64,000 nt of DNA from Fidelibacterota bacterium (GTDB taxonomy: Bacteria; Pseudomonadota; Alphaproteobacteria; Rhodospirillales; Rhodospirillaceae). A program made the translations under genes and the position numbers. The stretch covers positions 1-64,000 of the forward strand of contig CANJRX010000006.1 in assembly GCA_947476895.1 (NCBI GenBank), in the 5' to 3' direction. The notes under the pieces were generated by a model. It ran no database searches, was not told the DNA's origin, and worked only from the letters and a program-made list of their open reading frames with translations. The stretch's first letter is position 1, and every line of letters begins with the position of its first letter. Shown here piece after piece: positions 1 through 64,000 of the stretch.

Positions 1-72
1 CAGGAACGACACCGCATCAAACGGAAAACCATCGAACATCGTCGCTTGCTTCACCGCAAGCTCGCCGCCTAA
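1..72 (+). CDS. C-terminal end of an unidentified protein (partial)
   Basis: An open frame runs from the first base to a TAA at 70-72 and encodes 23 very basic residues ending in RKLAA. There is no start codon inside the window, so this may be the tail of a gene that begins to the left. The piece is too short to assign to a family. The following 200 bases (73-281) show no gene or clear structure. Confidence 0.3.
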   Translation, partial: QERHRIKRKTIEHRRLLHRKLAA

Positions 73-281
73 GATCGATCAACCAGATGAGGCTAACACT
101 CCGCTAAATCACGCCCCAATCTGTCCCAAATGCTTTGACGACGCACAATGCTTTCGGGAACCCATTTTCCGTGGGTCACATCATGCAAGAAACGCCGCTG
201 CGCCCGCGCACAGCCGGCGTCAACGTTGCCTGGTCGAATTAAGATCTAGTCCTTCGGCGGGTCGGGGCTTTTGCCGTAGAC

Positions 282-479
282 TCACTCCACGCGCAGCCGA
301 TTGTCGATGCCTTGCACCAACACTTGCGCGTCGTGGCCTTGTTCGCCGACGCGGTGGGCGGTTTTAATGGCGTTATTGACGGCGTCCTGCTGGGTCTTGT
401 AGGTGCCGTAATTTTGCTTATCGTATTTGACGGTCCAGTTGTTTCCCGCGCGAACAACTGCGTATGTCGCAAGAGCCAT
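282..479 (-). CDS. Small DUF2188-like protein
   Basis: This 65-residue protein begins MALATYAVVR and resembles the DUF2188 family of short proteins of unknown function: a beta-rich start (GNNWTVKYD), a conserved-looking KTQQDAVNNAI helix and a final HDAQVLVQG strand. The ATG at 479 is chosen because AGGAGG lies 9 nt upstream; a longer frame to 536 has no comparable ribosome site. It lies 13 nt downstream of the MmgE/PrpD gene on the same strand and is probably co-transcribed with it. No enzymatic motif is visible. The family match is by eye and moderately certain. Confidence 0.7.
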   Translation of the reverse strand: MALATYAVVRAGNNWTVKYDKQNYGTYKTQQDAVNNAIKTAHRVGEQGHDAQVLVQGIDNRLRVE

Positions 480-492
480 AACCCAGCACCTC

Positions 493-1962
493 CTACACGG
501 CGCGTGCAGACGTAGGAATGTCGGCGGCGTTGGCAAGGCTTTCGACTTTCCAGCAGTTCGCGATCACGCGCTCGATCTGCTGTTTCGGAAAAATTCCGTC
601 AGCCACGTCGAGGAACTTCAGTTCCAAATCCTTATTGCTGGTGGGAACTTCAACGCTGCCGACAGCATGCTCGATGAACTTATGCAGTGTCCGGCCGTCT
701 TTGAACTTGATGGTCATGTCGACCTGATCGGTCTGGATCTTGGGATCGACGGTCGGCTGAACTTTCGAGCGCAGGGCGATGATCTTGGGATCGCGCGCGG
801 CGCGGTCGCTGAATTGTTTCAAGCCGCCCGCACCTTCGATCAAGGCTGCTGCCACAGCGTGATAAACGCTGAACTTGCTTTCCAGGCCGTCGCCCGGCGT
901 TTTCTTGCCCGTCAGTTCAAGAACGTGGGGATGAACCCGCAAGGCCACGGATTCAATCTGCGTGCTGTCGATCTTGTTGGCGCGCTGAAGCTGGATCGCC
1001 GCATCGAGTGAAGGATGCAGAACGATGCCGCAGGGGAAGGGCTTGTAGGTATTGAGCACAGCTTCATAGCGCTTGCCCAGATCGCCCACGATCTCGTTGA
1101 AGTCTTGCTTCGTGCTGACAACATGCGCCCAGCCGCGCTCGGCTTCGAGCATCTGGTTTGAGCTGGTGAAGTTGCCCGCCGCGAGAAGTGCCGCGAAGAT
1201 GCCGTTGCTCGCCGCCCGGCCTGGGTTGAACGCCTTATTCATGGAGCCGAAGGACTCACGCAAGCCAACCGGCTGCGATGCTGCGAGACCCAGGGCCCAA
1301 ACCATCTGCTGTTCATTCAGCTTCATGAGCTTGCCCACGGCCGCCGCCGTGCCAATCACGCCGGCAGTTCCGGTGATGTGCCAACCCACATCGTAATGAT
1401 CGGGGTACACCGCATTGCCCATGCGGCAAGACACTTCGATTCCTAGGATCACCGCGTTCAGAAAATCCTGGCCGCTGACGGGTTTATATTCGCTGTACGC
1501 CAGTAGCGCCGGCACAACCATGGCCGACGGATGCACGATGGTCTTCAGGTGCGTATCATCATAGTCCAGCACATGGCCGGCCACGCCGTTGATGAAGGCG
1601 GCATTCATAATATCCATGCGTTCTTTGCGGCCCAAAAGGCTGGCTTGCCCTTGGCTTGAGAACGGCGCCAGCGCGGTGGCAGCGATGTTGACGGCATCAA
1701 GCTGGCTTCCGCCAACGGCAACGCCCATCCAATTCACAAGCGAGCGCACGCCTTGTTTGCGAACATCGTCCGGCAGTTGGTTATAAGTGGCGTTTACGAT
1801 GTAGCGGGCGAGGGTTTTGGTAACGTCTTTGACGGGAGGATGATCAGCGCCGGCCTTCGGCGCGGCCTCAGCGGCTTGCGCGGAACCCATGGCGAGGCTT
1901 GCGGGCGTTGCGGCTGCGGCCAAAGCTGTGGATAGCAACGCGCGGCGATTCATGATGGGCAT
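493..1962 (-). CDS. MmgE/PrpD family protein with Tat-type signal
   Basis: This 489-residue protein belongs to the MmgE/PrpD family, which includes 2-methylcitrate dehydratase and cis-aconitate/itaconate decarboxylases. Family features include the N-terminal all-helical domain with VLDYDDTH near residue 135 and HPSAMVVPALLA just after it, and the C-terminal lid domain. The N-terminus, with NRRALLS followed by an Ala-rich hydrophobic stretch and AQAAEAAP, looks like a twin-arginine signal, which is unusual for a family best known from the cytoplasm. It follows an MHS transporter gene by 33 nt and precedes the DUF2188 gene, suggesting uptake and turnover of an organic acid. The substrate cannot be told from sequence. 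Confidence 0.88.
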   Translation of the reverse strand: MPIMNRRALLSTALAAAATPASLAMGSAQAAEAAPKAGADHPPVKDVTKTLARYIVNATYNQLPDDVRKQGVRSLVNWMGVAVGGSQLDAVNIAATALAPFSSQGQASLLGRKERMDIMNAAFINGVAGHVLDYDDTHLKTIVHPSAMVVPALLAYSEYKPVSGQDFLNAVILGIEVSCRMGNAVYPDHYDVGWHITGTAGVIGTAAAVGKLMKLNEQQMVWALGLAASQPVGLRESFGSMNKAFNPGRAASNGIFAALLAAGNFTSSNQMLEAERGWAHVVSTKQDFNEIVGDLGKRYEAVLNTYKPFPCGIVLHPSLDAAIQLQRANKIDSTQIESVALRVHPHVLELTGKKTPGDGLESKFSVYHAVAAALIEGAGGLKQFSDRAARDPKIIALRSKVQPTVDPKIQTDQVDMTIKFKDGRTLHKFIEHAVGSVEVPTSNKDLELKFLDVADGIFPKQQIERVIANCWKVESLANAADIPTSARAV

Positions 1963-1995
1963 GGTTCCTCCTCGAACCTTATGAGAGAGACGAAA

Positions 1996-3276
1996 TTATA
2001 GAGCCAATCGTGGCCGTCTCAAAGCGAGCAGCGCAACAAAGCTGACCAAAGCCGCGGTGCTCAGGTAATAGCCGACACTGGCAAGGCCGCCGCGTTCGGC
2101 CAGGGCCTGGGCTGCGATGGGCGTAACTGCGCCGCCCAAGATTCCGCCGGCATTAAAAGCAATGGATGCACCTGTGTAACGGACGCGCGCCGGGAACAGG
2201 GCCGGTAACCACGCCCCCAGCGGTCCATAGGCCAAGCCCATCAGTAACAAAGCGCCCGACAGAAATAGCCATGTCGTTACGAGCGAGGCGCTCATCATCG
2301 GTGCAAGCAGAAATCCGATCAACACTGTGCCGACACAGCCCGCCATCAAAACCTTGCGTGCATCAAAACGATCGGACCACATGCCGGAGAGAATGATTCC
2401 CACCGCTAGAAAAACAATCGCGCCCAATTGAACGGCGAGAAAAGTTTCGCGCGGGTAACCCAATGTCGTCGTGCCGTAGCCCAACGCAAACGCAGTCGTG
2501 AGATAGAAGATGGCGAAACACGCGACCACACCGAAAATGCCGCCGACGACTTCGCGCGGATAATCCCGCAACACGTCAGCCAAAGGCACACGCGCCGGCG
2601 GCGCTTCGGCAAGAGCTGCCGCGAAGGCTGGCGTTTCTGTCAGTTTGAGGCGGACCCACAATCCAACAATGACAAGCAGCGCGCTGAACAGAAACGGCAA
2701 CCGCCATCCCCAGGCAACGAATTGCTCTTGTGTGAGAACAAGACCCAGCACCAGAAACAGGCCGTTCGCCATAATGAATCCGACCGGCGCGCCCAGCTGC
2801 GGCATCATGCCGAAACGGCCGCGATATCCTGGAGGCGCATTCTCGACAGCAAGCAGAGCAGCCCCGCCCCATTCACCGCCGAGGCCAAAGCCTTGTCCGA
2901 AGCGCAAGACGCAAAGGGCCAGCGGCGCCAGCCATCCTGCTGTTTGGTACGTGGGCAGAAATGCGATGGCCACCGTCGAAATGCCCATGACGAGCAACGA
3001 CGCGACGAGCGTCGACTTGCGGCCGATGCGGTCACCGAAGTGCCCGAAAACAATTGAACCGAGCGGCCGCGCGACGAACGCCAGGCCGAAGCTCGCGTAG
3101 GCCGCCAGCAATTGCGCCGATGCCGACGTCGCCGGAAAGAACAGCGGGCCGAAGACCAGCGAGGCCGCCGTGGCGTAGATGTAGAAGTCATAGAACTCGA
3201 TGGCGGTGCCGGCGAGGCTCGCCAGCAACACGCGCCGGTTCGCGACAAATACGTTAGTGGCCTCGTTCACGCCCAA
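1996..3276 (-). CDS. MFS transporter, metabolite:H+ symporter (MHS) type
   Basis: This 426-residue polytopic protein has about 12 predicted membrane segments. The loop between segments 2 and 3 carries the MFS motif GHFGDRIGRKS. A stretch reading RFGQGFGLGGEWGGAALLA is typical of the metabolite:proton symporter subfamily, which imports citrate, ketoglutarate, shikimate, proline betaine and similar solutes. It is the first gene of a probable three-gene operon with the MmgE/PrpD and DUF2188 genes. An organic-acid substrate is inferred from that neighbour. Length is normal for the family. Confidence 0.88.
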   Translation of the reverse strand: MGVNEATNVFVANRRVLLASLAGTAIEFYDFYIYATAASLVFGPLFFPATSASAQLLAAYASFGLAFVARPLGSIVFGHFGDRIGRKSTLVASLLVMGISTVAIAFLPTYQTAGWLAPLALCVLRFGQGFGLGGEWGGAALLAVENAPPGYRGRFGMMPQLGAPVGFIMANGLFLVLGLVLTQEQFVAWGWRLPFLFSALLVIVGLWVRLKLTETPAFAAALAEAPPARVPLADVLRDYPREVVGGIFGVVACFAIFYLTTAFALGYGTTTLGYPRETFLAVQLGAIVFLAVGIILSGMWSDRFDARKVLMAGCVGTVLIGFLLAPMMSASLVTTWLFLSGALLLMGLAYGPLGAWLPALFPARVRYTGASIAFNAGGILGGAVTPIAAQALAERGGLASVGYYLSTAALVSFVALLALRRPRLAL

Positions 3277-3402
3277 CGCCCCCCGAAATTTCCCGCTCCG
3301 TCATCCCATGCCGCCGCAAAAGACTCAACCACACTGGCATTTTTCGAATATTTCGCCGTTAAATCAATAAGTTAGACACGCATTGCAGGTGAAGAAACAA
3401 AA

Positions 3403-3843
3403 ATGCAGTCAGGGCGTTTTTCTTATATGTCGGCCAAACCAAAGCAAAAGTCGCGCAGCCTTCCCTCCACCGTCATGATTCTGGAGCCGGATGTGTTGGT
3501 GCGGGCCTCCCTCGCCGAATATTTGCGCGGCTGCGGGTTCAAAGTGATTGAAGGCCAGTCATCCGAAGAGGTCTTCCGGGTGCTGGATTCCGATATCAAA
3601 GTCGACATTGTCTTTGCAGAAGCGCGGCTGGCCGGCGACCTAACAGGTCTGGAGCTTGCTAAGCGCGTTCGCGCACAATATTCCGGAATCGATGTGATTT
3701 TGACGTCCGGCATCGCTAATGCCGCTGACCGGGCGGGAGATTTGTGCGAGGAAGGACCGCTAGAAAAGCCGTTTCATCCGCAAGAATTGTTAAAGCGCAT
3801 ACACATTCTGAAAGAACGCCGTCGTACGTCTCTGCCGTCCTGA
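3403..3843 (+). CDS. Single-domain response regulator with Glu at the phosphoacceptor site
   Basis: This 146-residue protein is a stand-alone receiver domain (about residues 22-138) with no output domain. The acidic pocket reads LEPD (E28, D30), the switch residue is T101 in LTSG, and the conserved lysine is K122 in EKPF. The residue aligned with the phosphorylated Asp is Glu73 (FAEARLAG), whereas the next gene has FSDVNMPG there. Glu may mimic phosphorylation or leave the protein unregulated by a kinase. AGGTG about 11 nt upstream supports the ATG at 3403; the ATG at 3427 is an alternative. It lies upstream of a second receiver gene, after a gap of about 105 nt. Confidence 0.85.
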   Translation: MQSGRFSYMSAKPKQKSRSLPSTVMILEPDVLVRASLAEYLRGCGFKVIEGQSSEEVFRVLDSDIKVDIVFAEARLAGDLTGLELAKRVRAQYSGIDVILTSGIANAADRAGDLCEEGPLEKPFHPQELLKRIHILKERRRTSLPS

Positions 3844-3948
3844 GTTGAGAATGGGGGCGTAACAATTTTGTGATCGCCGGGAACCTTTTGCGGCAAAAAT
3901 ACTTACCTCTAGTGGTTGTTCCTAAGAATTCGTGGAAGGGGATCCCCG

Positions 3949-4404
3949 ATGTTTCCAGCCTTAAGACTGGTATCCGACAATCATTCATCCGGCCACGGAC
4001 CCGGCGAGAGCGGGCGTCACGTAAAGCCCACCAACGGACATAAACGCAAAGCCACGCTTCTGGTGGTCGAGGATGAAATTCTGATCCGGCTCGCGACCTG
4101 CGATTATTTGCGCGAACAGGGCTTCCGTGTGCTCGAGGCCTCAAATGCCAGCGAAGCCCTGTCGGTTTTTGCAGCCGGCGAACCCATCGAACTGGTGTTT
4201 TCCGATGTAAATATGCCGGGGCGCATGAGCGGCACCGGGCTTGCACAATGGATTCATCAGCAGTTCCCCGATGTAAAGGTGTTGCTGGCGGCCGGCGAAT
4301 CGTCGGGGCCCGAACACGCCTCCGGTGAATTCGGCATGGTTTTGATCAAGCCCTATGCCCACGAAACCCTGCTGGCCCACATCAAAAACCTGTTGATGGC
4401 CTAA
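3949..4404 (+). CDS. Single-domain response regulator (CheY-like)
   Basis: This 151-residue protein has a 33-residue polar N-terminal tail and then one receiver domain. It keeps the acidic pair E41/D42 (VVEDE), the phosphoacceptor D86 (FSDVNMPG) and K134 (IKPY). The conserved Thr/Ser switch position is A114 (LLAAGE), a deviation from the usual T/S. No DNA-binding domain is present. The ATG at 3949 follows GGAAGGGGATC; a TTG at 3916 would lengthen it by 11 residues. It resembles the preceding receiver protein and probably arose with it by duplication. Its partner kinase is not in the neighbourhood. Confidence 0.87.
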   Translation: MFPALRLVSDNHSSGHGPGESGRHVKPTNGHKRKATLLVVEDEILIRLATCDYLREQGFRVLEASNASEALSVFAAGEPIELVFSDVNMPGRMSGTGLAQWIHQQFPDVKVLLAAGESSGPEHASGEFGMVLIKPYAHETLLAHIKNLLMA

Positions 4405-4552
4405 GCGGTCGATAGCTCCGAACGGCTATAACGGCTTGTAACGACGGCGTGATCTGCGGGTGTCCGGTCGTTTCCCCGGCCCGTAAGCCTTTCCTGACTT
4501 GTGCTTCTAGAGTACCCTCAGCCTTCCATCATCACAGGGCGCGAGGCAGGGC

Positions 4553-5008
4553 ATGTTCAAGGTCAATGGCACCGAACAATCGCTTGAAGGCATAGATCCT
4601 TCGACTCCACTCCTGTGGGTCTTGCGCGATACGCTGGGCTTGGTCGGCACCAAATACGGCTGCGGCATTGCCCAGTGCGGGGCCTGTACCGTGCACCTCA
4701 ATGGTCAGCCCATTCGGGCTTGCGTGACGCCGATCAGCGCCATCGAAGGCCAAGCCATTACGACCATCGAAGGGTTGGCGACGGACAAGCTCAATGCCGT
4801 GCAGCAAGCCTGGATCGATTATGACGTCGCGCAATGCGGTTACTGCCAGGCCGGTCAGATCATGACGGCGGTGGCCTTGCTGAAAGACAAACCCGCGCCC
4901 ACCGATGCCGATATCGACCAAGCTATGTCGGGCAACATCTGCCGTTGCGGAACCTATGTCCGCATCCGCCAAGCCATCCACGCGGCCGCCAAGGGAGGCG
5001 TGGCATGA
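4553..5008 (+). CDS. (2Fe-2S)-binding subunit of an isoquinoline 1-oxidoreductase-type enzyme
   Basis: This 151-residue protein is the small electron-transfer subunit of a two-subunit molybdenum hydroxylase. The N-terminal plant-type ferredoxin domain has CGIAQCGAC plus the distal Cys, and the C-terminal four-helix domain has CGYCQAGQ and NICRCGTY for the second 2Fe-2S cluster. Length is normal for IorA-like subunits. Its stop overlaps the start of the catalytic subunit (ATGA at 5005-5008), so the two are translationally coupled. The natural substrate is unknown; aldehydes or N-heterocycles are typical of the family. Confidence 0.92.
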
Positions 5009-7257
5009 GCTTTTCAGCAGATAGCTATATCTCCGAAATCATCGCCGAGTTTGAGCAGGCGCCGCGCAATGTCCCGCGGGCCTTCAGTCGCCGCTCGATC
5101 TTGAAGTTTACCGGCGCGGCTGGTGCTGGACTCGTGCTCGCGTTCTCGCTTACGCCCTCCAGCGCTGAAGCTGCGGCGGCTATGGCAGCCAAAGACTTCG
5201 CGCCCAACGTTTTCCTGCGCGTCGCACCCGATGGCGGCATCGTCATCATCTCTAAGGGTCCGGAAATCGGACAAGGCATCAAGACCGCGTTCCCGCTGAT
5301 CATCGCCGAAGAAATGGACGCGGCCTGGGCTGATGTGCGTGTCGAACAAGCCATGATCAACCCCGCAATTTATGGACGCCAAAGCGCCGGCGGCTCCACG
5401 TCGATCCCCAATAGCTGGGACCAGCTGCGCCGTGCGGGCGCAACCGCGCGCGCCATGCTGATCGCGGCAGCTGCCAAGCAGTGGAATGTTCCGGCGTCGG
5501 AATGTACCGCGTCTGCCAGCAAAGTGATTCACGCCGCCAGCAATCGCGAAGCGACCTATGGATCGTTGGCCATCAAAGCGGCGGCGCTGCCGGTGCCCGA
5601 TGCCACCAAACTCACGCTCAAAACACGCAGCGAGTATAAGCTGCTCGGCAACCGCTTCACCGGCGTTGATAACCTCGCCGTTGTCACCGGCAAGCCGTTG
5701 TTCGGCATCGACCAGACCGTGCCCGGCATGCTCTACGCGGTTTATGAAAAGTGTCCGGCCGTGGGCGGCAAGGTGGCCAGCGCCAATCTCGATTACATCA
5801 AGACGCTGCCGGGTGTGAAGGATGCCTTCGTTCTTGAAGGCAACGGCATTACCTCGGAAGTCATGCCTGGCGTTGCCATCGTCGCGGACTCAACGTGGTC
5901 GGCCTTCAAAGCCAAACGCGCGTTGCAAGTTGTTTGGGACGAAAGCGGCGCGTCCAAAGACAGTTGGACAAAAATTATTGCCGACGCCAAGCGCATCGCC
6001 AAACAGGCTGGTGCGGACAGCATCCAGAAAATCGGGAACGTCGATGAAGCCTTGAAGGGTGCGGCGAAAACCGTCGAAGCTTTCTACAGCTATCCCTTTG
6101 TCCCGCACGCCACGTTGGAGCCGCAAGGTTGCACGGCCTGGTTCAAAGGCGACGAGATCGAGATGTGGGTGACAAGCCAGACGCCCGAGCGTGCACGCAC
6201 GAACGTCGCGAAGATGCTCAATCTCGCTGAAGAAAAAGTTGTTATGCACCAACTGCGGGCCGGCGGCGGATTTGGTCGTCGCTTGGTCAACGATCCGGTC
6301 AGCGAAGCTGCTGCCATTGCCCAGCGCGTCAATGCGCCGGTAAAACTGCAATGGACCCGCGAAGACGACATGCGCCACGACTTCTATCGTCCGGGCGGTT
6401 TCCATCAGTTCACGGGCGGTCTCGATGCCAACGGCAAGTTGATCGCCTGGCGTGGCCACTTCATTACCTTCACGTCCGACGGCAAGACGCCGGTCTCCGG
6501 CGGCAATATCGCTGCCACGGAATTCCCAGCGCCGCTTTTGGCCAATGCCGAGATCACGCAGACCATGCTCCCGCTCATGACGCCGTGCGGCGCATGGCGT
6601 GCGCCACGGTCTAACGCCATCGCCTTTGCCGTGCAGTCGTTCATTCACGAACTCGCGGTCGCTGCAGGTCGCGACCACGTCGAATTCTTGCTGGAGATCA
6701 TGGGCGAGCCGCGCTGGATGGCGCCGCAGAACCCCGGTGCACTTAACACCGGCCGTGCGGCTGCCGTCGTCAAACTTGCCGCCGAGAAATCCGGCTGGGG
6801 ACAGCCGTTGCCGAAGGGCCGTGGCCGTGGTCTCGCGTTCCATTTCAGCCACGCCGGGCACTTTGCCGAAGTTGCTGAAGTCAGCGTCGATGCGCAGAAG
6901 CGCATCACCGTGCACAAGGTGACCGTGGCGGGCGACGTCGGCCCGATCATCAATCTGAGCGGTGCCGAAAATCAGTGTCAGGGTGCCGTGACCGACGGTC
7001 TCAGCACGATGCTAAACTTGCAGGTCGGCATCGAGAACGGCCGCATCCTGGAAGGAAACTTCACCGAATATCCGATCCTGCGCATGAAGAACGCGCCCAT
7101 TGTGGAAGCGCACTTTATTCAGTCGGATTTCCCGCCCACAGGGTTAGGCGAGCCGGCCTTGCCGCCGGTCGCACCGGCGATCGCCAACGCCGTGTTTGCC
7201 GCAAGCGGCTTACGTCTGCGCAACATGCCGCTCCGCAATGAAGGCGTGACGATTTAA
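5005..7257 (+). CDS. Molybdopterin catalytic subunit, isoquinoline 1-oxidoreductase beta type
   Basis: This 750-residue protein belongs to the xanthine dehydrogenase/aldehyde oxidase superfamily in its IorB-like form. The N-terminus has a twin-arginine signal (FSRRSILKF followed by a hydrophobic stretch and a SAEAAA-type cleavage region), so the complex is probably periplasmic or membrane attached. GGGFGRR in the middle binds the molybdopterin cofactor, and GLGEPALPP near the C-terminus holds the catalytic Glu. Start 5005 is set by the ATGA overlap; the frame upstream of it is non-coding. A similar pair occurs at 35.2-37.9 kb on the other strand. It forms an operon with the preceding 2Fe-2S subunit and the following gene. 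Confidence 0.92.
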
Positions 7258-7260
7258 GCA

Positions 7261-7830
7261 ATGAGTACCCCGCCGCGTTTTGAAGTGCTCACGGCTGAAA
7301 CGCTGAAGCCTGAGCAGCAAGGCCTTGCCGACCAGGTGATGAAGGTGTCCAGCATTGGTCTGGGCGGGCCTTACAACCCCATGCTGCGCAGCCCGGTTAT
7401 GGGCCAAGCCATGTTCGACCTTATGGCGTACTTACGTTGGAAAACGTCGGTGCCGCTGCGGCTGAATGAGTTCGCCATTCTGATCATCGCGCGCCAATGG
7501 CGTTCGCAAGTTGAATGGTTTGCCCATGCACCCATCGCCTTGCGCAGCGGTCTTGCGCAGAACGTCATTGATGAACTGAAGGCCAACCAGCGTCCGTCAG
7601 GGATGCAGGCCGACGAAGATACGGTGTTTGATTTTGTCACGGAGTTGACGAAACAAAACCGCGTCTCGGACAAAACCTTCGCTCGCGCCAAAGACATTCT
7701 CGGCGAACAGGGCGTGGTGGACTTGACGGTGGTTACAGGAACCTATGTGACCGTCGCGATGCTGCTGGCCATGGCTGAACAATCCGTCCCGCCCGGCAAA
7801 GAAGAGCCCTTCAAGCCCGGCGAAGCCTAG
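7261..7830 (+). CDS. Carboxymuconolactone decarboxylase family protein
   Basis: This 189-residue protein has the all-helical AhpD/CMD fold. The region RLNEFAILIIARQWRSQVEWFAH is recognisable. It lacks the CxxC of peroxidase-type AhpD proteins, so it belongs to the decarboxylase-like branch without redox cysteines. It starts 3 nt after the molybdopterin subunit and is very likely co-transcribed with it. This suggests a joint role in breaking down an aromatic or heterocyclic compound, but the substrate is unknown. Its stop overlaps the convergent stop of the next gene. Confidence 0.87.
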   Translation: MSTPPRFEVLTAETLKPEQQGLADQVMKVSSIGLGGPYNPMLRSPVMGQAMFDLMAYLRWKTSVPLRLNEFAILIIARQWRSQVEWFAHAPIALRSGLAQNVIDELKANQRPSGMQADEDTVFDFVTELTKQNRVSDKTFARAKDILGEQGVVDLTVVTGTYVTVAMLLAMAEQSVPPGKEEPFKPGEA

Positions 7831-9665
7831 ACCATCTGCATGAAGAGCGCTTCGATAGCGCGGGTATAAGAGACGGTATCGAAAAGCGGAGACGTTGCGC
7901 GGTTGTGCACCAATTTGTCTTTGATGGTTTTAAGGCGAGCAGGGTCTCTGGCTAACGCTATAGCCAAGGCTTCGTAATCAGCCAATGTCGCCGCGATGAG
8001 TTCGGGCAAATCCATGGCCGCGAGAAGGCTGGCTGCGACGCGCGATGTGAAACTTTCGCCCGGCGACGTCAGCACAGGCAAGCCCACCCACAGCGCATCG
8101 CTGGCGGTGGTGTGCGCGTTACAGGGCAATGTATCGAGAAACAGATCGGCGACGCGCTGGCGGGCGAGATGTTCTTCGGGCGGCATGCGTGGTGCCAAAA
8201 CCAGGCGGGCCGCATCGACGCCACGGCGTTCGGCTTCCTTGCGTAAGTTCACCGCCGCCGTTGCATTGTCTTCAAGCAGCCACAGCACGCTGCCATCGAC
8301 GGCTTTCAGAATGCGCATCCAGATATCGAACATCGCCGGTAGAATTTTGAAGTTGCTGTTGAAGCAGCAGAAGACGGCGCCATTTTCGGGCAGTCCCAGC
8401 TCCGCGCGCGAAAATGCCCGCTCCGATATCTTCCTCTGTCGGTCGTTGACCTGATAGCTGTGCGGCAGCGTCAGAACTTTTTCGGTGTAAAAAGGGCGGG
8501 CGGCTTCCGGAACAATCACATTGTCGGCGATCAGGTAGTCGATATACGGCGCACCCATAGTGCAGGGATAACCCAGGTAGCTCACTTGAATGGGGGCTGC
8601 GCGATGCGCAAAAATCCCGATGCGGTTGTCGGCTGAGAACCCTTTCAAGTCGATGGCGATATCGATCTCCATCTCACGCGAAAGGGCCGCGATCTCGCGT
8701 TCGCTTTTGTCGCGCACTTCGATGAAGTGATCGCAGGCGCCGGCAATGCGCTTTTGCATATCATCGCCGGTCGCCGGACCGAAGGAGAAGGCGGTGATTT
8801 CAAATTTGTCGCGGTCGTGCAGTTCAAACAGCTCCGCCATAAGATAAGCGGTGGCGTGATTATGAAAATCCGCCGAGTAGTATCCAATCCGCACCCGCGC
8901 ATGCCCGGCGTATCGCTGTACTGGACCCAGCGCTAAGTCCTCGGGGTGTTTAGCGGCGACCCACATTTCGGCAGCTTTACGCTGCATCGCCAATGAGTCG
9001 GCATAGCCGATGAGGTGCCACGGCGGCGAAACCGGCTGCCCGTGATCGATGGCGACCAACAGCGAGGCGAGTTCGCGATCAAGGTTGGTCCAGTCACATA
9101 TAATTGTCTTACAGAATATCCGCGTGCCTGCGATGAACGGATAGTTTGGATTGAGCTGAAGGGCTGTTTCGTAGCTGGCAATGGCCGCCGCCGGTTGTTT
9201 CAGCTCTGAAAGCGCCGCGCCGCGGTTGCTGTGAGCATTGGCATTGTTCGGCTGCAACGTGATCGCGATATTCAGGCTTTGCAAAGCCTCTTCCAAGCGG
9301 CCCCAGTTGCGCAGCAGCAGGCTGCGATTGATATAGGGCGACGCGATTCTGCCGTCGGCGGCGATGGCAGCGCTATAACAATCGAAAGCGGCTTTCTGAT
9401 CGCCCAGTTGCGCCAAGGCCAAGCCGAGCCCGTTCAGCGCAGCGGCATAAGCGGGAACGAGTGTGATGGCGGCTTGAAAGCTCTGGGCCGCCGTCGAAAA
9501 CTGCCCCAGTTCAAAAAGGGCCATGCCGCGCAAGTGAAAGGCTTCGGCGTGTTGCGCATCAAGCGCGATCGCCTGATCGTAAAGTGGCACAGCTTCCGCG
9601 AGGTGCCGCTGCTGATGCAAAGCAAAAGCTTGTTGAAAGGCGGCCTGGGCAGGGGCGGACGGCAT
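7827..9665 (-). CDS. TPR plus O-GlcNAc-transferase-like (SPINDLY family) protein
   Basis: This 612-residue protein has about five tetratricopeptide repeats (residues 9-180) followed by a GT41-like catalytic half (about 210-612). The catalytic half shows family stretches such as HATAYLMAELFELHD, the DIAIDLKGF region, the PIQVSYLGYPCTMGA region and the SDALWVGLPVLT region. Bacterial members glycosylate proteins or take part in surface-glycan synthesis. It lies 6 nt downstream of a phytanoyl-CoA-dioxygenase-like gene on the same strand, so the two are probably one operon. The glycosyl donor and acceptor are unknown. The stop overlaps the convergent neighbour. Confidence 0.88.
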   Translation of the reverse strand: MPSAPAQAAFQQAFALHQQRHLAEAVPLYDQAIALDAQHAEAFHLRGMALFELGQFSTAAQSFQAAITLVPAYAAALNGLGLALAQLGDQKAAFDCYSAAIAADGRIASPYINRSLLLRNWGRLEEALQSLNIAITLQPNNANAHSNRGAALSELKQPAAAIASYETALQLNPNYPFIAGTRIFCKTIICDWTNLDRELASLLVAIDHGQPVSPPWHLIGYADSLAMQRKAAEMWVAAKHPEDLALGPVQRYAGHARVRIGYYSADFHNHATAYLMAELFELHDRDKFEITAFSFGPATGDDMQKRIAGACDHFIEVRDKSEREIAALSREMEIDIAIDLKGFSADNRIGIFAHRAAPIQVSYLGYPCTMGAPYIDYLIADNVIVPEAARPFYTEKVLTLPHSYQVNDRQRKISERAFSRAELGLPENGAVFCCFNSNFKILPAMFDIWMRILKAVDGSVLWLLEDNATAAVNLRKEAERRGVDAARLVLAPRMPPEEHLARQRVADLFLDTLPCNAHTTASDALWVGLPVLTSPGESFTSRVAASLLAAMDLPELIAATLADYEALAIALARDPARLKTIKDKLVHNRATSPLFDTVSYTRAIEALFMQMV

Positions 9666-9671
9666 GCGGCG

Positions 9672-10598
9672 CTATTTTGCTTTCATGCTTTCCAGGAACG
9701 CCGGCGTCGGACCGGGCCGGTAGGCGCAGGCCTCGGCGAGAGACTGAAGGTCCGGGGCCAGCGGATACATAAGCTTGTATTGCAAGACTTGCCGCAGGAT
9801 CAGCCGCAGGCGCAAGCTCAGATCCGGCGATTGGCGCGGATCGAGCAGCGGTTCATAGATCGGCTGCTGATCGCCACGCTGAAATTCCACCGATATGCTG
9901 ATGCGCGGCGTGGTGATGGGCTTTCGCGCGCGCGCGCCCCAATGAAAGATGGCTTGCGTCCAGGCCAGCAGTCCGCCGGCGGGGCTGGGCAAGGCGCGCA
10001 CATTCTGCAAATCGATGTGGGATTCGTGATCGCGCGGCGTGCCGTAAAAGAGATCGCGGTCCGCTGGCAGAACATACATGCAGCCGTTTTGCGGCGTGGC
10101 TTCGCTTAAGGCCAACCAGAAGGTCATCGCTTTGGGCCGGCGATCAGGCAGCAGCGTGCGAAAACCCAGGTCGCGATGGGGCGCCCAGCCGGCTTGTTCA
10201 CGCACACCGTCCACATGCCAGGCCCAGAACGCGGGCATCATCATGTAGTGCTCGTCGAGCACGGTGGCGAGGATGTTGCGCAGACGCGCATACATGTACC
10301 AAGGCTCGTCATACATGAAGGCGAAGACCGGCAAGTATCCTGCGGCAACCACGGCGCTGACGCCCGTGGCGATGCGCGCAATATTCAGGCCCCAGTCAAA
10401 GGACGGTATTTGAAAATATCCTTCGCGCATGAGGTCGGCGTTGAGGGCGGCAAGGTGCGACGCCTCGAAAGGCAGCGGCTGTGCCGAAGCCGCCGACAGT
10501 TCGGCGTTGCCGACATTCAGCGTCGGTGCGACTCCGCGCCAAAGGGCGGGATCGGAAAGGGCGTTAAAGCGCTGGGCGAGGGATGACGTGTCGGACAT
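9672..10598 (-). CDS. Phytanoyl-CoA dioxygenase-like Fe(II)/2-oxoglutarate oxygenase
   Basis: This 308-residue protein looks like a PhyH-type non-heme iron dioxygenase. The metal-binding triad is visible as H141-R-D143 (PHRDLGF) and H219 (IFHWGARA). R232 in PRISISVEF is a candidate 2-oxoglutarate ligand. Such enzymes hydroxylate small molecules or, less often, proteins. It is the promoter-proximal gene of a pair with the TPR/OGT-like protein. The pairing suggests action on a shared substrate, for example hydroxylation and glycosylation of one target, but that is inference. Confidence 0.78.
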   Translation of the reverse strand: MSDTSSLAQRFNALSDPALWRGVAPTLNVGNAELSAASAQPLPFEASHLAALNADLMREGYFQIPSFDWGLNIARIATGVSAVVAAGYLPVFAFMYDEPWYMYARLRNILATVLDEHYMMMPAFWAWHVDGVREQAGWAPHRDLGFRTLLPDRRPKAMTFWLALSEATPQNGCMYVLPADRDLFYGTPRDHESHIDLQNVRALPSPAGGLLAWTQAIFHWGARARKPITTPRISISVEFQRGDQQPIYEPLLDPRQSPDLSLRLRLILRQVLQYKLMYPLAPDLQSLAEACAYRPGPTPAFLESMKAK

Positions 10599-10647
10599 GG
10601 GGCGGTTATGCCACGGCTATCCGCATCAAGGGAATGAGGCAGATTCT

Positions 10648-10671
10648 CCCTTATATTTCAATAGATAAGGG
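10648..10671. terminator. Short hairpin just past the PhoX-family stop codon
   Basis: A perfect 7-bp inverted repeat, CCCTTAT and ATAAGGG, is separated by 10 nt and ends 1 nt from the PhoX-family stop on the minus strand. No T-run follows on either strand, so it may be a stability element rather than an intrinsic terminator. Confidence 0.3.
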
Positions 10672-10672
10672 C

Positions 10673-12535
10673 TTAGCCGATGGGTTTGCCGCTGGTGGTG
10701 CGAATGGCGATCACGCTCGGGCGCGGCGGTATACCGTCCTTGAAATCGGGCCACCGCGTCGCGGGCGTGACGAAACTGGAATCGTCACCGGTGTCACCCG
10801 GATGCTGAACCGAACAGAACAGGGTGGTGCCGTCGGGCGTAAAAGTCGGGCCCGTCAATTCGCCACCGATCGGACAGCTGAAGAAGTGCTTTGTCAGCGC
10901 GCGGCCTTCTCCGACCACGTCGGTGGCCCATAAGCCGTCGTCAAAACCGTAATCGTTGGCGCCATCGGTGCTGATCCACAGACGCCCTTTCGGATCGACA
11001 GTGAAATTATCGGGATTGGAAAGCCAGCCCTTGGCCGAAACTCCGGGGTGATATTGCGCCTTAACGGCTGGATCAGACGGGTCGCCGCCCAGAAACAGAA
11101 ATTGCCAGCGGGCGGTCGGGGCGGTGTGGTCTAAGCCCGGCACGATTTCAATCACATGGCCATGCCGGTTACGCGTGCGGGGATTGGCGGCATCGACGTT
11201 GGCGTCGGTGCGGCGGTTGTTCTTCGTGAGCGCCACGAAAATCGTGTTGGTAAACTTGTTGTATTCCAGGTCTTCCGGACGATCCATGGGTGTCGCGCCG
11301 ACAAGGCTGGCAGCACGACGTGCATCGATCAAGACATCGGCTTGGCTTGCAAAACCGTTGGCGGCCGTAAGCGGGCCGCTACCTAACTCTAAGGGTAACC
11401 AGGTGATGGTGTTATCGGCGTTAAAGCGCGCGGTATAGAGCGTTCCTTCATCCAGCAAGCCCCAGTTGCGCATGCGGTCTTTCGTGTTGACCTTCTTGCT
11501 GCTGACGAACTTGTAGATGTACTGGAACAGTTCATCATCACCGAGGTAGCAGACTACGCGTCCGTCCGGGTTGACCACAACACCTGCGGCTTCGTGCTTG
11601 AAACGTCCCATCGCCGTGCGCTTGGCGGGGCGTTTGTCGGGACTATAAGGATCGATCTCGACAATCCAACCGAAGCGATTGGGTTCATGCGGCTCGGCTT
11701 CAACGTTGAAGCGCGGGTAGTGCGCTTGCCACCCGTAAAACCGCTCACCACCCAGGCCCATAAGCTGATGATTGGCGGCCTCAGACGTGCGCTTCGGGTC
11801 TCCGCCAAAAAAGAAATGAATGTTCTCTTCGGCCGTCAAAACAGTGCCCCAGGGCGTTTCGCCGCCCGCACAATTTGCAAACGTGCCCAACGCGAGTACG
11901 CCTTTGGGATCGTCGGTCGTGCGCATACGCGCATGTCCTGCCGCCGGTCCAGTGATGTCGATCTCAGTGTCGGCGGTGATGCGGCGGTTATAACGGCTTT
12001 TTAAATTCACGCCCCACTGGCCGTTCTTCAGGGCAACTTCAACAATGGTATGGCCTGAGGCCGCGATTTCAACGTCGGCGTATTCTTTGCTGATGTCATC
12101 GAGCTTGCGCTTGTCGAAGCCCGGGAACATCAGCTGATTGCGCGTCGATTCATGATTGATGCACAGCAGACCGCGCGTGGAAGAGTTGGAGCCGTAAGGC
12201 AACGGCTTAAATGCGATGAAATCGTTGTCGTAGCCAAACTGAACCTTCTGCGCGGCGGCGCTTTGTGTTTCAGGTGTCCAGGCTGGCGCGGCTTCCGTCA
12301 GCGCATCGCCCCAGCGCAAAAGGATTTGAACGTCGTGGCCGGGTGAAACTTCATGGACCGGGCTCAGTTTGTGAGGGATCTCGGCGAAGGACAGCGTGGA
12401 TGTGCCATCCGGCGCGCCTTCCGCAGCTTCGGCGACGTCAGGAACAATGCCGATGCCCGTGGCAGCCGCGGCTGAAAGACCCGCGGCAAGAACCGCGCGG
12501 CGTGACGCTTGTTTTTCAGCGCTTAATTTTTTCAT
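10673..12535 (-). CDS. PhoX-family (DUF839) secreted phosphatase-like protein
   Basis: This 620-residue protein belongs to the PhoX/DUF839 family, which includes calcium- and iron-dependent alkaline phosphatases. The N-terminus carries a Tat signal (SRRAVLAAG near residue 12, then a hydrophobic stretch and an AEAAEGA cleavage region). Family segments include GLLCINHESTRNQLMFPG, WGTVLTAEENIHFFFGG, GRFKHEAAGVVVNPDGR, MDRPEDLEYN and FTVDPKGRLWISTDG. Length matches the family. It would act in the periplasm on phosphate esters. The upstream region contains a divergent B12-riboswitch operon; no Pho-box-like element stood out. Confidence 0.9.
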   Translation of the reverse strand: MKKLSAEKQASRRAVLAAGLSAAAATGIGIVPDVAEAAEGAPDGTSTLSFAEIPHKLSPVHEVSPGHDVQILLRWGDALTEAAPAWTPETQSAAAQKVQFGYDNDFIAFKPLPYGSNSSTRGLLCINHESTRNQLMFPGFDKRKLDDISKEYADVEIAASGHTIVEVALKNGQWGVNLKSRYNRRITADTEIDITGPAAGHARMRTTDDPKGVLALGTFANCAGGETPWGTVLTAEENIHFFFGGDPKRTSEAANHQLMGLGGERFYGWQAHYPRFNVEAEPHEPNRFGWIVEIDPYSPDKRPAKRTAMGRFKHEAAGVVVNPDGRVVCYLGDDELFQYIYKFVSSKKVNTKDRMRNWGLLDEGTLYTARFNADNTITWLPLELGSGPLTAANGFASQADVLIDARRAASLVGATPMDRPEDLEYNKFTNTIFVALTKNNRRTDANVDAANPRTRNRHGHVIEIVPGLDHTAPTARWQFLFLGGDPSDPAVKAQYHPGVSAKGWLSNPDNFTVDPKGRLWISTDGANDYGFDDGLWATDVVGEGRALTKHFFSCPIGGELTGPTFTPDGTTLFCSVQHPGDTGDDSSFVTPATRWPDFKDGIPPRPSVIAIRTTSGKPIG

Positions 12536-12624
12536 GGATCACAAATGCCCCGAGTTTGTGATGGCGGCTCCGCACGAGGATAGCGGTTACATTCCACCCG
12601 GCAAACACGAATTACCTCGTCGGA

Positions 12625-12653
12625 TTGACCGCAAAGGGTACGCGCTATAGTAT
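12625..12653 (+). promoter_or_regulatory. Predicted promoter of the cobalamin operon
   Basis: A TTGACC -35-like hexamer at 12625-12630 is followed 17 nt later by TAGTAT (12648-12653), with an overlapping TATAGT at 12646-12651. This lies directly upstream of the riboswitch aptamer, where the transcript would have to begin. Confidence 0.5.
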
Positions 12654-12660
12654 CCGGCCC

Positions 12661-12826
12661 GTGACAGGTTCCTCGGAAAGAGGATGAAAAGGGAACTCAG
12701 GTGTGACACCTGGGCTGCCCCCGCAACTGTAAGCGGTTAGTCCGCGCATCACGTAGCCACTGGTGTTCTTATCCGGGAAGGCGATGCGCAACGGACGTTA
12801 ACCCGCGAGCCAGGAGACCTGCCTGT
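12661..12826 (+). ncRNA. Cobalamin (adenosylcobalamin) riboswitch
   Basis: The leader contains the hallmark blocks of the B12 aptamer in order: a GAAAAGGGAA-type block, GTGACACCTGGGCTGCC with CCCCGCAACTGTAAGCGG, and the terminal B12 box AGCCAGGAGACCTGCC at 12808-12823. Binding of coenzyme B12 would lower expression of the downstream btuB-btuFCD-cobQ genes. It lies between a predicted promoter and a predicted terminator hairpin. Recognition is by motif and is very secure; the outer helix P1 boundaries are approximate. Confidence 0.95.
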
Positions 12827-12837
12827 CGCAGTCGTCC

Positions 12838-12874
12838 TTCGTTCGGCCGGGGTGTGGCGCGCGAACGGGTTTTT
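12838..12874 (+). terminator. Possible terminator in the riboswitch expression platform
   Basis: CGTTCG at 12840-12845 pairs with CGAACG at 12862-12867, extended inward by GCC/GGC pairs. The stem is followed by GG and a run of five T (12870-12874). Located just after the B12 box, it could be the conditional terminator read out by the aptamer. Control could instead be exerted on the btuB ribosome site. Confidence 0.45.
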
Positions 12875-12995
12875 CCCGAGAGACGGCAGTTTGTTTTAAC
12901 CGCGCTTGCGCGGGCTGCAGTCGCACAGGGGCTTCCTAAGTCTCTTTTCGGCCAAGTCCCGCGTCAGGCGCTTGTCGTCACGAAAAGGGATGCCC

Positions 12996-14921
12996 ATGAA
13001 GCGTCTTCTTATTTCCACCACCAGTCTCATTTCCATCCTGCACATCGCGCCGGTTTTTGCCGACGATATCGGCGAGCGGGCCATTGATGAAGTTGTTGTC
13101 ACCGCAACACGTTCGCCGCAGCCGTTGTACCGCGTGGGCTCGTCCATCACGGTTCTCAATAAAGAGGCCATTGAGTCGAGCCAGGCCGTTGCTGTTTCCG
13201 ATCTTCTGATTCAAACCCCGGGCGTCAGTTTCTCGCGCAATGGCGGCGTCGGCGGCACGACTTCTTTACGTATTCGCGGCGCCGAAACCGACCAGACCAC
13301 AGTTCTGATCGACGGCGTGAAGATCAACGATCCGTCGTCGCCGGGCGGCGGTTATAACTTCGCCGATCTGTTGGTCGGCGATATCAACCGCATCGAAATC
13401 CTGCGCGGCGCGCAGTCGACGCTCTGGGGCAGCCAGGCTATCGGCGGTGTCGTCAATATGATCACGACCGAACCGACGCAGGCCTTTGAAGTTTCAGCGG
13501 ACGCCGAAGGTGGTTCACGTTCCACCGGCTACGGACGCCTCGGCGTTGGTGGCGACAGCGAATATGTGAACTGGCGTTTGGCCGGCGCTTACTACGTCAC
13601 AGATGGCATCTCGACGTTTGTCGGCGGTACTGAAAAAGACGGCTATCAGAATTCGGGCCTCAACGGCCGCGTGCGCGTCAATGTGAACGAAGCCATCTCT
13701 ATCGACCTGCGCGGCTTCTATCTCCATAGCCACGTTCAGCTCGATGGCTTCCCGGCGCCGGTCTATGCCTTCGCCGATACGGCCGAATTCAACAAGACCA
13801 CGGAATTTGTCGGCTACAGCGGCGTGAACTTCGATCTCCTCGAAGGCCGGTTCAAAAACCGCATCGCCTTTGGCTACACCGATATCGATCGCGATAGCTT
13901 CAATCCCGATCAGCCGGTGACCAAAAGCACCTTCATGTCTGTTGGTCGCAACAAGCGCTTTGAATACCAGGGCACTTTCGCGGTTGCTGAAGGCTGGGAA
14001 GCGGTGTTCGGTGCCGAACGCGAAACATCAACACTTCGAACGGCCGCACCCAATGCGTTCGTTCCCAATCCGCCCGTAGATACAGCCAAAGCCACCATCA
14101 CCAGCGGCTATGCGCAGGTGCAGGGCGAAGTGGTGCCGGATCTCACGCTCACGGGCGGCTTGCGCTATGACGACCACGACACCTTCGGCAGCCGCGTACT
14201 CGGCCAAGCCGCCGCGGCGTGGGCGTTGAACGATCAAAATGCCATTCTGCGCGCAAGCTTCGCGCAAGGGTTCAAAGCGCCGACGCTCTACCAGCTCTAT
14301 AGCGACTTCGGTAACCCGGACGTGAAGCCTGAGAAGGCCAACAGCTGGGACGCCGGCATCGAACAGCATGCGCTCGACGGTACGGTGGTGGTTTCGGCCA
14401 CGGGTTTCTATCGCAAGACCAAAAGCCAGATCGACTTTGTCTCATGTCCGAACCCCAATCCGCTGTGCCTGTCCGGCACCTTCGGCTTCTACAACAATAT
14501 CGCCAGCGCCCGGGCGCAAGGGATTGAGTTGTCCGGTTCGGCGACGTTCGACGCTTTAGTCGCCGAAGCCAATTACACGCTGACCGACACCAAGAACACA
14601 TCGGCGGGCAGCGCCAATAATGGCAAAGACCTCGCACGCCGCCCGAAACACACGGCCAATGCGACGTTCACATACAACTGGCCCATGGAAGTCTCAACCG
14701 CCGTGGCCTTGCGCTACGTCGGCAAAGCCTTCGACAACGCCAGCAACGGCACAGTGTTAAAATCCTACAGCTTGGTCGATCTGCGCGCGGCCTGGCAGGT
14801 GATGGACACCGTGGAACTCTACGGACGTGTCGAGAACCTGTTCGATAAGGATTACGTCACCACCAACAACTATGGATCAATCGGCCGCAGCTTCTTTGCG
14901 GGCGTTCGTGCTAGATTCTAG
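12996..14921 (+). CDS. btuB: TonB-dependent outer-membrane receptor for vitamin B12 (BtuB-like)
   Basis: This 641-residue protein has a signal peptide (MKRLLISTTSLISIL, ending in FADD). A TonB-box-like EVVVTATR is followed by a plug domain (about residues 35-150, with VLIDGVKIND and LRGAQSTLWGSQAIGGVVN) and a 22-strand barrel. The C-terminus ends in the aromatic residue Phe (FAGVRARF), as outer-membrane proteins do. The ATG at 12996 follows AAAAGGGA by 5 nt; 12990 is also possible. Placement behind a cobalamin riboswitch and before BtuF, C and D genes supports corrinoid uptake. Length is close to that of E. coli BtuB. Confidence 0.92.
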   Translation: MKRLLISTTSLISILHIAPVFADDIGERAIDEVVVTATRSPQPLYRVGSSITVLNKEAIESSQAVAVSDLLIQTPGVSFSRNGGVGGTTSLRIRGAETDQTTVLIDGVKINDPSSPGGGYNFADLLVGDINRIEILRGAQSTLWGSQAIGGVVNMITTEPTQAFEVSADAEGGSRSTGYGRLGVGGDSEYVNWRLAGAYYVTDGISTFVGGTEKDGYQNSGLNGRVRVNVNEAISIDLRGFYLHSHVQLDGFPAPVYAFADTAEFNKTTEFVGYSGVNFDLLEGRFKNRIAFGYTDIDRDSFNPDQPVTKSTFMSVGRNKRFEYQGTFAVAEGWEAVFGAERETSTLRTAAPNAFVPNPPVDTAKATITSGYAQVQGEVVPDLTLTGGLRYDDHDTFGSRVLGQAAAAWALNDQNAILRASFAQGFKAPTLYQLYSDFGNPDVKPEKANSWDAGIEQHALDGTVVVSATGFYRKTKSQIDFVSCPNPNPLCLSGTFGFYNNIASARAQGIELSGSATFDALVAEANYTLTDTKNTSAGSANNGKDLARRPKHTANATFTYNWPMEVSTAVALRYVGKAFDNASNGTVLKSYSLVDLRAAWQVMDTVELYGRVENLFDKDYVTTNNYGSIGRSFFAGVRARF

Positions 14922-14932
14922 CTTCATCAAAG

Positions 14933-14959
14933 TGGGAGGAGGCCGTCGGTCTCCTCCCA
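14933..14959 (+). terminator. Intercistronic hairpin between btuB and btuF
   Basis: A perfect 9-bp stem (TGGGAGGAG with CTCCTCCCA) encloses a 9-nt loop, 11 nt after the btuB stop and 16 nt before the btuF start. No T-run follows, so it may be an attenuator or an mRNA stabiliser that sets the btuB to btuFCD ratio rather than a full terminator. Confidence 0.5.
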
Positions 14960-14975
14960 TGACGGAGCAAGCGAT

Positions 14976-15806
14976 TTGAGATTTATCGTCTGTTTAACTT
15001 TAGCTCTTCTAAGCGCTGCAGGTTCCGCGCGCGCGGACGTGCGCCGCGTGGTGTCGCTGAGCCCCTGCCTTGACGTTATCCTCGTTAACATCGCCGACCG
15101 CGAACAGATCGCGGCCCTCAGTCACTACGCCAGTGAAGAAGGCACGTCGACCATCGCGGATATAGCGAGCACATATCCAAAGACGTACGAGACGGGCGAG
15201 GAAGTGATTGCCCTGGCGCCGGACCTGGTGCTCACCAGCCGCCATTCTTCGCGGGCGACCCTCAACGTTCTCGCGCGTGTTGATATCAAAACCGAACTTT
15301 TCGATGAGCCGCTGACGGTGGCCGAGAGCATGGCGCAAGTCCGCCGCGTCGCGGGCCTTTTGGGCCACGCAGATCGCGGCGAAGCCCTCGTGGCAAAAAT
15401 CGAAGACGCCATCAAGACGGCCGAAATGCCCGAAGGCGCTTCACCTTTGCCGGCCGTCATCTTCCAGAGCAATGGTTTTTCACCGGGCACCGGCACGCTG
15501 ATGGACGAAATGTTGCGCCGTGTGGGATTCACCAATGTCGCAGCTCGCTACGGCGCCGAATGGGGAAATATTCCGCTCGAAGAACTCATTGTTGATCCGC
15601 CGCAAGTGATGCTGGCGGGCGAAATCCGCGCCAACAAGCCGACTTGGGCTGATCGTGTGCTGCGTCATCCATCACTGCGGCGTTTAGAAACCCGCATGAC
15701 CCGCGCGACATTCCCCGACCGGCTGCTCTATTGTGCCGGGCCGGTCCTCATCCAGACAGCGGACACTCTTATGAAAGCGCGTGAAGCGCATAAGGCGCGG
15801 CCATGA
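14976..15806 (+). CDS. btuF: Periplasmic cobalamin-binding protein of an ABC transporter
   Basis: This 276-residue protein has a signal peptide (MRFIVCLTLALLSAAGSARA) and the fold of class III periplasmic binding proteins: VVSLSPCLDVIL at the start of the first lobe, LAPDLVLTSRH, a long linking helix (ESMAQVRRVAGLLG) and the second lobe. The start is TTG, preceded by GGAG about 10 nt upstream. It passes corrinoid from BtuB to the BtuCD importer. The stop overlaps the permease start by 4 nt. The btuF assignment rests on the riboswitch and btuB context; by sequence alone it could be a siderophore-binding protein. Confidence 0.88.
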   Translation: MRFIVCLTLALLSAAGSARADVRRVVSLSPCLDVILVNIADREQIAALSHYASEEGTSTIADIASTYPKTYETGEEVIALAPDLVLTSRHSSRATLNVLARVDIKTELFDEPLTVAESMAQVRRVAGLLGHADRGEALVAKIEDAIKTAEMPEGASPLPAVIFQSNGFSPGTGTLMDEMLRRVGFTNVAARYGAEWGNIPLEELIVDPPQVMLAGEIRANKPTWADRVLRHPSLRRLETRMTRATFPDRLLYCAGPVLIQTADTLMKAREAHKARP

Positions 15807-16789
15807 AAATGCCGTCGCGCGCCGTCCTTCTGACCGGACTGAGCATTACGATCGTTGTGCTCGCGGCGTTGAGCCTGAGCGCCGGCCGCGTATGGATTCC
15901 GTTGAGCGCCTGGTTCAACGATGCCGATGATCCGCAGTGGATCATTCTTTTTGATCTGCGTTTGCCCCGCACAATTTTAGGCGTCGCGGTTGGCATGGCA
16001 CTCGGCATCTCCGGCGCAGCCCTTCAGGGCTATGCGCGCAATCCGTTAGCCGATCCAGGCGTGCTTGGCGTTTCCAGCATGGCGGCCTTGGGCGCAGTCA
16101 TGACGCTCTATCTCGGCACTGCGATGACCCTGCCGTGGGTGCTACCGGTCGCCGCCATGGTCGGCGCTATCATCGGCATCGCGCTGCTGCTGCTGTTGTC
16201 AGGGGGTGCTTCTAGCATTCTCTCATTCATATTGGCAGGCATGATTTTAAATACCCTGTCCTCAGCAGGTGTCGCGCTCGCACTCAATCTTTCGCCGTCG
16301 CCTTGGGCCGTCAGCGAAATCATCAATTGGCTGATGGGGTCGCTGGCCGACCGTAGCGTAGATGACGTGCGCCTCGCGCTACCTTTCATCGCTGCGGGCT
16401 GCGCCGTTTTGCTCACTACGGGCCGTGCGTTAGATGCTTTAACCTTGGGTGATGCCGGGGCCCGTTCGCTCGGCATTAATCTGCAACGCACGCGGCTTCT
16501 GCTCGCCGTCGGCGTGGGGCTCGCTGCGGGTGCTAGCGTTGCCGTCACCGGCGTCATTGGCTTTGTCGGCTTGATCACGCCGCATATCATGCGGCCCCTC
16601 GTGGGTGCGCGTCCGGGCGCTTTGCTGGTCCCGAGTGCCTTGGCCGGTGCGGCCATCGTGCTCGCCGCCGACATCCTCGTTCGCATCACGCCCGCGGGTA
16701 CGGAACTGAAATTGGGCGTTGCCATGGCCGCCCTGGGCGCGCCGTTCTTCTTGATGCTTCTCATCAGCCTGCGTCGGAAAACAGTATGA
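15803..16789 (+). CDS. btuC: Cobalamin ABC transporter permease (FecCD family)
   Basis: This 328-residue protein has about ten hydrophobic segments and typical FecCD motifs: LRLPRTILGVAVGMALGISG, the NPLADPGVLGVSSMAALGA region, GDAGARSLG and FVGLITPHIMRPLVG. It forms the membrane channel for corrinoid import with the following ATPase. ATGA-type overlaps on both sides indicate translational coupling. Confidence 0.92.
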   Translation: MKMPSRAVLLTGLSITIVVLAALSLSAGRVWIPLSAWFNDADDPQWIILFDLRLPRTILGVAVGMALGISGAALQGYARNPLADPGVLGVSSMAALGAVMTLYLGTAMTLPWVLPVAAMVGAIIGIALLLLLSGGASSILSFILAGMILNTLSSAGVALALNLSPSPWAVSEIINWLMGSLADRSVDDVRLALPFIAAGCAVLLTTGRALDALTLGDAGARSLGINLQRTRLLLAVGVGLAAGASVAVTGVIGFVGLITPHIMRPLVGARPGALLVPSALAGAAIVLAADILVRITPAGTELKLGVAMAALGAPFFLMLLISLRRKTV

Positions 16790-17559
16790 GCGGGTTCAAA
16801 GCATCAGATATCCATGTGCGCCTGGGCGAGAAAACCGTTCTGGACGGTGTCAGTCTTGCGTTCGCGCCCGGTCAGGTCACCACCATCGTGGGACCCAATG
16901 GCGCCGGTAAATCCACATTGCTGACCGTGCTTGCGGGCTTGCGTGTGCCCGACCGCGGGCAGGTAACCCTTGAAGGAGCAGATATCACGAGCTTAACGCC
17001 CAGCGCGCGGGCGCAATGTATCGGCTATCTTCCACAACTTCCCGAAGTTGCCTGGCCTATTGATGTGCGCACGCTGGTGGGTTTGGGCCGCATCCCCTTT
17101 AGCGGCGCGCGCGGCTTGTCGGCGGCAGACGACGCTGCGGTTGATCGGGCGCTCAAAGCCGGCGGTATTGAATCCATGGCGGATCGCAACGTGCTCACGC
17201 TTTCGGGTGGCGAGCGCGGACGTGTATTGCTGGCACGCGTACTGGCTGGCGAACCCAAGTGGTTGCTCGCCGATGAACCGCTGACAGGCCTTGATCCCGG
17301 CTACCAACTGGAAGCTACGTCCTTATTCCGCAAAATGGCCGCCGAGGGCTGCGGTGTTGTCGTCACCCTGCACGACCTACACATGGCTTTGCGCATGTCG
17401 GATCGCGTTGTCGTTCTGGCGGCCGGGCGCATATTGGCCGACGGCGCGCCAAGCGCGGCACTCTCACCAGAGATCCTTGCCCAGGCTTACGGCGTCGATG
17501 CACGCGTTTGGGACGGCGAGGCCGGCCCCGTCATCGAGATTGTGGGCCGACGCAGCTAA
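16786..17559 (+). CDS. btuD: Cobalamin ABC transporter ATP-binding protein
   Basis: This 257-residue ATPase has Walker A GPNGAGKST, signature LSGGERGR, Walker B LLADEPLTGLD and the switch His in VTLHDLHMAL. It is the motor of the BtuC permease. The start overlaps btuC by 4 nt, and the stop TAA overlaps the cobQ start by 1 nt. Length is normal. Confidence 0.92.
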   Translation: MSGFKASDIHVRLGEKTVLDGVSLAFAPGQVTTIVGPNGAGKSTLLTVLAGLRVPDRGQVTLEGADITSLTPSARAQCIGYLPQLPEVAWPIDVRTLVGLGRIPFSGARGLSAADDAAVDRALKAGGIESMADRNVLTLSGGERGRVLLARVLAGEPKWLLADEPLTGLDPGYQLEATSLFRKMAAEGCGVVVTLHDLHMALRMSDRVVVLAAGRILADGAPSAALSPEILAQAYGVDARVWDGEAGPVIEIVGRRS

Positions 17560-19013
17560 TGGCGGCCATCATGATCCAGGGCTGCGGCTCCGATGTCGGA
17601 AAGTCCGTCATCGTCGCCGGCATTTGCCGACTGTTCGCGAACCGCGGCTTCAAGGTGAGGCCATTTAAGCCTCAGAACATGTCCAATAATGCTGCCGTAA
17701 CCGCGGACGGCGGCGAGATCGGTCGCGCGCAGGCCTTGCAAGCTATGGCTTGCCGCACGCCCGCGACGGTCGATATGAACCCTGTGTTGCTCAAACCGCA
17801 ATCCGATACTGGCGCGCAGGTGGTTGTGCGCGGCCGCGTTGCGGGCACATGGCAAGCGCGCGCTTTTCAGGACAAAAAATCCGAACTGCTGGATGTAGTT
17901 TTAGAAAGCTTTCGCAGCCTGCAAAGCCAAAGCGACTTGGTAATCGTTGAAGGTGCCGGCAGTCCTGCGGAAATAAATCTTCGCCAGGGCGACATCGCTA
18001 ACATGGGTTTCGCGCGTGCGGCACATGTGCCGGTGGTGTTGGTAGGTGACATTGATCGCGGTCACGTCATCGCGGCGCTGGCAGGTGCCCACACGGTGTT
18101 GGAGACCGCCGACCGCGACATGATCCAGGGCTTTATCATCAATAAGTTCCGCGGCGACCCGACGTTGTTTCAGGATGGCCGCACCGAAATCACCCGCCGC
18201 ACGGGCTGGCGCGATCTCGGTATGATCCCATGGCTTTCCAGCATTCGTAAATTGCCGGCCGAAGATGCCGTGATCTTGGACGATGCGCCGCGCACGTCCG
18301 CAGCCACAGTAAAGATCGTCGTGCCTATGCTCTCGCGCATCGCGAACTTCGACGACTTCGATCCCTTGCAAAACGAACCGCAGGTTCAGTTCGCCTACAT
18401 TCCTCCCGGCAGCCCGCTGCCGGGTGACGCTGATCTCGTCATCCTGCCCGGCACAAAAGCTACTCTGGCTGATTTGGCGTTCTTCCGTGCGCAAGGCTGG
18501 GACATTGATCTGGCAGCGCATGTGCGGCGTGGCGGCGCGGTGCTTGGGGTGTGCGGTGGATTTCAAATGCTGGGTCGCACCATTGCCGACCCTGATGGCC
18601 TCGAAGGCGTGACAGGGCAGGTTGCCGGCTTGGGACTTCTTGATGTGGATACGGTGCTGACCGGCGACAAAATTCTGCAACCTGCGTCAGGCATGTTAGC
18701 TGGCAGCGATGCGCGTTTTGAAGGCTATGAAATGCACGTCGGCCGCACCACCGGCGACGGGTTGAAAAATCCATACCTCATGATCGGCAATCGGCCGGAC
18801 GGCGCCGTGTCATCCAACGGCCGCATCATGGGCACTTACGTGCATGGCCTGTTCGCAAGCGGCGCGGTGCGGGCCGCTATTCTCGGCCGCTTCGGCGCGA
18901 CGTCTGATGGCGCCAACCACGCTGATCTCATCGACAGCCTGCTGGACGACATCGCCACGTCATTAGAAAGCAGCCTCGACATCGAAGCGCTCGCAGCTAT
19001 CGCCGGCCTCTAA
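17559..19013 (+). CDS. cobQ: Cobyric acid synthase
   Basis: This 484-residue enzyme amidates four side chains of adenosyl-cobyrinic diamide in cobalamin synthesis. The N-terminal dethiobiotin-synthetase-like ATPase has GCGSDVGKS and RPFKPQNMSNNAAVT. The C-terminal class I glutamine amidotransferase-like domain has the nucleophile in GVCGGFQMLG and a catalytic His in GTYVHGLF. The ATG at 17559 overlaps the btuD stop. It is the last gene of the riboswitch operon, and the other cob genes are not in this window. Its presence suggests salvage or completion of imported corrinoids, or that the remaining pathway lies elsewhere. Confidence 0.93.
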   Translation: MAAIMIQGCGSDVGKSVIVAGICRLFANRGFKVRPFKPQNMSNNAAVTADGGEIGRAQALQAMACRTPATVDMNPVLLKPQSDTGAQVVVRGRVAGTWQARAFQDKKSELLDVVLESFRSLQSQSDLVIVEGAGSPAEINLRQGDIANMGFARAAHVPVVLVGDIDRGHVIAALAGAHTVLETADRDMIQGFIINKFRGDPTLFQDGRTEITRRTGWRDLGMIPWLSSIRKLPAEDAVILDDAPRTSAATVKIVVPMLSRIANFDDFDPLQNEPQVQFAYIPPGSPLPGDADLVILPGTKATLADLAFFRAQGWDIDLAAHVRRGGAVLGVCGGFQMLGRTIADPDGLEGVTGQVAGLGLLDVDTVLTGDKILQPASGMLAGSDARFEGYEMHVGRTTGDGLKNPYLMIGNRPDGAVSSNGRIMGTYVHGLFASGAVRAAILGRFGATSDGANHADLIDSLLDDIATSLESSLDIEALAAIAGL

Positions 19014-19034
19014 CGCCCCAGACTCTAACGCCCC
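19008..19034. repeat. 15-bp tandem duplication across the two convergent stop codons
   Basis: CTCTAACGCCCC occurs at 19008-19019 and again at 19023-19034, offset by 15 bp. The first copy holds the cobQ stop and the second holds the stop of the opposing small gene. It is a short local duplication with no obvious function. Confidence 0.6.
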
Positions 19035-19429
19035 GGGCGCTGCACCGGCGGCGGACGCTGGGCCTCGGGCCGCACTTCGGGCCGTTGCACCGCGGGCCGG
19101 GTGACCCCCGCTGCAGGACGCTCAACCGGTGTGATCTCGCGTATCGTTCGCGTCCGCGTGACAGTGGTTCCGTAAACGCCGCGTTGCGGCTGTATATCTT
19201 CGCTTTCAGTACGCGTCGTCGCACCAGTGTCCAACGGACTCAACCGGTTCGGCACAATCACGGTTTCAGGGCGCAAGGTGCCGTCGGTTTGTCGTTGGCC
19301 GATGATCTGCACGCGCTGACCCGCAGCGAGGCGCACTAAGGCCGTGCGATCCAAGCCGCGGCTGATGTCTTCGTCGACGGCCACGCCACGAATGGTGAAG
19401 CCCCGACCATTATTGCTATTGATAATCAT
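19025..19429 (-). CDS. Hypothetical protein with Pro/Arg-rich tail
   Basis: An open frame of 134 residues begins MIINSNNGRGF. The first half (to about residue 60) is beta-rich and contains ALVRLAAGQRVQIIGQ and TLRPETVIV, loosely like the DUF5666 fold. The rest is a low-complexity Pro/Arg/Val tail. No signal peptide is visible, which is odd for a DUF5666 protein and may mean that the true start is elsewhere or the gene is truncated. The start chosen lies inside a Fur-box-like palindrome and has no clear ribosome site. Function unknown. Confidence 0.4.
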   Translation of the reverse strand: MIINSNNGRGFTIRGVAVDEDISRGLDRTALVRLAAGQRVQIIGQRQTDGTLRPETVIVPNRLSPLDTGATTRTESEDIQPQRGVYGTTVTRTRTIREITPVERPAAGVTRPAVQRPEVRPEAQRPPPVQRPGR

Positions 19430-19434
19430 TCGCA
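19420..19434. promoter_or_regulatory. Fur-box-like inverted repeat
   Basis: TGATAATCATTCGCA matches the 7-1-7 Fur half-site pattern TGATAATnATTATCA at all but two positions. It lies 51 nt upstream of the plus-strand gene at 19486 and at the 5' end of the minus-strand open frame. Iron-responsive control of one of these genes is inferred. Confidence 0.45.
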
Positions 19435-19485
19435 ATAAGTCTATGGTCTCTTCATGAGCATCCCACGCTCATTTCAAGGAGAGCC

Positions 19486-20028
19486 ATGGACAAGGATATC
19501 TGGCGGCAGTCGGCTAACGCCTGGCTCCAAATCGGCGACGACCAGGCAGCCGAGACTCGGGCCGTCAGTGCCTTACGCGCGTCCGAGCAGTTCATGCTGT
19601 GCAATATGCGCCTGTGGTGGAATGCCGACACGTCGCACGGTCCCTGCGCCCGCGCCCTAGTGCGGAACGGCTTTATCGCTGCCAACCTTACGCAGACTGC
19701 GCACGAAAGTTTTGAGCAGTTCATGACGATCCTGGCCGCGACCGGCCAGCCGCGTCCGGCGTTCAACGCCACTACGCGCGGCAATGTCAGCGAGGATGAA
19801 GCGCTGATGCTCAATGTGCTGTCTTTGTGTCAGGAAGGTCATAACGGTCACGCCATTATGATTCTGAAACGCTGGCTGCCGCCGACGGCGTACCGCGTAA
19901 CCCTGAAGAACATGATCGCCTTTGCCGGCCTTGCGGCGGTTGAAGGCCTCGTCCTACCCGTCCGGGTTAAGGTCTCTAACGACACGCACGCGCGGCAGCA
20001 ACCAGGGCCGCGCTATCTGCTGCACTAA
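19486..20028 (+). CDS. Hypothetical protein
   Basis: This 180-residue soluble, mostly helical protein starts MDKDIWRQSANAWLQIG. The ATG at 19486 is preceded by AAGGAGAG, a strong ribosome site. I do not recognise the family. The N-terminal two thirds are rich in Ala, Trp and Met (SEQFMLCNMRLWWNA), and the C-terminus is more basic. No signal peptide or membrane segment is seen. A Fur-box-like palindrome 51 nt upstream suggests iron-responsive expression. Confidence 0.6.
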   Translation: MDKDIWRQSANAWLQIGDDQAAETRAVSALRASEQFMLCNMRLWWNADTSHGPCARALVRNGFIAANLTQTAHESFEQFMTILAATGQPRPAFNATTRGNVSEDEALMLNVLSLCQEGHNGHAIMILKRWLPPTAYRVTLKNMIAFAGLAAVEGLVLPVRVKVSNDTHARQQPGPRYLLH

Positions 20029-20102
20029 TGCCCGGCTTAGCTATGAATCTGCCCATATTTTCGTGTTATAAAGCTACCTTGTGACACGAGAGGGAGGGTC
20101 TG

Positions 20103-20906
20103 ATGCGCATGTTTAAACTCGCGGCGATGCTCGTTGTGTTGAGCGCCCCGCCGGCCATGGCGCTGTCGAGCGAGCCTTATCTGCCCAAAAGCCATATCGA
20201 TTCCATCATGATCGTGCCGCCGCCGCCGGAGCCGGTTTCGGTGCAGCAGCAGATGGATCTCGATAAAGTCCTCGCCATTCAGAAAACGCGCACGCCCGCG
20301 CAGATCAAACGCGCGCAAACCGATCGCGACTTCACGGGCTTTGCGACCGTGCTCGGCCCGAAGTTCACGCCTGAAAATCTGCCCATCACCTCTGCGCTCA
20401 TTAGCAAAGTGACTGCGGAGACCAATGCCGAAGTGGACCGCGTGAAGGACTGCTGGCAACGTTCGCGTCCCTTTGTGTTCAGCAAAGAGGTTATGCCTGC
20501 TGAGAATGCTGGCGCGGCTATGATGATCAAACCCGGCACGGCGGTGGAGAACAAAGCGCCGCAGGGCGGCGCTTTACCGTGCAAGCCTGCGGAAAAGGCT
20601 CCGGCGGCCAGTTATTCCTATCCGAGTGGCGCTGCAAATGGCGGCATGACGGCGGCGCTGATTTTGACAGCGTTACTACCCGAAAAGCGCAATGAACTTC
20701 TGGCTCGTGCGCGCGAATACGGCGAGAACCGCGTTGTGCTTGGCGTGCATTTTCCGTCCGATATCGAAGCAGCCAACAGCCTGGCGACGGTGTTGGTGGG
20801 CTTCATGAACAGCAATCCGGCTTTCATCGACGATCTTGCCATTGCGCGCGCGGAGATCCGTAAGGTCGTTCCGCTCACCGCCGGTGACGACGGCCATAAC
20901 CACTAA
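20103..20906 (+). CDS. Class A acid phosphatase-like (PAP2) protein with altered PSGH motif
   Basis: This 267-residue protein has a signal peptide (cleavage near AMA at residue 20) and the PAP2 active-site signature. K115-x6-R122-P123 is in KDCWQRSRPF, and R210-x5-H216-x3-D220 is in NRVVLGVHFPSD. The middle motif, normally PSGH, reads P174-S-G-A177, so the second active-site His is replaced by Ala. The nucleophile H216 is present. The protein would be periplasmic. It may be a weak phosphatase or have changed activity. It stands alone between a hypothetical gene and a GST gene. Confidence 0.85.
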   Translation: MRMFKLAAMLVVLSAPPAMALSSEPYLPKSHIDSIMIVPPPPEPVSVQQQMDLDKVLAIQKTRTPAQIKRAQTDRDFTGFATVLGPKFTPENLPITSALISKVTAETNAEVDRVKDCWQRSRPFVFSKEVMPAENAGAAMMIKPGTAVENKAPQGGALPCKPAEKAPAASYSYPSGAANGGMTAALILTALLPEKRNELLARAREYGENRVVLGVHFPSDIEAANSLATVLVGFMNSNPAFIDDLAIARAEIRKVVPLTAGDDGHNH

Positions 20907-20927
20907 GCCTTCAATCGGGAATTCACT

Positions 20928-21551
20928 GTGATCAAATTTTATTACTGGTATCCGGCGTGTTCGCTGGTCTCGCACATCGCTTTTGAGGAATCGGGCATCC
21001 CCTATGATCCCGTCCCCGTGGACAGCAAAAGTCCCGAGGCTCTTGCCGAATATAAAAAGATCAATCCCAAAGGCACTGCGCCAGCCGCGCTGATCGAAGG
21101 ACAGTTGCTGACGGAGAACGTCGCGATTATCTCCTACATCGCTGAGCGCGCGCCTAAGGCCGACATTCTTCCGACGGACCCCCTGGAGCGGGCGCAATGC
21201 ATGTCGCTCTTGGGTTGGAGCGCCAGCACCGTGCACATCAATTTCCGCCGGTCATTCCGTCCCGAAAGATTCAGCGACGATCCGGCAGGCTTCGAGGCGA
21301 TCAAAGCCAACGGCCGCGCTGCGTTCTGGAAAAACCTGCAGGAAATCGATCAGCGTCTTCAGAAGCAAGAGTGGATGCTGGGCAAAACCTACAGCGCTGC
21401 CGATGGATATGCTTTGCGGTTTTACGATTGGGGCCGGCGCTCGAAGCAGCCGATCGAAGAGCTAAAAGCGCTGACGGCTTTCAAAGACCGTATGATCGCG
21501 CGCCCCGCCGTGCGGCGCGTTCTCGAGCGCGAAGGCTTTCCACTCGTTTAG
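20928..21551 (+). CDS. Glutathione S-transferase family protein
   Basis: This 207-residue protein has the thioredoxin-like N-domain (MIKFYYWYPACSLVSHIAF, with NPKGTAPAALIEG and TENVAIISYIAE for glutathione contacts) and the helical C-domain (about 90-207, with WMLGKTYSAADGYALRFYDWG). It resembles beta-class bacterial GSTs. It begins 21 nt after the phosphatase-like gene. A strong hairpin follows within 11 nt of its stop. Confidence 0.88.
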   Translation: MIKFYYWYPACSLVSHIAFEESGIPYDPVPVDSKSPEALAEYKKINPKGTAPAALIEGQLLTENVAIISYIAERAPKADILPTDPLERAQCMSLLGWSASTVHINFRRSFRPERFSDDPAGFEAIKANGRAAFWKNLQEIDQRLQKQEWMLGKTYSAADGYALRFYDWGRRSKQPIEELKALTAFKDRMIARPAVRRVLEREGFPLV

Positions 21552-21556
21552 ACAAA

Positions 21557-21587
21557 GAAAAAGCCCGGCACTCGAAAGTGCCGGGCT
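21557..21587 (-). terminator. Intrinsic terminator of the cold-shock gene
   Basis: A perfect 11-bp stem (AGCCCGGCACT with AGTGCCGGGCT) with a 4-nt loop occupies 21562-21587. On the minus strand it is followed by a T-rich tract (21557-21561 are A on the plus strand). It lies 26 nt past the cold-shock stop and can also end the convergent GST transcript. Confidence 0.85.
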
Positions 21588-21613
21588 GGATCTTGCAGCG
21601 ACGTCAGAGTTTC

Positions 21614-21817
21614 TTACGAAACCTTCAAGTTCGCGGCGGCGTCTTTGCCGCGCTCGTTGACGACGTCAAAGCTGATGTTCTGGCCCTCGTTGAGGGTGCT
21701 CAAGCCAGCGCGCTCAACAGCGCTGATGTGCACGAACACATCTTTGCCGCCGTTGCCGGGCTGAATGAAACCATAGCCCTTCTGCGCGTTGAACCACTTT
21801 ACTGTGCCACTAGCCAT
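21614..21817 (-). CDS. Cold-shock protein (CspA family)
   Basis: This 67-residue protein is a single cold-shock domain with RNA-binding motifs KGYGFI (RNP1) and VFVHIS (RNP2). It starts MASGTVKWFNAQ, as is typical. The ATG at 21817 is preceded by AAGGAGG; the longer frame upstream is 5' untranslated region. It binds single-stranded RNA/DNA and acts as an RNA chaperone. It is monocistronic, with its own terminator. Confidence 0.96.
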   Translation of the reverse strand: MASGTVKWFNAQKGYGFIQPGNGGKDVFVHISAVERAGLSTLNEGQNISFDVVNERGKDAAANLKVS

Positions 21818-22041
21818 ATCGGCCTCCTTAGAGAATGCATGTATCATTTGCGTTGCGCGACCATCGCACAACATTTCCGAATCCAGCGTTGTCTTGGGAA
21901 GGCCTTGATGAAGCCATGTAGCAAGCCAGGCGAAGAACTCGAGGCGACTCAATTAGCGCAGATTCGGTAAATTTTCAATAAATCCACATATCGCGGTGCA
22001 AAAAGCGAGTGGATTGGCCGGAACACGCGCTATTTCCGGCG

Positions 22042-24078
<2,037 letters not shown>

Positions 24079-24179
24079 GCGGCGATATGTGAGCCAGCTA
24101 GGGGGTTGCGTCAATGGTGACGCTAATGACCCCGCCGTAATATTTCGTTAAATCAATGATTTAGATAAGACGACTGTGT

Positions 24180-24899
24180 TTATTTACCGAACACATCGCT
24201 GAAAAAGGCCCGCATCGCAGCCCAGGATTGGTGATCGGCGGCCTGATTATAAAGAATGCCGGGGGCGATGGAGCCGTCATTCTTGGGGTTGGTGAAGCCG
24301 TGCACAGCACCGGTGTGGCTGATCACGCGCACGTCGGCGCCCGCCTTGTGCATCTCATCCTCGAAGGTTTTGACCTGCGTCGACGGCACCATGGGGTCGT
24401 CCGCACCGGTACAGACAAGGATGCGCGCTTTCACTTCGCCGGGCACCGCAGGCATGGTGGTCTCGAGGCCGCCGTGGAAACTCACGACACCTGCAAGGTC
24501 CGCGCCATCGCGCGCCAGTTCAAGAATAGCTGTGCCGCCGAAACAATAGCCGATGCCGCCCAGCCGCTGAGAGTCGACTTGCGGCAACGCAGACAGCGCC
24601 GTCAGCGCAGCGCGTGTACGCGCGCGTAGCTTCTGTGGATTGGCGCGGAGGTCCGCGATGGTCGCCATGGCTTCTTCGCGCTTGGTGATTTGACGGCGGT
24701 CGCCAAAGAGGTCAGCCGCGAAGGCCACGTATCCCAACTCCGCCAGCATTTTGCAGCGTGAGATCACATGCTCGCCCAGGCCCCAGGCTTCATGCATGAC
24801 CAGCACGCCAGGCCGAGGGGCGGATTGATTTTCCTCGTAAGCAACGAAGCCACTCATGTTGAGCGGTCCATCGAGATAAGCGATGTCTTCTGTCTTCAT
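24180..24899 (-). CDS. Dienelactone hydrolase family protein
   Basis: This 239-residue alpha/beta hydrolase has the cysteine nucleophile in GIGYCFGGTAI and the catalytic His in SHTGAVHGFTNP, with Asp in CTGADDPMVP. This triad is typical of dienelactone hydrolases. There is no signal peptide, so it is cytosolic. It may cleave lactone or ester intermediates of aromatic breakdown; the substrate is unknown. Length is normal for the family. Confidence 0.88.
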   Translation of the reverse strand: MKTEDIAYLDGPLNMSGFVAYEENQSAPRPGVLVMHEAWGLGEHVISRCKMLAELGYVAFAADLFGDRRQITKREEAMATIADLRANPQKLRARTRAALTALSALPQVDSQRLGGIGYCFGGTAILELARDGADLAGVVSFHGGLETTMPAVPGEVKARILVCTGADDPMVPSTQVKTFEDEMHKAGADVRVISHTGAVHGFTNPKNDGSIAPGILYNQAADHQSWAAMRAFFSDVFGK

Positions 24900-24974
24900 A
24901 GGAGTGCTCGCAAAAAGGCGCCCACTACCTTAACGCGCAAGATGGGCGAACGGACCTATAAGTTACAAAAGATT

Positions 24975-26009
24975 TTAGGTGTGCGGGCAGTGGCCGAACT
25001 GCGCGGGACAGATGCGTGTGCCCGTCGATGAACACGGCGTGCGCTTGGCGCGCAGGAATTCTGTGAAGCCCGCCAAGGCCTTGATAAACGCCGGATCGGT
25101 GCGCACGGCAGAAAGGCGTGAGAAATGCGGCACGCCGGCTTCCTTGGCTAGATCGCGCATGGTTTCGTCGAGTTCCACAAGCGTTTCTACATGCTCTGAG
25201 ACGAACGATATGGGCACGATGATAATGGGAACGCCGTCTGCGCCAGCGCGGCGGATTTCGCTTTCGACTGGCGGGCCTAGCCACGGCACAGGCGTCACAC
25301 GGCTTTGATAGCAAATCTTCCAATCGAGACCTGCGATGTCCGCGCGCTCCACCACCGCTTTGGTCGACTGCGCCACTTGCCACTCGTAAGGGTCGCCCCC
25401 TGCAATGGTTTTTTCAGGTAAGCCGTGCGCTGAGAAAAGCACGCGCGGTTTGCCATGCGCTTTTGAAGTCTCATACGCGCTGCGCAATTTTTCCGCGGCA
25501 GGACCGATAAAGCCGTCATCAGTCGGATAGCAGCACAACACTTCCATAGGCGTATTGAAGGCTTGGCGTTTGGCTTCCTGCTTCAATGCGGCGAGCGTCG
25601 TGCCGGTGGTGGTGATTGAGAACTGAGGATAAAGCGGCAGCACAACGACGCGCGTCGGGTTGTAAGCTTTCAGGTCCGCGACGACTTCGCGCGCCATGGG
25701 ATGCCAATAGCGCATCAACACAAACACACGCGCATCTTCGGCGAAAGGCTTCGCGACAGTGCTTAAAGCTGCGGCTTGCGCTTCGGTTTCCGGCAAAAGC
25801 ACCGACTTCCCGCCCAGGCGTTCGTAATAGCCTTGAGACTTTTTGGCGCGCAGCGTCGAGATCGTGGTCGCGAACAGCCAGCGCAGCGGCTGGGGCAGGG
25901 GGATGATGTAGGGGTCGTTGAACAGATTGAATAGGAACGGCCGCACGGCCTTCGGACTATCGGGTCCGCCGAGATTGAAAACCACAATAGCAAGGCGGGT
26001 GTCGGTCAC
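24975..26009 (-). CDS. hemH: Ferrochelatase
   Basis: This 344-residue enzyme inserts Fe2+ into protoporphyrin IX, the last step of heme b synthesis. It starts at a GTG (protein begins TDTRLAIVVFNLGGPDS). Active-site His and Glu are visible in LFSAHGLPEKTI and SFVSEHVETLVELD. The frame runs on to 26180, but the first 57 residues are non-conserved and overlap hemA, so the internal GTG is used. It is transcribed divergently from the hemA operon, with 155 nt between starts. It has no N- or C-terminal membrane anchor. Confidence 0.93.
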   Translation of the reverse strand: MTDTRLAIVVFNLGGPDSPKAVRPFLFNLFNDPYIIPLPQPLRWLFATTISTLRAKKSQGYYERLGGKSVLLPETEAQAAALSTVAKPFAEDARVFVLMRYWHPMAREVVADLKAYNPTRVVVLPLYPQFSITTTGTTLAALKQEAKRQAFNTPMEVLCCYPTDDGFIGPAAEKLRSAYETSKAHGKPRVLFSAHGLPEKTIAGGDPYEWQVAQSTKAVVERADIAGLDWKICYQSRVTPVPWLGPPVESEIRRAGADGVPIIIVPISFVSEHVETLVELDETMRDLAKEAGVPHFSRLSAVRTDPAFIKALAGFTEFLRAKRTPCSSTGTRICPAQFGHCPHT

Positions 26010-26073
26010 AGGCGGAAAACCTTCGTCATTTCGATTGCGCGTATATGCCACAGCCTTATGTAGGGCGGATAGC

Positions 26074-26098
26074 GCCAAAATTCTTGGGCCAAAATTCT
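26074..26098. repeat. Tandem direct repeat between hemH and hemA
   Basis: GCCAAAATTCT occurs at 26074-26084 and 26088-26098, 14 nt apart. It sits midway between the divergent hemH and hemA starts and is a candidate site for a regulator shared by both transcripts. No known operator consensus is matched. Confidence 0.45.
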
Positions 26099-26164
26099 GG
26101 GGGTTGCGTGGCCCTATGACATGGCCGTGACATTCGTTAACGCGAGCTATGATATCGAGCGCCC

Positions 26165-27433
26165 ATGAATCGATTCGCATTAATAGGTGCTTCTTATAAG
26201 ACGGCCGGTGTCGAGCGGCTGGGCCAGTTGGCCCTGCCGAAAGCCGAGATCGCCGCGCGCCTGCCTGCCCTGGCTGCCAAAATCGGCGCGCAGGAGCTGG
26301 CCTATATCGGCACCTGCAACCGCGTTGAATTTGTGCTGGCCGGTGATACGCCGCTGGCCGTGCAGTCTTGCCGCGACAAGCTGGGCCAATTGCTCACCAC
26401 CGCACCTCTGCCTGAAACCGAAACCCGGCGCATTTTTCGCGCCTGGACCGATGAAGGCGCCGTCGAGCATCTGTTCCTCGTTGCCTCGGGTCTCGATTCC
26501 GCCCAGGCCGGCGAGCGCGAGATTTATGCGCAAGTGCGTACCGCTTGGACCACGGCGCGTGCCGCAGGCACCTGCGGCCCGCAGCTCGATTACATTTTCG
26601 GTGAAGCTTTGCGCGCTGCACAGGATGTGCATCAACAAGCGGCACGTCCCAGCAACGCCGACTCCCTTGCAAACTTCGCTGTGAAGCGCGCGCTTGAACA
26701 TCTCGGCGATAAACCGGGCCGCATCGCTTTGGTCGGCGTATCGCCCATGACGCGCCACTGCGCGCGCGCGTTCATGGCGCAGAAGATTCCGATGACCATC
26801 GTCAACCGCACTTTGGAACTGGCGCAAGAGTTTGCCGTCGAGGTCAAGGCCGATGCTTTGGCGCTAGAGTTCTTCAGGCAGGACCCTACGGGCTTTGATG
26901 TCATCATTACCGCTGTCGGCGGCGCTGAACCTGTCCTCGACCGCGCCCTTTTGAATAGGCTCGCCGCGACCGGCAAGAACCCGCTGCTGATCGACCTGGG
27001 TGTGCCACCGAATATCGACCCCGAAGCTGCTGATGCCGTGGGTCTGCACCGCGTCGGCATGGATGAAGTGATTGCGGATGCGGCCTCGGGCCGTTCCGCC
27101 AAGCTCGGCCAGCTTGCTTCGGCGCGCATTGTCATCGACGAACATCTGCAACGCCTGCGCAGCGAATATGCCATCCGCGAATCTGCACATATGCTGCAGC
27201 GTTTGACCGCGCAGTATCAGCAGGCGGCGGTGGAAAGCCTGCGCCGTTTGCCGAAGAACGCCGACGAAGAAGCCTTGCGTCAATGGGCTGAAAGTTTCGC
27301 ACGCCGTTTGGCGCATGCGCCGATCAAAGGTTTGCGCGCGTTGGCGGCCGAGTCTGGTCCCGAAGCGGTGCAGGCTTATCTTGAAGGCCTGGAAGACGCG
27401 CTCAAAGACACATCAAAGGAGAAGCTTTCGTGA
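26165..27433 (+). CDS. hemA: Glutamyl-tRNA reductase
   Basis: This 422-residue enzyme reduces glutamyl-tRNA(Glu) to glutamate-1-semialdehyde, the first committed step of the C5 route to heme. The N-terminal catalytic domain has the nucleophile C51 in YIGTCNRVEF. The NADPH domain has a GRIALVGVSPMTRHCARAF-type nucleotide-binding region, and a C-terminal helical dimerisation domain follows. The usual GE-Q-I motif reads GEREIYAQVR. It begins the operon, and its stop overlaps the hemL start (GTGA). Most alphaproteobacteria use ALA synthase instead, so this is informative. Confidence 0.92.
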   Translation: MNRFALIGASYKTAGVERLGQLALPKAEIAARLPALAAKIGAQELAYIGTCNRVEFVLAGDTPLAVQSCRDKLGQLLTTAPLPETETRRIFRAWTDEGAVEHLFLVASGLDSAQAGEREIYAQVRTAWTTARAAGTCGPQLDYIFGEALRAAQDVHQQAARPSNADSLANFAVKRALEHLGDKPGRIALVGVSPMTRHCARAFMAQKIPMTIVNRTLELAQEFAVEVKADALALEFFRQDPTGFDVIITAVGGAEPVLDRALLNRLAATGKNPLLIDLGVPPNIDPEAADAVGLHRVGMDEVIADAASGRSAKLGQLASARIVIDEHLQRLRSEYAIRESAHMLQRLTAQYQQAAVESLRRLPKNADEEALRQWAESFARRLAHAPIKGLRALAAESGPEAVQAYLEGLEDALKDTSKEKLS

Positions 27434-28716
27434 GCACCAACGCCGAACTTTATGAACGCGCCCGTGCGCTGATCCCCGGTGGCGTTAATTCACCCGTGCG
27501 CGCCTTTGGCGCCGTGGGCGGCACGCCGAAATTCCTCACACGGGGCGAGGGGGCTTATATCGTCGACGAGGAAGGGGCCCGTTATCTCGATATGATGTGC
27601 TCGTGGGGACCGCTGATCCTCGGCCACTGCCATCCGGAAGTGATCGAAGTCATCCAGAACAAAGCAGCCCTTGGCACAACATTTGGCGCGCCCTGCCGCG
27701 CCGAAGTGGAATTGGCTGAAGCCGTGGTTGGGGCCTATCCGGGTCTTGAACAGGTGCGCTTTGTGTCCTCCGGCTCTGAAGCCACCATGAGCGCGATCCG
27801 CCTCGCGCGCGGCGCAACGGGACGCGATCTCATCGTCAAGTTCTCCGGCTGCTATCACGGTCACGCCGATCACCTTTTGGTCGCGGCCGGCTCCGGCCTC
27901 GTGACCGCGGGCCAACCGTCGTCCGCCGGCGTGCCGAAAGCTTTCGCTGCGCTTACCATCGTTCTGCCGTTGAATGACGAAGAAAAACTGAAGGCGCTGT
28001 TCGCCGCGCAAGGCGACCGCATCGCCGCCGTGATCATCGAGCCGATCCCCGCAAACAACGGCCTTCTGTTGCAGCACAAAGAGTTTCTGCTGACCCTGCG
28101 CAAGGTGACACGCGATAGCGGCACGTTGCTGATTTTCGACGAAGTCATCTCCGGCTTCCGTGTCGCCAAAGGCGGCGCGGCCGAGTACTACGGCATCACG
28201 CCGGACCTCGCGACCTTCGGCAAGATCATCGGCGGCGGATTGCCGGTGGGCGCTTACGGCGGCTCCAAACATCTGATGTCGCACATCGCACCGGAAGGCC
28301 CGGTTTATCAGGCGGGAACACTTTCGGGTAATCCCGTCGCCATGGCTGCGGGTCTTGCGACCATGCGCATTCTCGACCGCGAAAAAGCTTGGACCAAGCT
28401 CGAAGAACTTGGTGCACTTCTGGAAAAGGAAGTCGGCGCAGCGCTCGCGGACGTCTCCACGCCGTGGAAAGTCATCCGCGTCGGTTCCATCGTATGGCTC
28501 TCGTTCCAAGCTGGTGAGGCCCCGCGCTCGGCTGAAGTTTTGGACCAGAACGTCGGCGCGCGTTTCGCACCCTTGTTCCACGCCATGCTGGATCGCGGCG
28601 TCTACCTGCCGCCGTCAGCGTTTGAAGTGATGTTCCTATCGCTTGCCCACACGCCGGAAGATATTTCGAAGTTTGCGAAAGCGCTGCGCGAGTCCATCCT
28701 GGCAACGGCTGCTTAA
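27430..28716 (+). CDS. hemL: Glutamate-1-semialdehyde 2,1-aminomutase
   Basis: This 428-residue PLP enzyme converts glutamate-1-semialdehyde to 5-aminolevulinate. It has the typical start (ALIPGGVNSPVRAFGAVGG), the SSGSEATMSAIRLARG phosphate region, LIFDEVISGFRVA, and the PLP lysine in ATFGKIIGGGLPVGAYGG. The GTG start overlaps the hemA stop. Length and motif order match the family. Confidence 0.95.
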   Translation: MSTNAELYERARALIPGGVNSPVRAFGAVGGTPKFLTRGEGAYIVDEEGARYLDMMCSWGPLILGHCHPEVIEVIQNKAALGTTFGAPCRAEVELAEAVVGAYPGLEQVRFVSSGSEATMSAIRLARGATGRDLIVKFSGCYHGHADHLLVAAGSGLVTAGQPSSAGVPKAFAALTIVLPLNDEEKLKALFAAQGDRIAAVIIEPIPANNGLLLQHKEFLLTLRKVTRDSGTLLIFDEVISGFRVAKGGAAEYYGITPDLATFGKIIGGGLPVGAYGGSKHLMSHIAPEGPVYQAGTLSGNPVAMAAGLATMRILDREKAWTKLEELGALLEKEVGAALADVSTPWKVIRVGSIVWLSFQAGEAPRSAEVLDQNVGARFAPLFHAMLDRGVYLPPSAFEVMFLSLAHTPEDISKFAKALRESILATAA

Positions 28717-28726
28717 TTAAACGCTC

Positions 28727-29821
28727 ATGATCAACCGTCTCCGCCTCGACCCGACCCGGCTCCTGCATATGGCGATCATATTCTTGCAGGTGTTTTCGGT
28801 CGCCCAGGTGGTGTGGTGGTTCGTAGATCAACGCACCTACGCTGATAACAACGCGAACGAAGTGCGCAACCTCTACACCTACGACATGGTGGCGGCGCAG
28901 AAGCTATCGGCGCTCGGTGCGTCCGCAGAAGAAATTACCGCCATCTTCCCCCATGCGCAGGTTGTGAACGGCGAGGTCACGCTGACCGAGGCCGCGCTCA
29001 CGGATTTGGATGATGCGAAGACCCGTCACGTCAATCAATACGCCTGGGAAAGCGGCTTCTTCCTGTTAGTCCAGGCCTTGGCCATCATGGTGTTGTGGCG
29101 CGGCCTCAGCAGCGAGAAGGCTATCCGCAAGAAGCAAGACAACTTCATGGCCATGGTGTCGCATCAGTTCAAGACACCCATCGCCAGCTTGCAATTGTCT
29201 TTAGAGACCATGGTTCTGCGCCAGGTGACGCCCGAGCGTTTCCAGCAACTCTCGCGGCGCATGCTCGATGATTTGCGGCGCATGGAGAACATGGTCTCCA
29301 AAATTCTCGATAGCGCGCGCCTGGACCGCGGCCGCGTGCAGTTGAACAAAGAACGTCTGTCGCTGGCGGAAGCCGTACGTCACGTCGTGGCCACACTGGA
29401 AGACATCGCGCGGCGAGAGAACGTTGCTTTCGACGTCGAGATCGCGCCCCAGCTTGAAGTGCGCGCTGATCCCCTGGCGGTCGACGGCGTGCTGCGCAAC
29501 TTGATTGAAAACGCCATGTCGGCCATGAAGCCCACCGGCGGCGGCACTGTAACGATTCGCGGAACACGTGCGGGCGACGAAGCGGAGCTCCGCATTATCG
29601 ATACCGGCGTCGGCTTCGAACCCGCGGATGGCCCAAAATTATTTGAAAAATTCTTCCGTATCGATAATCACGGCGGGCGCGACGCGGCGGGAACAGGCCT
29701 AGGCCTTTTCATCGTCCAGCGCTTCATGCATTTTGAGAACGGTCACGTCAAAGCCCACAGCGAAGGCGCCGGGAAGGGCGCGACCTTCACCGTGGCCTGG
29801 CCCACCGCGCAGGAGACTTGA
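28727..29821 (+). CDS. Membrane sensor histidine kinase within the heme operon
   Basis: This 364-residue protein has two membrane segments (about residues 13-33 and 108-126) flanking a 74-residue periplasmic sensor region of no recognised family. The cytoplasmic HisKA domain has the phospho-His H146 in VSHQFKTPIASLQ. The HATPase domain has N box NLIENAMSAM, G1 DTGVGFEP and G2 GTGLGLFIVQRF. It starts 10 nt after hemL and is coupled to the next gene. Its position between hemL and hemC suggests that it senses something linked to heme or redox state. Confidence 0.92.
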   Translation: MINRLRLDPTRLLHMAIIFLQVFSVAQVVWWFVDQRTYADNNANEVRNLYTYDMVAAQKLSALGASAEEITAIFPHAQVVNGEVTLTEAALTDLDDAKTRHVNQYAWESGFFLLVQALAIMVLWRGLSSEKAIRKKQDNFMAMVSHQFKTPIASLQLSLETMVLRQVTPERFQQLSRRMLDDLRRMENMVSKILDSARLDRGRVQLNKERLSLAEAVRHVVATLEDIARRENVAFDVEIAPQLEVRADPLAVDGVLRNLIENAMSAMKPTGGGTVTIRGTRAGDEAELRIIDTGVGFEPADGPKLFEKFFRIDNHGGRDAAGTGLGLFIVQRFMHFENGHVKAHSEGAGKGATFTVAWPTAQET

Positions 29822-29826
29822 GCGTT

Positions 29827-30555
29827 ATGAGTGAAGCTGCACAAAGCCGCATTCTTGTGGTGGAAGACGATCTCCACCTGGCCGAAGGCATGGCCGAGAA
29901 TATGCGCGCCGAAGGTTATGCGACCGACACCGCCCACGATGGCCAGTTAGGCCTCGAGATGGCCTTGGTGGGTGATTACGACCTGATCGTGCTTGACGTG
30001 ATGCTGCCGCAGATGGACGGCTTCGAAGTCTGCAAGGCTCTCCGCGCGCAAGGCAAAAGTACGCCGGTGTTGTTCCTCACCGCGCGCGGCGATCCGCAAG
30101 ACCGCGTGCGCGGCCTTGAAGCCGGCGGCGACGACTATCTGACCAAGCCGTTCCACCTTGATGAATTCCTGCTCCGCATCCGCGCCATTCTGCGGCGCTG
30201 GGAATGGTTCAAGAGTTCGCTGGCCAAGCCTGCGACCAGCGCGACGCTTACGTTCGCCGGCAACGAAGCCAACTTCCGCACTTTCCAGGCTCATGCTTGG
30301 GATGGCACCACACACGACCTGACCGAAAAAGAAGCCATGATCCTGAAAGTGCTGGCGGAGCATCCCGGCGAAGTCGTCACGCGTGATGATTTGCTGGAAA
30401 AGGTCTGGGGTTACGAGGTTTATCCCTCGACCCGCACGGTCGATAATTTCATTCTGCGCTTGCGCAAGATTTTTGAACGCGATCCTCACGAACCCCGTCA
30501 CTTCCTGACGGTGCGCGGCGTGGGCTATCGCTTCCAACCGGAAGGTGACGCGTGA
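29827..30555 (+). CDS. OmpR-family response regulator within the heme operon
   Basis: This 242-residue protein has a receiver domain (phosphoacceptor D57 in LIVLDVMLPQMDGFE, acidic pair in VVEDD, Lys in TKPFHLDE) and a C-terminal winged-helix DNA-binding domain (DLTEKEAMILKVLAE through RTVDNFILRLRKIFE to VRGVGYRF). The ATG at 29827 is 11 nt from GGAG; a TTG at 29818 overlaps the kinase stop. Its own stop overlaps hemC (GTGA). It is the obvious partner of the preceding kinase. The target genes are unknown, but heme genes and itself are candidates. Confidence 0.93.
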   Translation: MSEAAQSRILVVEDDLHLAEGMAENMRAEGYATDTAHDGQLGLEMALVGDYDLIVLDVMLPQMDGFEVCKALRAQGKSTPVLFLTARGDPQDRVRGLEAGGDDYLTKPFHLDEFLLRIRAILRRWEWFKSSLAKPATSATLTFAGNEANFRTFQAHAWDGTTHDLTEKEAMILKVLAEHPGEVVTRDDLLEKVWGYEVYPSTRTVDNFILRLRKIFERDPHEPRHFLTVRGVGYRFQPEGDA

Positions 30556-31496
30556 GCAAAACGTTACGTATTGGTACGCGCGGCTCGGCGCTGGCCTTGT
30601 GGCAGGCCGAAGAAACGTCGCGCTTGATCAAAGCGCTGCCGGGTGCGCCGGCTGTGGAACTCGTCATCATCAAAACCCAAGGTGATTTGCAGCAGGAAGT
30701 CCCTCTGTGGCAAACACCGGGCAAAGGTTTCTTCACGGCCGAGTTGGACCGCGCTCAGCTCGCGAACGAAGTCGATATTGTTGTGCATAGCCTAAAAGAC
30801 CTCGCGACTATTCTCTCGGAAGGCCTCGCGCTGACGGCTGTACTAGAACGCGAAGATCCACGCGACGCGCTGGTGACGGCGACCGGCGGCGGCCTCGCTT
30901 CGCTGTCCAAGGGGGCTCGCATCGGCACCAGCAGCTTGCGCCGCCGCGCCTTCCTCGCGCACACACGCCCCGATCTTCAGCACATGGAACTCCGCGGCAA
31001 CGTGCCCACGCGCCTGCGCAAACTCGACGAAGGTCAATTCGAAGCTATCATTCTCGCTTGCGCTGGGTTGAAGCGCCTCGGCATGGGCGACCGCATTTCG
31101 GCGGCGCTGCCGACGCGCGATTTCCCCAATGCTGTAGCCCAAGGCGCCATCGGCATCTGCACGCGCGAAGGTGACACTGAAACGCAGAAGTGGGTTGCCC
31201 CGCTCAATCACGTCACAACGCGCATTGCCGCCGATGCCGAACGCGGCCTTCTGCGCCGCCTTGAAGGTGGTTGCCAGGTGCCGGTTGGCGCACTTGCGAC
31301 GGTAGAGGGCGGCAACGTCACGCTCTATTCCGCCGCCGCTAATATCGACGGCTCGGACTTTGTGGCGGCGGAAGGCTCGGCGCCTATCGCCGAAGCCGCA
31401 GCCCTCGGCGTACGTGTCGCCGAAGACCTTCTCAGCAAGGGCGCATCACGCGTCCTCGATAAAGCCAATGAGCGCCGCCAGGCGACGCATACCTAA
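30552..31496 (+). CDS. hemC: Hydroxymethylbilane synthase (porphobilinogen deaminase)
   Basis: This 314-residue enzyme links four porphobilinogens into hydroxymethylbilane. Motifs seen are RIGTRGSALALWQA, VHSLKDLAT, IGTSSLRRRA, LRGNVPTRLRKL and the dipyrromethane cofactor Cys in LEGGCQVPVGA. The GTG start overlaps the response regulator stop by 4 nt. No hemD follows, although hemD often does. Confidence 0.95.
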   Translation: MSKTLRIGTRGSALALWQAEETSRLIKALPGAPAVELVIIKTQGDLQQEVPLWQTPGKGFFTAELDRAQLANEVDIVVHSLKDLATILSEGLALTAVLEREDPRDALVTATGGGLASLSKGARIGTSSLRRRAFLAHTRPDLQHMELRGNVPTRLRKLDEGQFEAIILACAGLKRLGMGDRISAALPTRDFPNAVAQGAIGICTREGDTETQKWVAPLNHVTTRIAADAERGLLRRLEGGCQVPVGALATVEGGNVTLYSAAANIDGSDFVAAEGSAPIAEAAALGVRVAEDLLSKGASRVLDKANERRQATHT

Positions 31497-31507
31497 AGGA
31501 CTTTCAG

Positions 31508-32539
31508 ATGACCGCTGCTTTGCCTCCGTTCCTTGCCGCCTGCCGTCGCCAACCCACGGCGCATACACCCATCTGGATCATGCGCCAGGCTGGCCGTTAT
31601 TTGCCGGAATACCGCGCGGTACGCTCAAAAGTCGGCTTCACCGAACTCACGCGCTCGCCGGAACTGGCTTGCGAAGTGACGTTGCAGCCCATTCGCCGCT
31701 TTGCATTAGATGCGTCTATTATCTTCAGCGACATCATGGTGCCCATCGAAGGCATGGGCGTGGCGCTGGAATACGCGCCGGGTCCAGTCATCGGTGAACC
31801 TGTGCGCACCATGAAGCAGATCGATGAACTGCGGACGTTGGTGCCCGAACGCGATGTGCCTTTTGTGATGGAAGCCATCAAGATGACGCGCGCCGGGCTG
31901 CCTGCCCATGTGCCGCTGATCGGTTTTGCCGGATCGCCCTTCACGTTGTTCTCCTATCTCGTCGCGGGTAAACCCTCGAAAGAATTCTCGGTGCCGCGCG
32001 CCTTCGCCCAGGCCGAGCCGGAAATCTCCGCGCGGCTCATGGAAAAGCTGGCCGACGCCATGATCGTCTATTTGCGTGCGCAAGCGGGTGCAGGTGCGCA
32101 AGCGCTGATGTTGTTCGAATCCTGGGGCGGTCTGCTCGGCCCCAGCGACTTCGCCCGCATCGCTTTGCCGCCGGTCAAACGCATTATCGACGGCCTCAAA
32201 GACCTCGGCGTGCCGCTGATCTATTTCGCTAACCAATGCGGCAGCAACCTCGACTCCATCGCGACCTTGAATGCCGACGTCGTGGGCCTCGATTGGCGCA
32301 CGTCCCTGGGCGGTGCCCGCAAAATCCTCGGACCCAATAAAGCCATCCAAGGCAACCTTGATCCTGCGCACCTGTTTTCCTCGCCGGACAACCTGCGCAA
32401 GCGCGTGGATGAAGTGTTCGCCGATGCGGGTCCTGGCCCGGGTCACATCTTCAACCTCGGTCATGGCATTTGGCCCGAGACCGATCCCGACTCCGTCGCT
32501 AGGTTGGTAGACTACGTGCACGAACGTTCGGCCAAATAG
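31508..32539 (+). CDS. hemE: Uroporphyrinogen decarboxylase
   Basis: This 343-residue enzyme decarboxylates uroporphyrinogen III to coproporphyrinogen III. Typical motifs are IWIMRQAGRYLPEYR, IIFSDIMVPIEGMG, GFAGSPFTLFSYLV and FNLGHGIWPETDP. It starts 11 nt after hemC and continues the heme operon. Confidence 0.95.
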   Translation: MTAALPPFLAACRRQPTAHTPIWIMRQAGRYLPEYRAVRSKVGFTELTRSPELACEVTLQPIRRFALDASIIFSDIMVPIEGMGVALEYAPGPVIGEPVRTMKQIDELRTLVPERDVPFVMEAIKMTRAGLPAHVPLIGFAGSPFTLFSYLVAGKPSKEFSVPRAFAQAEPEISARLMEKLADAMIVYLRAQAGAGAQALMLFESWGGLLGPSDFARIALPPVKRIIDGLKDLGVPLIYFANQCGSNLDSIATLNADVVGLDWRTSLGGARKILGPNKAIQGNLDPAHLFSSPDNLRKRVDEVFADAGPGPGHIFNLGHGIWPETDPDSVARLVDYVHERSAK

Positions 32540-32548
32540 AGAAGTCAT

Positions 32549-33394
32549 ATGGATAACGCAGCCGACGGCCCTGAAAATGGTTTCTCCGCCGAAGCGGTGA
32601 AGTACTACCGCGACCTGCAAGACCGTATCATTGCGGCTTTTGAAGAGATCGACAGCGGCGGCAAGTTCGAACACAACGACTGGACACGCGAGCCCGGCCA
32701 TCGCCTTAAAGGCGGCGGCCGCATGCGCGTTATGCGCGGCAAGGTGTTCGAGAAAGTCGGCGTCAACGTCAGTCATGTCTGGGGCACGGCCTCAGAGCAG
32801 GGCACCGCACAGATGCCAGGCGCGAAAGAATCCGGCGGGCGTTTTGCCGCTTGCGGCATCTCGCTGGTCACCCACATGCACAACCCCTTTGTGCCGACGG
32901 TGCATATGAATATCCGCTGTATGGCCACGAGCAAGATGTGGCTGGGCGGTGGGGCCGACCTCACGCCCACGTTCCCGTTTGACGACGACACGAAAGATTT
33001 TCACCAGGCCTTAAAGGCGGCCTGTGATGGTTACCGCGGCGACGCTTACGAGAAATACAAAAAGTGGTGCGATGAATACTTCCATCTACCCCACCGGCGC
33101 GAACCGCGTGGTGTGGGCGGGATTTTCTTTGATGACCTCGCCAGCGGCGATCTCCCCGCCGACTTCGCGTTCCAACAGAGCGTTGGCGAAGCGTTCCTGG
33201 AAATCTATCCGAAGATCGTGCGCCGCCGCATGGACATGCCCTATACCGAAGCCGACAAAGACAAGCAGCTTTACAAGCGCGGCCGCTACGTCGAATTCAA
33301 CCTTGTCTACGACCGCGGCACGAAGTTCGGTTTTGCGACGGATGCCAATCCCGAAGCTTACTTGATGAGCATGCCGCCGGTCGTGAAGTGGTGA
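32549..33394 (+). CDS. hemF: Oxygen-dependent coproporphyrinogen III oxidase
   Basis: This 281-residue enzyme uses O2 to convert coproporphyrinogen III to protoporphyrinogen IX. It carries the family blocks RMRVMRGKVFEKVGVN, NPFVPTVHMNIRC, WLGGGADLTPTFPF, REPRGVGGIFFDDL and GRYVEFNLVYDRGTKFG. It starts 9 nt after hemE. An aerobic enzyme fits an oxygen-respiring organism; no hemN is in the window. Confidence 0.95.
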   Translation: MDNAADGPENGFSAEAVKYYRDLQDRIIAAFEEIDSGGKFEHNDWTREPGHRLKGGGRMRVMRGKVFEKVGVNVSHVWGTASEQGTAQMPGAKESGGRFAACGISLVTHMHNPFVPTVHMNIRCMATSKMWLGGGADLTPTFPFDDDTKDFHQALKAACDGYRGDAYEKYKKWCDEYFHLPHRREPRGVGGIFFDDLASGDLPADFAFQQSVGEAFLEIYPKIVRRRMDMPYTEADKDKQLYKRGRYVEFNLVYDRGTKFGFATDANPEAYLMSMPPVVKW

Positions 33395-33398
33395 TGTG

Positions 33399-33836
33399 AT
33401 GGAAACGATGTATCCCTGGTTCAAGGCGCTGCACATCATCGCCGTCATCTCATGGATGGCGGGGTTGCTGTACTTGCCGCGCCTCTTCATCAATCACGTA
33501 GGCCTTGCGCCCGGCTCGGAAGCTTCGACAATGTTGAAGGGCATGGAATCGCGGCTGATGCGCTTCATCATGCGCCCGGCCGCTGTTGCTACATTTCTAT
33601 TAGGCGGCGCGCTGGTGTCCACGCCCGGCATCGTGGATTGGTCCATGGGTTGGATCTGGCTAAAGCTTGCCTTCGTGCTGGGCCTGGGCGCCAGCCACGG
33701 CTACATGGAAAAGTGCATCAAAGCATTTGCCAATGACGCGAACACGAAGCCAGCGCGCTTCTATCGCATCCTCAACGAAGTCCCGACCTTGCTCATGATC
33801 GGGATCGTGATCCTGGTGGTTGCGAAGCCGTTCTAA
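33399..33836 (+). CDS. hemJ: Protoporphyrinogen oxidase, HemJ type
   Basis: This 145-residue integral membrane protein has about four helices and the HemJ pattern: WFKALHIIAVISWMAGLLYLP with its conserved His, then LPRLFINH, RLMRFIMRPA, GWIWLKLAFVLGLGASHG and a final YRILNEVPTLLMIGIVI. It oxidises protoporphyrinogen IX to protoporphyrin IX. It starts 4 nt after the hemF stop. It is the last gene of the operon and converges on the Sel1 gene after 13 nt. Confidence 0.9.
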   Translation: METMYPWFKALHIIAVISWMAGLLYLPRLFINHVGLAPGSEASTMLKGMESRLMRFIMRPAAVATFLLGGALVSTPGIVDWSMGWIWLKLAFVLGLGASHGYMEKCIKAFANDANTKPARFYRILNEVPTLLMIGIVILVVAKPF

Positions 33837-33849
33837 CAGTGGCGTGCCG

Positions 33850-35205
33850 CTACTTCCCGCAATCTTTGTAGTTTGAAGCTTTGCATTTGTCGGCGAGCAT
33901 TTGGATGTGCTCTCGTGCCTCAATGGGGAACCGTTGAAGGACTTGCGCGACCGCTTCGACAGAGCGGGGTTCACCTAGGCCTGCGGCAATCACTAACCAT
34001 ACCGCCGATTGAGCCTCGTCTTTTGGTATGCCATCGCCAAGGTAATACGCGACCGATAGTGAAAACTGTGCCGGACCATAGCCTTGCATGGCGGCGCGCC
34101 GATACCATGTCACGGCCTCCTTAGGCTCCTTGGGAACACCCAGGCCTTTGAAATGCATAATGCCGAGGGAATACTGGCCTTCGGGATCATTTTGCTCCGC
34201 GGACTTTCGGATCCACTTCAGTCCCTCTTGCACATCTGCGGAAACGACCGTGCTATCAACGTAAGCCCGGCCCACCTGACTTTGTGCATAGCTGTCCCCA
34301 TTTTCGGCCGCGCGCTTGTACCATTTGAAGCTCTCGGCTTCGTCTTTAGTGACGCCAAGACCGTTGGCGTAGGCCGTGCCCAATGCGCGTTGCATTTTCG
34401 CATCGCCCGCTTCCGCAGCCTGGCGGATGGCAGCAATTGCATTTTCGTCCCGATATTCGGTCCTTGGTTTGCGCACTTCCGCTAGCCGTTCTTGCGCTTG
34501 TGCATAGTTTTGCTCAGCAGATAGTTCCAGCCAACGTTCGGCTTGCTTTTGATCCTTCTCGACTCCAGCACCTTGAAGGTAGGCTTCTGCGAGCGTGTAT
34601 TGCGCAACTTTGTCCCCGGCCGCCGCTGCGCGCCGATACCATTCTATTGCTTGCGCAGGATCACGCGCGACACCCTCGCCGCGTACGTAAGCTTGTCCCA
34701 GAGCCATCTGAGCGATTGGGAAGCCCTGCGCAGCCGACAAGCGATACCATTCTACGGCTTCGGCCGCGTTCTGCCGCACGCCCAAGCCGATGCTGTAGAG
34801 GTAGCCAATGCCATACTGTCCGATGGGATCGCCCGCATCAGCGGATAGGCGAAACCATTTCAATGCTTCTTTGCCATCGGGCGTTACGTACTTACCGTCC
34901 CCGACGCTATACCAAGAGCCCAGCGTATTTTGAGAAAGGCGCTTGCCTTGAGTTGCCGCCAGCTGGAACCATTTGAGGGCCGCCTGGTAATCATGCGGAA
35001 CATTCTCCCCGTCACTCAAGGCTACCCCAGCGATCTGTTGGGCTTCTGGGTCCCCCGATTCAGCTAGGGGAAGCGCGAGCTGCAGCGCACGCTTGGCGTC
35101 GTTACGCGCAAGTGCGTCTTAAGCATCTTCGATATCGCCAGCTAGGGCCGCCGGCGTAACGAACAACGTCAGCAGTAAGATCGCAATCTGCGGCTTCTTG
35201 ATCAT
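33850..35205 (-). pseudogene. Secreted Sel1-repeat protein broken by an in-frame TAA
   Basis: The reading frame from the ATG at 35205 encodes a signal peptide (MIKKPQIAILLLTLF, ending in PAALA). It then meets TAA at codon 29 (35121-35119) and continues in the same frame for 422 codons of Sel1-like repeats (AAxxGxxxAQxxLGxxYxxGxGVxxD type, about nine units) to the stop at 33850. The residues on both sides of the TAA fit the usual N-terminal Sel1 pattern (GDIEDA, then DALARNDAKRALQLALPLAE). A Tyr codon (TAT or TAC) changed by one base could explain it. Restart at the TTG at 35019 would give a repeat protein without a signal. A base-calling error is also possible. Confidence 0.8.
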
Positions 35206-35235
35206 GTTGCCCCAAACAACAAAGGATCAGATGTT

Positions 35236-37407
35236 CTAAGCCGAACCAACCGTCCGTTTAATGATCGGCAAGCTGCGCGTCGGCTTGCCTGTCGCGGCCA
35301 GCATGGCGTTGACGATGGCCGGTCCTACCGGCGGTGCGCCGGGTTCGCCGATGCCGCCCCAGAAGCCGCCGCTCGGCACCAGCACCACATCCACCTGCGG
35401 CATCTTGTTCAAAAGCAGCATACGGTAGGTGTCGAAGTTGCCTTGCTCGACGCGGCCGTTCTTGATGGTGATCTCGCTGTAAAGCGCTGCCGTCATGGCC
35501 CACACCACCGCGCCTTCCATCTGCGCCTGAACGCTATTGGGATTGACCACGTAACCGCAGTCCACGGCCGTGGTGATCCGGTGCACATGCGGCGTGCCGT
35601 CGGGGTTCATGGAAATTTCCGCGACCGCGGAGACAAAGCTGCCGTAACCGTCCACTTGCGCGATGCCGCGGAAGCGGCCTGCGGGCAGGGGCGTACCCCA
35701 GCCGGCTTTCTGCGCGGCGGCGTCCAGCACGGCCAACTGCTTCGGCGCGTTGACCAGCAACTTGCGGCGATACTCGTAAGGGTCCTGGCCGGCGGCGCGG
35801 GCGATTTCGTCGAAGAACGCTTCGCGGAAATAACCGTTCTGCGAATGGTTCACTGAACGCCAATAGCCTACGGGCACATGCGTATTGCGCATGCCGTAGT
35901 CCACCTTCACGTTTTTCACGTCGTAGGGATTGTCGGTGAAGCAGATCAGGAAGCCCGCATCCATGCCGTCTTTGATGGCATTGGGATTGCCGGTGCTTTG
36001 AATCGACTGCCCGGCAATGCGCGTATCCCAGGCAATGGGCATTCCGGCTGCATCGAGGCCGACCTTGAACTTGGCCGAGGAAATCGGGCGATAGAAATCG
36101 TGCTGAATGTCTTCTTCACGCGACCAGATCAGCTTCACGGGGCGGCCGATGGCCTTGGCGATACGCACAGCTTGGTCGACATAGTCGCCAGGACCCGCGC
36201 CACCGCGCCGGCCGAACCCACCGCCGGAATAGGTGAGATGCACGTTCACTTTCAGCGGGTCTAAGCCCGAAGCTTTTGCTGCGCTATTCAAAATGGCTTC
36301 AGCGTTTTGCGTCGGCGCCCAAACTTCCAACCCATCTTCGGTGAAGTGCGCCGTACAGTTCATGGGTTCCATGGCTGCGTGGCTCAGGAACGGCACGTGG
36401 TATTCCGCCTCGACAACTTTCGCGGCCGTGGCCATGGCCGCGTTTACGTCACCGTCGTTGCGTGCAACCGGGACGTCCGCCTGTGTCAGCCCGCTCGACA
36501 AAAAGGCCGCGATATCGGCGTTGCTGGTTTTGCTGTTAGCGCCTTCGTCCCAAACGATGGGCAAAGTCTTCAAAGCGCGCTGGGCGTGCCAATAGCTTTC
36601 GCCCACTACTGCAACAGCGGCTTCGAGACCCACAACACGGTGGATGCCTTTGCGGTCTTTGATGCCGGTATCATCGAAGCTCTTCAGCTTGCCGCCGAAC
36701 ACCGGCGACTGCGCAATAGCCGCATACATCATGCCCGGCAGCTTCACGTCGATGGCATAGACCGGCTTGCCCATGACTTTATCGACAATATCCAGGCGCT
36801 GCAGCGGCTGGCCCGCAATCGTCCAGGTCGAAGGGTCCTTGAGCGCGACTTTCTCGGGCGCTTGCAGTTTTGAAGCGGCTTCGGCGACAGCGCCGTAGGT
36901 CAGCGTGCGCTTGCTGGGGATATGCGTGATGACGCCTTTGGTTGCCTGGCATTCGTCGCCGGAAACTTTCCAGCGTTGCGCAGCTGCGGCAACCAACATC
37001 TCGCGCGCACTTGCGCCGGCCTGGCGCAGATATTCGTGCGAGCTGCGGATCGCGCGGCTGCCGACCGTGGCCATGCCGCGGTAAACTTTGTTGCGCGTGA
37101 TGTTGAGGCGCGGGTCCACGAACTCGGCCTGCACTTTATTCCAATCGCATTCCAGCTCTTCGGCCACCAGCATGGTGAGGGCCGTGAGGCTGCCCTGGCC
37201 CATTTCAGAATAGGCCACGCGGATGATCACGCTGTCGTCGTTCTTGATCATGATCCAGGCGTTGACTTCGGGCGTCGGCGCGGCAGCCGTCGCGGCTTGC
37301 GCCTCGCGGCCCGGCACATGGAAACCCAACATGAGTCCGCCACCCGCCAGCGTGCTGGTGACAAGGAACTGTCTGCGGTCGAGGGCGCGTTTCGGCATCT
37401 CGTTCAT
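35236..37407 (-). CDS. Second molybdopterin subunit, isoquinoline 1-oxidoreductase beta type
   Basis: This 723-residue protein is a paralogue of the one at 5.0-7.3 kb. It has a Tat signal (DRRQFLVTSTLAGGGLMLGF). The cofactor-binding motif reads GGGFGRRG, and the catalytic Glu region reads GIGEPGAPPVGPAI. It differs enough from the first copy to suggest another substrate. The ATG at 37407 follows GGGAGGGAAT, 14 nt after the 2Fe-2S subunit stop; the frame upstream is a shadow. Gene order matches the first pair (small subunit first). It probably acts in the periplasm. Confidence 0.92.
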   Translation of the reverse strand: MNEMPKRALDRRQFLVTSTLAGGGLMLGFHVPGREAQAATAAAPTPEVNAWIMIKNDDSVIIRVAYSEMGQGSLTALTMLVAEELECDWNKVQAEFVDPRLNITRNKVYRGMATVGSRAIRSSHEYLRQAGASAREMLVAAAAQRWKVSGDECQATKGVITHIPSKRTLTYGAVAEAASKLQAPEKVALKDPSTWTIAGQPLQRLDIVDKVMGKPVYAIDVKLPGMMYAAIAQSPVFGGKLKSFDDTGIKDRKGIHRVVGLEAAVAVVGESYWHAQRALKTLPIVWDEGANSKTSNADIAAFLSSGLTQADVPVARNDGDVNAAMATAAKVVEAEYHVPFLSHAAMEPMNCTAHFTEDGLEVWAPTQNAEAILNSAAKASGLDPLKVNVHLTYSGGGFGRRGGAGPGDYVDQAVRIAKAIGRPVKLIWSREEDIQHDFYRPISSAKFKVGLDAAGMPIAWDTRIAGQSIQSTGNPNAIKDGMDAGFLICFTDNPYDVKNVKVDYGMRNTHVPVGYWRSVNHSQNGYFREAFFDEIARAAGQDPYEYRRKLLVNAPKQLAVLDAAAQKAGWGTPLPAGRFRGIAQVDGYGSFVSAVAEISMNPDGTPHVHRITTAVDCGYVVNPNSVQAQMEGAVVWAMTAALYSEITIKNGRVEQGNFDTYRMLLLNKMPQVDVVLVPSGGFWGGIGEPGAPPVGPAIVNAMLAATGKPTRSLPIIKRTVGSA

Positions 37408-37421
37408 GGCGATTCCCTCCC

Positions 37422-37868
37422 TTACGCTTTGGCTGCGGTATGAATGGCCGCTCGCACGCGCGGATAGGTTCCGCAGCGGCAGATATTGGTCATCGCGGCA
37501 TCGATGTCGGCATCGGTAGGCTGGGGCTTGGCTTTCAGCAAAGCATCCGCCGCCATCATCATGCCGGTTTGGCAGTAGCCGCATTGCGGCACCTGATGCT
37601 CGACCCAGGCTTTTTGGATGGGATGGTTGCCGTCAACCGACAGCCCTTCGATGGTGGTGATCTTACCGTCACCCACCGCGCTGACCGGCACAGAGCAGGA
37701 GCGCATAGCCGCGCCGTCCACCTGCACTGTACAGGCGCCGCACTGGGCGATACCGCAACCGAACTTGGTCCCCATCATGCCGAGCGTGTCGCGCAATACC
37801 CACAACAGCGGCATGTCGGGATCGACATCCACTTCGTGCGCTTGACCGTTGACTTGAAGGGTGATCAT
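37422..37868 (-). CDS. Second (2Fe-2S)-binding subunit, isoquinoline 1-oxidoreductase type
   Basis: This 148-residue protein is the electron-transfer partner of the next gene. Cluster ligands are in CGIAQCGAC and [10 protein letters not shown] with NICRCGTYP. It lacks a signal peptide, as usual, and would travel with the Tat-targeted large subunit. It is about 60 nt from the start of the O-antigen-ligase-like gene region. Confidence 0.92.
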
Positions 37869-37929
37869 GGCTGGCTCCCGCAGCTGCGATATGAGGCGTA
37901 AATGTACGCCTCGGCAGCCCCTCCCGCAA

Positions 37930-39156
37930 TCAGACCTGCTGTTGGCGGAGCGTTAAATGTAACAGTCCCGCAGCCAGCATCCAGGTGGCCAGCCACCAAT
38001 GCTGCCAAATACCGAAGCTAATCAGGCCGATCACCGCCGTGCTGGTCAGGGTGGCCAGGGTCATCGCCAGATGTTGGGGCCGCGCCGTCATGGGCCATAG
38101 AGCGCGCGCCGTGAACCCCAGCATGATAACCACAGCAGCGATGCCCACCGCGCCCAGCTCCAGCCAAATCTGCAAAAAGCCGTTGTGGGTATGGAGGGGC
38201 AGCGAGGACCAGGGCGTACCAGAGATCAAGGGTGCTGTCTTGGCGAGCACGCGCGTGGAATCAAAGCCGTGACCCCACAAAGGCTGCTCGGCGATGAGGC
38301 GCGAGGCTTCTTGCCAGATGCTTAGGCGCGTTTGGGTGCCGACCCATTTCATGTCCACCGCGCCCGTCATCGGCACAAGGTCCGGCGTCAGCAGATAGGT
38401 CGATATGATGGGCGCGAGTAGGGCGTAAGCTATCAGCGCTCCAAACAAACCCACGAGCGCCATGCGCGGTGCATACAGCGCGACACAAAAAACAATCGCG
38501 CCGGCCGTCACCGCAAGCCAGGCTGCATCCATGGTGGACGCCTGCGTGACCGCGAAAGCCACCGCGACAAACAGAATGGCGAAAGAAGCGCGCGACGTGC
38601 GCGCGTAAATCAGAGATGTGAAGATGAACACGAGGGGCGCCAGCACCGCCGCGCCGCGCGCTGCCACTTCGACGACGAAGCTTTTTTGACCGGGGGGAAT
38701 AATGCCTTCAGGCGGCAGGATCAGGCGCACAAGCGCGCCCCGGGTCCAGACTTCCAAGCTCAGGAGCGCCAGCAGAGCGATGCCGCCGATCATGGCGCAG
38801 CGCGCCAGGCGCTGGCTGTCCGTTGACGGCAACGCTTGAATAGCCCCCACGAGCAGCAAGCCCATGACGGGCACGATAGCGGTGCGTGCAACGTCGATGA
38901 TGCTCGGCTCCGGCGTCCAGAGGAGCGATACCATTGCCCACAGCGTGAGGAGCGCGCCCACAATAACGATTGGATTTTTACTGAACCGGCGCAGCGTCGC
39001 CATGGTGCCATCAAAACACGGCTGGGCGATCAGCGTGGCAATCAGAAGAACCACCGTTCCCATGCGGGCGTAAACTGCTACCGGCGCCAGCGCTAGGAAA
39101 ACGCTGCCCAGCACGATCACGGCGCGGCGGTGGTTTGAATTTCCTGTGGCGTCCAT
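37930..39156 (-). CDS. O-antigen ligase family (Wzy_C) membrane protein
   Basis: This 408-residue protein has about 11 membrane segments and, late in the sequence, the periplasmic-loop motif [17 protein letters not shown], characteristic of WaaL/Wzy-type ligases and polymerases. Such proteins transfer or polymerise undecaprenyl-linked glycans at the periplasmic face. Other glycan genes are at 51-54.6 kb. Whether it is a ligase or a polymerase cannot be told from sequence. Confidence 0.85.
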
Positions 39157-39252
39157 GCTCCGGTTTTGGCTGATCCGTTCAGGTCACGCAAGGGCATGAC
39201 GCGTGGTTTTCAGCTTTGGATCAGAAGGGCGAGGGGATAAGGTGCGGCCCGC

Positions 39253-40449
39253 ATGAACACGACCGTAAAACATCCCCGTTTGAAGCTTCGGCCCGGCGCT
39301 CATAAGCGTCTCAAGGCCGGCCACCCGTGGGTCTATTCCAATGAAGTGGATATGGACCCGGCGGCTAAGGCCTTGCCGTCCGGAACCGTGGTGACGCTCT
39401 CCGACGCTGGGGGGCAACTGTTGGCCACCGCGCACTTCAATGCCCGCACGTTGATCTCGGCGCGGGTGCTGGCGTTCCAGCCCGACGTCGCCATCGACCA
39501 AGCTTTTATTGCCGCGCGGCTCACCGCGGCTTTGAAATTGCGCAACCGTTTATACGACCGGCCCTTCTACCGCCTGGTGCACGCCGATGCTGATGGACTG
39601 CCCGGACTTATCGTTGACCGGTTTGATGATGCCTATGTCATTCAGCCCAATACCGCGGGCATGGACGCTGCGATCGATGTCATAGCCGCTGCGCTACGCG
39701 ACGTTGGTGGCGCACGCACGGTCATCGTGCGCGGCGACAACCATGCGCGCACGCTTGAGGGTCTCGACGATCAAGTGCGCGCGGTGTTCGGCGTGGTCGA
39801 TGGTCCGGTGAAGGTCGAGGAAAACGGCGTAACGTTCTTCGCCGATCTGATGTTGGGCCAAAAGACCGGCTGGTTCTTCGATCAGCGCGATAATCACGCC
39901 TTCATGGCCGCACTCACGCGTAAGTGCACCATGCTCGATCTTTATACCCATACGGGCGGGTTCGCTTTGCCGGCGGCCAAAGCGGGCGCGACCGCGGTTC
40001 TTGGCGTCGATAGTTCCGCGCCGTCGCTGGCGCTCGCAGCGAAAGCTGCGACAGAGAATGGCGTCGCTGAGATTTGCAAATTCGAACGCACCGAAGTATT
40101 TCCGTTCCTGGAAGCCGCGCTTGCGCGAAAACAAACTTGGGATGTGGTCATCGGCGATCCGCCGGCCTTCGTGAAATCCAAGAAGGATGTCAAAGCCGGC
40201 ATGCAGGGCTATCGCAAACTCGCGCGGCTCTGTGCAGGCGTGACGTCGCCCGGCGGGCTATTGTTCATGGCGTCGTGCAGCCACAACGCACCGCTCGAAG
40301 AATTCACGGCTGCTGTTGCGCGCGGGCTTCAAGACGCCGGCCGCGACGGGCGTATCATCCGCACGGCGGGTGCGTCAGCCGATCATCCGGTGCATCCGCA
40401 TTTGCCGGAAAGCGCTTATCTCAAAGCTGTTGTGCTGCAGCTGGATTAG
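39253..40449 (+). CDS. RlmI-like class I SAM-dependent rRNA methyltransferase
   Basis: This 398-residue protein has an N-terminal PUA domain (GHPWVYSNEVD and LATAHFNARTLISARVL), a central EEHD-type region (RLVHADADGLPGLIVDRF) and a Rossmann methyltransferase domain (MLDLYTHTGGFALPAAKAGA, VIGDPPAFVKSKKDV, MASCSHN). This order is that of RlmI/RlmK proteins, which methylate a cytosine of 23S rRNA. Its stop overlaps the stop of the convergent methyltransferase gene. Confidence 0.9.
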   Translation: MNTTVKHPRLKLRPGAHKRLKAGHPWVYSNEVDMDPAAKALPSGTVVTLSDAGGQLLATAHFNARTLISARVLAFQPDVAIDQAFIAARLTAALKLRNRLYDRPFYRLVHADADGLPGLIVDRFDDAYVIQPNTAGMDAAIDVIAAALRDVGGARTVIVRGDNHARTLEGLDDQVRAVFGVVDGPVKVEENGVTFFADLMLGQKTGWFFDQRDNHAFMAALTRKCTMLDLYTHTGGFALPAAKAGATAVLGVDSSAPSLALAAKAATENGVAEICKFERTEVFPFLEAALARKQTWDVVIGDPPAFVKSKKDVKAGMQGYRKLARLCAGVTSPGGLLFMASCSHNAPLEEFTAAVARGLQDAGRDGRIIRTAGASADHPVHPHLPESAYLKAVVLQLD

Positions 40450-41336
40450 GCCCGCAAGATCGCGAGCAGGCCGGGCACGTCGACGCCTTTCTCTTTGCGG
40501 CTGACGGCGTCTTTCACCGTCACGATTTCAAAACCGCTTTGCGAAGCCAAGCTTTCGACATAGCTGCGGCTATGACTGAAGCGATGTTCTGCGCCCAGCG
40601 TGAAGCCATCGCCTTCTAGGCGTTGCACAGTGAACGCAAACAGTCCGCCCGCGTTGAGTTGCTTTTTCGCGAGCATGAAGACGGCGGTGAGATCGCCCAC
40701 ATAGGTCAACACATCAGCGGCGAGGATGAGATCGCATTTCTCATCCAGCTTTTCCAAAGCCGCCAACATGTCGCCGACTTCGAGTTCATCGTAGACACCT
40801 TTGCTCTCGGCGCCTTTGACCATGGCGGCGGAAAGATCGACACCGCCCAGCCAGCCGGCGCGGTCGCGCAGGGCGACGCCCGCCAATCCCGTGCCGCAGC
40901 CCAAATCGAAAACGCGGGTGAAGGTTCGCGCAGGTTCAGTCTCGTCCAGTGCTTCGCGCAGGATTTGCGGCGCGCGATAATGTAGTTTTTCGATCAGCGC
41001 CTTCTCGAAGCGCGGCGCGTACTCATCAAAAAGTCGGGTGAGGTAGGCCGCGGGTAGGGTGGCCGGCTTAACTTCGGTCAGAAGTGCGAGCTTCACCGCA
41101 GCACCCATGGAATCGGCTGGATCGAGCGTGAGATAATGCTCATAAGCGGCGATGGCGTCGTATTTTCGCCCAGCCTCGGCCAGGGTTTCGGCCAACGCGA
41201 ACTGGCCTTCGGGCCAGGTGGGCGCCAGTTCCAGGGTTTGCGCGAGCACGTCGGCGGCGGCTTCGGCGTCGCCGTCGCGGCGCAGAAGCTGGGCATAGGC
41301 GAAGCGCCGGTCGGCGGTCATGTTGCCAGAGGACAT
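40446..41336 (-). CDS. TPR-containing SAM-dependent methyltransferase
   Basis: This protein of about 296 residues has two to three N-terminal tetratricopeptide-like helices (residues 10-85) followed by a methyltransferase domain with the SAM-binding loop FDLGCGTGLAGVAL and LAADVLTYVGDL. It resembles predicted TPR methyltransferases common in alphaproteobacteria; the substrate is unknown. The start is uncertain: a GTG at 41351 and an ATG at 41321 are alternatives. Confidence 0.8.
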   Translation of the reverse strand: MSSGNMTADRRFAYAQLLRRDGDAEAAADVLAQTLELAPTWPEGQFALAETLAEAGRKYDAIAAYEHYLTLDPADSMGAAVKLALLTEVKPATLPAAYLTRLFDEYAPRFEKALIEKLHYRAPQILREALDETEPARTFTRVFDLGCGTGLAGVALRDRAGWLGGVDLSAAMVKGAESKGVYDELEVGDMLAALEKLDEKCDLILAADVLTYVGDLTAVFMLAKKQLNAGGLFAFTVQRLEGDGFTLGAEHRFSHSRSYVESLASQSGFEIVTVKDAVSRKEKGVDVPGLLAILRA

Positions 41337-41426
41337 TCCCGTCTTATACACCGCTCGGCAGGCAGCTTCACATTTTCATGATTCCGCCATTGCGCTCCGG
41401 GTCGCTAGACAGTATCTGACGAACCC

Positions 41427-42437
41427 ATGAAATCGTTCATCCAACCCGCCGAGTGGGAAGCACACGACGCCGTCTGGTCCGCCTGGCCCAGCGCGGCCGA
41501 CCTGTGGCTGGAAGACTTGGCGCCGGCGCAGGCTCAAGTGGGCGCGCTGTTCAAAGCCATCGCCGACGGCGGAAAAGGCGAAGCCCTGAAAATCCTCGCC
41601 AACGGCGATGACGCCATAGTCTCAGCGACAAAAGCTTTGGCTGGCACGGGCGCGGAAATCATCCCGGCGGGCTTCGGTGATATTTGGCTGCGCGACACCG
41701 CGCCCATTTTCACGCGCGGCGCGGGCGGTCTTCAGGCGGCGTGTTTCATCTTCAACGGCTGGGGCGGTAAATACGTGCTCGAAGGCGACGACGAGGTTGC
41801 GGCCTTTGTCGCGGCGCGCGCCGATGTGCCGGCAGCTTTCAACAGTTGGGTTTTAGAAGGTGGCTCCATCGACGTAGATGGTCTCGGCACCTGCCTGACC
41901 ACGCGCCAATGTTTGCTCAACCCCAACCGCAACCCGACGCTGAAGCAGACGGAAATCGAAAACCGTTTGCGTACGTCTCTGGGTATCGAAAAGCTGATCT
42001 GGCTGGGCGATGGCCTGGCCAACGATCACACCGACGGCCATGTCGATAACATCGCGCGCTTCATCGCGCCTGGCGTTGTCATGTGCATGGAACCTGCCGG
42101 CGCGGATGATCCTAACCGCGACGCGTTGAATGCGATTATCGCTGACCTGAAAGCCGCCACCGATGTCACCGGGCGCAAGCTCGATGTCGTCACGGTGCCG
42201 TCGCCCGGTCGCGTTGAGAATGAAGACGGCGAGATCATTCCCGCCAGCTCGATGAATTTTTATATCGGCAATACGACGGTGGTTGTGCCGCTTTACGGCA
42301 GCGCCACCGACGATGCGGCCCTGAAGGCGATTGAAAAGGCTTTCCCGGGACGGCGTACCGTAGGTTTGATGGCCGACAATGTTATAACCGGCGGTGGGTC
42401 GTTCCACTGCATTACCCAGCAACAGCCCAGAGTCTAG
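41427..42437 (+). CDS. aguA: Agmatine deiminase
   Basis: This 336-residue enzyme converts agmatine to N-carbamoylputrescine. It begins QPAEWEAHDAVWSAWP and carries IWLRDTAPIF, the Asp/His region DHTDGHVDNIARF and the nucleophilic Cys in GGGSFHCITQQQP at the C-terminus. It is 9 nt upstream of aguB, so the pair makes the two steps from agmatine to putrescine. Divergent from the TPR methyltransferase. Confidence 0.93.
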   Translation: MKSFIQPAEWEAHDAVWSAWPSAADLWLEDLAPAQAQVGALFKAIADGGKGEALKILANGDDAIVSATKALAGTGAEIIPAGFGDIWLRDTAPIFTRGAGGLQAACFIFNGWGGKYVLEGDDEVAAFVAARADVPAAFNSWVLEGGSIDVDGLGTCLTTRQCLLNPNRNPTLKQTEIENRLRTSLGIEKLIWLGDGLANDHTDGHVDNIARFIAPGVVMCMEPAGADDPNRDALNAIIADLKAATDVTGRKLDVVTVPSPGRVENEDGEIIPASSMNFYIGNTTVVVPLYGSATDDAALKAIEKAFPGRRTVGLMADNVITGGGSFHCITQQQPRV

Positions 42438-42446
42438 AGGCGCGCC

Positions 42447-43295
42447 ATGAGCACGGTCAGAGTTGCAGCGATCCAATGCGCATTCTCCGAAGATATGGCG
42501 GAGAACATCGACCGCGTGTCCGGCTTTATCGAGCAGGCCGCGCGCGACGGCGCACAAGTGATCCTGCCGCCCGAACTGCTGCAGGGCCATTACTTCTGCC
42601 GCGAGGAAAAAGAAAAGCACTTCGACAGCGCTTATCCGGCGGCGACGCATCCTGTGGTCACGAAGCTCGCAGCCATTGCGAAGAAATTGAATGTGGCGAT
42701 TCCGGCCTCGATCTTCGAGCGCGACGGACAGCATTTCTACAACAGCCTGGTCATGATCGACGCCGGCGGCGAACTCATGGGCACCTACCGCAAAAGCCAC
42801 ATCCCCGACGGCCCCGGCTATGAAGAGAAGTTCTACTTCCGCCCGGGCAACACGGGCTTCAAAGTTTGGGAAACCAAATTCGGCAAGATGGGCGTGGGCA
42901 TCTGCTGGGATCAATGGTTCCCGGAGACCGCGCGCGCCATGATGCTGCTGGGCGCCGACATTCTCTTTTATCCGACCGCCATTGGCTCAGAACCCGATAA
43001 CACCGAGCTCGACACCAAAGACCTGTGGCAGCGCGCCATGATCGGCCATGCCGTGTCCAACGTCGTGCCCGTGGTGGCTGCCAACCGTATCGGCAACGAA
43101 TACGGCCAAGTGTTCTATGGCTCGTCGTTCATCGCCAATCATCGCGGCGACAAGGTTGCGGAGCTAAACCGCACCGACAGCGGCGTGATCATGGCTGGCT
43201 TTGATATCGATGAAGTACGCCGTAACCGCGCGGCCTTTGGCTTTTTCCGGGATCGCCGTCCGGAGCTCTACGGCATTCTCGCCGCCGACAGATAA
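42447..43295 (+). CDS. aguB: N-carbamoylputrescine amidase
   Basis: This 282-residue nitrilase-superfamily enzyme hydrolyses N-carbamoylputrescine to putrescine. The Glu-Lys-Cys triad is seen in LPPELLQG, YRKSHIPDGPGYEEKFYF and VGICWDQWFPE. It follows aguA in the same operon and ends 3 nt before the DUF1801 gene. Confidence 0.93.
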   Translation: MSTVRVAAIQCAFSEDMAENIDRVSGFIEQAARDGAQVILPPELLQGHYFCREEKEKHFDSAYPAATHPVVTKLAAIAKKLNVAIPASIFERDGQHFYNSLVMIDAGGELMGTYRKSHIPDGPGYEEKFYFRPGNTGFKVWETKFGKMGVGICWDQWFPETARAMMLLGADILFYPTAIGSEPDNTELDTKDLWQRAMIGHAVSNVVPVVAANRIGNEYGQVFYGSSFIANHRGDKVAELNRTDSGVIMAGFDIDEVRRNRAAFGFFRDRRPELYGILAADR

Positions 43296-43298
43296 GCC

Positions 43299-43772
43299 AT
43301 GCCGCGCGCCGCCCTCAAAGCCAAACGTAAGTCCGCGAAGCCGGCGCAAAAAACCAAAGCGCAAAAAGCCAAGAAACCTGTTGTCCTTCTTGCGGGCGGG
43401 AATCCCCAAATTGCTAAAGGCGACGGCAACGCTCCGGTAAGGACGTATATTGCGGCAATCCCAGGCTGGAAGCGTGAGATTGGCAAGCGTCTAGATGCGC
43501 TTATCACGCGCGCTGTGCCGGGTGTACGCAAAGCCGTGAAGTGGAACTCGCCGTTCTATGGGGTCGAGGGAAATGGCTGGTTCGTTTCTTTCCACGTCTT
43601 CACGCGCTATGTCAAAGTCACCTTCTTCAAAGGCACGAAGCTGCGGCCAGCTCCAACCGGCGGCATGAGTAAAGAGGCGCGCTGGGTCGATATTTATGAA
43701 AACGATTTCGACGAAGCGCAGATCACGACCTGGGTGAAGCAAGCGGCCAAGTTGCCAGGTTGGATGGCTTAG
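43299..43772 (+). CDS. DUF1801 domain protein
   Basis: This 157-residue protein has a Lys/Ala-rich N-terminal tail (about residues 1-30) followed by a DUF1801/YdhG-like domain with KAVKWNSPFYGVEGNGWFVS and FKGTKLRPAPTGG. Function of the family is not established. It starts 3 nt after aguB and may simply be carried in that operon. Its stop overlaps the convergent esterase gene stop. Confidence 0.85.
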   Translation: MPRAALKAKRKSAKPAQKTKAQKAKKPVVLLAGGNPQIAKGDGNAPVRTYIAAIPGWKREIGKRLDALITRAVPGVRKAVKWNSPFYGVEGNGWFVSFHVFTRYVKVTFFKGTKLRPAPTGGMSKEARWVDIYENDFDEAQITTWVKQAAKLPGWMA

Positions 43773-44671
43773 CGCTCTGACGTAGCGTTTAAGAACGCCA
43801 GGATGTCTTTCCGGCACGCAGCTTTTGGTGCGCTTTCCGGGAAATTGAAAAACCCGTGAATGCCGCCGGGGTACACGTGCTCCGTAACGGGAAAGCCTTC
43901 ACGCTTTAGCCGTGCGGCATAAAGATGCTGCGAGGCCAGCAGCGGGTCGTTATCGCCACATACCAGCAAACACGGCGGGTGGCTTTTGAACGTGAGGTCC
44001 ATGGGCGTGATGGAATGAGCAGCATCCACCGTCTCACCCAGAGCGCCGGGACCGGCATAGGATTCAATCATGGTGTCCCCGCCGGGAAAGCCGGTGATGC
44101 TGGTGTGGCGATCCAGCACGCCGTAGATCGACGTCACGCTTAATACCTTCGGCAAGCTTGCGACCCGCAAGCCTGGATTGACCGCTTCCAGAAACTCAGG
44201 GTGCTCAGTTAACAGCGCTGCCATGACCGCAAGATTGCCGCCGGCGGAATCGCCCATCAGGTGCACAGCCTCGGCTTCCGGGAAATTGGCGCGGATAAAT
44301 CCCAACGCTTGAAACACCGCGAACAGAATGCGCGGGTGCATATGCTCAGGCGCTTTAGGGTATTCGACGTTGAAGATTGGATAGCCGGCTTCGGCCAGAA
44401 ACAACAAGTCGTGGCTGTAAGTATCGGTGGAGCCCATCATCCAACCGCCGCCGTGAATGAATACGATCGGGGCGTGCTGCTCCGGCGTGCGCGCGGGCAG
44501 GTGATCCAGCACTTCTTCGCGATGAAGGCCATACCGGATCGTGCGCCAGCCTTCCGGCTGCGCGCCGCGGGTCAGGCGAATAGCGCCCGTCAGCGCGCCC
44601 AGGAACATGCGCGACCCAACGATGGTCAAATGCTGGCCAAAGGTCAGCGCTTTGGCGCGTTTGGAGGGCAT
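43769..44671 (-). CDS. Alpha/beta hydrolase (HSL-like esterase)
   Basis: This 300-residue protein has the oxyanion motif HGGGWMMGS and the nucleophile in GDSAGGNLA, with Asp in GDNDPLL and His in GIHGFFNFP. These are the marks of the hormone-sensitive-lipase/BD-FAE esterases. No signal peptide is apparent. It lies 21 nt downstream of a dipeptidase gene and is probably co-transcribed with it. The substrate is unknown. Confidence 0.87.
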   Translation of the reverse strand: MPSKRAKALTFGQHLTIVGSRMFLGALTGAIRLTRGAQPEGWRTIRYGLHREEVLDHLPARTPEQHAPIVFIHGGGWMMGSTDTYSHDLLFLAEAGYPIFNVEYPKAPEHMHPRILFAVFQALGFIRANFPEAEAVHLMGDSAGGNLAVMAALLTEHPEFLEAVNPGLRVASLPKVLSVTSIYGVLDRHTSITGFPGGDTMIESYAGPGALGETVDAAHSITPMDLTFKSHPPCLLVCGDNDPLLASQHLYAARLKREGFPVTEHVYPGGIHGFFNFPESAPKAACRKDILAFLNATSER

Positions 44672-44692
44672 GAACGAAAAAGCCTTTGAAAT

Positions 44693-45949
44693 CTAGCGGG
44701 GACGCTTTTTTAGATCAGCGGCGTGGCGCTGTACATCGTCCATGACGCGGAGCAGGTTGCCGCCCCAGATTTTACCGATTTGCTCTTCGGTGTAGCCGCG
44801 TTTTACCAACTCAAGCGTAACGTTGAAGGTCTCGCCAGAGTTGTTCCAGCCGTCGATGCCGCCGCCGCCGTTAAAGTCCGATGCAATGCCGACGTGATCC
44901 ACGCCGATTTTCTTCACGGCATAGTCGATGTGATCGACCAGTTCCTTCACGCCGGCTTTGGGCCAGGTCTTTTGGATCTCAGCCATCTTTGCGTCATAGG
45001 CCCCTGTTTGTTCGGGCGTCATCTTCGCCCGCGCGCCCGGCTGATCAAGGCCCATGGATTTATCCAAAGTCGTGATGGCTTCAGTTTTTGCGGGCGGCAC
45101 AGCGCGCAGGTACGTATCGAAAGCGACGATCTGCACCACACCGCCATTGCGCTTGAAGCCTTCAAGAGCGGCATCACTCAAATTGCGGGGATGATCGAAC
45201 ACAGCCTTCACTGCGGAATGGCTGGCGATCACAGGTGCGGACGATGCTGCGAGAATATCGAGTGTGGATTTTTCCGATGAATGAGAGACATCGACCATGA
45301 TCCCCAGTTCGTTCAAGCGCTGTACCACCTGTTTGCCCAGCGGCGAAATGCCGTTGTGTTCAGCGGGCGGCTCATTCTTGGTTTTATCCGGCTGCGCGGA
45401 ATCGGCCAGGTCGTTGTGGCCGTTGTGCACCAAACCAAAATACCGCCCGCCGTAATCATAGAACTGATCGAGCAGGCGGATGTCCTTACCCATGGAGTAG
45501 CCGTTCTCCATGCCGATGAAGGCGATGCGCTTGCCGGCGGCGTGAATGCGGCGCGCGTCGGCGGCCGTCAGGGCCAGCTCGATCTTGTCGGGATAGAGAC
45601 CCTCAGTGAGTTTGTGGATCGCGCCGAACTTGGTAAAGGCCTCGCCCAAGGCCTTGGCATAGCCCGCCGTGTTGCGCTCGCCCTGGCCGACATAGACGAT
45701 GAAGAACGGCGCGTTCATACCGCCGCTAATCATGGTCGGCAGATGCACCTGCTGGCCGCGGGGCCCAGGCTTCATCATGTCGTAGGCGTCGGTGGAAAAA
45801 TTGAGGGGGATATCGACGTGGGTGTCGATGGTCAGGATCTTGGCCTGAATGGCTTTGGCGCGCGCCACAAGGGCAGCGTCGCTTTGCGCAAATGCTGGGG
45901 CGCTAAATAGACCAGCCAGCAGTGCGACGGCAATCAAACGCTGAAACAT
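44693..45949 (-). CDS. Membrane-dipeptidase-like (M19) exported peptidase
   Basis: This 418-residue zinc dipeptidase family protein has a signal peptide (MFQRLIAVALLAGLFSAPAFA). Metal ligands are in TIDTHVDIP, the FIGMENGYS region, DVSHSSEKS and ASHSAVKAV, with a final GIASDFNGGGG. It would cleave dipeptides in the periplasm. Length is normal for the family. Confidence 0.9.
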   Translation of the reverse strand: MFQRLIAVALLAGLFSAPAFAQSDAALVARAKAIQAKILTIDTHVDIPLNFSTDAYDMMKPGPRGQQVHLPTMISGGMNAPFFIVYVGQGERNTAGYAKALGEAFTKFGAIHKLTEGLYPDKIELALTAADARRIHAAGKRIAFIGMENGYSMGKDIRLLDQFYDYGGRYFGLVHNGHNDLADSAQPDKTKNEPPAEHNGISPLGKQVVQRLNELGIMVDVSHSSEKSTLDILAASSAPVIASHSAVKAVFDHPRNLSDAALEGFKRNGGVVQIVAFDTYLRAVPPAKTEAITTLDKSMGLDQPGARAKMTPEQTGAYDAKMAEIQKTWPKAGVKELVDHIDYAVKKIGVDHVGIASDFNGGGGIDGWNNSGETFNVTLELVKRGYTEEQIGKIWGGNLLRVMDDVQRHAADLKKRPR

Positions 45950-46028
45950 CTGAAATTCCCCGCCTAAATCCCCAGGGCGAAGACCTTATTGTCTTCACCT
46001 AGAGGCGTCAAATTCCATAAACGCGCCA

Positions 46029-46052
46029 CGTTATATCCGTTATAATATTTCG
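46029..46052 (+). promoter_or_regulatory. modA promoter with a possible molybdate-responsive operator
   Basis: A perfect TATAAT at 46041-46046 sits 28 nt upstream of the modA ATG. It overlaps two direct CGTTATA elements (46029-46035 and 46038-46044), which resemble half-sites of ModE-type boxes (CGnTATAT). No good -35 is seen. Overlap of the repeat with the -10 would suit repression by molybdate, but the match is partial. Confidence 0.4.
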
Positions 46053-46073
46053 ATGCAGTCCAGGGAGAGCGCT

Positions 46074-46844
46074 ATGCGGTGGTTCATTGTGTGCGTCGTT
46101 GTCGGTCTATGTATCGCCATCGGCGCGTCGCCGTTGCGCGCGCAAGAGGCCGGCAAACTGATCGTCTTCGCAGCCTCGAGTCTGACCGAAGCGCTGACGG
46201 ACGTGGGCAATGCCTATGCCAAGACCGGCAAACCCAAGCCGGTGTTTTCCTTTGCCGCCAGTTCAGCACTCGCACGTCAGATCGAAAACGGCGCGCCGGC
46301 GGGACTGTTTGTCTCAGCCGACGAAGAGTGGATGGATTATCTCGACCAGCGGAAACTGATCGTTCCCACCAGCCGCACATCGTTCCTGGGCAACACGCTG
46401 GTCCTGATCACGCCGGCTGATAGGCCATTGAACATCGCCATTACGATGGGCTTCGAGCTGAAACGCACGCTGGGTACGAGTAAATTAGCCATCGCCGATC
46501 CCACCGGCGTTCCGGCAGGTCGCTATGCCAAGGCGGCTTTGGAAAGCCTCGGAATTTGGCAGTCTGTCCAGGATAACGTTGTGCGCGGCGACAACGTGCG
46601 CAGCGCAATGGCTTTCGTCGAGCGCGGCGAGGCAATGGCGGGCATCGTCTATGGCACGGATGCTGCGCTCACAAAGAAAGTCGCCGTCGCCGGCACTTTT
46701 CCCGCATCCAGTTATCCGACGATCTCTTATCCGCTGGCCATCGTCACCGGTCACGACGGCGCGGCCGAACGGGCGTTCCGCGATTTCCTGCTGGGCGATG
46801 AAGCCAAGGCTATCTATCTTAAATACGGTTTCAGCGTGAGATAG
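46074..46844 (+). CDS. modA: Molybdate-binding periplasmic protein
   Basis: This 256-residue protein has a signal peptide (MRWFIVCVVVGLCIAIGASPLRA-like, shown in part) and ModA motifs: VFAASSLTEALTDVG, FAASSALARQIENGAPAGLFVSA in two parts, ADPTGVPAGRYAKAAL, GDNVRSAMAFVERGEAMAG. The ATG at 46074 follows GGGAGAG; the ATG at 46053 lacks a site. It binds molybdate or tungstate for import. It is the first gene of modABC. Confidence 0.93.
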   Translation: MRWFIVCVVVGLCIAIGASPLRAQEAGKLIVFAASSLTEALTDVGNAYAKTGKPKPVFSFAASSALARQIENGAPAGLFVSADEEWMDYLDQRKLIVPTSRTSFLGNTLVLITPADRPLNIAITMGFELKRTLGTSKLAIADPTGVPAGRYAKAALESLGIWQSVQDNVVRGDNVRSAMAFVERGEAMAGIVYGTDAALTKKVAVAGTFPASSYPTISYPLAIVTGHDGAAERAFRDFLLGDEAKAIYLKYGFSVR

Positions 46845-47543
46845 ATGTTCGAATTGTCACCAGCGGAATGGGAGGCCGTAGGTCTCAGCCTGAAAGTCGG
46901 GCTGTGGAGTACGCTGCTGAGCCTACCGCCGGGATTCTTTCTGGCTTACGTGCTGGCGCGCTTTCAGTTTCCTTTGAAAAGTCTTCTGAGCGGCGTCGTC
47001 TATATGCCGCTCGTGCTGCCGCCGGTGGTTACCGGACTCATGCTCTTGATGCTGTTCGGCACGCGCGGCCCGGCGGGCCGTTTTCTCTATGACGTCTTCG
47101 GCATCACGGTTGCCTTCCGCTGGACAGGTGCTGCGCTGGCTGCGGCTATCATGGGCTTGCCCTTGATGGTGCGCGCCATGCGCCTTTCCATTGAGGCGGT
47201 GGACACCCGCCTTGAAATAGCATCGCGCACTTTGGGTGCTGGATGGTGGCGGGCGTTCTTCACGATCACGCTGCCGCTCTCGATGCCCGGAATTATTGCG
47301 GGCGCCATTCTTTCGTTTGCGAAAAGCTTCGGCGAATTTGGCGCGACGATAACGTTCGTCTCCAACATTCCCGGCGAAACGCAGACTCTTCCCATCGCCA
47401 TCTACAGCTTCCTGCAATCACCGGACGGCGAAGGCCCGGCCGTGCGGCTGGCAATTCTGTCAGTGATCGTTTCTGTCGCGGCCATCATCGGTTCCGAGTG
47501 GATGGAACGCCGCGCCATCAGCCGCATACGGACATCAACATGA
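46845..47543 (+). CDS. modB: Molybdate ABC transporter permease
   Basis: This 232-residue protein has about five membrane segments with VYMPLVLPPVVTGLMLLML and the EAA-type loop TLGAGWWRAFFTITLPLSMPGI, followed by SFAKSFGEFGATI. It starts directly after the modA stop and overlaps modC by 4 nt. Confidence 0.94.
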   Translation: MFELSPAEWEAVGLSLKVGLWSTLLSLPPGFFLAYVLARFQFPLKSLLSGVVYMPLVLPPVVTGLMLLMLFGTRGPAGRFLYDVFGITVAFRWTGAALAAAIMGLPLMVRAMRLSIEAVDTRLEIASRTLGAGWWRAFFTITLPLSMPGIIAGAILSFAKSFGEFGATITFVSNIPGETQTLPIAIYSFLQSPDGEGPAVRLAILSVIVSVAAIIGSEWMERRAISRIRTST

Positions 47544-48181
47544 GCTTTGATGTCGATGTGGAACTGCGTCGCGGGGACTTCGCACTGGCTGTCGCCTTTC
47601 AAGCCAGCACGGGGCTGACAGCATTGTTCGGGCCTTCAGGCGCAGGCAAGACGTCCGTTCTCAACATGATTGCCGGCGTTCTAAAACCCGCGCGCGGACG
47701 TATCGCCGTGGACGGTCAGGTGTTGTTTGATTCTGTAGCGGGCGTCAACTTAAAGCCCGAGCATCGCAAGGTCGGCTACATCTTCCAGGATGCGCGTCTG
47801 TTTCCGCATCTCTCGGTGCGCGACAATCTTCTGTATGGCTATAAGCTCACGGGCGCTGCGGGACGTTACGCCGCACCCGATCACATCATCGAGGTGCTGG
47901 GTATTGGCGCGTTACTGGAACGTCAGCCCGGATCACTTTCAGGCGGCGAGCAACAGCGTGTGGCCGTCGGCCGCGCCATTCTCACAAGCCCGCGTCTTTT
48001 ATTGATGGATGAGCCGCTCGCGTCCTTGGATGACGCGCGCAAACAGGAAATCCTGCCCTATATCGAGCAGCTTCGAGACGACGTGAAAATTCCGATTTTG
48101 TACGTGACACATACACGCGCCGAAGTTGACCGCCTGGCAGCCGCGGTCATCGGTATCGAGAACGGCCGCGTTACGTCGTAA
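47540..48181 (+). CDS. modC: Molybdate ABC transporter ATP-binding protein (short form)
   Basis: This 213-residue ATPase has Walker A GPSGAGKTS, LSGGEQQRV, Walker B LLMDEPLASLD and the switch His in YVTHTRAEV. It ends soon after the nucleotide-binding domain and so lacks the C-terminal TOBE/Mop molybdate-sensing domain of the roughly 350-residue E. coli ModC. The ATG is fixed by its overlap with the modB stop. Regulation by molybdate would have to occur elsewhere. Confidence 0.93.
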   Translation: MSFDVDVELRRGDFALAVAFQASTGLTALFGPSGAGKTSVLNMIAGVLKPARGRIAVDGQVLFDSVAGVNLKPEHRKVGYIFQDARLFPHLSVRDNLLYGYKLTGAAGRYAAPDHIIEVLGIGALLERQPGSLSGGEQQRVAVGRAILTSPRLLLMDEPLASLDDARKQEILPYIEQLRDDVKIPILYVTHTRAEVDRLAAAVIGIENGRVTS

Positions 48182-48184
48182 CGC

Positions 48185-48373
48185 TTAGGCTTCTCTCGGC
48201 TCAGTCAGGCGTTTGATTTCCGAAATCAGGGCTGCGACCGGCAGCTCATGATCGTCCTGCAAACTTCCCGTAAAGATTTTAGAACGGGACTGGGGACGCG
48301 TTTCGGATGCACGGCGTACGACGCGGGTCGCAGCAAAACTGCGGCTGCGCGCGGGTTGGGGCAAGTGCGGCAT
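48185..48373 (-). CDS. Small hypothetical protein
   Basis: This 62-residue protein begins MPHLPQPARSRSF and ends LISEIKRLTEPREA. The ATG has a strong ribosome site (GGAGGG about 3-8 nt upstream). The first half is basic and disordered, and the last 20 residues form a possible helix. No family is recognised. It is convergent with modC. Confidence 0.5.
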   Translation of the reverse strand: MPHLPQPARSRSFAATRVVRRASETRPQSRSKIFTGSLQDDHELPVAALISEIKRLTEPREA

Positions 48374-48447
48374 TGTCCCTCCAATTGATCTGGGCTGTGG
48401 GCTGTCTATCCCAAACACAGATCGACGGACTTTGTTCCGCGGGAGGA

Positions 48448-48867
48448 TTACTTTTTGCGGCTGGCCAGAAGAGCTTTGGCTTCAGCTTCGTCGATAATCA
48501 CGATGCGCTCGATGGTGCACTGGCTGGCAATCGGGCTGCGGAAAACGCGTACAACATCCTGGCGGCACAGCTGGCTTATGGATGTGGCCGACGAGAAATT
48601 GTCGGCGTCTACAAGTCCTGGGCACTCATGAGTCAGGTCGATGCGCCGGTAGGGCGTGGAGCCCAGCGTGCGCAGAACAATGGTTTTGTCATCGATGATC
48701 CGGCTGTCGTCGATCTGACGGATGGGCACGCAGGTTTCGACGTTGCCGCCGTCATCGTCCTCAGCACCGTAAGCCACGCCATAGGTTACGGGCGCACCGC
48801 CGGCCAAAACCGCAAAAACGGTGCCGATCAGGGCCGCAGCAAGCTGGCGGTTAAGCGTCCGAATCAT
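48448..48867 (-). CDS. DUF6491-like secreted protein
   Basis: This 139-residue protein has a signal peptide (MIRTLNRQLAAALIGTVFAV, cleavage after YGA or nearby). A small domain with spaced Cys (ETCVPIRQID, THECPGL, QLCRQDVV, SQCTIERI) resembles DUF6491, a family of unknown function in proteobacteria. The cysteines may form disulfides. A similar-sized small gene lies downstream. Confidence 0.7.
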   Translation of the reverse strand: MIRTLNRQLAAALIGTVFAVLAGGAPVTYGVAYGAEDDDGGNVETCVPIRQIDDSRIIDDKTIVLRTLGSTPYRRIDLTHECPGLVDADNFSSATSISQLCRQDVVRVFRSPIASQCTIERIVIIDEAEAKALLASRKK

Positions 48868-49031
48868 ACCCTCTCCTCAGTGCGCGCCGCCCGTTTTTGG
48901 CGGTTCTTATGGCTTTTCAGGAGATCCCCTCAGCCTGAAAGCCTCGTTGGCCGGCTCCAGTATTCTTCCAGAATCAGCTTACCTTTGAGTTTACGACTGC
49001 AATTGGGGCAATTTTTTGTTGAGGAGGGCCG

Positions 49032-50336
49032 TTACAAGCCCGGCGCAGCGGGGGTTTCGCTGCTGTATTTCATCCAGCTACAGCCCGTGGGGGGCTGTTG
49101 GGGGCCTAAGCCCTGGGTCATGAGCTGTAATACCCGCTCGTCATTGTCGTAGGCGGTATGGGCCACCTGGGGCGAGGCAATGGACGTCACGGCCAGGGAC
49201 ACCTGCCTGGCCACGGACACCACGACGTTGGTTGTCGCCGCACACAGGCGTGAATCCATGAAATCCGACGTGAAGCTTTGCGGAATCGTGTAGCTCAAGA
49301 TGTCGTTGGGATCACTGAAGGCGACGATCGAGATGCTCTTGAACCAGCGGTCTTTGATCTTTGGCGCTGATGGGCCGCAATAGGCCGCGCCCTGTTTAGC
49401 CACGACCGGCGGCGGCTCGCCCATTTGCAAAAGCGGCAACTGGTTGGCTAGCATAAATAGCGTCACGTCCTTATCGCGCAGCGAATCCAGGGCCTGCATA
49501 CCAGAGCGGGCTTTCAGATCGTTGCTCAAGGAATCGCGCAAGGTGCCCAGGGCCTGCATGCTGTCGAGCGCCACGCGGCTGCCCAAGCTGTGGGTCGAGA
49601 TCATAATGTCATCACTTTGGATGACGTTGCGTTTGGTGTCGCGCCAGCTGCACGCTTCGCGTCCTGAATCGGGATAATCCGACCATGCGCCGCGGCCCAC
49701 CCAGCACAGGGCTTGCAACATGCTGCCGCGAATGATGTCGCCCTTCGAGCCGTTGTAGGCCAGGGGATCTGTAAAGCTGTTGATCAGGCTTTTGAGGGAC
49801 TTGTTCAACTCGGCGCGTTCTTTGGCTGAAATGCCATAGTCGTCGAAGGCGATCTGTTTACGTTCAGCGTCCAGCAGCTCGGCCCAGGTCAGCTCGAAGG
49901 TCAGGAGCTCGGAGCCCTTGGTATTGTAAAAGCGCGAGATTTTAAGGGACCCCAAGGCAACGCCCGGCGCTGTGGTTTTGGCATCAGGGGGCGCCTGTAG
50001 GGCGATGGATTTGACGACGGGGTCGATGGCATCGAGACCAAGGTGGGTGGCGAGGTTACGCTGCAAACGCTCGGAATAGCCGGGCTGCTGCGCGCCGATG
50101 CCGTGCACGATGATCAGGCGCGTGGTCTTGGGCTTTTCCGCTGTCGCATTGGCAAAGCCCGCGGCGACGCCTGGAAACCCTGGGCCGGTCACTTCGCAAA
50201 AGCTGCTCTCAGGCGTTGGCTTTTGCTCGGCCTTCTCCATGATGGCCTTGGTCACGCCCTTGCCGATGCTGCTGCAGCCGCCGAGCAGAAGGGCCGCGGC
50301 GGCGAGGGGAAGCAGGTATTTGACTGGATGAGGCAA
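49032..50336 (-). CDS. Lipoprotein with alpha/beta-hydrolase-like domain
   Basis: This 434-residue protein has a lipoprotein signal with lipobox LLGGC (Cys21 if the TTG at 50336 is used, 7 nt from GAGAAG). That start gives a normal signal length; an ATG at 50396 would add 20 non-hydrophobic residues. The body has a hydrolase-like oxyanion segment (RLIIVHGIGAQQPGYS) and a nucleophile elbow in STHSLGSRVALDSM, where the residue before His is Thr instead of Gly. A cell-envelope lipase or esterase is likely; the substrate is unknown. Confidence 0.75.
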   Translation of the reverse strand: MPHPVKYLLPLAAAALLLGGCSSIGKGVTKAIMEKAEQKPTPESSFCEVTGPGFPGVAAGFANATAEKPKTTRLIIVHGIGAQQPGYSERLQRNLATHLGLDAIDPVVKSIALQAPPDAKTTAPGVALGSLKISRFYNTKGSELLTFELTWAELLDAERKQIAFDDYGISAKERAELNKSLKSLINSFTDPLAYNGSKGDIIRGSMLQALCWVGRGAWSDYPDSGREACSWRDTKRNVIQSDDIMISTHSLGSRVALDSMQALGTLRDSLSNDLKARSGMQALDSLRDKDVTLFMLANQLPLLQMGEPPPVVAKQGAAYCGPSAPKIKDRWFKSISIVAFSDPNDILSYTIPQSFTSDFMDSRLCAATTNVVVSVARQVSLAVTSIASPQVAHTAYDNDERVLQLMTQGLGPQQPPTGCSWMKYSSETPAAPGL

Positions 50337-50512
50337 TGGATTACTTCTCGCGAGGGAAGGATACCTTACCGAGATAACGCCCGGTTTCACCATCATAACG
50401 CTTCAGAGCGAGAAAGGGTCGAGGGCACCCCCTTAAAAATGCATTTTCCGCACGTTGCGCGCAGCCCTTGGCTGGGGCATCCTGCCAACGCCTTATGTTC
50501 AGGGGACGGTTC

Positions 50513-50977
50513 ATGAAAAAATCCACGTTTGTTGTCGCTGCATTCGCTTTGGCCGCTCAGGTCGTGACCCCCGCTTTCGCCGGGAGCTATGACTTCAACC
50601 CCGCACTTGGCCCGCAGCGCACCGCCGCACCGGCTGCCATGGGCTATTTCCGCCTGCCTTTGCACGCCGGAGCCAAGGATAGCGCCCAGCCGCGCGCCGG
50701 CTTCATGATCACCTCGCCGCAGACCTATCGGGTCGGCCAAACCTTCTCGCGCATCGGCGCCCCTGGCATGGTCGATATTGGTTTTACCGGACGTGATCTC
50801 TCGACGCCGTGGACGGCGACGCTCAACGTCAGCAATACCGTCGCCTGGGCGCAGAACCCGGACGCATTGCCCAAAAACACGCACTACCTGTTTGAAAGCG
50901 GGCTGTCATGGGTCGTCGTCGGCGTAATTTCAGCCGGCATCATCGGCGGCATCTATGCGTTGAGCGACAAGAAATAA
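50513..50977 (+). CDS. Secreted hypothetical protein with C-terminal membrane segment
   Basis: This 154-residue protein has a signal peptide (MKKSTFVVAAFALAAQVV, ending in PAFA). Its central domain is beta-rich (GFMITSPQTYRVGQTFSRIG), and the C-terminal hydrophobic helix WVVVGVISAGIIGGIYAL is followed by a short Lys tail. The ATG at 50513 is chosen because it begins the signal peptide. I do not recognise the family. It lies between the divergent lipoprotein gene and the convergent glycosyltransferase fusion. Confidence 0.7.
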   Translation: MKKSTFVVAAFALAAQVVTPAFAGSYDFNPALGPQRTAAPAAMGYFRLPLHAGAKDSAQPRAGFMITSPQTYRVGQTFSRIGAPGMVDIGFTGRDLSTPWTATLNVSNTVAWAQNPDALPKNTHYLFESGLSWVVVGVISAGIIGGIYALSDKK

Positions 50978-50987
50978 ACTAACCGCT

Positions 50988-52874
50988 CTAGACGTCTTCC
51001 GCGCCTTGGCGGCGCGCCATGATCTCATCGAAGCGCTGATAGGTGGCGTGACCCTCAGTGCTGATGCCGTGGCCGCTTAAGACGATCCAAATCGTCTTGA
51101 AGATGATTTTCAGGTCTAGCCAAAAACTCAAGTTGTTCATGTACCAGACGTCCTTGGCAAACTTGTCTTCCCAGGTGATCGCGTTGCGGCCATTGACCTG
51201 CGCCCAGCCCGTAATGCCCGGCAGCACATCGTGACGCTTATGCTGCTCGGCGGTGTAGTAGGGCATGTATTCCTGCAACAGTGGGCGTGGGCCCACCAAG
51301 CTCATGTCGCCCTTCAGCACATTGAGGAGTTGCGGCACTTCATCCAGTGACACGCGCCGCAGAAATATCCCGAACGGCGTCAGCCGAATGCCGTCCGGCA
51401 ACAGCGCGCCGCTCGCATCCTTGGCGTTGGTCATCGTGCGGAATTTATAAACCCGGAATGGCTTGCCCTTCAGTCCAGGGCGCAACTGCGTGAACAAGAC
51501 CGGTCCGCCCATTTTGATCTGAATGGCAATCGCCAAAACCAGAAGCGCCGGTGACAGAACGATCAATGCGCTGAGCGATGCAACGAAATCAAAAATGCGT
51601 TTGGCGCGTAACGTGCGGCGGCGCAAGACCGCGTGGCGCGGATCGGCGGCGACACTTTCTTCAATCAAGCTGCGCACTTTCGATGTCACGCGGTCGAGGT
51701 TGAATCGCCCGGCCGCCAACGCTGCCGCCTGTTGATTAGCGCGCCGAAGGCCGTCGCCGTCCTTCAGGAAATCCACCAGATCGCGCGCCGCGGCAGCTGT
51801 GTCGTTTGTGGGCAACGCCAGACCCGCGCTGCGGCCTTCGATCAAATCGCGCTGCCATCCCGGCGCCGCCAGGATGACCGGGCGTGACGCTGCCAGCGCG
51901 TCGAAAAACAAACTCGAAGATGTGTTGCCGACGAAGGCGGCGGCCGCAGCACTCAACAGTGGTGCCATATCACGGCGCAACAATGGCTTTAGAAACCACA
52001 CGCTTTTGTTCAGCAAGCCCAGCTCTTGCGCGCGGGCTTCCAGTTTGCTGCGCGCAGGGCCGTCGCCGCACAACGCAAAATTCACAAGAGGTCCACCCAC
52101 GGTATCCATGTGGTTTTGCACAGCCGCGGCCAGATCGAGCAGCGGCGCAAGATCGTTGGCCGCATTCATGCTGCCGCCCGCGACCACGAGCATGCCTTGG
52201 GCGAGATCAGGATAAGCTGTCAGGGCCGGCGCGCTCGATCCGGGTTGGGACGCGAACAACGTGGTGTCGCAGCCCGGCGCGCTGACGTGGATTTTGGACT
52301 CTCGGATACCTTCCGCGACCAACGCGGTCTGCATATCGGGTGAGAGCGTTACGATTTGGCGGGCTACCCGCGCCGCCAGTTTGAACTTTGCACGCGCGAA
52401 CCAGGCCGCGGCGCGTTGTCCGAAGGATGCGCTGGCCCGCGTACGCGCGGGCATGCCATCGCGCGCTTCCACCAGTAAGGGAATGCCGCGCACAGCGCAG
52501 AACAGCATCAGGAGAGGCAGGGTCGCGAGCGGCCGGTCGGTGGCGAAAACCGCGTCCACGTTTTCAAATTGCCAGATGCGCCAGAACGCCCCGCGCGCGA
52601 AGACGCCCTCAATCTCCGGCGACATTGCGTAACCCAAACGGGCGCGCGTTCCAGCCGGCATGGCGGTGATGCTGAAGTCTTCGTTACCCGTTTCATCGTT
52701 CAGCGCCGCCGACGTCGTGAGGATGCTGACGCGATGTCCGCCGCGCACAAATTGGCGGGCTAAGTCAAAGCTGCGGCTTGCTCCGGGGCTATCGGTCCGG
52801 CGGAACAGCGGATCCAGCACAAGAATATGCAGTTTGCCGGGTCCGTCAGCGGCAGAAGGAGGAGCAGCGTTCAT
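50988..52874 (-). CDS. Fused GT4 glycosyltransferase and monotopic phosphoglycosyl transferase
   Basis: This 628-residue protein joins two enzymes. Residues 14-400 are a GT-B GT4-type glycosyltransferase (LHILVLDPLFRR, GVRESK-like sugar-binding region, FFDALAASRPVIL). Residues about 424-605 are a bacterial sugar transferase of the PglC/WcaJ type, with a re-entrant helix (427-455), KFRTM and the catalytic Asp-Glu pair D511-E512 in SLDEVPQLLNVL. The last enzyme starts a glycan on undecaprenyl phosphate; the first would add the next sugar. Fused forms of this type are known, so the order and linkage are the interesting points. Next to it is a polytopic glycosyltransferase-like protein. Confidence 0.88.
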   Translation of the reverse strand: MNAAPPSAADGPGKLHILVLDPLFRRTDSPGASRSFDLARQFVRGGHRVSILTTSAALNDETGNEDFSITAMPAGTRARLGYAMSPEIEGVFARGAFWRIWQFENVDAVFATDRPLATLPLLMLFCAVRGIPLLVEARDGMPARTRASASFGQRAAAWFARAKFKLAARVARQIVTLSPDMQTALVAEGIRESKIHVSAPGCDTTLFASQPGSSAPALTAYPDLAQGMLVVAGGSMNAANDLAPLLDLAAAVQNHMDTVGGPLVNFALCGDGPARSKLEARAQELGLLNKSVWFLKPLLRRDMAPLLSAAAAAFVGNTSSSLFFDALAASRPVILAAPGWQRDLIEGRSAGLALPTNDTAAAARDLVDFLKDGDGLRRANQQAAALAAGRFNLDRVTSKVRSLIEESVAADPRHAVLRRRTLRAKRIFDFVASLSALIVLSPALLVLAIAIQIKMGGPVLFTQLRPGLKGKPFRVYKFRTMTNAKDASGALLPDGIRLTPFGIFLRRVSLDEVPQLLNVLKGDMSLVGPRPLLQEYMPYYTAEQHKRHDVLPGITGWAQVNGRNAITWEDKFAKDVWYMNNLSFWLDLKIIFKTIWIVLSGHGISTEGHATYQRFDEIMARRQGAEDV

Positions 52875-52929
52875 ACGATGCGTTTATACAGTCCGTATCT
52901 GGCGCGTGCCAGCGTTTACGCCGGTGTTA

Positions 52930-54597
52930 CTATTGTACGGTCTTGCGCTTGTAGAGCGAGATTGTGGCCCCTCTGTAAACCGTTGTGGCCGCCAGATTGA
53001 ACTTGGCGGTGATCGCCGCCAACTGGGCGCGCTGATCGATCGAACGGTCTTGCTGAAAGACGATGACGTCGTAATCGCGGTCGATCCACCGCGCCAAGGT
53101 TGCGTCGGTCCAAAGCGATTCTTCTTCGATGGCGGCCTGCACGGACTCGCGCGCCGCGCCGCTGAGCTTCGGATTGATGACACGCCGGCTGGCCGCTGGA
53201 TTGAGGCTTTGCGGCGGCATTACATGTCCTGCCAGAAACACGGCATAGGGCAACGACGGCAGGGGCTGATTGCCTAAGCTGTGCAGCACCAGGATCGGCT
53301 CGCGAATGGTGGCGTTGGCAGACACCCAGCGCGCCAGAGTTTCGATGTCTTTCTGTTCGGGCCCTTGAGCCATCAGGGGAATGGGAAAGCCGCGGTCTTC
53401 GGCGCGTAAGGCAAGGTTTGGCGCGAAGGTATTGAGCGCCACAGCCAGCACGGCGCCGATCAATACAACAGGTCCGGCTGGTGTCCCGTTCTGCCGGGCG
53501 CGGTGTGCGATCATCGCCAACGCCAATGCACACGCCAGCGCACCTATGGCGCTGAAATAGGGCGCGTAGGACACGATGCAGCGTCCGCAGTATCCGAGCG
53601 ATACGAGGTAGTGAGACACAGCCAGCCAGATGAAATAGAGCGACGCGATCCACAACACGCGCAAGCCGGCACCGGCGAAAGCAAACAGCGTCAAGGCCAG
53701 GATGATGGTGCCGCTGTAGGGCAGCACAAAGCCGTCCAGAATGTCGGTCGGCGCAATGCGCTCGAAGGCCGGACCCATGGTGGTTGTGCTCAAGGTGCCG
53801 TGATCGATCAGCGTGAAGTTGGGCGCGAGCAGGCCTGCGTTATCCAGCAGCGGCGAGAGCAGCGGCAGGCGGAGCGCATATTCGCTCAGCTTCTCAGGAA
53901 AGCTGAACAGCACAGCAGCGGTCGCTAATGCCATGGTGACCAGCAAAATCGCGGCGTGCAGCGGGCGTTTGCGGCCGATAGCCGCAATGTACAAAGGCGC
54001 GAGAACCACAATGCCGAGCAACATATTCTGGCGATAAAAAAACATCGCGACGCAGAGAAGGCCCATGGCGATGGTGGCGAAGGGACGTTGGCGTCCTAAG
54101 CTCGCGACGATCAGAAAGACCGCGCCAAGGTGCAACGCTGAGACCATGGCCGTGGGTGTCGCGGTCGCAAAGAAAAACACCGAGGCGGGTGTGGCGAGGA
54201 AAATGAATACCGCCGCCGCCGCCGCCAACGTGTTGGCCGTCAGACGCCGGCAGATCAAAAACAACAGGGCCGCATTGACGACGCCAAGGCCGATAGATGT
54301 CAGCCGGGCCGGAATATGTCCCAGGCCTTCCAGCTGTTGCCAGAATCCCAGCTGATAAAAATAGAACGGCATTTGCACCGTGGCGTCGGTGGCCGTGTAA
54401 GGAGCAACAACGCCGGTCGCATACCACCAAGATTTGATGAGGTAGGTGACCTCTTCGGCCGAGGTCGCGCCATTGAACAGGATGTGGAAGGCGAGCACGC
54501 CATAGGCCAGCGCGGCGCCCACCAGCAGCACGGCGGTCGGCAGCAGATTGGGCCGGCTTTTCGGGCCGCCGTTGACTGACTCTACCGTCTCACTCAT
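52930..54597 (-). CDS. Polytopic glycosyltransferase-like membrane protein
   Basis: This 555-residue protein has about 12 membrane segments and a C-terminal soluble region (from about residue 420). The early loop contains GATSAEEVTYLIKSWWYATG, like the acidic first loop of ArnT/GT-C enzymes. It may move a sugar or lipid-linked glycan across or at the membrane. The ATG at 54597 (MSETVESV) is preferred over one at 54609. It lies upstream of the GT4/phosphoglycosyl-transferase fusion and may share its pathway. Confidence 0.75.
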   Translation of the reverse strand: MSETVESVNGGPKSRPNLLPTAVLLVGAALAYGVLAFHILFNGATSAEEVTYLIKSWWYATGVVAPYTATDATVQMPFYFYQLGFWQQLEGLGHIPARLTSIGLGVVNAALLFLICRRLTANTLAAAAAVFIFLATPASVFFFATATPTAMVSALHLGAVFLIVASLGRQRPFATIAMGLLCVAMFFYRQNMLLGIVVLAPLYIAAIGRKRPLHAAILLVTMALATAAVLFSFPEKLSEYALRLPLLSPLLDNAGLLAPNFTLIDHGTLSTTTMGPAFERIAPTDILDGFVLPYSGTIILALTLFAFAGAGLRVLWIASLYFIWLAVSHYLVSLGYCGRCIVSYAPYFSAIGALACALALAMIAHRARQNGTPAGPVVLIGAVLAVALNTFAPNLALRAEDRGFPIPLMAQGPEQKDIETLARWVSANATIREPILVLHSLGNQPLPSLPYAVFLAGHVMPPQSLNPAASRRVINPKLSGAARESVQAAIEEESLWTDATLARWIDRDYDVIVFQQDRSIDQRAQLAAITAKFNLAATTVYRGATISLYKRKTVQ

Positions 54598-54609
54598 TGC
54601 CGCCCCCAA

Positions 54610-54999
54610 ATACCGTCACCAGGTCGTGCCGGAGCCTTTTGGACCCCTGCCGACGAAGCCGGTTTTTGCGCGTTATTCCCCAAGATCCCTCCGGCTTCTT
54701 TCACCAGAGGGCCAATCCGTCCGGGGGCCATTGTACCTCGTCCCCAGAATCGCGCACCTCATTTCTAGGCTTAGGTCATTGACGAGAAAGGGTTTATTAA
54801 GTTTTTCGCGGAAGAGTAGCGGGTTCCTGGCTAAGGCCCCTAAATTTCAGGGGTGCCGTGGACAGGACCCAGGGAAACCGCCATAATGCGACCCGATCAC
54901 ACGGTTAATACCGGCAAAAGCCGGATCTTGGTCTCGACGGGGTATGCGTGCATCGGATCTTCCGCTGCGCGCGTTTGTGTTTGTTAGGCCGTGATCACA
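54610..54999. other. Intergenic region between divergent glycan and subtilase genes
   Basis: About 390 nt separate the membrane protein start and the subtilase start. No gene, RNA or strong repeat is visible. A TTGACG at 54779-54784 is a possible -35, but no matching -10 was found at 16-18 nt. The divergent promoters must lie here. Confidence 0.4.
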
Positions 55000-57123
55000 A
55001 TGTCCCCCGCCATGTCCCCCAAATTTTTCCGCGTCCTGTGTTGTCTCTTCATCGCCGCTTTTGCGGCTGCGGCCGTGCCGGCCCATGCGCAAGTGGAAGA
55101 CGTTCTGAAAAAGGTCCAGCGCGACGGTGTCGCGCGCGTCATCGTGCGCTTGAAGGCGGACTCTGGCCGGGCGGCTTGGTCGCCGCGTGAACCGGCTGCG
55201 AGCCAACGGGCTGCCGTAGCCGCCGCCGTTGAAGGCGCGCAACCGTCGCTGCGCCGGGCGCGCATCGGCGCCTATAAAGCTTTCCGCACACTGCCCCTGG
55301 TTTCGACCACCGTCACGCAAGACCAGTTGCTCAGCCTGATGAGCGCTGACGACGTGGAATCGGTCGCGCTGGTGCGCACCGAGCGTAAGATTGGAACCGA
55401 AACGTCGCAGCTCGCTTCGTCGGTGCCCTCCATCGACGTCAACGCGGCCTGGGCCAAAGGCTATGACGGCACTGGTTACGCCGTCGCGGTCATTGATGAC
55501 GGCTTCAACCTCAATCACCCCATGCTGAAGGGCAAGAATGTCGGCGACGCGTGTTTCAGCGCAGACTTCGGAACAACGACGAAAAACAATTGTCCTAGCG
55601 GCAAGTCGCCGCAAATCGGCTTGGGCGCGGCATCGAACTGCCCTGCCGGCGCAACACGCTGCGCGCACGGCACGCACGTCGCCTCGGTCGCTGTTGGAAA
55701 TGACGGCATCAATTTTGGTGTCGCGCGCGGCGCGAAGCTCGTTCCCATCGATGTGTTTTCCACCGTCACCGATCCCATCGAGTGCGGCCTTGATCCGATG
55801 CCGTGCGAGCTGACCGACTCGCTCGCGGTGCTCTACGCGCTTGATTACATCAACGAACATGCGGCAGATCTCAAAATCGCCGCCGTCAACCTGAGCATCG
55901 GCGGGGGCCTGCGCGACGGTTATTGTGATGATGATCCGCGCAAAAGCGTGATCGACATGCTGCGCCAAAAAGGCATTGCCGTTGCCGTCGCTGCCAGCAA
56001 TGGCGGCGTGACCGGCAAGATCAGCACGCCCGCGTGCGTTTCATCTGCGGTTGGCGTCGGCGCCACCGATGACGGCACCACTGTCGCCAGCTTCTCAAAT
56101 TTCTCTTCGGCCTTGGACGTCATGGCGCCCGGCGTCAGTGTGCTCGCCGCCTCCGGCACCGGTGCGGGCCTTGTGAGCATGAGCGGCACATCAGTCGCAG
56201 CGCCTCATGTGGCGGGCAGCTGGGCGGTGATGCGTCAAGCGTTTCCCAACGGCCAGTTTGACGCGATGGAGCAGGCTCTCAAACAAACCGGCATTCCGGT
56301 CACGCGGCAAAATTCGGGTGTTACGATCCCGAAAATTCAAGTGGGCAAAGCTATCGATCGCCTGAACGGCAAAGATCAGCGCGTCTTCAATAATCTCGTC
56401 AGCTCAACCGCGCCGGCTTTGGGCCAATCGTTCCTGCGCATTTTCAATAACTCGGCCGCAATCGGCACCGTGACGGCGACCATGCGCGATAGCGCGACCG
56501 GCGCTGTGGTCGGTACGTGGACCAGCCCCAGCATCCCGGCGCAGGCTTCGCCGCAGATCGCGTTGCAGACCATCGAGCTCAACGCCGTTCCGGCGGGTGG
56601 GCAGCCGATCACCAACAATGCCCGGGCTTATTATAACTTCGAGATCACCAGTACCTTCCCCGGCTATGTGCAGCACATCGTTTGGGCGCGCAACGGCGGC
56701 GTCTTTGCGAACCTCACCAGCTGCTCCGGCGGCTATTCGGATGACTCGTCGACCGTATTCAACGTGCATGCTTCGACGTTGCAGGGCTATAACTCGCGCC
56801 TGCGTATGGTGAATGCCGGTGCGGCGACCGATCATGCCGTGTTGAAAATCTACGATGCCAATTCCGGCGCTCAAATCGGCCAATGGACCAGCCCGGATAT
56901 CGCGGCCGGTGCATCGCTGGAAATCTCCGGCGCGCAACTTGAAGCGCAAGTCGATGCCTTGCGCCTGGCCGTCAACAGCTCGCTGCTGCACTACAACGTG
57001 CGGCTTTCGAACCTGACCGGTTATCTTCAGCACGTCATTGAGAACAGCACCGTGGGTGCATTGGTCGACATGACGTCCAAGTGCGATTTGGGCGTTGCGG
57101 CCAGTACGGTTGTGACGAAATAA
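55000..57123 (+). CDS. Secreted S8 (subtilisin-like) serine protease
   Basis: This 707-residue protein has a signal peptide (MSPKFFRVLCCLFIAAF, ending in PAHA). The S8 catalytic triad is D166 in VIDDGFN, H223 in HGTHVAS and S398 in SGTSVAAPHVAGSWA. A propeptide-like segment (about 30-130) precedes the domain. The C-terminal 250 residues hold a possible duplicated beta domain, with a WTSPSIPAQAS-like and a WTSPDIAAGAS-like copy. It would be secreted and may be outer-surface bound. Several starts (54991, 55000, 55012) are possible. Confidence 0.88.
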   Translation: MSPAMSPKFFRVLCCLFIAAFAAAAVPAHAQVEDVLKKVQRDGVARVIVRLKADSGRAAWSPREPAASQRAAVAAAVEGAQPSLRRARIGAYKAFRTLPLVSTTVTQDQLLSLMSADDVESVALVRTERKIGTETSQLASSVPSIDVNAAWAKGYDGTGYAVAVIDDGFNLNHPMLKGKNVGDACFSADFGTTTKNNCPSGKSPQIGLGAASNCPAGATRCAHGTHVASVAVGNDGINFGVARGAKLVPIDVFSTVTDPIECGLDPMPCELTDSLAVLYALDYINEHAADLKIAAVNLSIGGGLRDGYCDDDPRKSVIDMLRQKGIAVAVAASNGGVTGKISTPACVSSAVGVGATDDGTTVASFSNFSSALDVMAPGVSVLAASGTGAGLVSMSGTSVAAPHVAGSWAVMRQAFPNGQFDAMEQALKQTGIPVTRQNSGVTIPKIQVGKAIDRLNGKDQRVFNNLVSSTAPALGQSFLRIFNNSAAIGTVTATMRDSATGAVVGTWTSPSIPAQASPQIALQTIELNAVPAGGQPITNNARAYYNFEITSTFPGYVQHIVWARNGGVFANLTSCSGGYSDDSSTVFNVHASTLQGYNSRLRMVNAGAATDHAVLKIYDANSGAQIGQWTSPDIAAGASLEISGAQLEAQVDALRLAVNSSLLHYNVRLSNLTGYLQHVIENSTVGALVDMTSKCDLGVAASTVVTK

Positions 57124-57132
57124 ATTCCGGGA

Positions 57133-57624
57133 TTAACCGCGGCGTCTGAATTTTCGACGGCGTGGTTCTTCAATCAAAATCACCACCGGCAGCTTCACCA
57201 CCTCATACAGGATGAAGCCCAGAATCATGCCCATGGCGACATAGGTATACCCGTCGATGGTGGCGGGCAGGGCCGGAACGAAGTCATGCCATGTGCCGGC
57301 CAGCATCTGGGGATCGGCATGACGCAGGAGCGCGAACGGTTTGACGAGAACATTGGCGTCGGCGATGGCGTGGTAGGCGGCTTGCAGGTCGGCGACGCGG
57401 CCGCCGGCGTCGGTTTTCAGTTCCTTCCGGACAGTGTCGCTCATCAGCTTGTAGCGCAGTCCGTTTTGCACATTGTTCAGGTGCGACGAGGCCTCGTCCA
57501 AATGGCCGCCCAGCCTTTGCACATATTGCACCATAAAAGCCTGAGCCTGACTCGCAGCGACGCCTGCGCTCGCCACCACGGTAGCGCCCAAAAATGTATC
57601 TAATTTTTCCCAAATCCACGTCAC
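57133..57624 (-). CDS. DUF2937 family membrane protein
   Basis: This 163-residue protein has an N-terminal amphipathic or membrane segment (about residues 8-25), the motif FMVQYVQRLGGHLDEASSHL, which is typical of DUF2937, and a C-terminal membrane helix (YVAMGMILGFILYEVV) followed by a very basic tail (RRRKFRRRG). Function unknown. It converges on the subtilase and is divergent from queA. Confidence 0.8.
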   Translation of the reverse strand: MTWIWEKLDTFLGATVVASAGVAASQAQAFMVQYVQRLGGHLDEASSHLNNVQNGLRYKLMSDTVRKELKTDAGGRVADLQAAYHAIADANVLVKPFALLRHADPQMLAGTWHDFVPALPATIDGYTYVAMGMILGFILYEVVKLPVVILIEEPRRRKFRRRG

Positions 57625-57748
57625 GCCGCGAAACCCTTATCCGTCTTTAGCTTTGAACTTATCCGGTCTTTGACTATAAGGCCGGACACCGAGGCCACAA
57701 GCCCGATCCCGCTTTCTACCACGTCAGGATGGGGCCAGGACACGCACG

Positions 57749-58780
57749 ATGCGGGTAGACTTATTCGATTTTAACTTGCCGGCCGAACGCATTGCCAAGC
57801 GGCCCGCGGCGCCTCGCGATAGCGCGCGCCTGCTGCATGTCACGTTCGCGGCGCGCGCCGACCTTGCTGTGCGCGATCTGCCCCGGCTTTTGCGGCGGGG
57901 CGACATCATGGTGTTCAACGACACCCGTGTATTTCCCGCGCGGCTTCTAGGTCGTCGTGGTGAAATGGCGGTCGAGGTGCTTTTGCATAAGCAGCTTGCC
58001 CCTGACGCCTGGGAAGGTTTCGCGCGCCCGGCGAAACGCTTGAAGCCCGGACAGCTTTTGGAGTTTCCCGGTGGATTGACGGCTGAAGTCATGGGCCGCA
58101 ACGACGCGCTGACAGTCGTCAAATTCAATTTGGCCGGACCCGCGCTGATGGCCAAACTCACTGAGGTTGGCCACATCCCGCTGCCGCCTTATATCCAGCG
58201 TGCCGATGATGCGCAGGACCGCAGCGACTACCAGACCGTTTACGCCGCGCGCGAAGGCGCTATCGCAGCACCCACCGCCGGTTTGCATTTCACACCTGAA
58301 CTTCTCGCGGCGCTCGATGCTGTGGGTGTCTTGCGCACGACGGTCACGCTACATGTGGGTGCCGGTACATTCCTGCCCGTGAGTGTTGAAGATACGGCCG
58401 ATCACGTTATGCATGCGGAATGGGGCGAGGTCAGCGCGGCCACTGCTGCCGCCATCAACGCGGCCCGCACCGCCGGTGGACGTATCGTCGCCGTGGGAAC
58501 AACATCCCTGCGTTTGCTTGAAAGCGCCGCGCGTGATGACGGCACAGTTTTGCCCTATGCGGGTGATACGTCGATTTTCATTACGCCCGGTACGCCTATC
58601 AAAACCGCCGACCTGTTGATGACCAATTTCCATTTACCGAAATCCACGCTGTTTATGCTGGTCGCGGCCTTCGCCGGCTTGGACGTTATGCGCAGCGCTT
58701 ATAATCATGCTATTGCAAGCGGCTACCGCTTTTACTCTTACGGCGACGCCAGCCTCTTGGAACGAAACCCTTCGCGATGA
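57749..58780 (+). CDS. queA: S-adenosylmethionine:tRNA ribosyltransferase-isomerase
   Basis: This 343-residue enzyme adds the cyclopentane-type moiety from SAM to 7-aminomethyl-deazaguanine in tRNA, making epoxyqueuosine. It begins [19 protein letters not shown] and contains [31 protein letters not shown] and [10 protein letters not shown], all family motifs. Its stop overlaps tgt by 4 nt. Confidence 0.95.
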
Positions 58781-59925
58781 CAGCTGACTTTTCATTTCAC
58801 CTTGATGGAACCGACGGGCCCGCGCGGCGTGGCCGTTTGCAGACCGCTCATGGCCTCATCGACACGCCGGCGTTCATGCCGGTCGGAACCGCGGCGACCG
58901 TCAAGGCGATGTTTCCGGAAACGGTAGCGTCTACGGGTGCGCAGATCATTCTCGCCAACACCTATCACCTCATGCTGCGCCCGGGCGCTGAGCGCGTCGC
59001 CAAGCTGGGCGGCGTGCGCAAGATGATGAATTGGCCGGGACCGCTGCTCACCGATTCCGGCGGTTATCAAGTCATGTCGCTCGCGAAGCTGCGCAAGATG
59101 AGCGAAGATGGCGTCACGTTTCAGTCGCATATCGACGGCTCGAAGCATCATCTGACACCCGAGCGCTCCATCCAGATTCAGCATCAGCTGGACGCCACCA
59201 TCACCATGGCCTTTGACGAGTGCACGCCGTTCCCGGCTGAAAAGCCCGCCGTTGCTGAAAGCATGCGCATGTCGATGCGCTGGGCCAAGCGCTCCAAAGA
59301 CGCGTATGTGCCCCGTGCCGGCTACGGTCTGTTCGGCATCGTGCAGGGGGGCATTCATGAAGACCTGCGCGCGGAATCCGCTGCCGCTCTGCAAGGTATC
59401 GGCTTTGATGGTTACGCGATCGGCGGCCTTGCTGTGGGCGAGGGCCAGGAGTTGATGTTCGCAACGCTCGATAAAACCATGCCGCATATGCCCACGGACA
59501 AGCCGCGCTATCTCATGGGTGTCGGCAAGCCGCTTGATATCGTCGGCGCGGTGCAGCGTGGCTGCGATATGTTTGATTGTGTACTGCCCACGCGCTCGGG
59601 CCGCACGGCGCAAGCCTTTACGCGTTATGGCACGCTCAACATGCGCAATGCCCGCCACGCTGATGATCAACGTCCGCTGGATGAAACGGTCGATTGCCCC
59701 GCCAGCCGCACGTACAGCCGCGCCTACTACCATCATCTCATTCGTTGCGATGAAGTGCTCGGCATGATGCTGCTGTCCTGGCACAACGTCGCCTTCTATC
59801 AGCAGATGATGAAAGAACTGCGCGCTGCCATTTCCAGCGGCACACTCAGCGCTTACGCCGCATCCTTCGCCGCCGATCAGGCGAAAGGTGGCGCGGCCGA
59901 CGAAACAGATGACAGCCCCGCCTGA
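58777..59925 (+). CDS. tgt: tRNA-guanine transglycosylase, zinc site modified
   Basis: This 382-residue enzyme exchanges guanine at position 34 of tRNA for preQ1. It has [35 protein letters not shown] and [16 protein letters not shown]. The zinc motif, normally CxCxxC, reads V305-D-C307-P-A-S310, so only one of three cysteines remains, while H336 is kept (26 residues past S310, as in Z. mobilis C323 to H349). Some alphaproteobacterial Tgt proteins are known to me to vary here, so this may be a lineage trait. It overlaps both neighbours. Confidence 0.92.
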
Positions 59926-61057
59926 CAAAGAGGCCATTCGCGCTTTTGCCCACGGCCTGGGGTTTGACGTGGTCCGCTTCGCGCGCGCCGAAACCAGTGC
60001 GCAGACGCAAGGCTATCTGAAAAACTTTCTTGATGAGGGTTTGCACGGCGATATGGCCTGGATGCAGGCCAACGCCGACCGCCGCGCTGATCCGAAGGTG
60101 CTTTGGCCGGAAGCCTGTACGGCCATCATGGTCGGGCTCAACTATGGACCTGCGACCGATCCCAGGTCGTCGTTGGATCAGCCCGACGCCGCGACGATCA
60201 GCGTATATGCCCGCAACCGCGACTATCACGATGTTCAAAAAAAGCGCCTGAAACGCTTTGCCACCTGGCTCGCGTCGTGGGGCGATGTGAAATTATTTGT
60301 CGACACTGCGCCGGTGCTGGAAAAGCCACTGGCGCAACAAGCCGGTCTTGGTTGGCAAGGCAAGCATACGAATCTTGTCTCGCGCGAATTTGGGTCGTGG
60401 CTGTTTCTGGGAGAAGTCTTCACGACGCTTGATATTGCGCCAGATGAGTCCGAAACCGATCACTGCGGCGAATGCCATCGCTGCCTGGATATTTGCCCGA
60501 CGCAGGCCTTCATTGGCCCCTACAGGCTCGATGCGCGCCGCTGCATCTCGTACCTCACCATCGAGCATAAGGGCGCCATTCCAAAAGAACTGCGCCCCGC
60601 TCTCGGCAACCGCATTTACGGCTGCGACGATTGTCTCGCAGTCTGTCCGTGGAACAAGTTCGCGCAAGCGACCGCGGAAGCCGACTTCCTGCCGCGGGCG
60701 CAACTGACCACGCCGAAGCTGCGCGAGTTCATTGAACTCGACGACGCTGCTTTCCGCGCCTTGTTCTCCGGCTCGCCTGTCAAGCGCATCGGACGCGCGC
60801 GCTTTATCCGTAACGTGCTGATGGCTGCGGGCAATAGCGGCGATGCATCGCTTCTTCCGGTGGTGGAAAAGTTGCTGCGTGATGAAGCGCCGCTCGTGCG
60901 CGGGGCTGCGGCCTGGGCCTATCAACGCTTGGCATCAGACGCAGACATAAAAAAGCGCCGAGACGAATGTCTGGCGCTTGAAACCGAGGACGAAGTTCGT
61001 GGGGAGTGGCTGGCCGGAGCTTCTTGCTCCGACCAAGCCGCCCATCCCCCAGAGTAG
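59909..61057 (+). CDS. queG: Epoxyqueuosine reductase (cobalamin dependent)
   Basis: This 382-residue enzyme reduces epoxyqueuosine to queuosine and uses cobalamin and two 4Fe-4S clusters. Motifs are [20 protein letters not shown], the cluster-binding [12 protein letters not shown] and [11 protein letters not shown], and HEAT-like repeats at the C-terminus. The ATG at 59909 overlaps tgt by 17 nt. It completes a three-step queuosine operon. Its cobalamin need ties it to the B12 uptake genes at 13-19 kb. Confidence 0.93.
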
Positions 61058-61060
61058 TCT

Positions 61061-61450
61061 TTACTGCTGAACAGCCAGGGCGCGGGCCAGTTGGCTCAGC
61101 GCTTCCTGATGTTTTTGATTGCCGATGCTGGCGAAGTTGCGCGCCAGTTCCAGGCACATGCGTTGACGCGGGTTCATCGCGTCTTCTTCCGCGGCTTCCA
61201 AGCCTTCGAAGAAATAGGTGATCGGCACGTTCAGAACGCGCGTGATTTCGTACAGGCGCCCGGCCGAGATGCGGTTGATGCCGCGCTCGTACTTATGGGC
61301 CTGCTGATAGGTCACGCCGATCATATCGGCCATCTGTTGCTGGCTTAAGCCCAGCATGATGCGGCGTTCGCGGATGCGCGACCCCACATGCCGGTCGATC
61401 GAACTCGCCCGATTCGCAGGCGCTGCTTTCACTGTCGTGCCGCCGTCCAT
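61061..61450 (-). CDS. XRE-family helix-turn-helix regulator
   Basis: This 129-residue protein has a single HTH domain (about residues 20-80): VGSRIRERRIMLGLSQQQMADMIG as helices 1-2, then YQQAHKYERGINRISAGRLYEI and VPITYFFEGL. A short, possibly helical C-tail follows. Similar short XRE proteins are common in alphaproteobacteria. Its targets are unknown. It converges on queG with 3 nt between stops. Confidence 0.88.
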   Translation of the reverse strand: MDGGTTVKAAPANRASSIDRHVGSRIRERRIMLGLSQQQMADMIGVTYQQAHKYERGINRISAGRLYEITRVLNVPITYFFEGLEAAEEDAMNPRQRMCLELARNFASIGNQKHQEALSQLARALAVQQ

Positions 61451-61789
61451 GATTTAAGTCCCCAACCAGAAGTGAAGTTTTCGCGGATGAATTCCATCCT
61501 GCGTATTTTTGCCGCCACCGGTGTCCCCGCCCGAGCCGACACCATGGATTGTAAGAAACGGCGGAAATGAATACCCGTAGTTTCTTGTAAAAAATTGTTA
61601 TTACACGTTGGGGGATTGTTAAAAGCCAAAGAAGGCCTGAAACATCAAAAATTCGGCAGTTTTCTGCGCTTTTTGGACGTTAATAACTCGCGGTTAACAT
61701 CGCGCGTTTTAACAAAACCTAGGCGCGATGAAGCCTTCGCTGCGAGTGGCGTTTAATATTTTAACGGCGGGAGGAAGTGATCGCGGTGA
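61451..61789. other. AT-rich intergenic region
   Basis: About 340 nt between the XRE gene start and the phaR stop. It is distinctly AT-rich, with several TTAA clusters (for example GTTAATAACTCGCGGTTAAC), which probably hold the XRE promoter. No gene or RNA is seen. A CtrA-type TTAA-N7-TTAA site was looked for and not found. Confidence 0.5.
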
Positions 61790-61801
61790 CTAACCGCGAT
61801 C
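61779..61801 (-). terminator. Hairpin overlapping the phaR stop codon
   Basis: GATCGCGGT (61779-61787) and ACCGCGATC (61793-61801) form a perfect 9-bp stem with a 5-nt loop that spans the phaR stop. There is no T-run, so its role in termination is uncertain. Confidence 0.4.
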
Positions 61802-62410
61802 TTTCACCAGCTTCTCGAGCTGAGCCTGCATGGCATTGAGCTGCGATTTGAGGGCATCGATGTCCTCAGCCTTTTCAGGGGCCGCAGCGCCATTGGTATT
61901 GCTGGGAGCAGCGGTTGCGCCGGCACCGGCGCCACGGTTCATCTGGGTGAAGGGGTTCCACATCTTCATGGCGTTCTCAAATAATGCCATGTTTTGCTTG
62001 CCCATCTCTTCTAGGCGGGTCATCGGCAGGATGCCTTTCATGGCTTCCTGCATGGCGCCGCGCATATGGGATTCGTTCTGGTGGAAAGCTTCCATGCTGT
62101 GTTCCAGATAGCGCGGAACCAGCCCGCCCAGCGAATCGCCGTAGAAGCCGATCACCTGACGCAGGAATTTTATGGGCAGCAAATTTTGGCCCTTACCTTC
62201 CTGCTCGACGATGATTTGCGTCAAAACACTGCGCGTAATGTCCTCGCCGGTCTTGGCGTCGGTCACCACAAATTCCGCACCTTCTTTAACCATTTCAGCT
62301 AGATGGTCGAGAGTCACATAGCTGGATGTGGAGGTGTTATAGAGCCGCCGGTTGGCGTACTTCTTGATCGTTATTACGGACGCTTTCGCGCCGCTGTCTT
62401 GCTCGGCCAT
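61790..62410 (-). CDS. phaR: Polyhydroxyalkanoate synthesis repressor PhaR
   Basis: This 206-residue protein has the PHB/PHA accumulation regulator DNA-binding domain (ITIKKYANRRLYNTSTSSYVTLDHLAEMVK, shown in full here only by its key KKYANRRLYNT), then a PHB-binding region (LLPIKFLRQVIGFYGDSLGGLVPRYLEHSM in part) and a C-terminal coiled coil. PhaR represses phasin and PHA genes when no polymer is present. It is divergent from a PhaE-like gene and a PHA-synthase-like gene; a palindrome in between is a likely operator. Confidence 0.92.
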   Translation of the reverse strand: MAEQDSGAKASVITIKKYANRRLYNTSTSSYVTLDHLAEMVKEGAEFVVTDAKTGEDITRSVLTQIIVEQEGKGQNLLPIKFLRQVIGFYGDSLGGLVPRYLEHSMEAFHQNESHMRGAMQEAMKGILPMTRLEEMGKQNMALFENAMKMWNPFTQMNRGAGAGATAAPSNTNGAAAPEKAEDIDALKSQLNAMQAQLEKLVKDRG

Positions 62411-62439
62411 GTTTTGGGAACCTTGGAGTCTCAGTTAAG

Positions 62440-62464
62440 CGCTATTGTGCTATGCACAATGGCG
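62440..62464. promoter_or_regulatory. Palindromic operator candidate between phaR and the PhaE-like gene
   Basis: ATTGTGC-TAT-GCACAAT at 62444-62460 is a perfect 7-3-7 inverted repeat, extended to 25 nt with one G:T pair. It contains TGC-N3-GCA, in line with the TGC-rich sites reported for PhaR proteins. It lies 34 nt from phaR and 81 nt from the next gene, so it could control both. Confidence 0.6.
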
Positions 62465-62541
62465 TCCTGTCAAAGCGCCCGTTATCACATTCATGCGGAA
62501 TCACGCTCGAAACCCCTAGGTTAGACCCCATAATTCTACCT

Positions 62542-62943
62542 ATGACTGAAAAAGTACCCCCCTCAGCGGACTACGATGCTCTCGCAAAGCGGTATTTGGA
62601 CCTTTGGCAGGAGCAGATCGCCAAAATCGCCCGCGATCCTGGTCAGCTCTCCGGCCCCGCCGCAGCATGGTCGCAGATGGCGGCCTCTATGATGCAGAAT
62701 GCAGCTCCTAACCCAGCATCGGCCCCGACTCATGACGGATCAACGACCGCTTCCTCCGCACCCGGGCCAACGGCTGGGGCCGCGTCCTCTGGCCCTGCAC
62801 ATGGCCATGGAGGGGTTGATCTTGCAGATGTCCTTCGCCGGCTTGATGTCCTCGAACGCCGCGTTGCCGAACTTGAAGCTACCAGAAAGCCTGCTAAGCC
62901 CACTGCGCGCGCTGCTGGCCGAAACAAGCCAGCAGAGTCCTGA
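62542..62943 (+). CDS. PhaE-like small protein upstream of a PHA-synthase-like gene
   Basis: This 133-residue protein begins MTEKVPPSADYDALAKRYLD and has an amphipathic WQEQIAKIARDP segment, an Ala/Ser/Pro-rich linker and a C-terminal coiled coil (DVLRRLDVLERRVAELEA) with a basic tail. This layout is like the PhaE-type partners found before alphaproteobacterial PHA synthases. Its last 212 nt also encode the start of the next gene in another frame. No strong ribosome site is seen. The family call is by resemblance only. Confidence 0.6.
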   Translation: MTEKVPPSADYDALAKRYLDLWQEQIAKIARDPGQLSGPAAAWSQMAASMMQNAAPNPASAPTHDGSTTASSAPGPTAGAASSGPAHGHGGVDLADVLRRLDVLERRVAELEATRKPAKPTARAAGRNKPAES

Positions 62944-64000
62944 CGCGGCGCCCTGGACGGCGACGCTTCAACCCACCCAATTCATCAACGCCATCCATCG
63001 CCAAGCCAACGGCCGCATGGAAAATTTTGTGCGCGGTGTGCGCGCTTATCAGGCGCATCCCTATCGCCGCACCCTCGCAGCGCCGGCATCAGTATGGCGG
63101 CGCGGAACGGCCAACCTGCTTGATTACGGCGGGTCGAAAACCGCGACGCCTGTTGTGTTTGTGCCGTCGCTCATCAACCGCGCTTATATCTTGGACCTCG
63201 CAGAAGACCGCAGTTTGCTGCGCGCGGCGGCAGCTTCCGGCTTAAAAACATTTCTGCTCGATTGGGGTGAGCCTGGTGATGCCGAGCGCGCCTTCACCAT
63301 CGAAGACTACGTTGAAGGCGTATTGATCCCGGCCCTGGAAGAGATCAAGGAACGCACTGGTAAAGCGCCATTGGTGGTTGGCTACTGCCTTGGCGGAACA
63401 CTCAGCCTCGCGCCCGCAGTGTTACGCCCTGATCTTATCGCGGGTCTCGTGCTGCTCGCAGCCCCTTGGGATTATCACGAAGGCACAGCGGCCTCGCGCG
63501 CGCTGATGGAGTTCGCGCAGCCCATGGTCGAAGTGATGCTGGGCGCGCAAGGATGTCTGCCCATCGATGCGATCCAAGCAATGTTCTCGTCGCTTGATCC
63601 CACATTGGTAGGCCGCAAGTTCCGAAGCTTCGCGAACTTCGATCCCGCATCGGACCACGCGCGCCGCTTTGTGGAATTGGAAGATTGGCTCAACGACGGC
63701 ATTCCACTTGCTGGGCCGGTCGCACGCGAAGTGTTGTTGAACTGGTATGGCCACAACGATCCCGCCGAGGGGCGTTGGAAAGTTGGCGAGACCGTCATTG
63801 ATCCTGCCCGCGTCACGTGTCCGACACTCGCCTTCATTCCGTCCCAAGACCGCATTGTGCCGCCGGAGTCCGCCCTGCGCCTCGCGCGTGCCATCCTCAA
63901 GGCCAAAACCGTCACCGTCGACCTTGGCCATATCGGCATGGTGGCGGGGGCGGGCGCCCCCCGGCACGTCTATGAGCCGCTGTTGGCCTGGCTCAACAAT
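62732..64000 (+). CDS. PHA-synthase-like alpha/beta hydrolase (partial, runs off the edge)
   Basis: A frame of 423 codons runs without a stop from ATG 62732 to the window end. It starts MTDQRPLPPHPGQRLGPRPL. The body shows HPYRRTLAAPASVWRRG, VVFVPSLINRAYILDL, LLDWGEP and the nucleophile Cys in GYCLGGTLSL, with Asp in IPSQDRIVPP and His in LGHIGMVAG. These are features of PhaC-type (class III-like) synthases. The GPRPLALH region is typical of the family N-terminus, which supports the early start despite the overlap with the previous gene. The C-terminus is missing. Confidence 0.8.
   Translation, partial: MTDQRPLPPHPGQRLGPRPLALHMAMEGLILQMSFAGLMSSNAALPNLKLPESLLSPLRALLAETSQQSPDAAPWTATLQPTQFINAIHRQANGRMENFVRGVRAYQAHPYRRTLAAPASVWRRGTANLLDYGGSKTATPVVFVPSLINRAYILDLAEDRSLLRAAAASGLKTFLLDWGEPGDAERAFTIEDYVEGVLIPALEEIKERTGKAPLVVGYCLGGTLSLAPAVLRPDLIAGLVLLAAPWDYHEGTAASRALMEFAQPMVEVMLGAQGCLPIDAIQAMFSSLDPTLVGRKFRSFANFDPASDHARRFVELEDWLNDGIPLAGPVAREVLLNWYGHNDPAEGRWKVGETVIDPARVTCPTLAFIPSQDRIVPPESALRLARAILKAKTVTVDLGHIGMVAGAGAPRHVYEPLLAWLNN

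Follow-up and report, generated by a model that had tools for sequence, protein, structure and literature searches.

The histidine kinase and response regulator encoded within the heme biosynthesis operon of the 64-kb stretch of DNA analyzed here (referred to as the window) very probably form a HemKR-type two-component system, located in an operon that it activates through a hem-box preceding hemA. Judging from the sequence, our confidence is high for the target of the pair and moderate for activation. HemKR has been described in Leptospira. In L. interrogans, the pair Hklep/Rrlep (HemKR) lies between hemL and hemE of a hemACDBLENYH cluster (PMC2266917). Phosphorylated Leptospira HemR (P~HemR) binds the hem-box, TGACA-N6-TGACA, upstream of hemA, hmuO, and other genes (PMC11426443, which cites a 2014 paper for the definition of the box). 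The relevant features of the window are as follows:

24975..26180, - strand: hemH, ferrochelatase, divergent from hemA (Pfam Ferrochelatase)
26117..26132, + strand: hem-box TGACATGGCCGTGACA, predicted regulator site, 32 nt before the hemA ATG
26148..26153, + strand: -10-like element TATGAT, 15 nt past the second half-site GTGACA, with the hemA ATG 11 nt further
26165..27433, + strand: hemA, glutamyl-tRNA reductase (Pfam GlutR_N and GlutR_dimer; NCBIfam TIGR01035)
27430..28716, + strand: hemL, glutamate-1-semialdehyde aminomutase (NCBIfam TIGR00713, 550.5 bits, cutoff 527.3)
28727..29821, + strand: HemK-like membrane histidine kinase (Pfam HisKA and HATPase_c; alignments; structure model)
29830..30555, + strand: HemR-like response regulator of the OmpR/PhoB family (Pfam Response_reg and Trans_reg_C)
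30552..31496, + strand: hemC, hydroxymethylbilane synthase (Pfam Porphobil_deam)
31508..32539, + strand: hemE, uroporphyrinogen decarboxylase (ORF read by eye; matches of relatives at the same place in the operon)
32549..33394, + strand: hemF, coproporphyrinogen III oxidase (Pfam Coprogen_oxidas)
33396..33836, + strand: hemJ, protoporphyrinogen oxidase (Pfam UPF0093; NCBIfam TIGR00701, 148 bits, cutoff 138.05)

The operon (hemA-hemL-HK-RR-hemC-hemE-hemF-hemJ, where HK and RR denote the kinase and the regulator) lies entirely on the + strand, and by ORF coordinates its neighboring genes overlap or are separated by no more than 11 nt. hemA and hemL overlap by 4 nt, 10 nt separate the end of hemL (28716) from the kinase ATG (28727), and the regulator stop codon (30553-30555) overlaps the hemC GTG start at 30552 in a shared GTGA; the gaps further downstream are 11 nt (hemC-hemE), 9 nt (hemE-hemF), and 1 nt (hemF-hemJ). 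The kinase stop codon occupies 29819-29821, and the regulator starts at ATG 29830, with TTG 29818 as an alternative start. The preliminary description of this DNA had placed the pair between hemL and hemC, and its coordinates, 10-nt gap, and GTGA overlap all proved right upon analysis of ORFs, Pfam, and NCBIfam matches. Across the operon, promoter-like matches in a consensus scan were at chance level (3 versus 2.2), as were terminator-like matches (9 versus 9.1). The true start of the divergent hemH is probably downstream of the ORF start, as homology in many relatives begins near 26009 (in several, near residue 58). The hemA product scores just under the TIGR01035 cutoff (199.4 versus 209.55 bits), and automatic annotation may therefore overlook this branch of hemA. 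Facing the end of the operon, a Sel1-repeat protein is encoded at 33850-35019 on the - strand.

The window was scanned for TGACA-N6-TGACA, the motif given in PMC11426443. Its only exact occurrence in the 64 kb is at 26117-26132, in the hemH-hemA intergenic region, while matches with up to two mismatches number 20, below the 34 expected from shuffles. The box is exact in 19/19 genomes of the genus, the window's own included, at -48 or -49, leaving 32 to 33 nt before hemA. Within the genus, the kinase was found in 17 of the 18 other genomes (G001-G018), in one case split over two contigs, and it also occurs in one sister-genus genome. Only G005 lacked it, an assembly of 71% completeness in which the contig breaks off about 1.2 kb beyond hemA.

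Beyond the genus, the kinase alignment was used to search species genomes and picked up 79 loci: 20 of the window kind, 52 of a gamma kind, and 7 ordinary kinases (L122-L128); gamma and other class or phylum labels follow the record titles, some of which say only Proteobacteria. Titles for the window kind vary (Rhodospirillaceae, Alphaproteobacteria, Candidatus Marinimicrobia, and others), and the group is probably alphaproteobacterial, given that 5-aminolevulinate synthase is present in most relatives from its order. The 52 gamma kinases are 43 to 50% identical to the window kinase over most of their length, and their loci retain the order hemA-hemL-HK-RR-hemC up to the contig ends. Among these, 37 loci include hemA and at least 250 nt upstream, and all 37 carry, 47 to 51 nt before hemA, a box with an altered first half-site (TGAC or TGAT, the last A missing); compared with the Leptospira box, 34 have one mismatch and 3 have two. 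The class of the window was surveyed in 289 genomes, scoring at most the best 5 to 29 candidates per genome, as in all kinase searches here, so that odd members could escape (controls included). The kinase was retrieved at an E value of ≤1e-40 in two of these genomes, the window's own and G131, the latter with hemA-hemL-HK-RR-hemC-hemE and an exact box. For the gamma class (369 genomes), the centre genome alone gave a full-length match, and 11 others matched over the kinase core. In the gamma order, 39 of 246 genomes matched at an E value of ≤1e-70 and fell by score into two sets of 18 and 21. In all 21 loci of the weaker set (L294-L314), the order is hemA-hemC-..-hemL-HK-RR-hemE wherever the contigs extend that far; for 15 of them the hemA upstream region is available, and the box there is exact in 14 and carries a mismatch in the other. 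A full-length kinase was also found in a further phylum, that of a MAG titled delta proteobacterium, in 1 of 188 genomes (G828), within hemA-hemC-hemD-hemB-hemL-HK-RR-hemE and with an exact box; none of the other 70 genomes in its class matched at an E value of ≤1e-70. Occurrence of the arrangement in only one genome had been named as counterevidence; the pair recurs beside heme genes in the genus, the gamma order, G131, and G828, partly in the hemL-hemE slot of L. interrogans.

Not every related pair was retained. Twelve pairs from the phylum of G342 (L181-L190, L193, and L194), whose regulators are 41 to 51% identical, were taken as other systems because no match to a window heme gene was present within 9.9 to 17 kb and no box was found at ≤1 mismatch. 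L191 (G803), a distant pair (30% and 38%) located near hemL and lacking a box, was likewise not counted as HemKR; it is perhaps another heme-linked system. At L065 (7770-9071), where neither hemA nor hemL was found in the stretch examined, the kinase directly follows a divergent hemH and an exact box precedes the kinase, such that box and regulator may have been relocated together.

To compare box and pair across the HemKR lineages, 79 distinct hemA upstream regions were drawn from 147 loci, omitting 15 without a hemA match and 10 with a short upstream and merging identical upstreams; in 2 of the 79 (G011 and G005), the kinase falls on a different contig or past the point where the contig stops. 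The box is exact in 37 of these regions, has one mismatch in 39, and has two in 3, whereas 15,800 shuffled upstreams gave 1 exact box and 34 at ≤1 mismatch. For genomes without a HemKR hit, 39 control hemA regions (10 from the window's order and 29 gamma) gave no box at ≤1 mismatch and 4 at two, with hemA starts set by alignment and control rows L221 and L222 aligning only from residues 33 and 95. In the same comparison, 20 of 21 HemKR-lineage regions were exact and one had two mismatches. Tuning of its own operon by the pair, as suggested in the preliminary description, has strong support: the box before hemA tracks the presence of the pair in distant lineages. These data also bear on the reading that the pair is a passenger that uses the operon promoter and controls other genes, with the box belonging to another OmpR-family regulator. 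Operons can carry regulators along, and the form of the box is typical of OmpR/PhoB proteins. However, because box and pair co-occur, with pair, operon, and box together in the window genus, two gamma clades, G131, and G828, and with the box at ≤1 mismatch missing from 39/39 hemA regions without the pair, we regard the passenger reading as most improbable.

A second question concerns which of the two divergent genes the box serves. In most of the genus, it lies between hemH and hemA, as would be expected if the pair mainly served hemH, or hemH and hemA equally. Yet the box is kept 32 to 33 nt before hemA in L041, L043, and L044, where hemH was not found beside hemA, and no match to hemH was present in the examined stretch of the gamma loci that carry a box. 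We therefore consider hemH highly unlikely as a main or equal target, although it may share the hem-box with the operon.

The layout of the hemA promoter points in the direction of activation. The second half-site, GTGACA, would occupy the -35 place, 15 nt before TATGAT, an element that is partly conserved in the window and 17 relatives (variants include TGTGTT and TATGCT). The consensus promoter scan did not report this promoter because its spacer range of 16 to 18 begins above the 15 nt present here. We infer that the hemA message is nearly leaderless. The pho box bound by PhoB has two tandem half-sites, spaced by 11 bp, where the -35 element would be, and the hem-box half-sites share this spacing and placement; we take the box and -10 layout to be that of a PhoB-like class II promoter. 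Unlike the PhoB system, the half-site sequence is different, the genes are for heme rather than phosphate, and the regulator scores far under the cutoff of the NCBIfam PhoB equivalog, TIGR02154 (168.6 of 296.2 bits).

In L. biflexa, P~HemR activates hemA and represses hmuO, both through the hem-box, and 5-aminolevulinate or a product thereof switches HemK to a phosphatase that dephosphorylates HemR (PMC11426443). Earlier L. biflexa mutants had hemAEL down 2- to 10-fold (PMC2266917); in a deletion mutant, the hemA operon was not significantly affected, and other regulators act there (PMC11426443). Repression of hmuO through the hem-box indicates that the sign of control can depend on position, and the phosphorylated regulator of the window might accordingly bind the hem-box as a repressor of the operon, acting, for instance, as a brake that responds to heme overload or redox state. 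We consider such a brake unlikely: the second half-site would sit at the -35 place before the -10-like element, rather than over the -10 or the start, which fits activation, and it is activation that P~HemR exerts on hemA in L. biflexa (PMC11426443).

On the preferred reading, activation by a HemKR-type pair, the kinase would autophosphorylate on H146 and pass the phosphate to D57 of the regulator, the phosphoacceptor by motif. A dimer of the phosphorylated regulator would then bind the tandem TGACA half-sites, 11 bp apart, at 26117-26132, and, with the second half-site at the -35 place, 15 nt before TATGAT, binding would recruit RNA polymerase much as PhoB does. The whole of hemA-hemL-HK-RR-hemC-hemE-hemF-hemJ would thereby be switched on, including the genes of the pair itself. 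As a heme-pathway signal builds up, the kinase would become a phosphatase (through T150) and the operon would fall silent, the net effect being a feedback loop on 5-aminolevulinate (ALA) synthesis. Candidate signals put forward in the preliminary description are heme, a precursor, and redox state.

The kinase has Pfam HisKA and HATPase_c domains and no Pfam match before residue 137. Its layout comprises a first transmembrane segment (TM1) at about 11 to 33, a loop at 34 to 104 (about 71 residues), and a second segment (TM2) at about 105 to 128, with two long membrane helices in the structure model and limits judged by eye. H146 is the phospho-His and T150 the phosphatase Thr by motif, an H-x3-T arrangement as in HemK, where the residues are H98 and T102 (PMC2266917 and PMC11426443); among the aligned relatives shown, two (L294 and L180) have Ser at the T150 place. 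No NCBIfam model reached its cutoff for either protein among the 25 best listed (of 76 for the kinase and of 101 for the regulator), and the PhoR equivalog, TIGR02966, gave the kinase 152.4 of the 334.2 bits needed. The regulator tree places 29 hem-linked regulators in one group with support of 98/100, subject to long-branch caveats. In the kinase model (mean pLDDT 79.6, pTM 0.53), TM1 and TM2 each form part of a long helix, and a small alpha/beta insertion lies between the two helices. The sensor region had been described as being without a recognized family, and this holds: Pfam gave no match, and the best 50 of 776 fold-search matches were histidine kinases and related proteins, with no known sensor fold among them.

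Structure prediction of the sensor region had also been proposed, and it bore out the lack of a known sensor fold among those matches; the loop itself turned out to be the least conserved part of the kinase. In an alignment of 61 kinases from five groups, which holds at least one pair that is seemingly a single contig (L081 and L315), loop 34-104 has the highest mean entropy (2.21 bits), compared with 1.60 in TM1, 1.11 in TM2, 1.17 in the phosphoacceptor domain, and 1.65 in the catalytic domain. P75, A56, and Y50 are conserved within the variable loop. W31, E108, F111, F112, and Q137 are invariant, the first four at the membrane edge, and W107 (97%), P75 (97%), D34 (93%), and Y105 (92%) are nearly so. 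We infer that the kinase senses at the membrane edge.

Several known systems provide a frame for these observations. The preliminary description had called such an arrangement of heme genes rare; a precedent exists: PMC2266917 reports the homologous L. interrogans system between hemL and hemE and mentions Bdellovibrio as a further heme-linked case ("data not shown"). As in Leptospira HemKR, the membrane HisKA kinase of the window, with its two TM segments, adjoins an OmpR/PhoB regulator; the pair lies inside a heme cluster (as in L. interrogans), a hem-box precedes hemA, and the H-x3-T motif is shared. The slot differs, being hemL-hemC in the window and hemL-hemE in L. interrogans, although gamma clade 2 and G828 share the latter. 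The loop also differs, at about 71 residues in the window and 32 in L. biflexa HemK, where loop replacement was harmless and a kinase minus its whole membrane part failed to complement (PMC2266917); as the loop is dispensable there, we did not count its size as defining. Furthermore, the window lineage belongs to another bacterial class than Leptospira, and one possible TonB-type receptor was seen among 20 other boxes. The two-component system of Bdellovibrio bacteriovorus is likewise linked to heme genes but is known from one remark (PMC2266917). We base kinship with the Leptospira and Bdellovibrio systems on the order of the genes, the type of domains, and the DNA site in common.

A further comparison is HssRS of Staphylococcus aureus, in which a heme-binding site comprising two conserved phenylalanines and two arginines has been proposed for HssS at the membrane/outer interface. 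Both kinases are HisKA, are heme related, and have two conserved phenylalanines at the membrane edge. In contrast to the window pair, HssRS drives heme efflux rather than synthesis, and where the HssS site uses two arginines outside the membrane, the window kinase family has an invariant Glu and Trp. Among the matches listed from open-licence literature, HemKR studies were confined to Leptospira and one Bdellovibrio remark; neither HemKR in the present bacteria, nor the wide conservation of its site, nor the invariant cluster turned up there. The HemKR kind itself is already known.

In this lineage, the pair accompanies an apparent switch from ALA synthase to the glutamyl-tRNA route. Glutamyl-tRNA reductase is present in 18/18 other genomes of the genus and ALA synthase in one (G018). 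Among six genomes of sister genera, G020 has the reductase and the pair and no ALA synthase, four have ALA synthase without the reductase, and G024 has neither at the limits used. The window hemA is 39 to 47% identical to hemA of gamma HemKR loci, versus 22 to 31% to ordinary gamma hemA (46 genomes). The distribution of the two routes and these identities together suggest that operon and regulator came in jointly. The regulator and hemL trees agree on gamma-1, gamma-2, and window groups, and L191 falls inside the window group in the hemL tree; both trees contain long branches, strong support is limited to a few forks, and they leave the direction of transfer unsettled. Plasmid-borne spread was considered and rejected: hemC gave 84 records in a plasmid collection, all at <60% identity, and a kinase search gave 150 records, with a single match that spans 80% or more of the query (26.8% identity). 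Leptospira HemK and HemR were absent among the plasmid-search matches listed. In other families of the order (G025-G040; L215-L224), 12 of 16 genomes have ALA synthase together with a glutamyl-tRNA-reductase-like protein that is 22 to 28% identical to the window hemA; two of these proteins were checked and are glutamyl-tRNA reductases by Pfam. It would be unusual for a bacterium of this kind to have two routes to ALA.

A broader reading of these data, possible but on balance doubtful, is that HemKR, the hem-box, and the C5-pathway operon make up a portable self-regulating cassette, which would have been passed between distant groups and would have replaced ALA synthase here, with the ligand sensed not by the loop but by a cluster of W31, E108, F111, and F112 (plus W107, D34, and Y105) at the membrane exit. 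Such an aromatic and acidic cluster could form a cage for the ammonium group of 5-aminolevulinate or, alternatively, a membrane porphyrin pocket.

Exact boxes elsewhere in the genomes were also counted. In 31 genomes, there are 1 to 6 per genome, for a total of 91 versus 23 for a reversed-pattern control. The excess is as large (36 versus 9 reversed) in 12 genomes drawn from the order's other families (G025-G036), in which a full-length kinase was not found, indicating that the meaning of the box lies in its place and not in its number. A survey of further targets, of the kind of hmuO and exbB/exbD, used exact boxes and examined 20 of the 36 others in the genus (10 genomes, incomplete): 14 lie inside mechanically called ORFs and 6 outside, no recurrent heme target was present, and no heme oxygenase was seen beside them. 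In the window genome (L255), an exact box coincides with the start of an ORF that encodes 2-oxoglutarate dehydrogenase domains; it was set aside as a further shared target, having no parallel among the 20. A single case in L260 (G011; 1533-1821) has an exact box 288 nt before an ORF resembling a TonB-dependent receptor, and Leptospira HemR controls a receptor of the TonB type. The gamma form of the box, TGAYNRTTYNRTGACA, a pattern drawn from the gamma loci, was searched for in 12 gamma genomes: 9 have a single copy and 3 have two, and its reversed control occurs once in all 12 together.

With the pair and its site present in further groups of bacteria, HemKR would be a wider way of regulating heme synthesis. 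The residues that are invariant across about 60 diverse kinases point to where the HemK signal may be read, and through them the question of the HemK ligand becomes directly testable.
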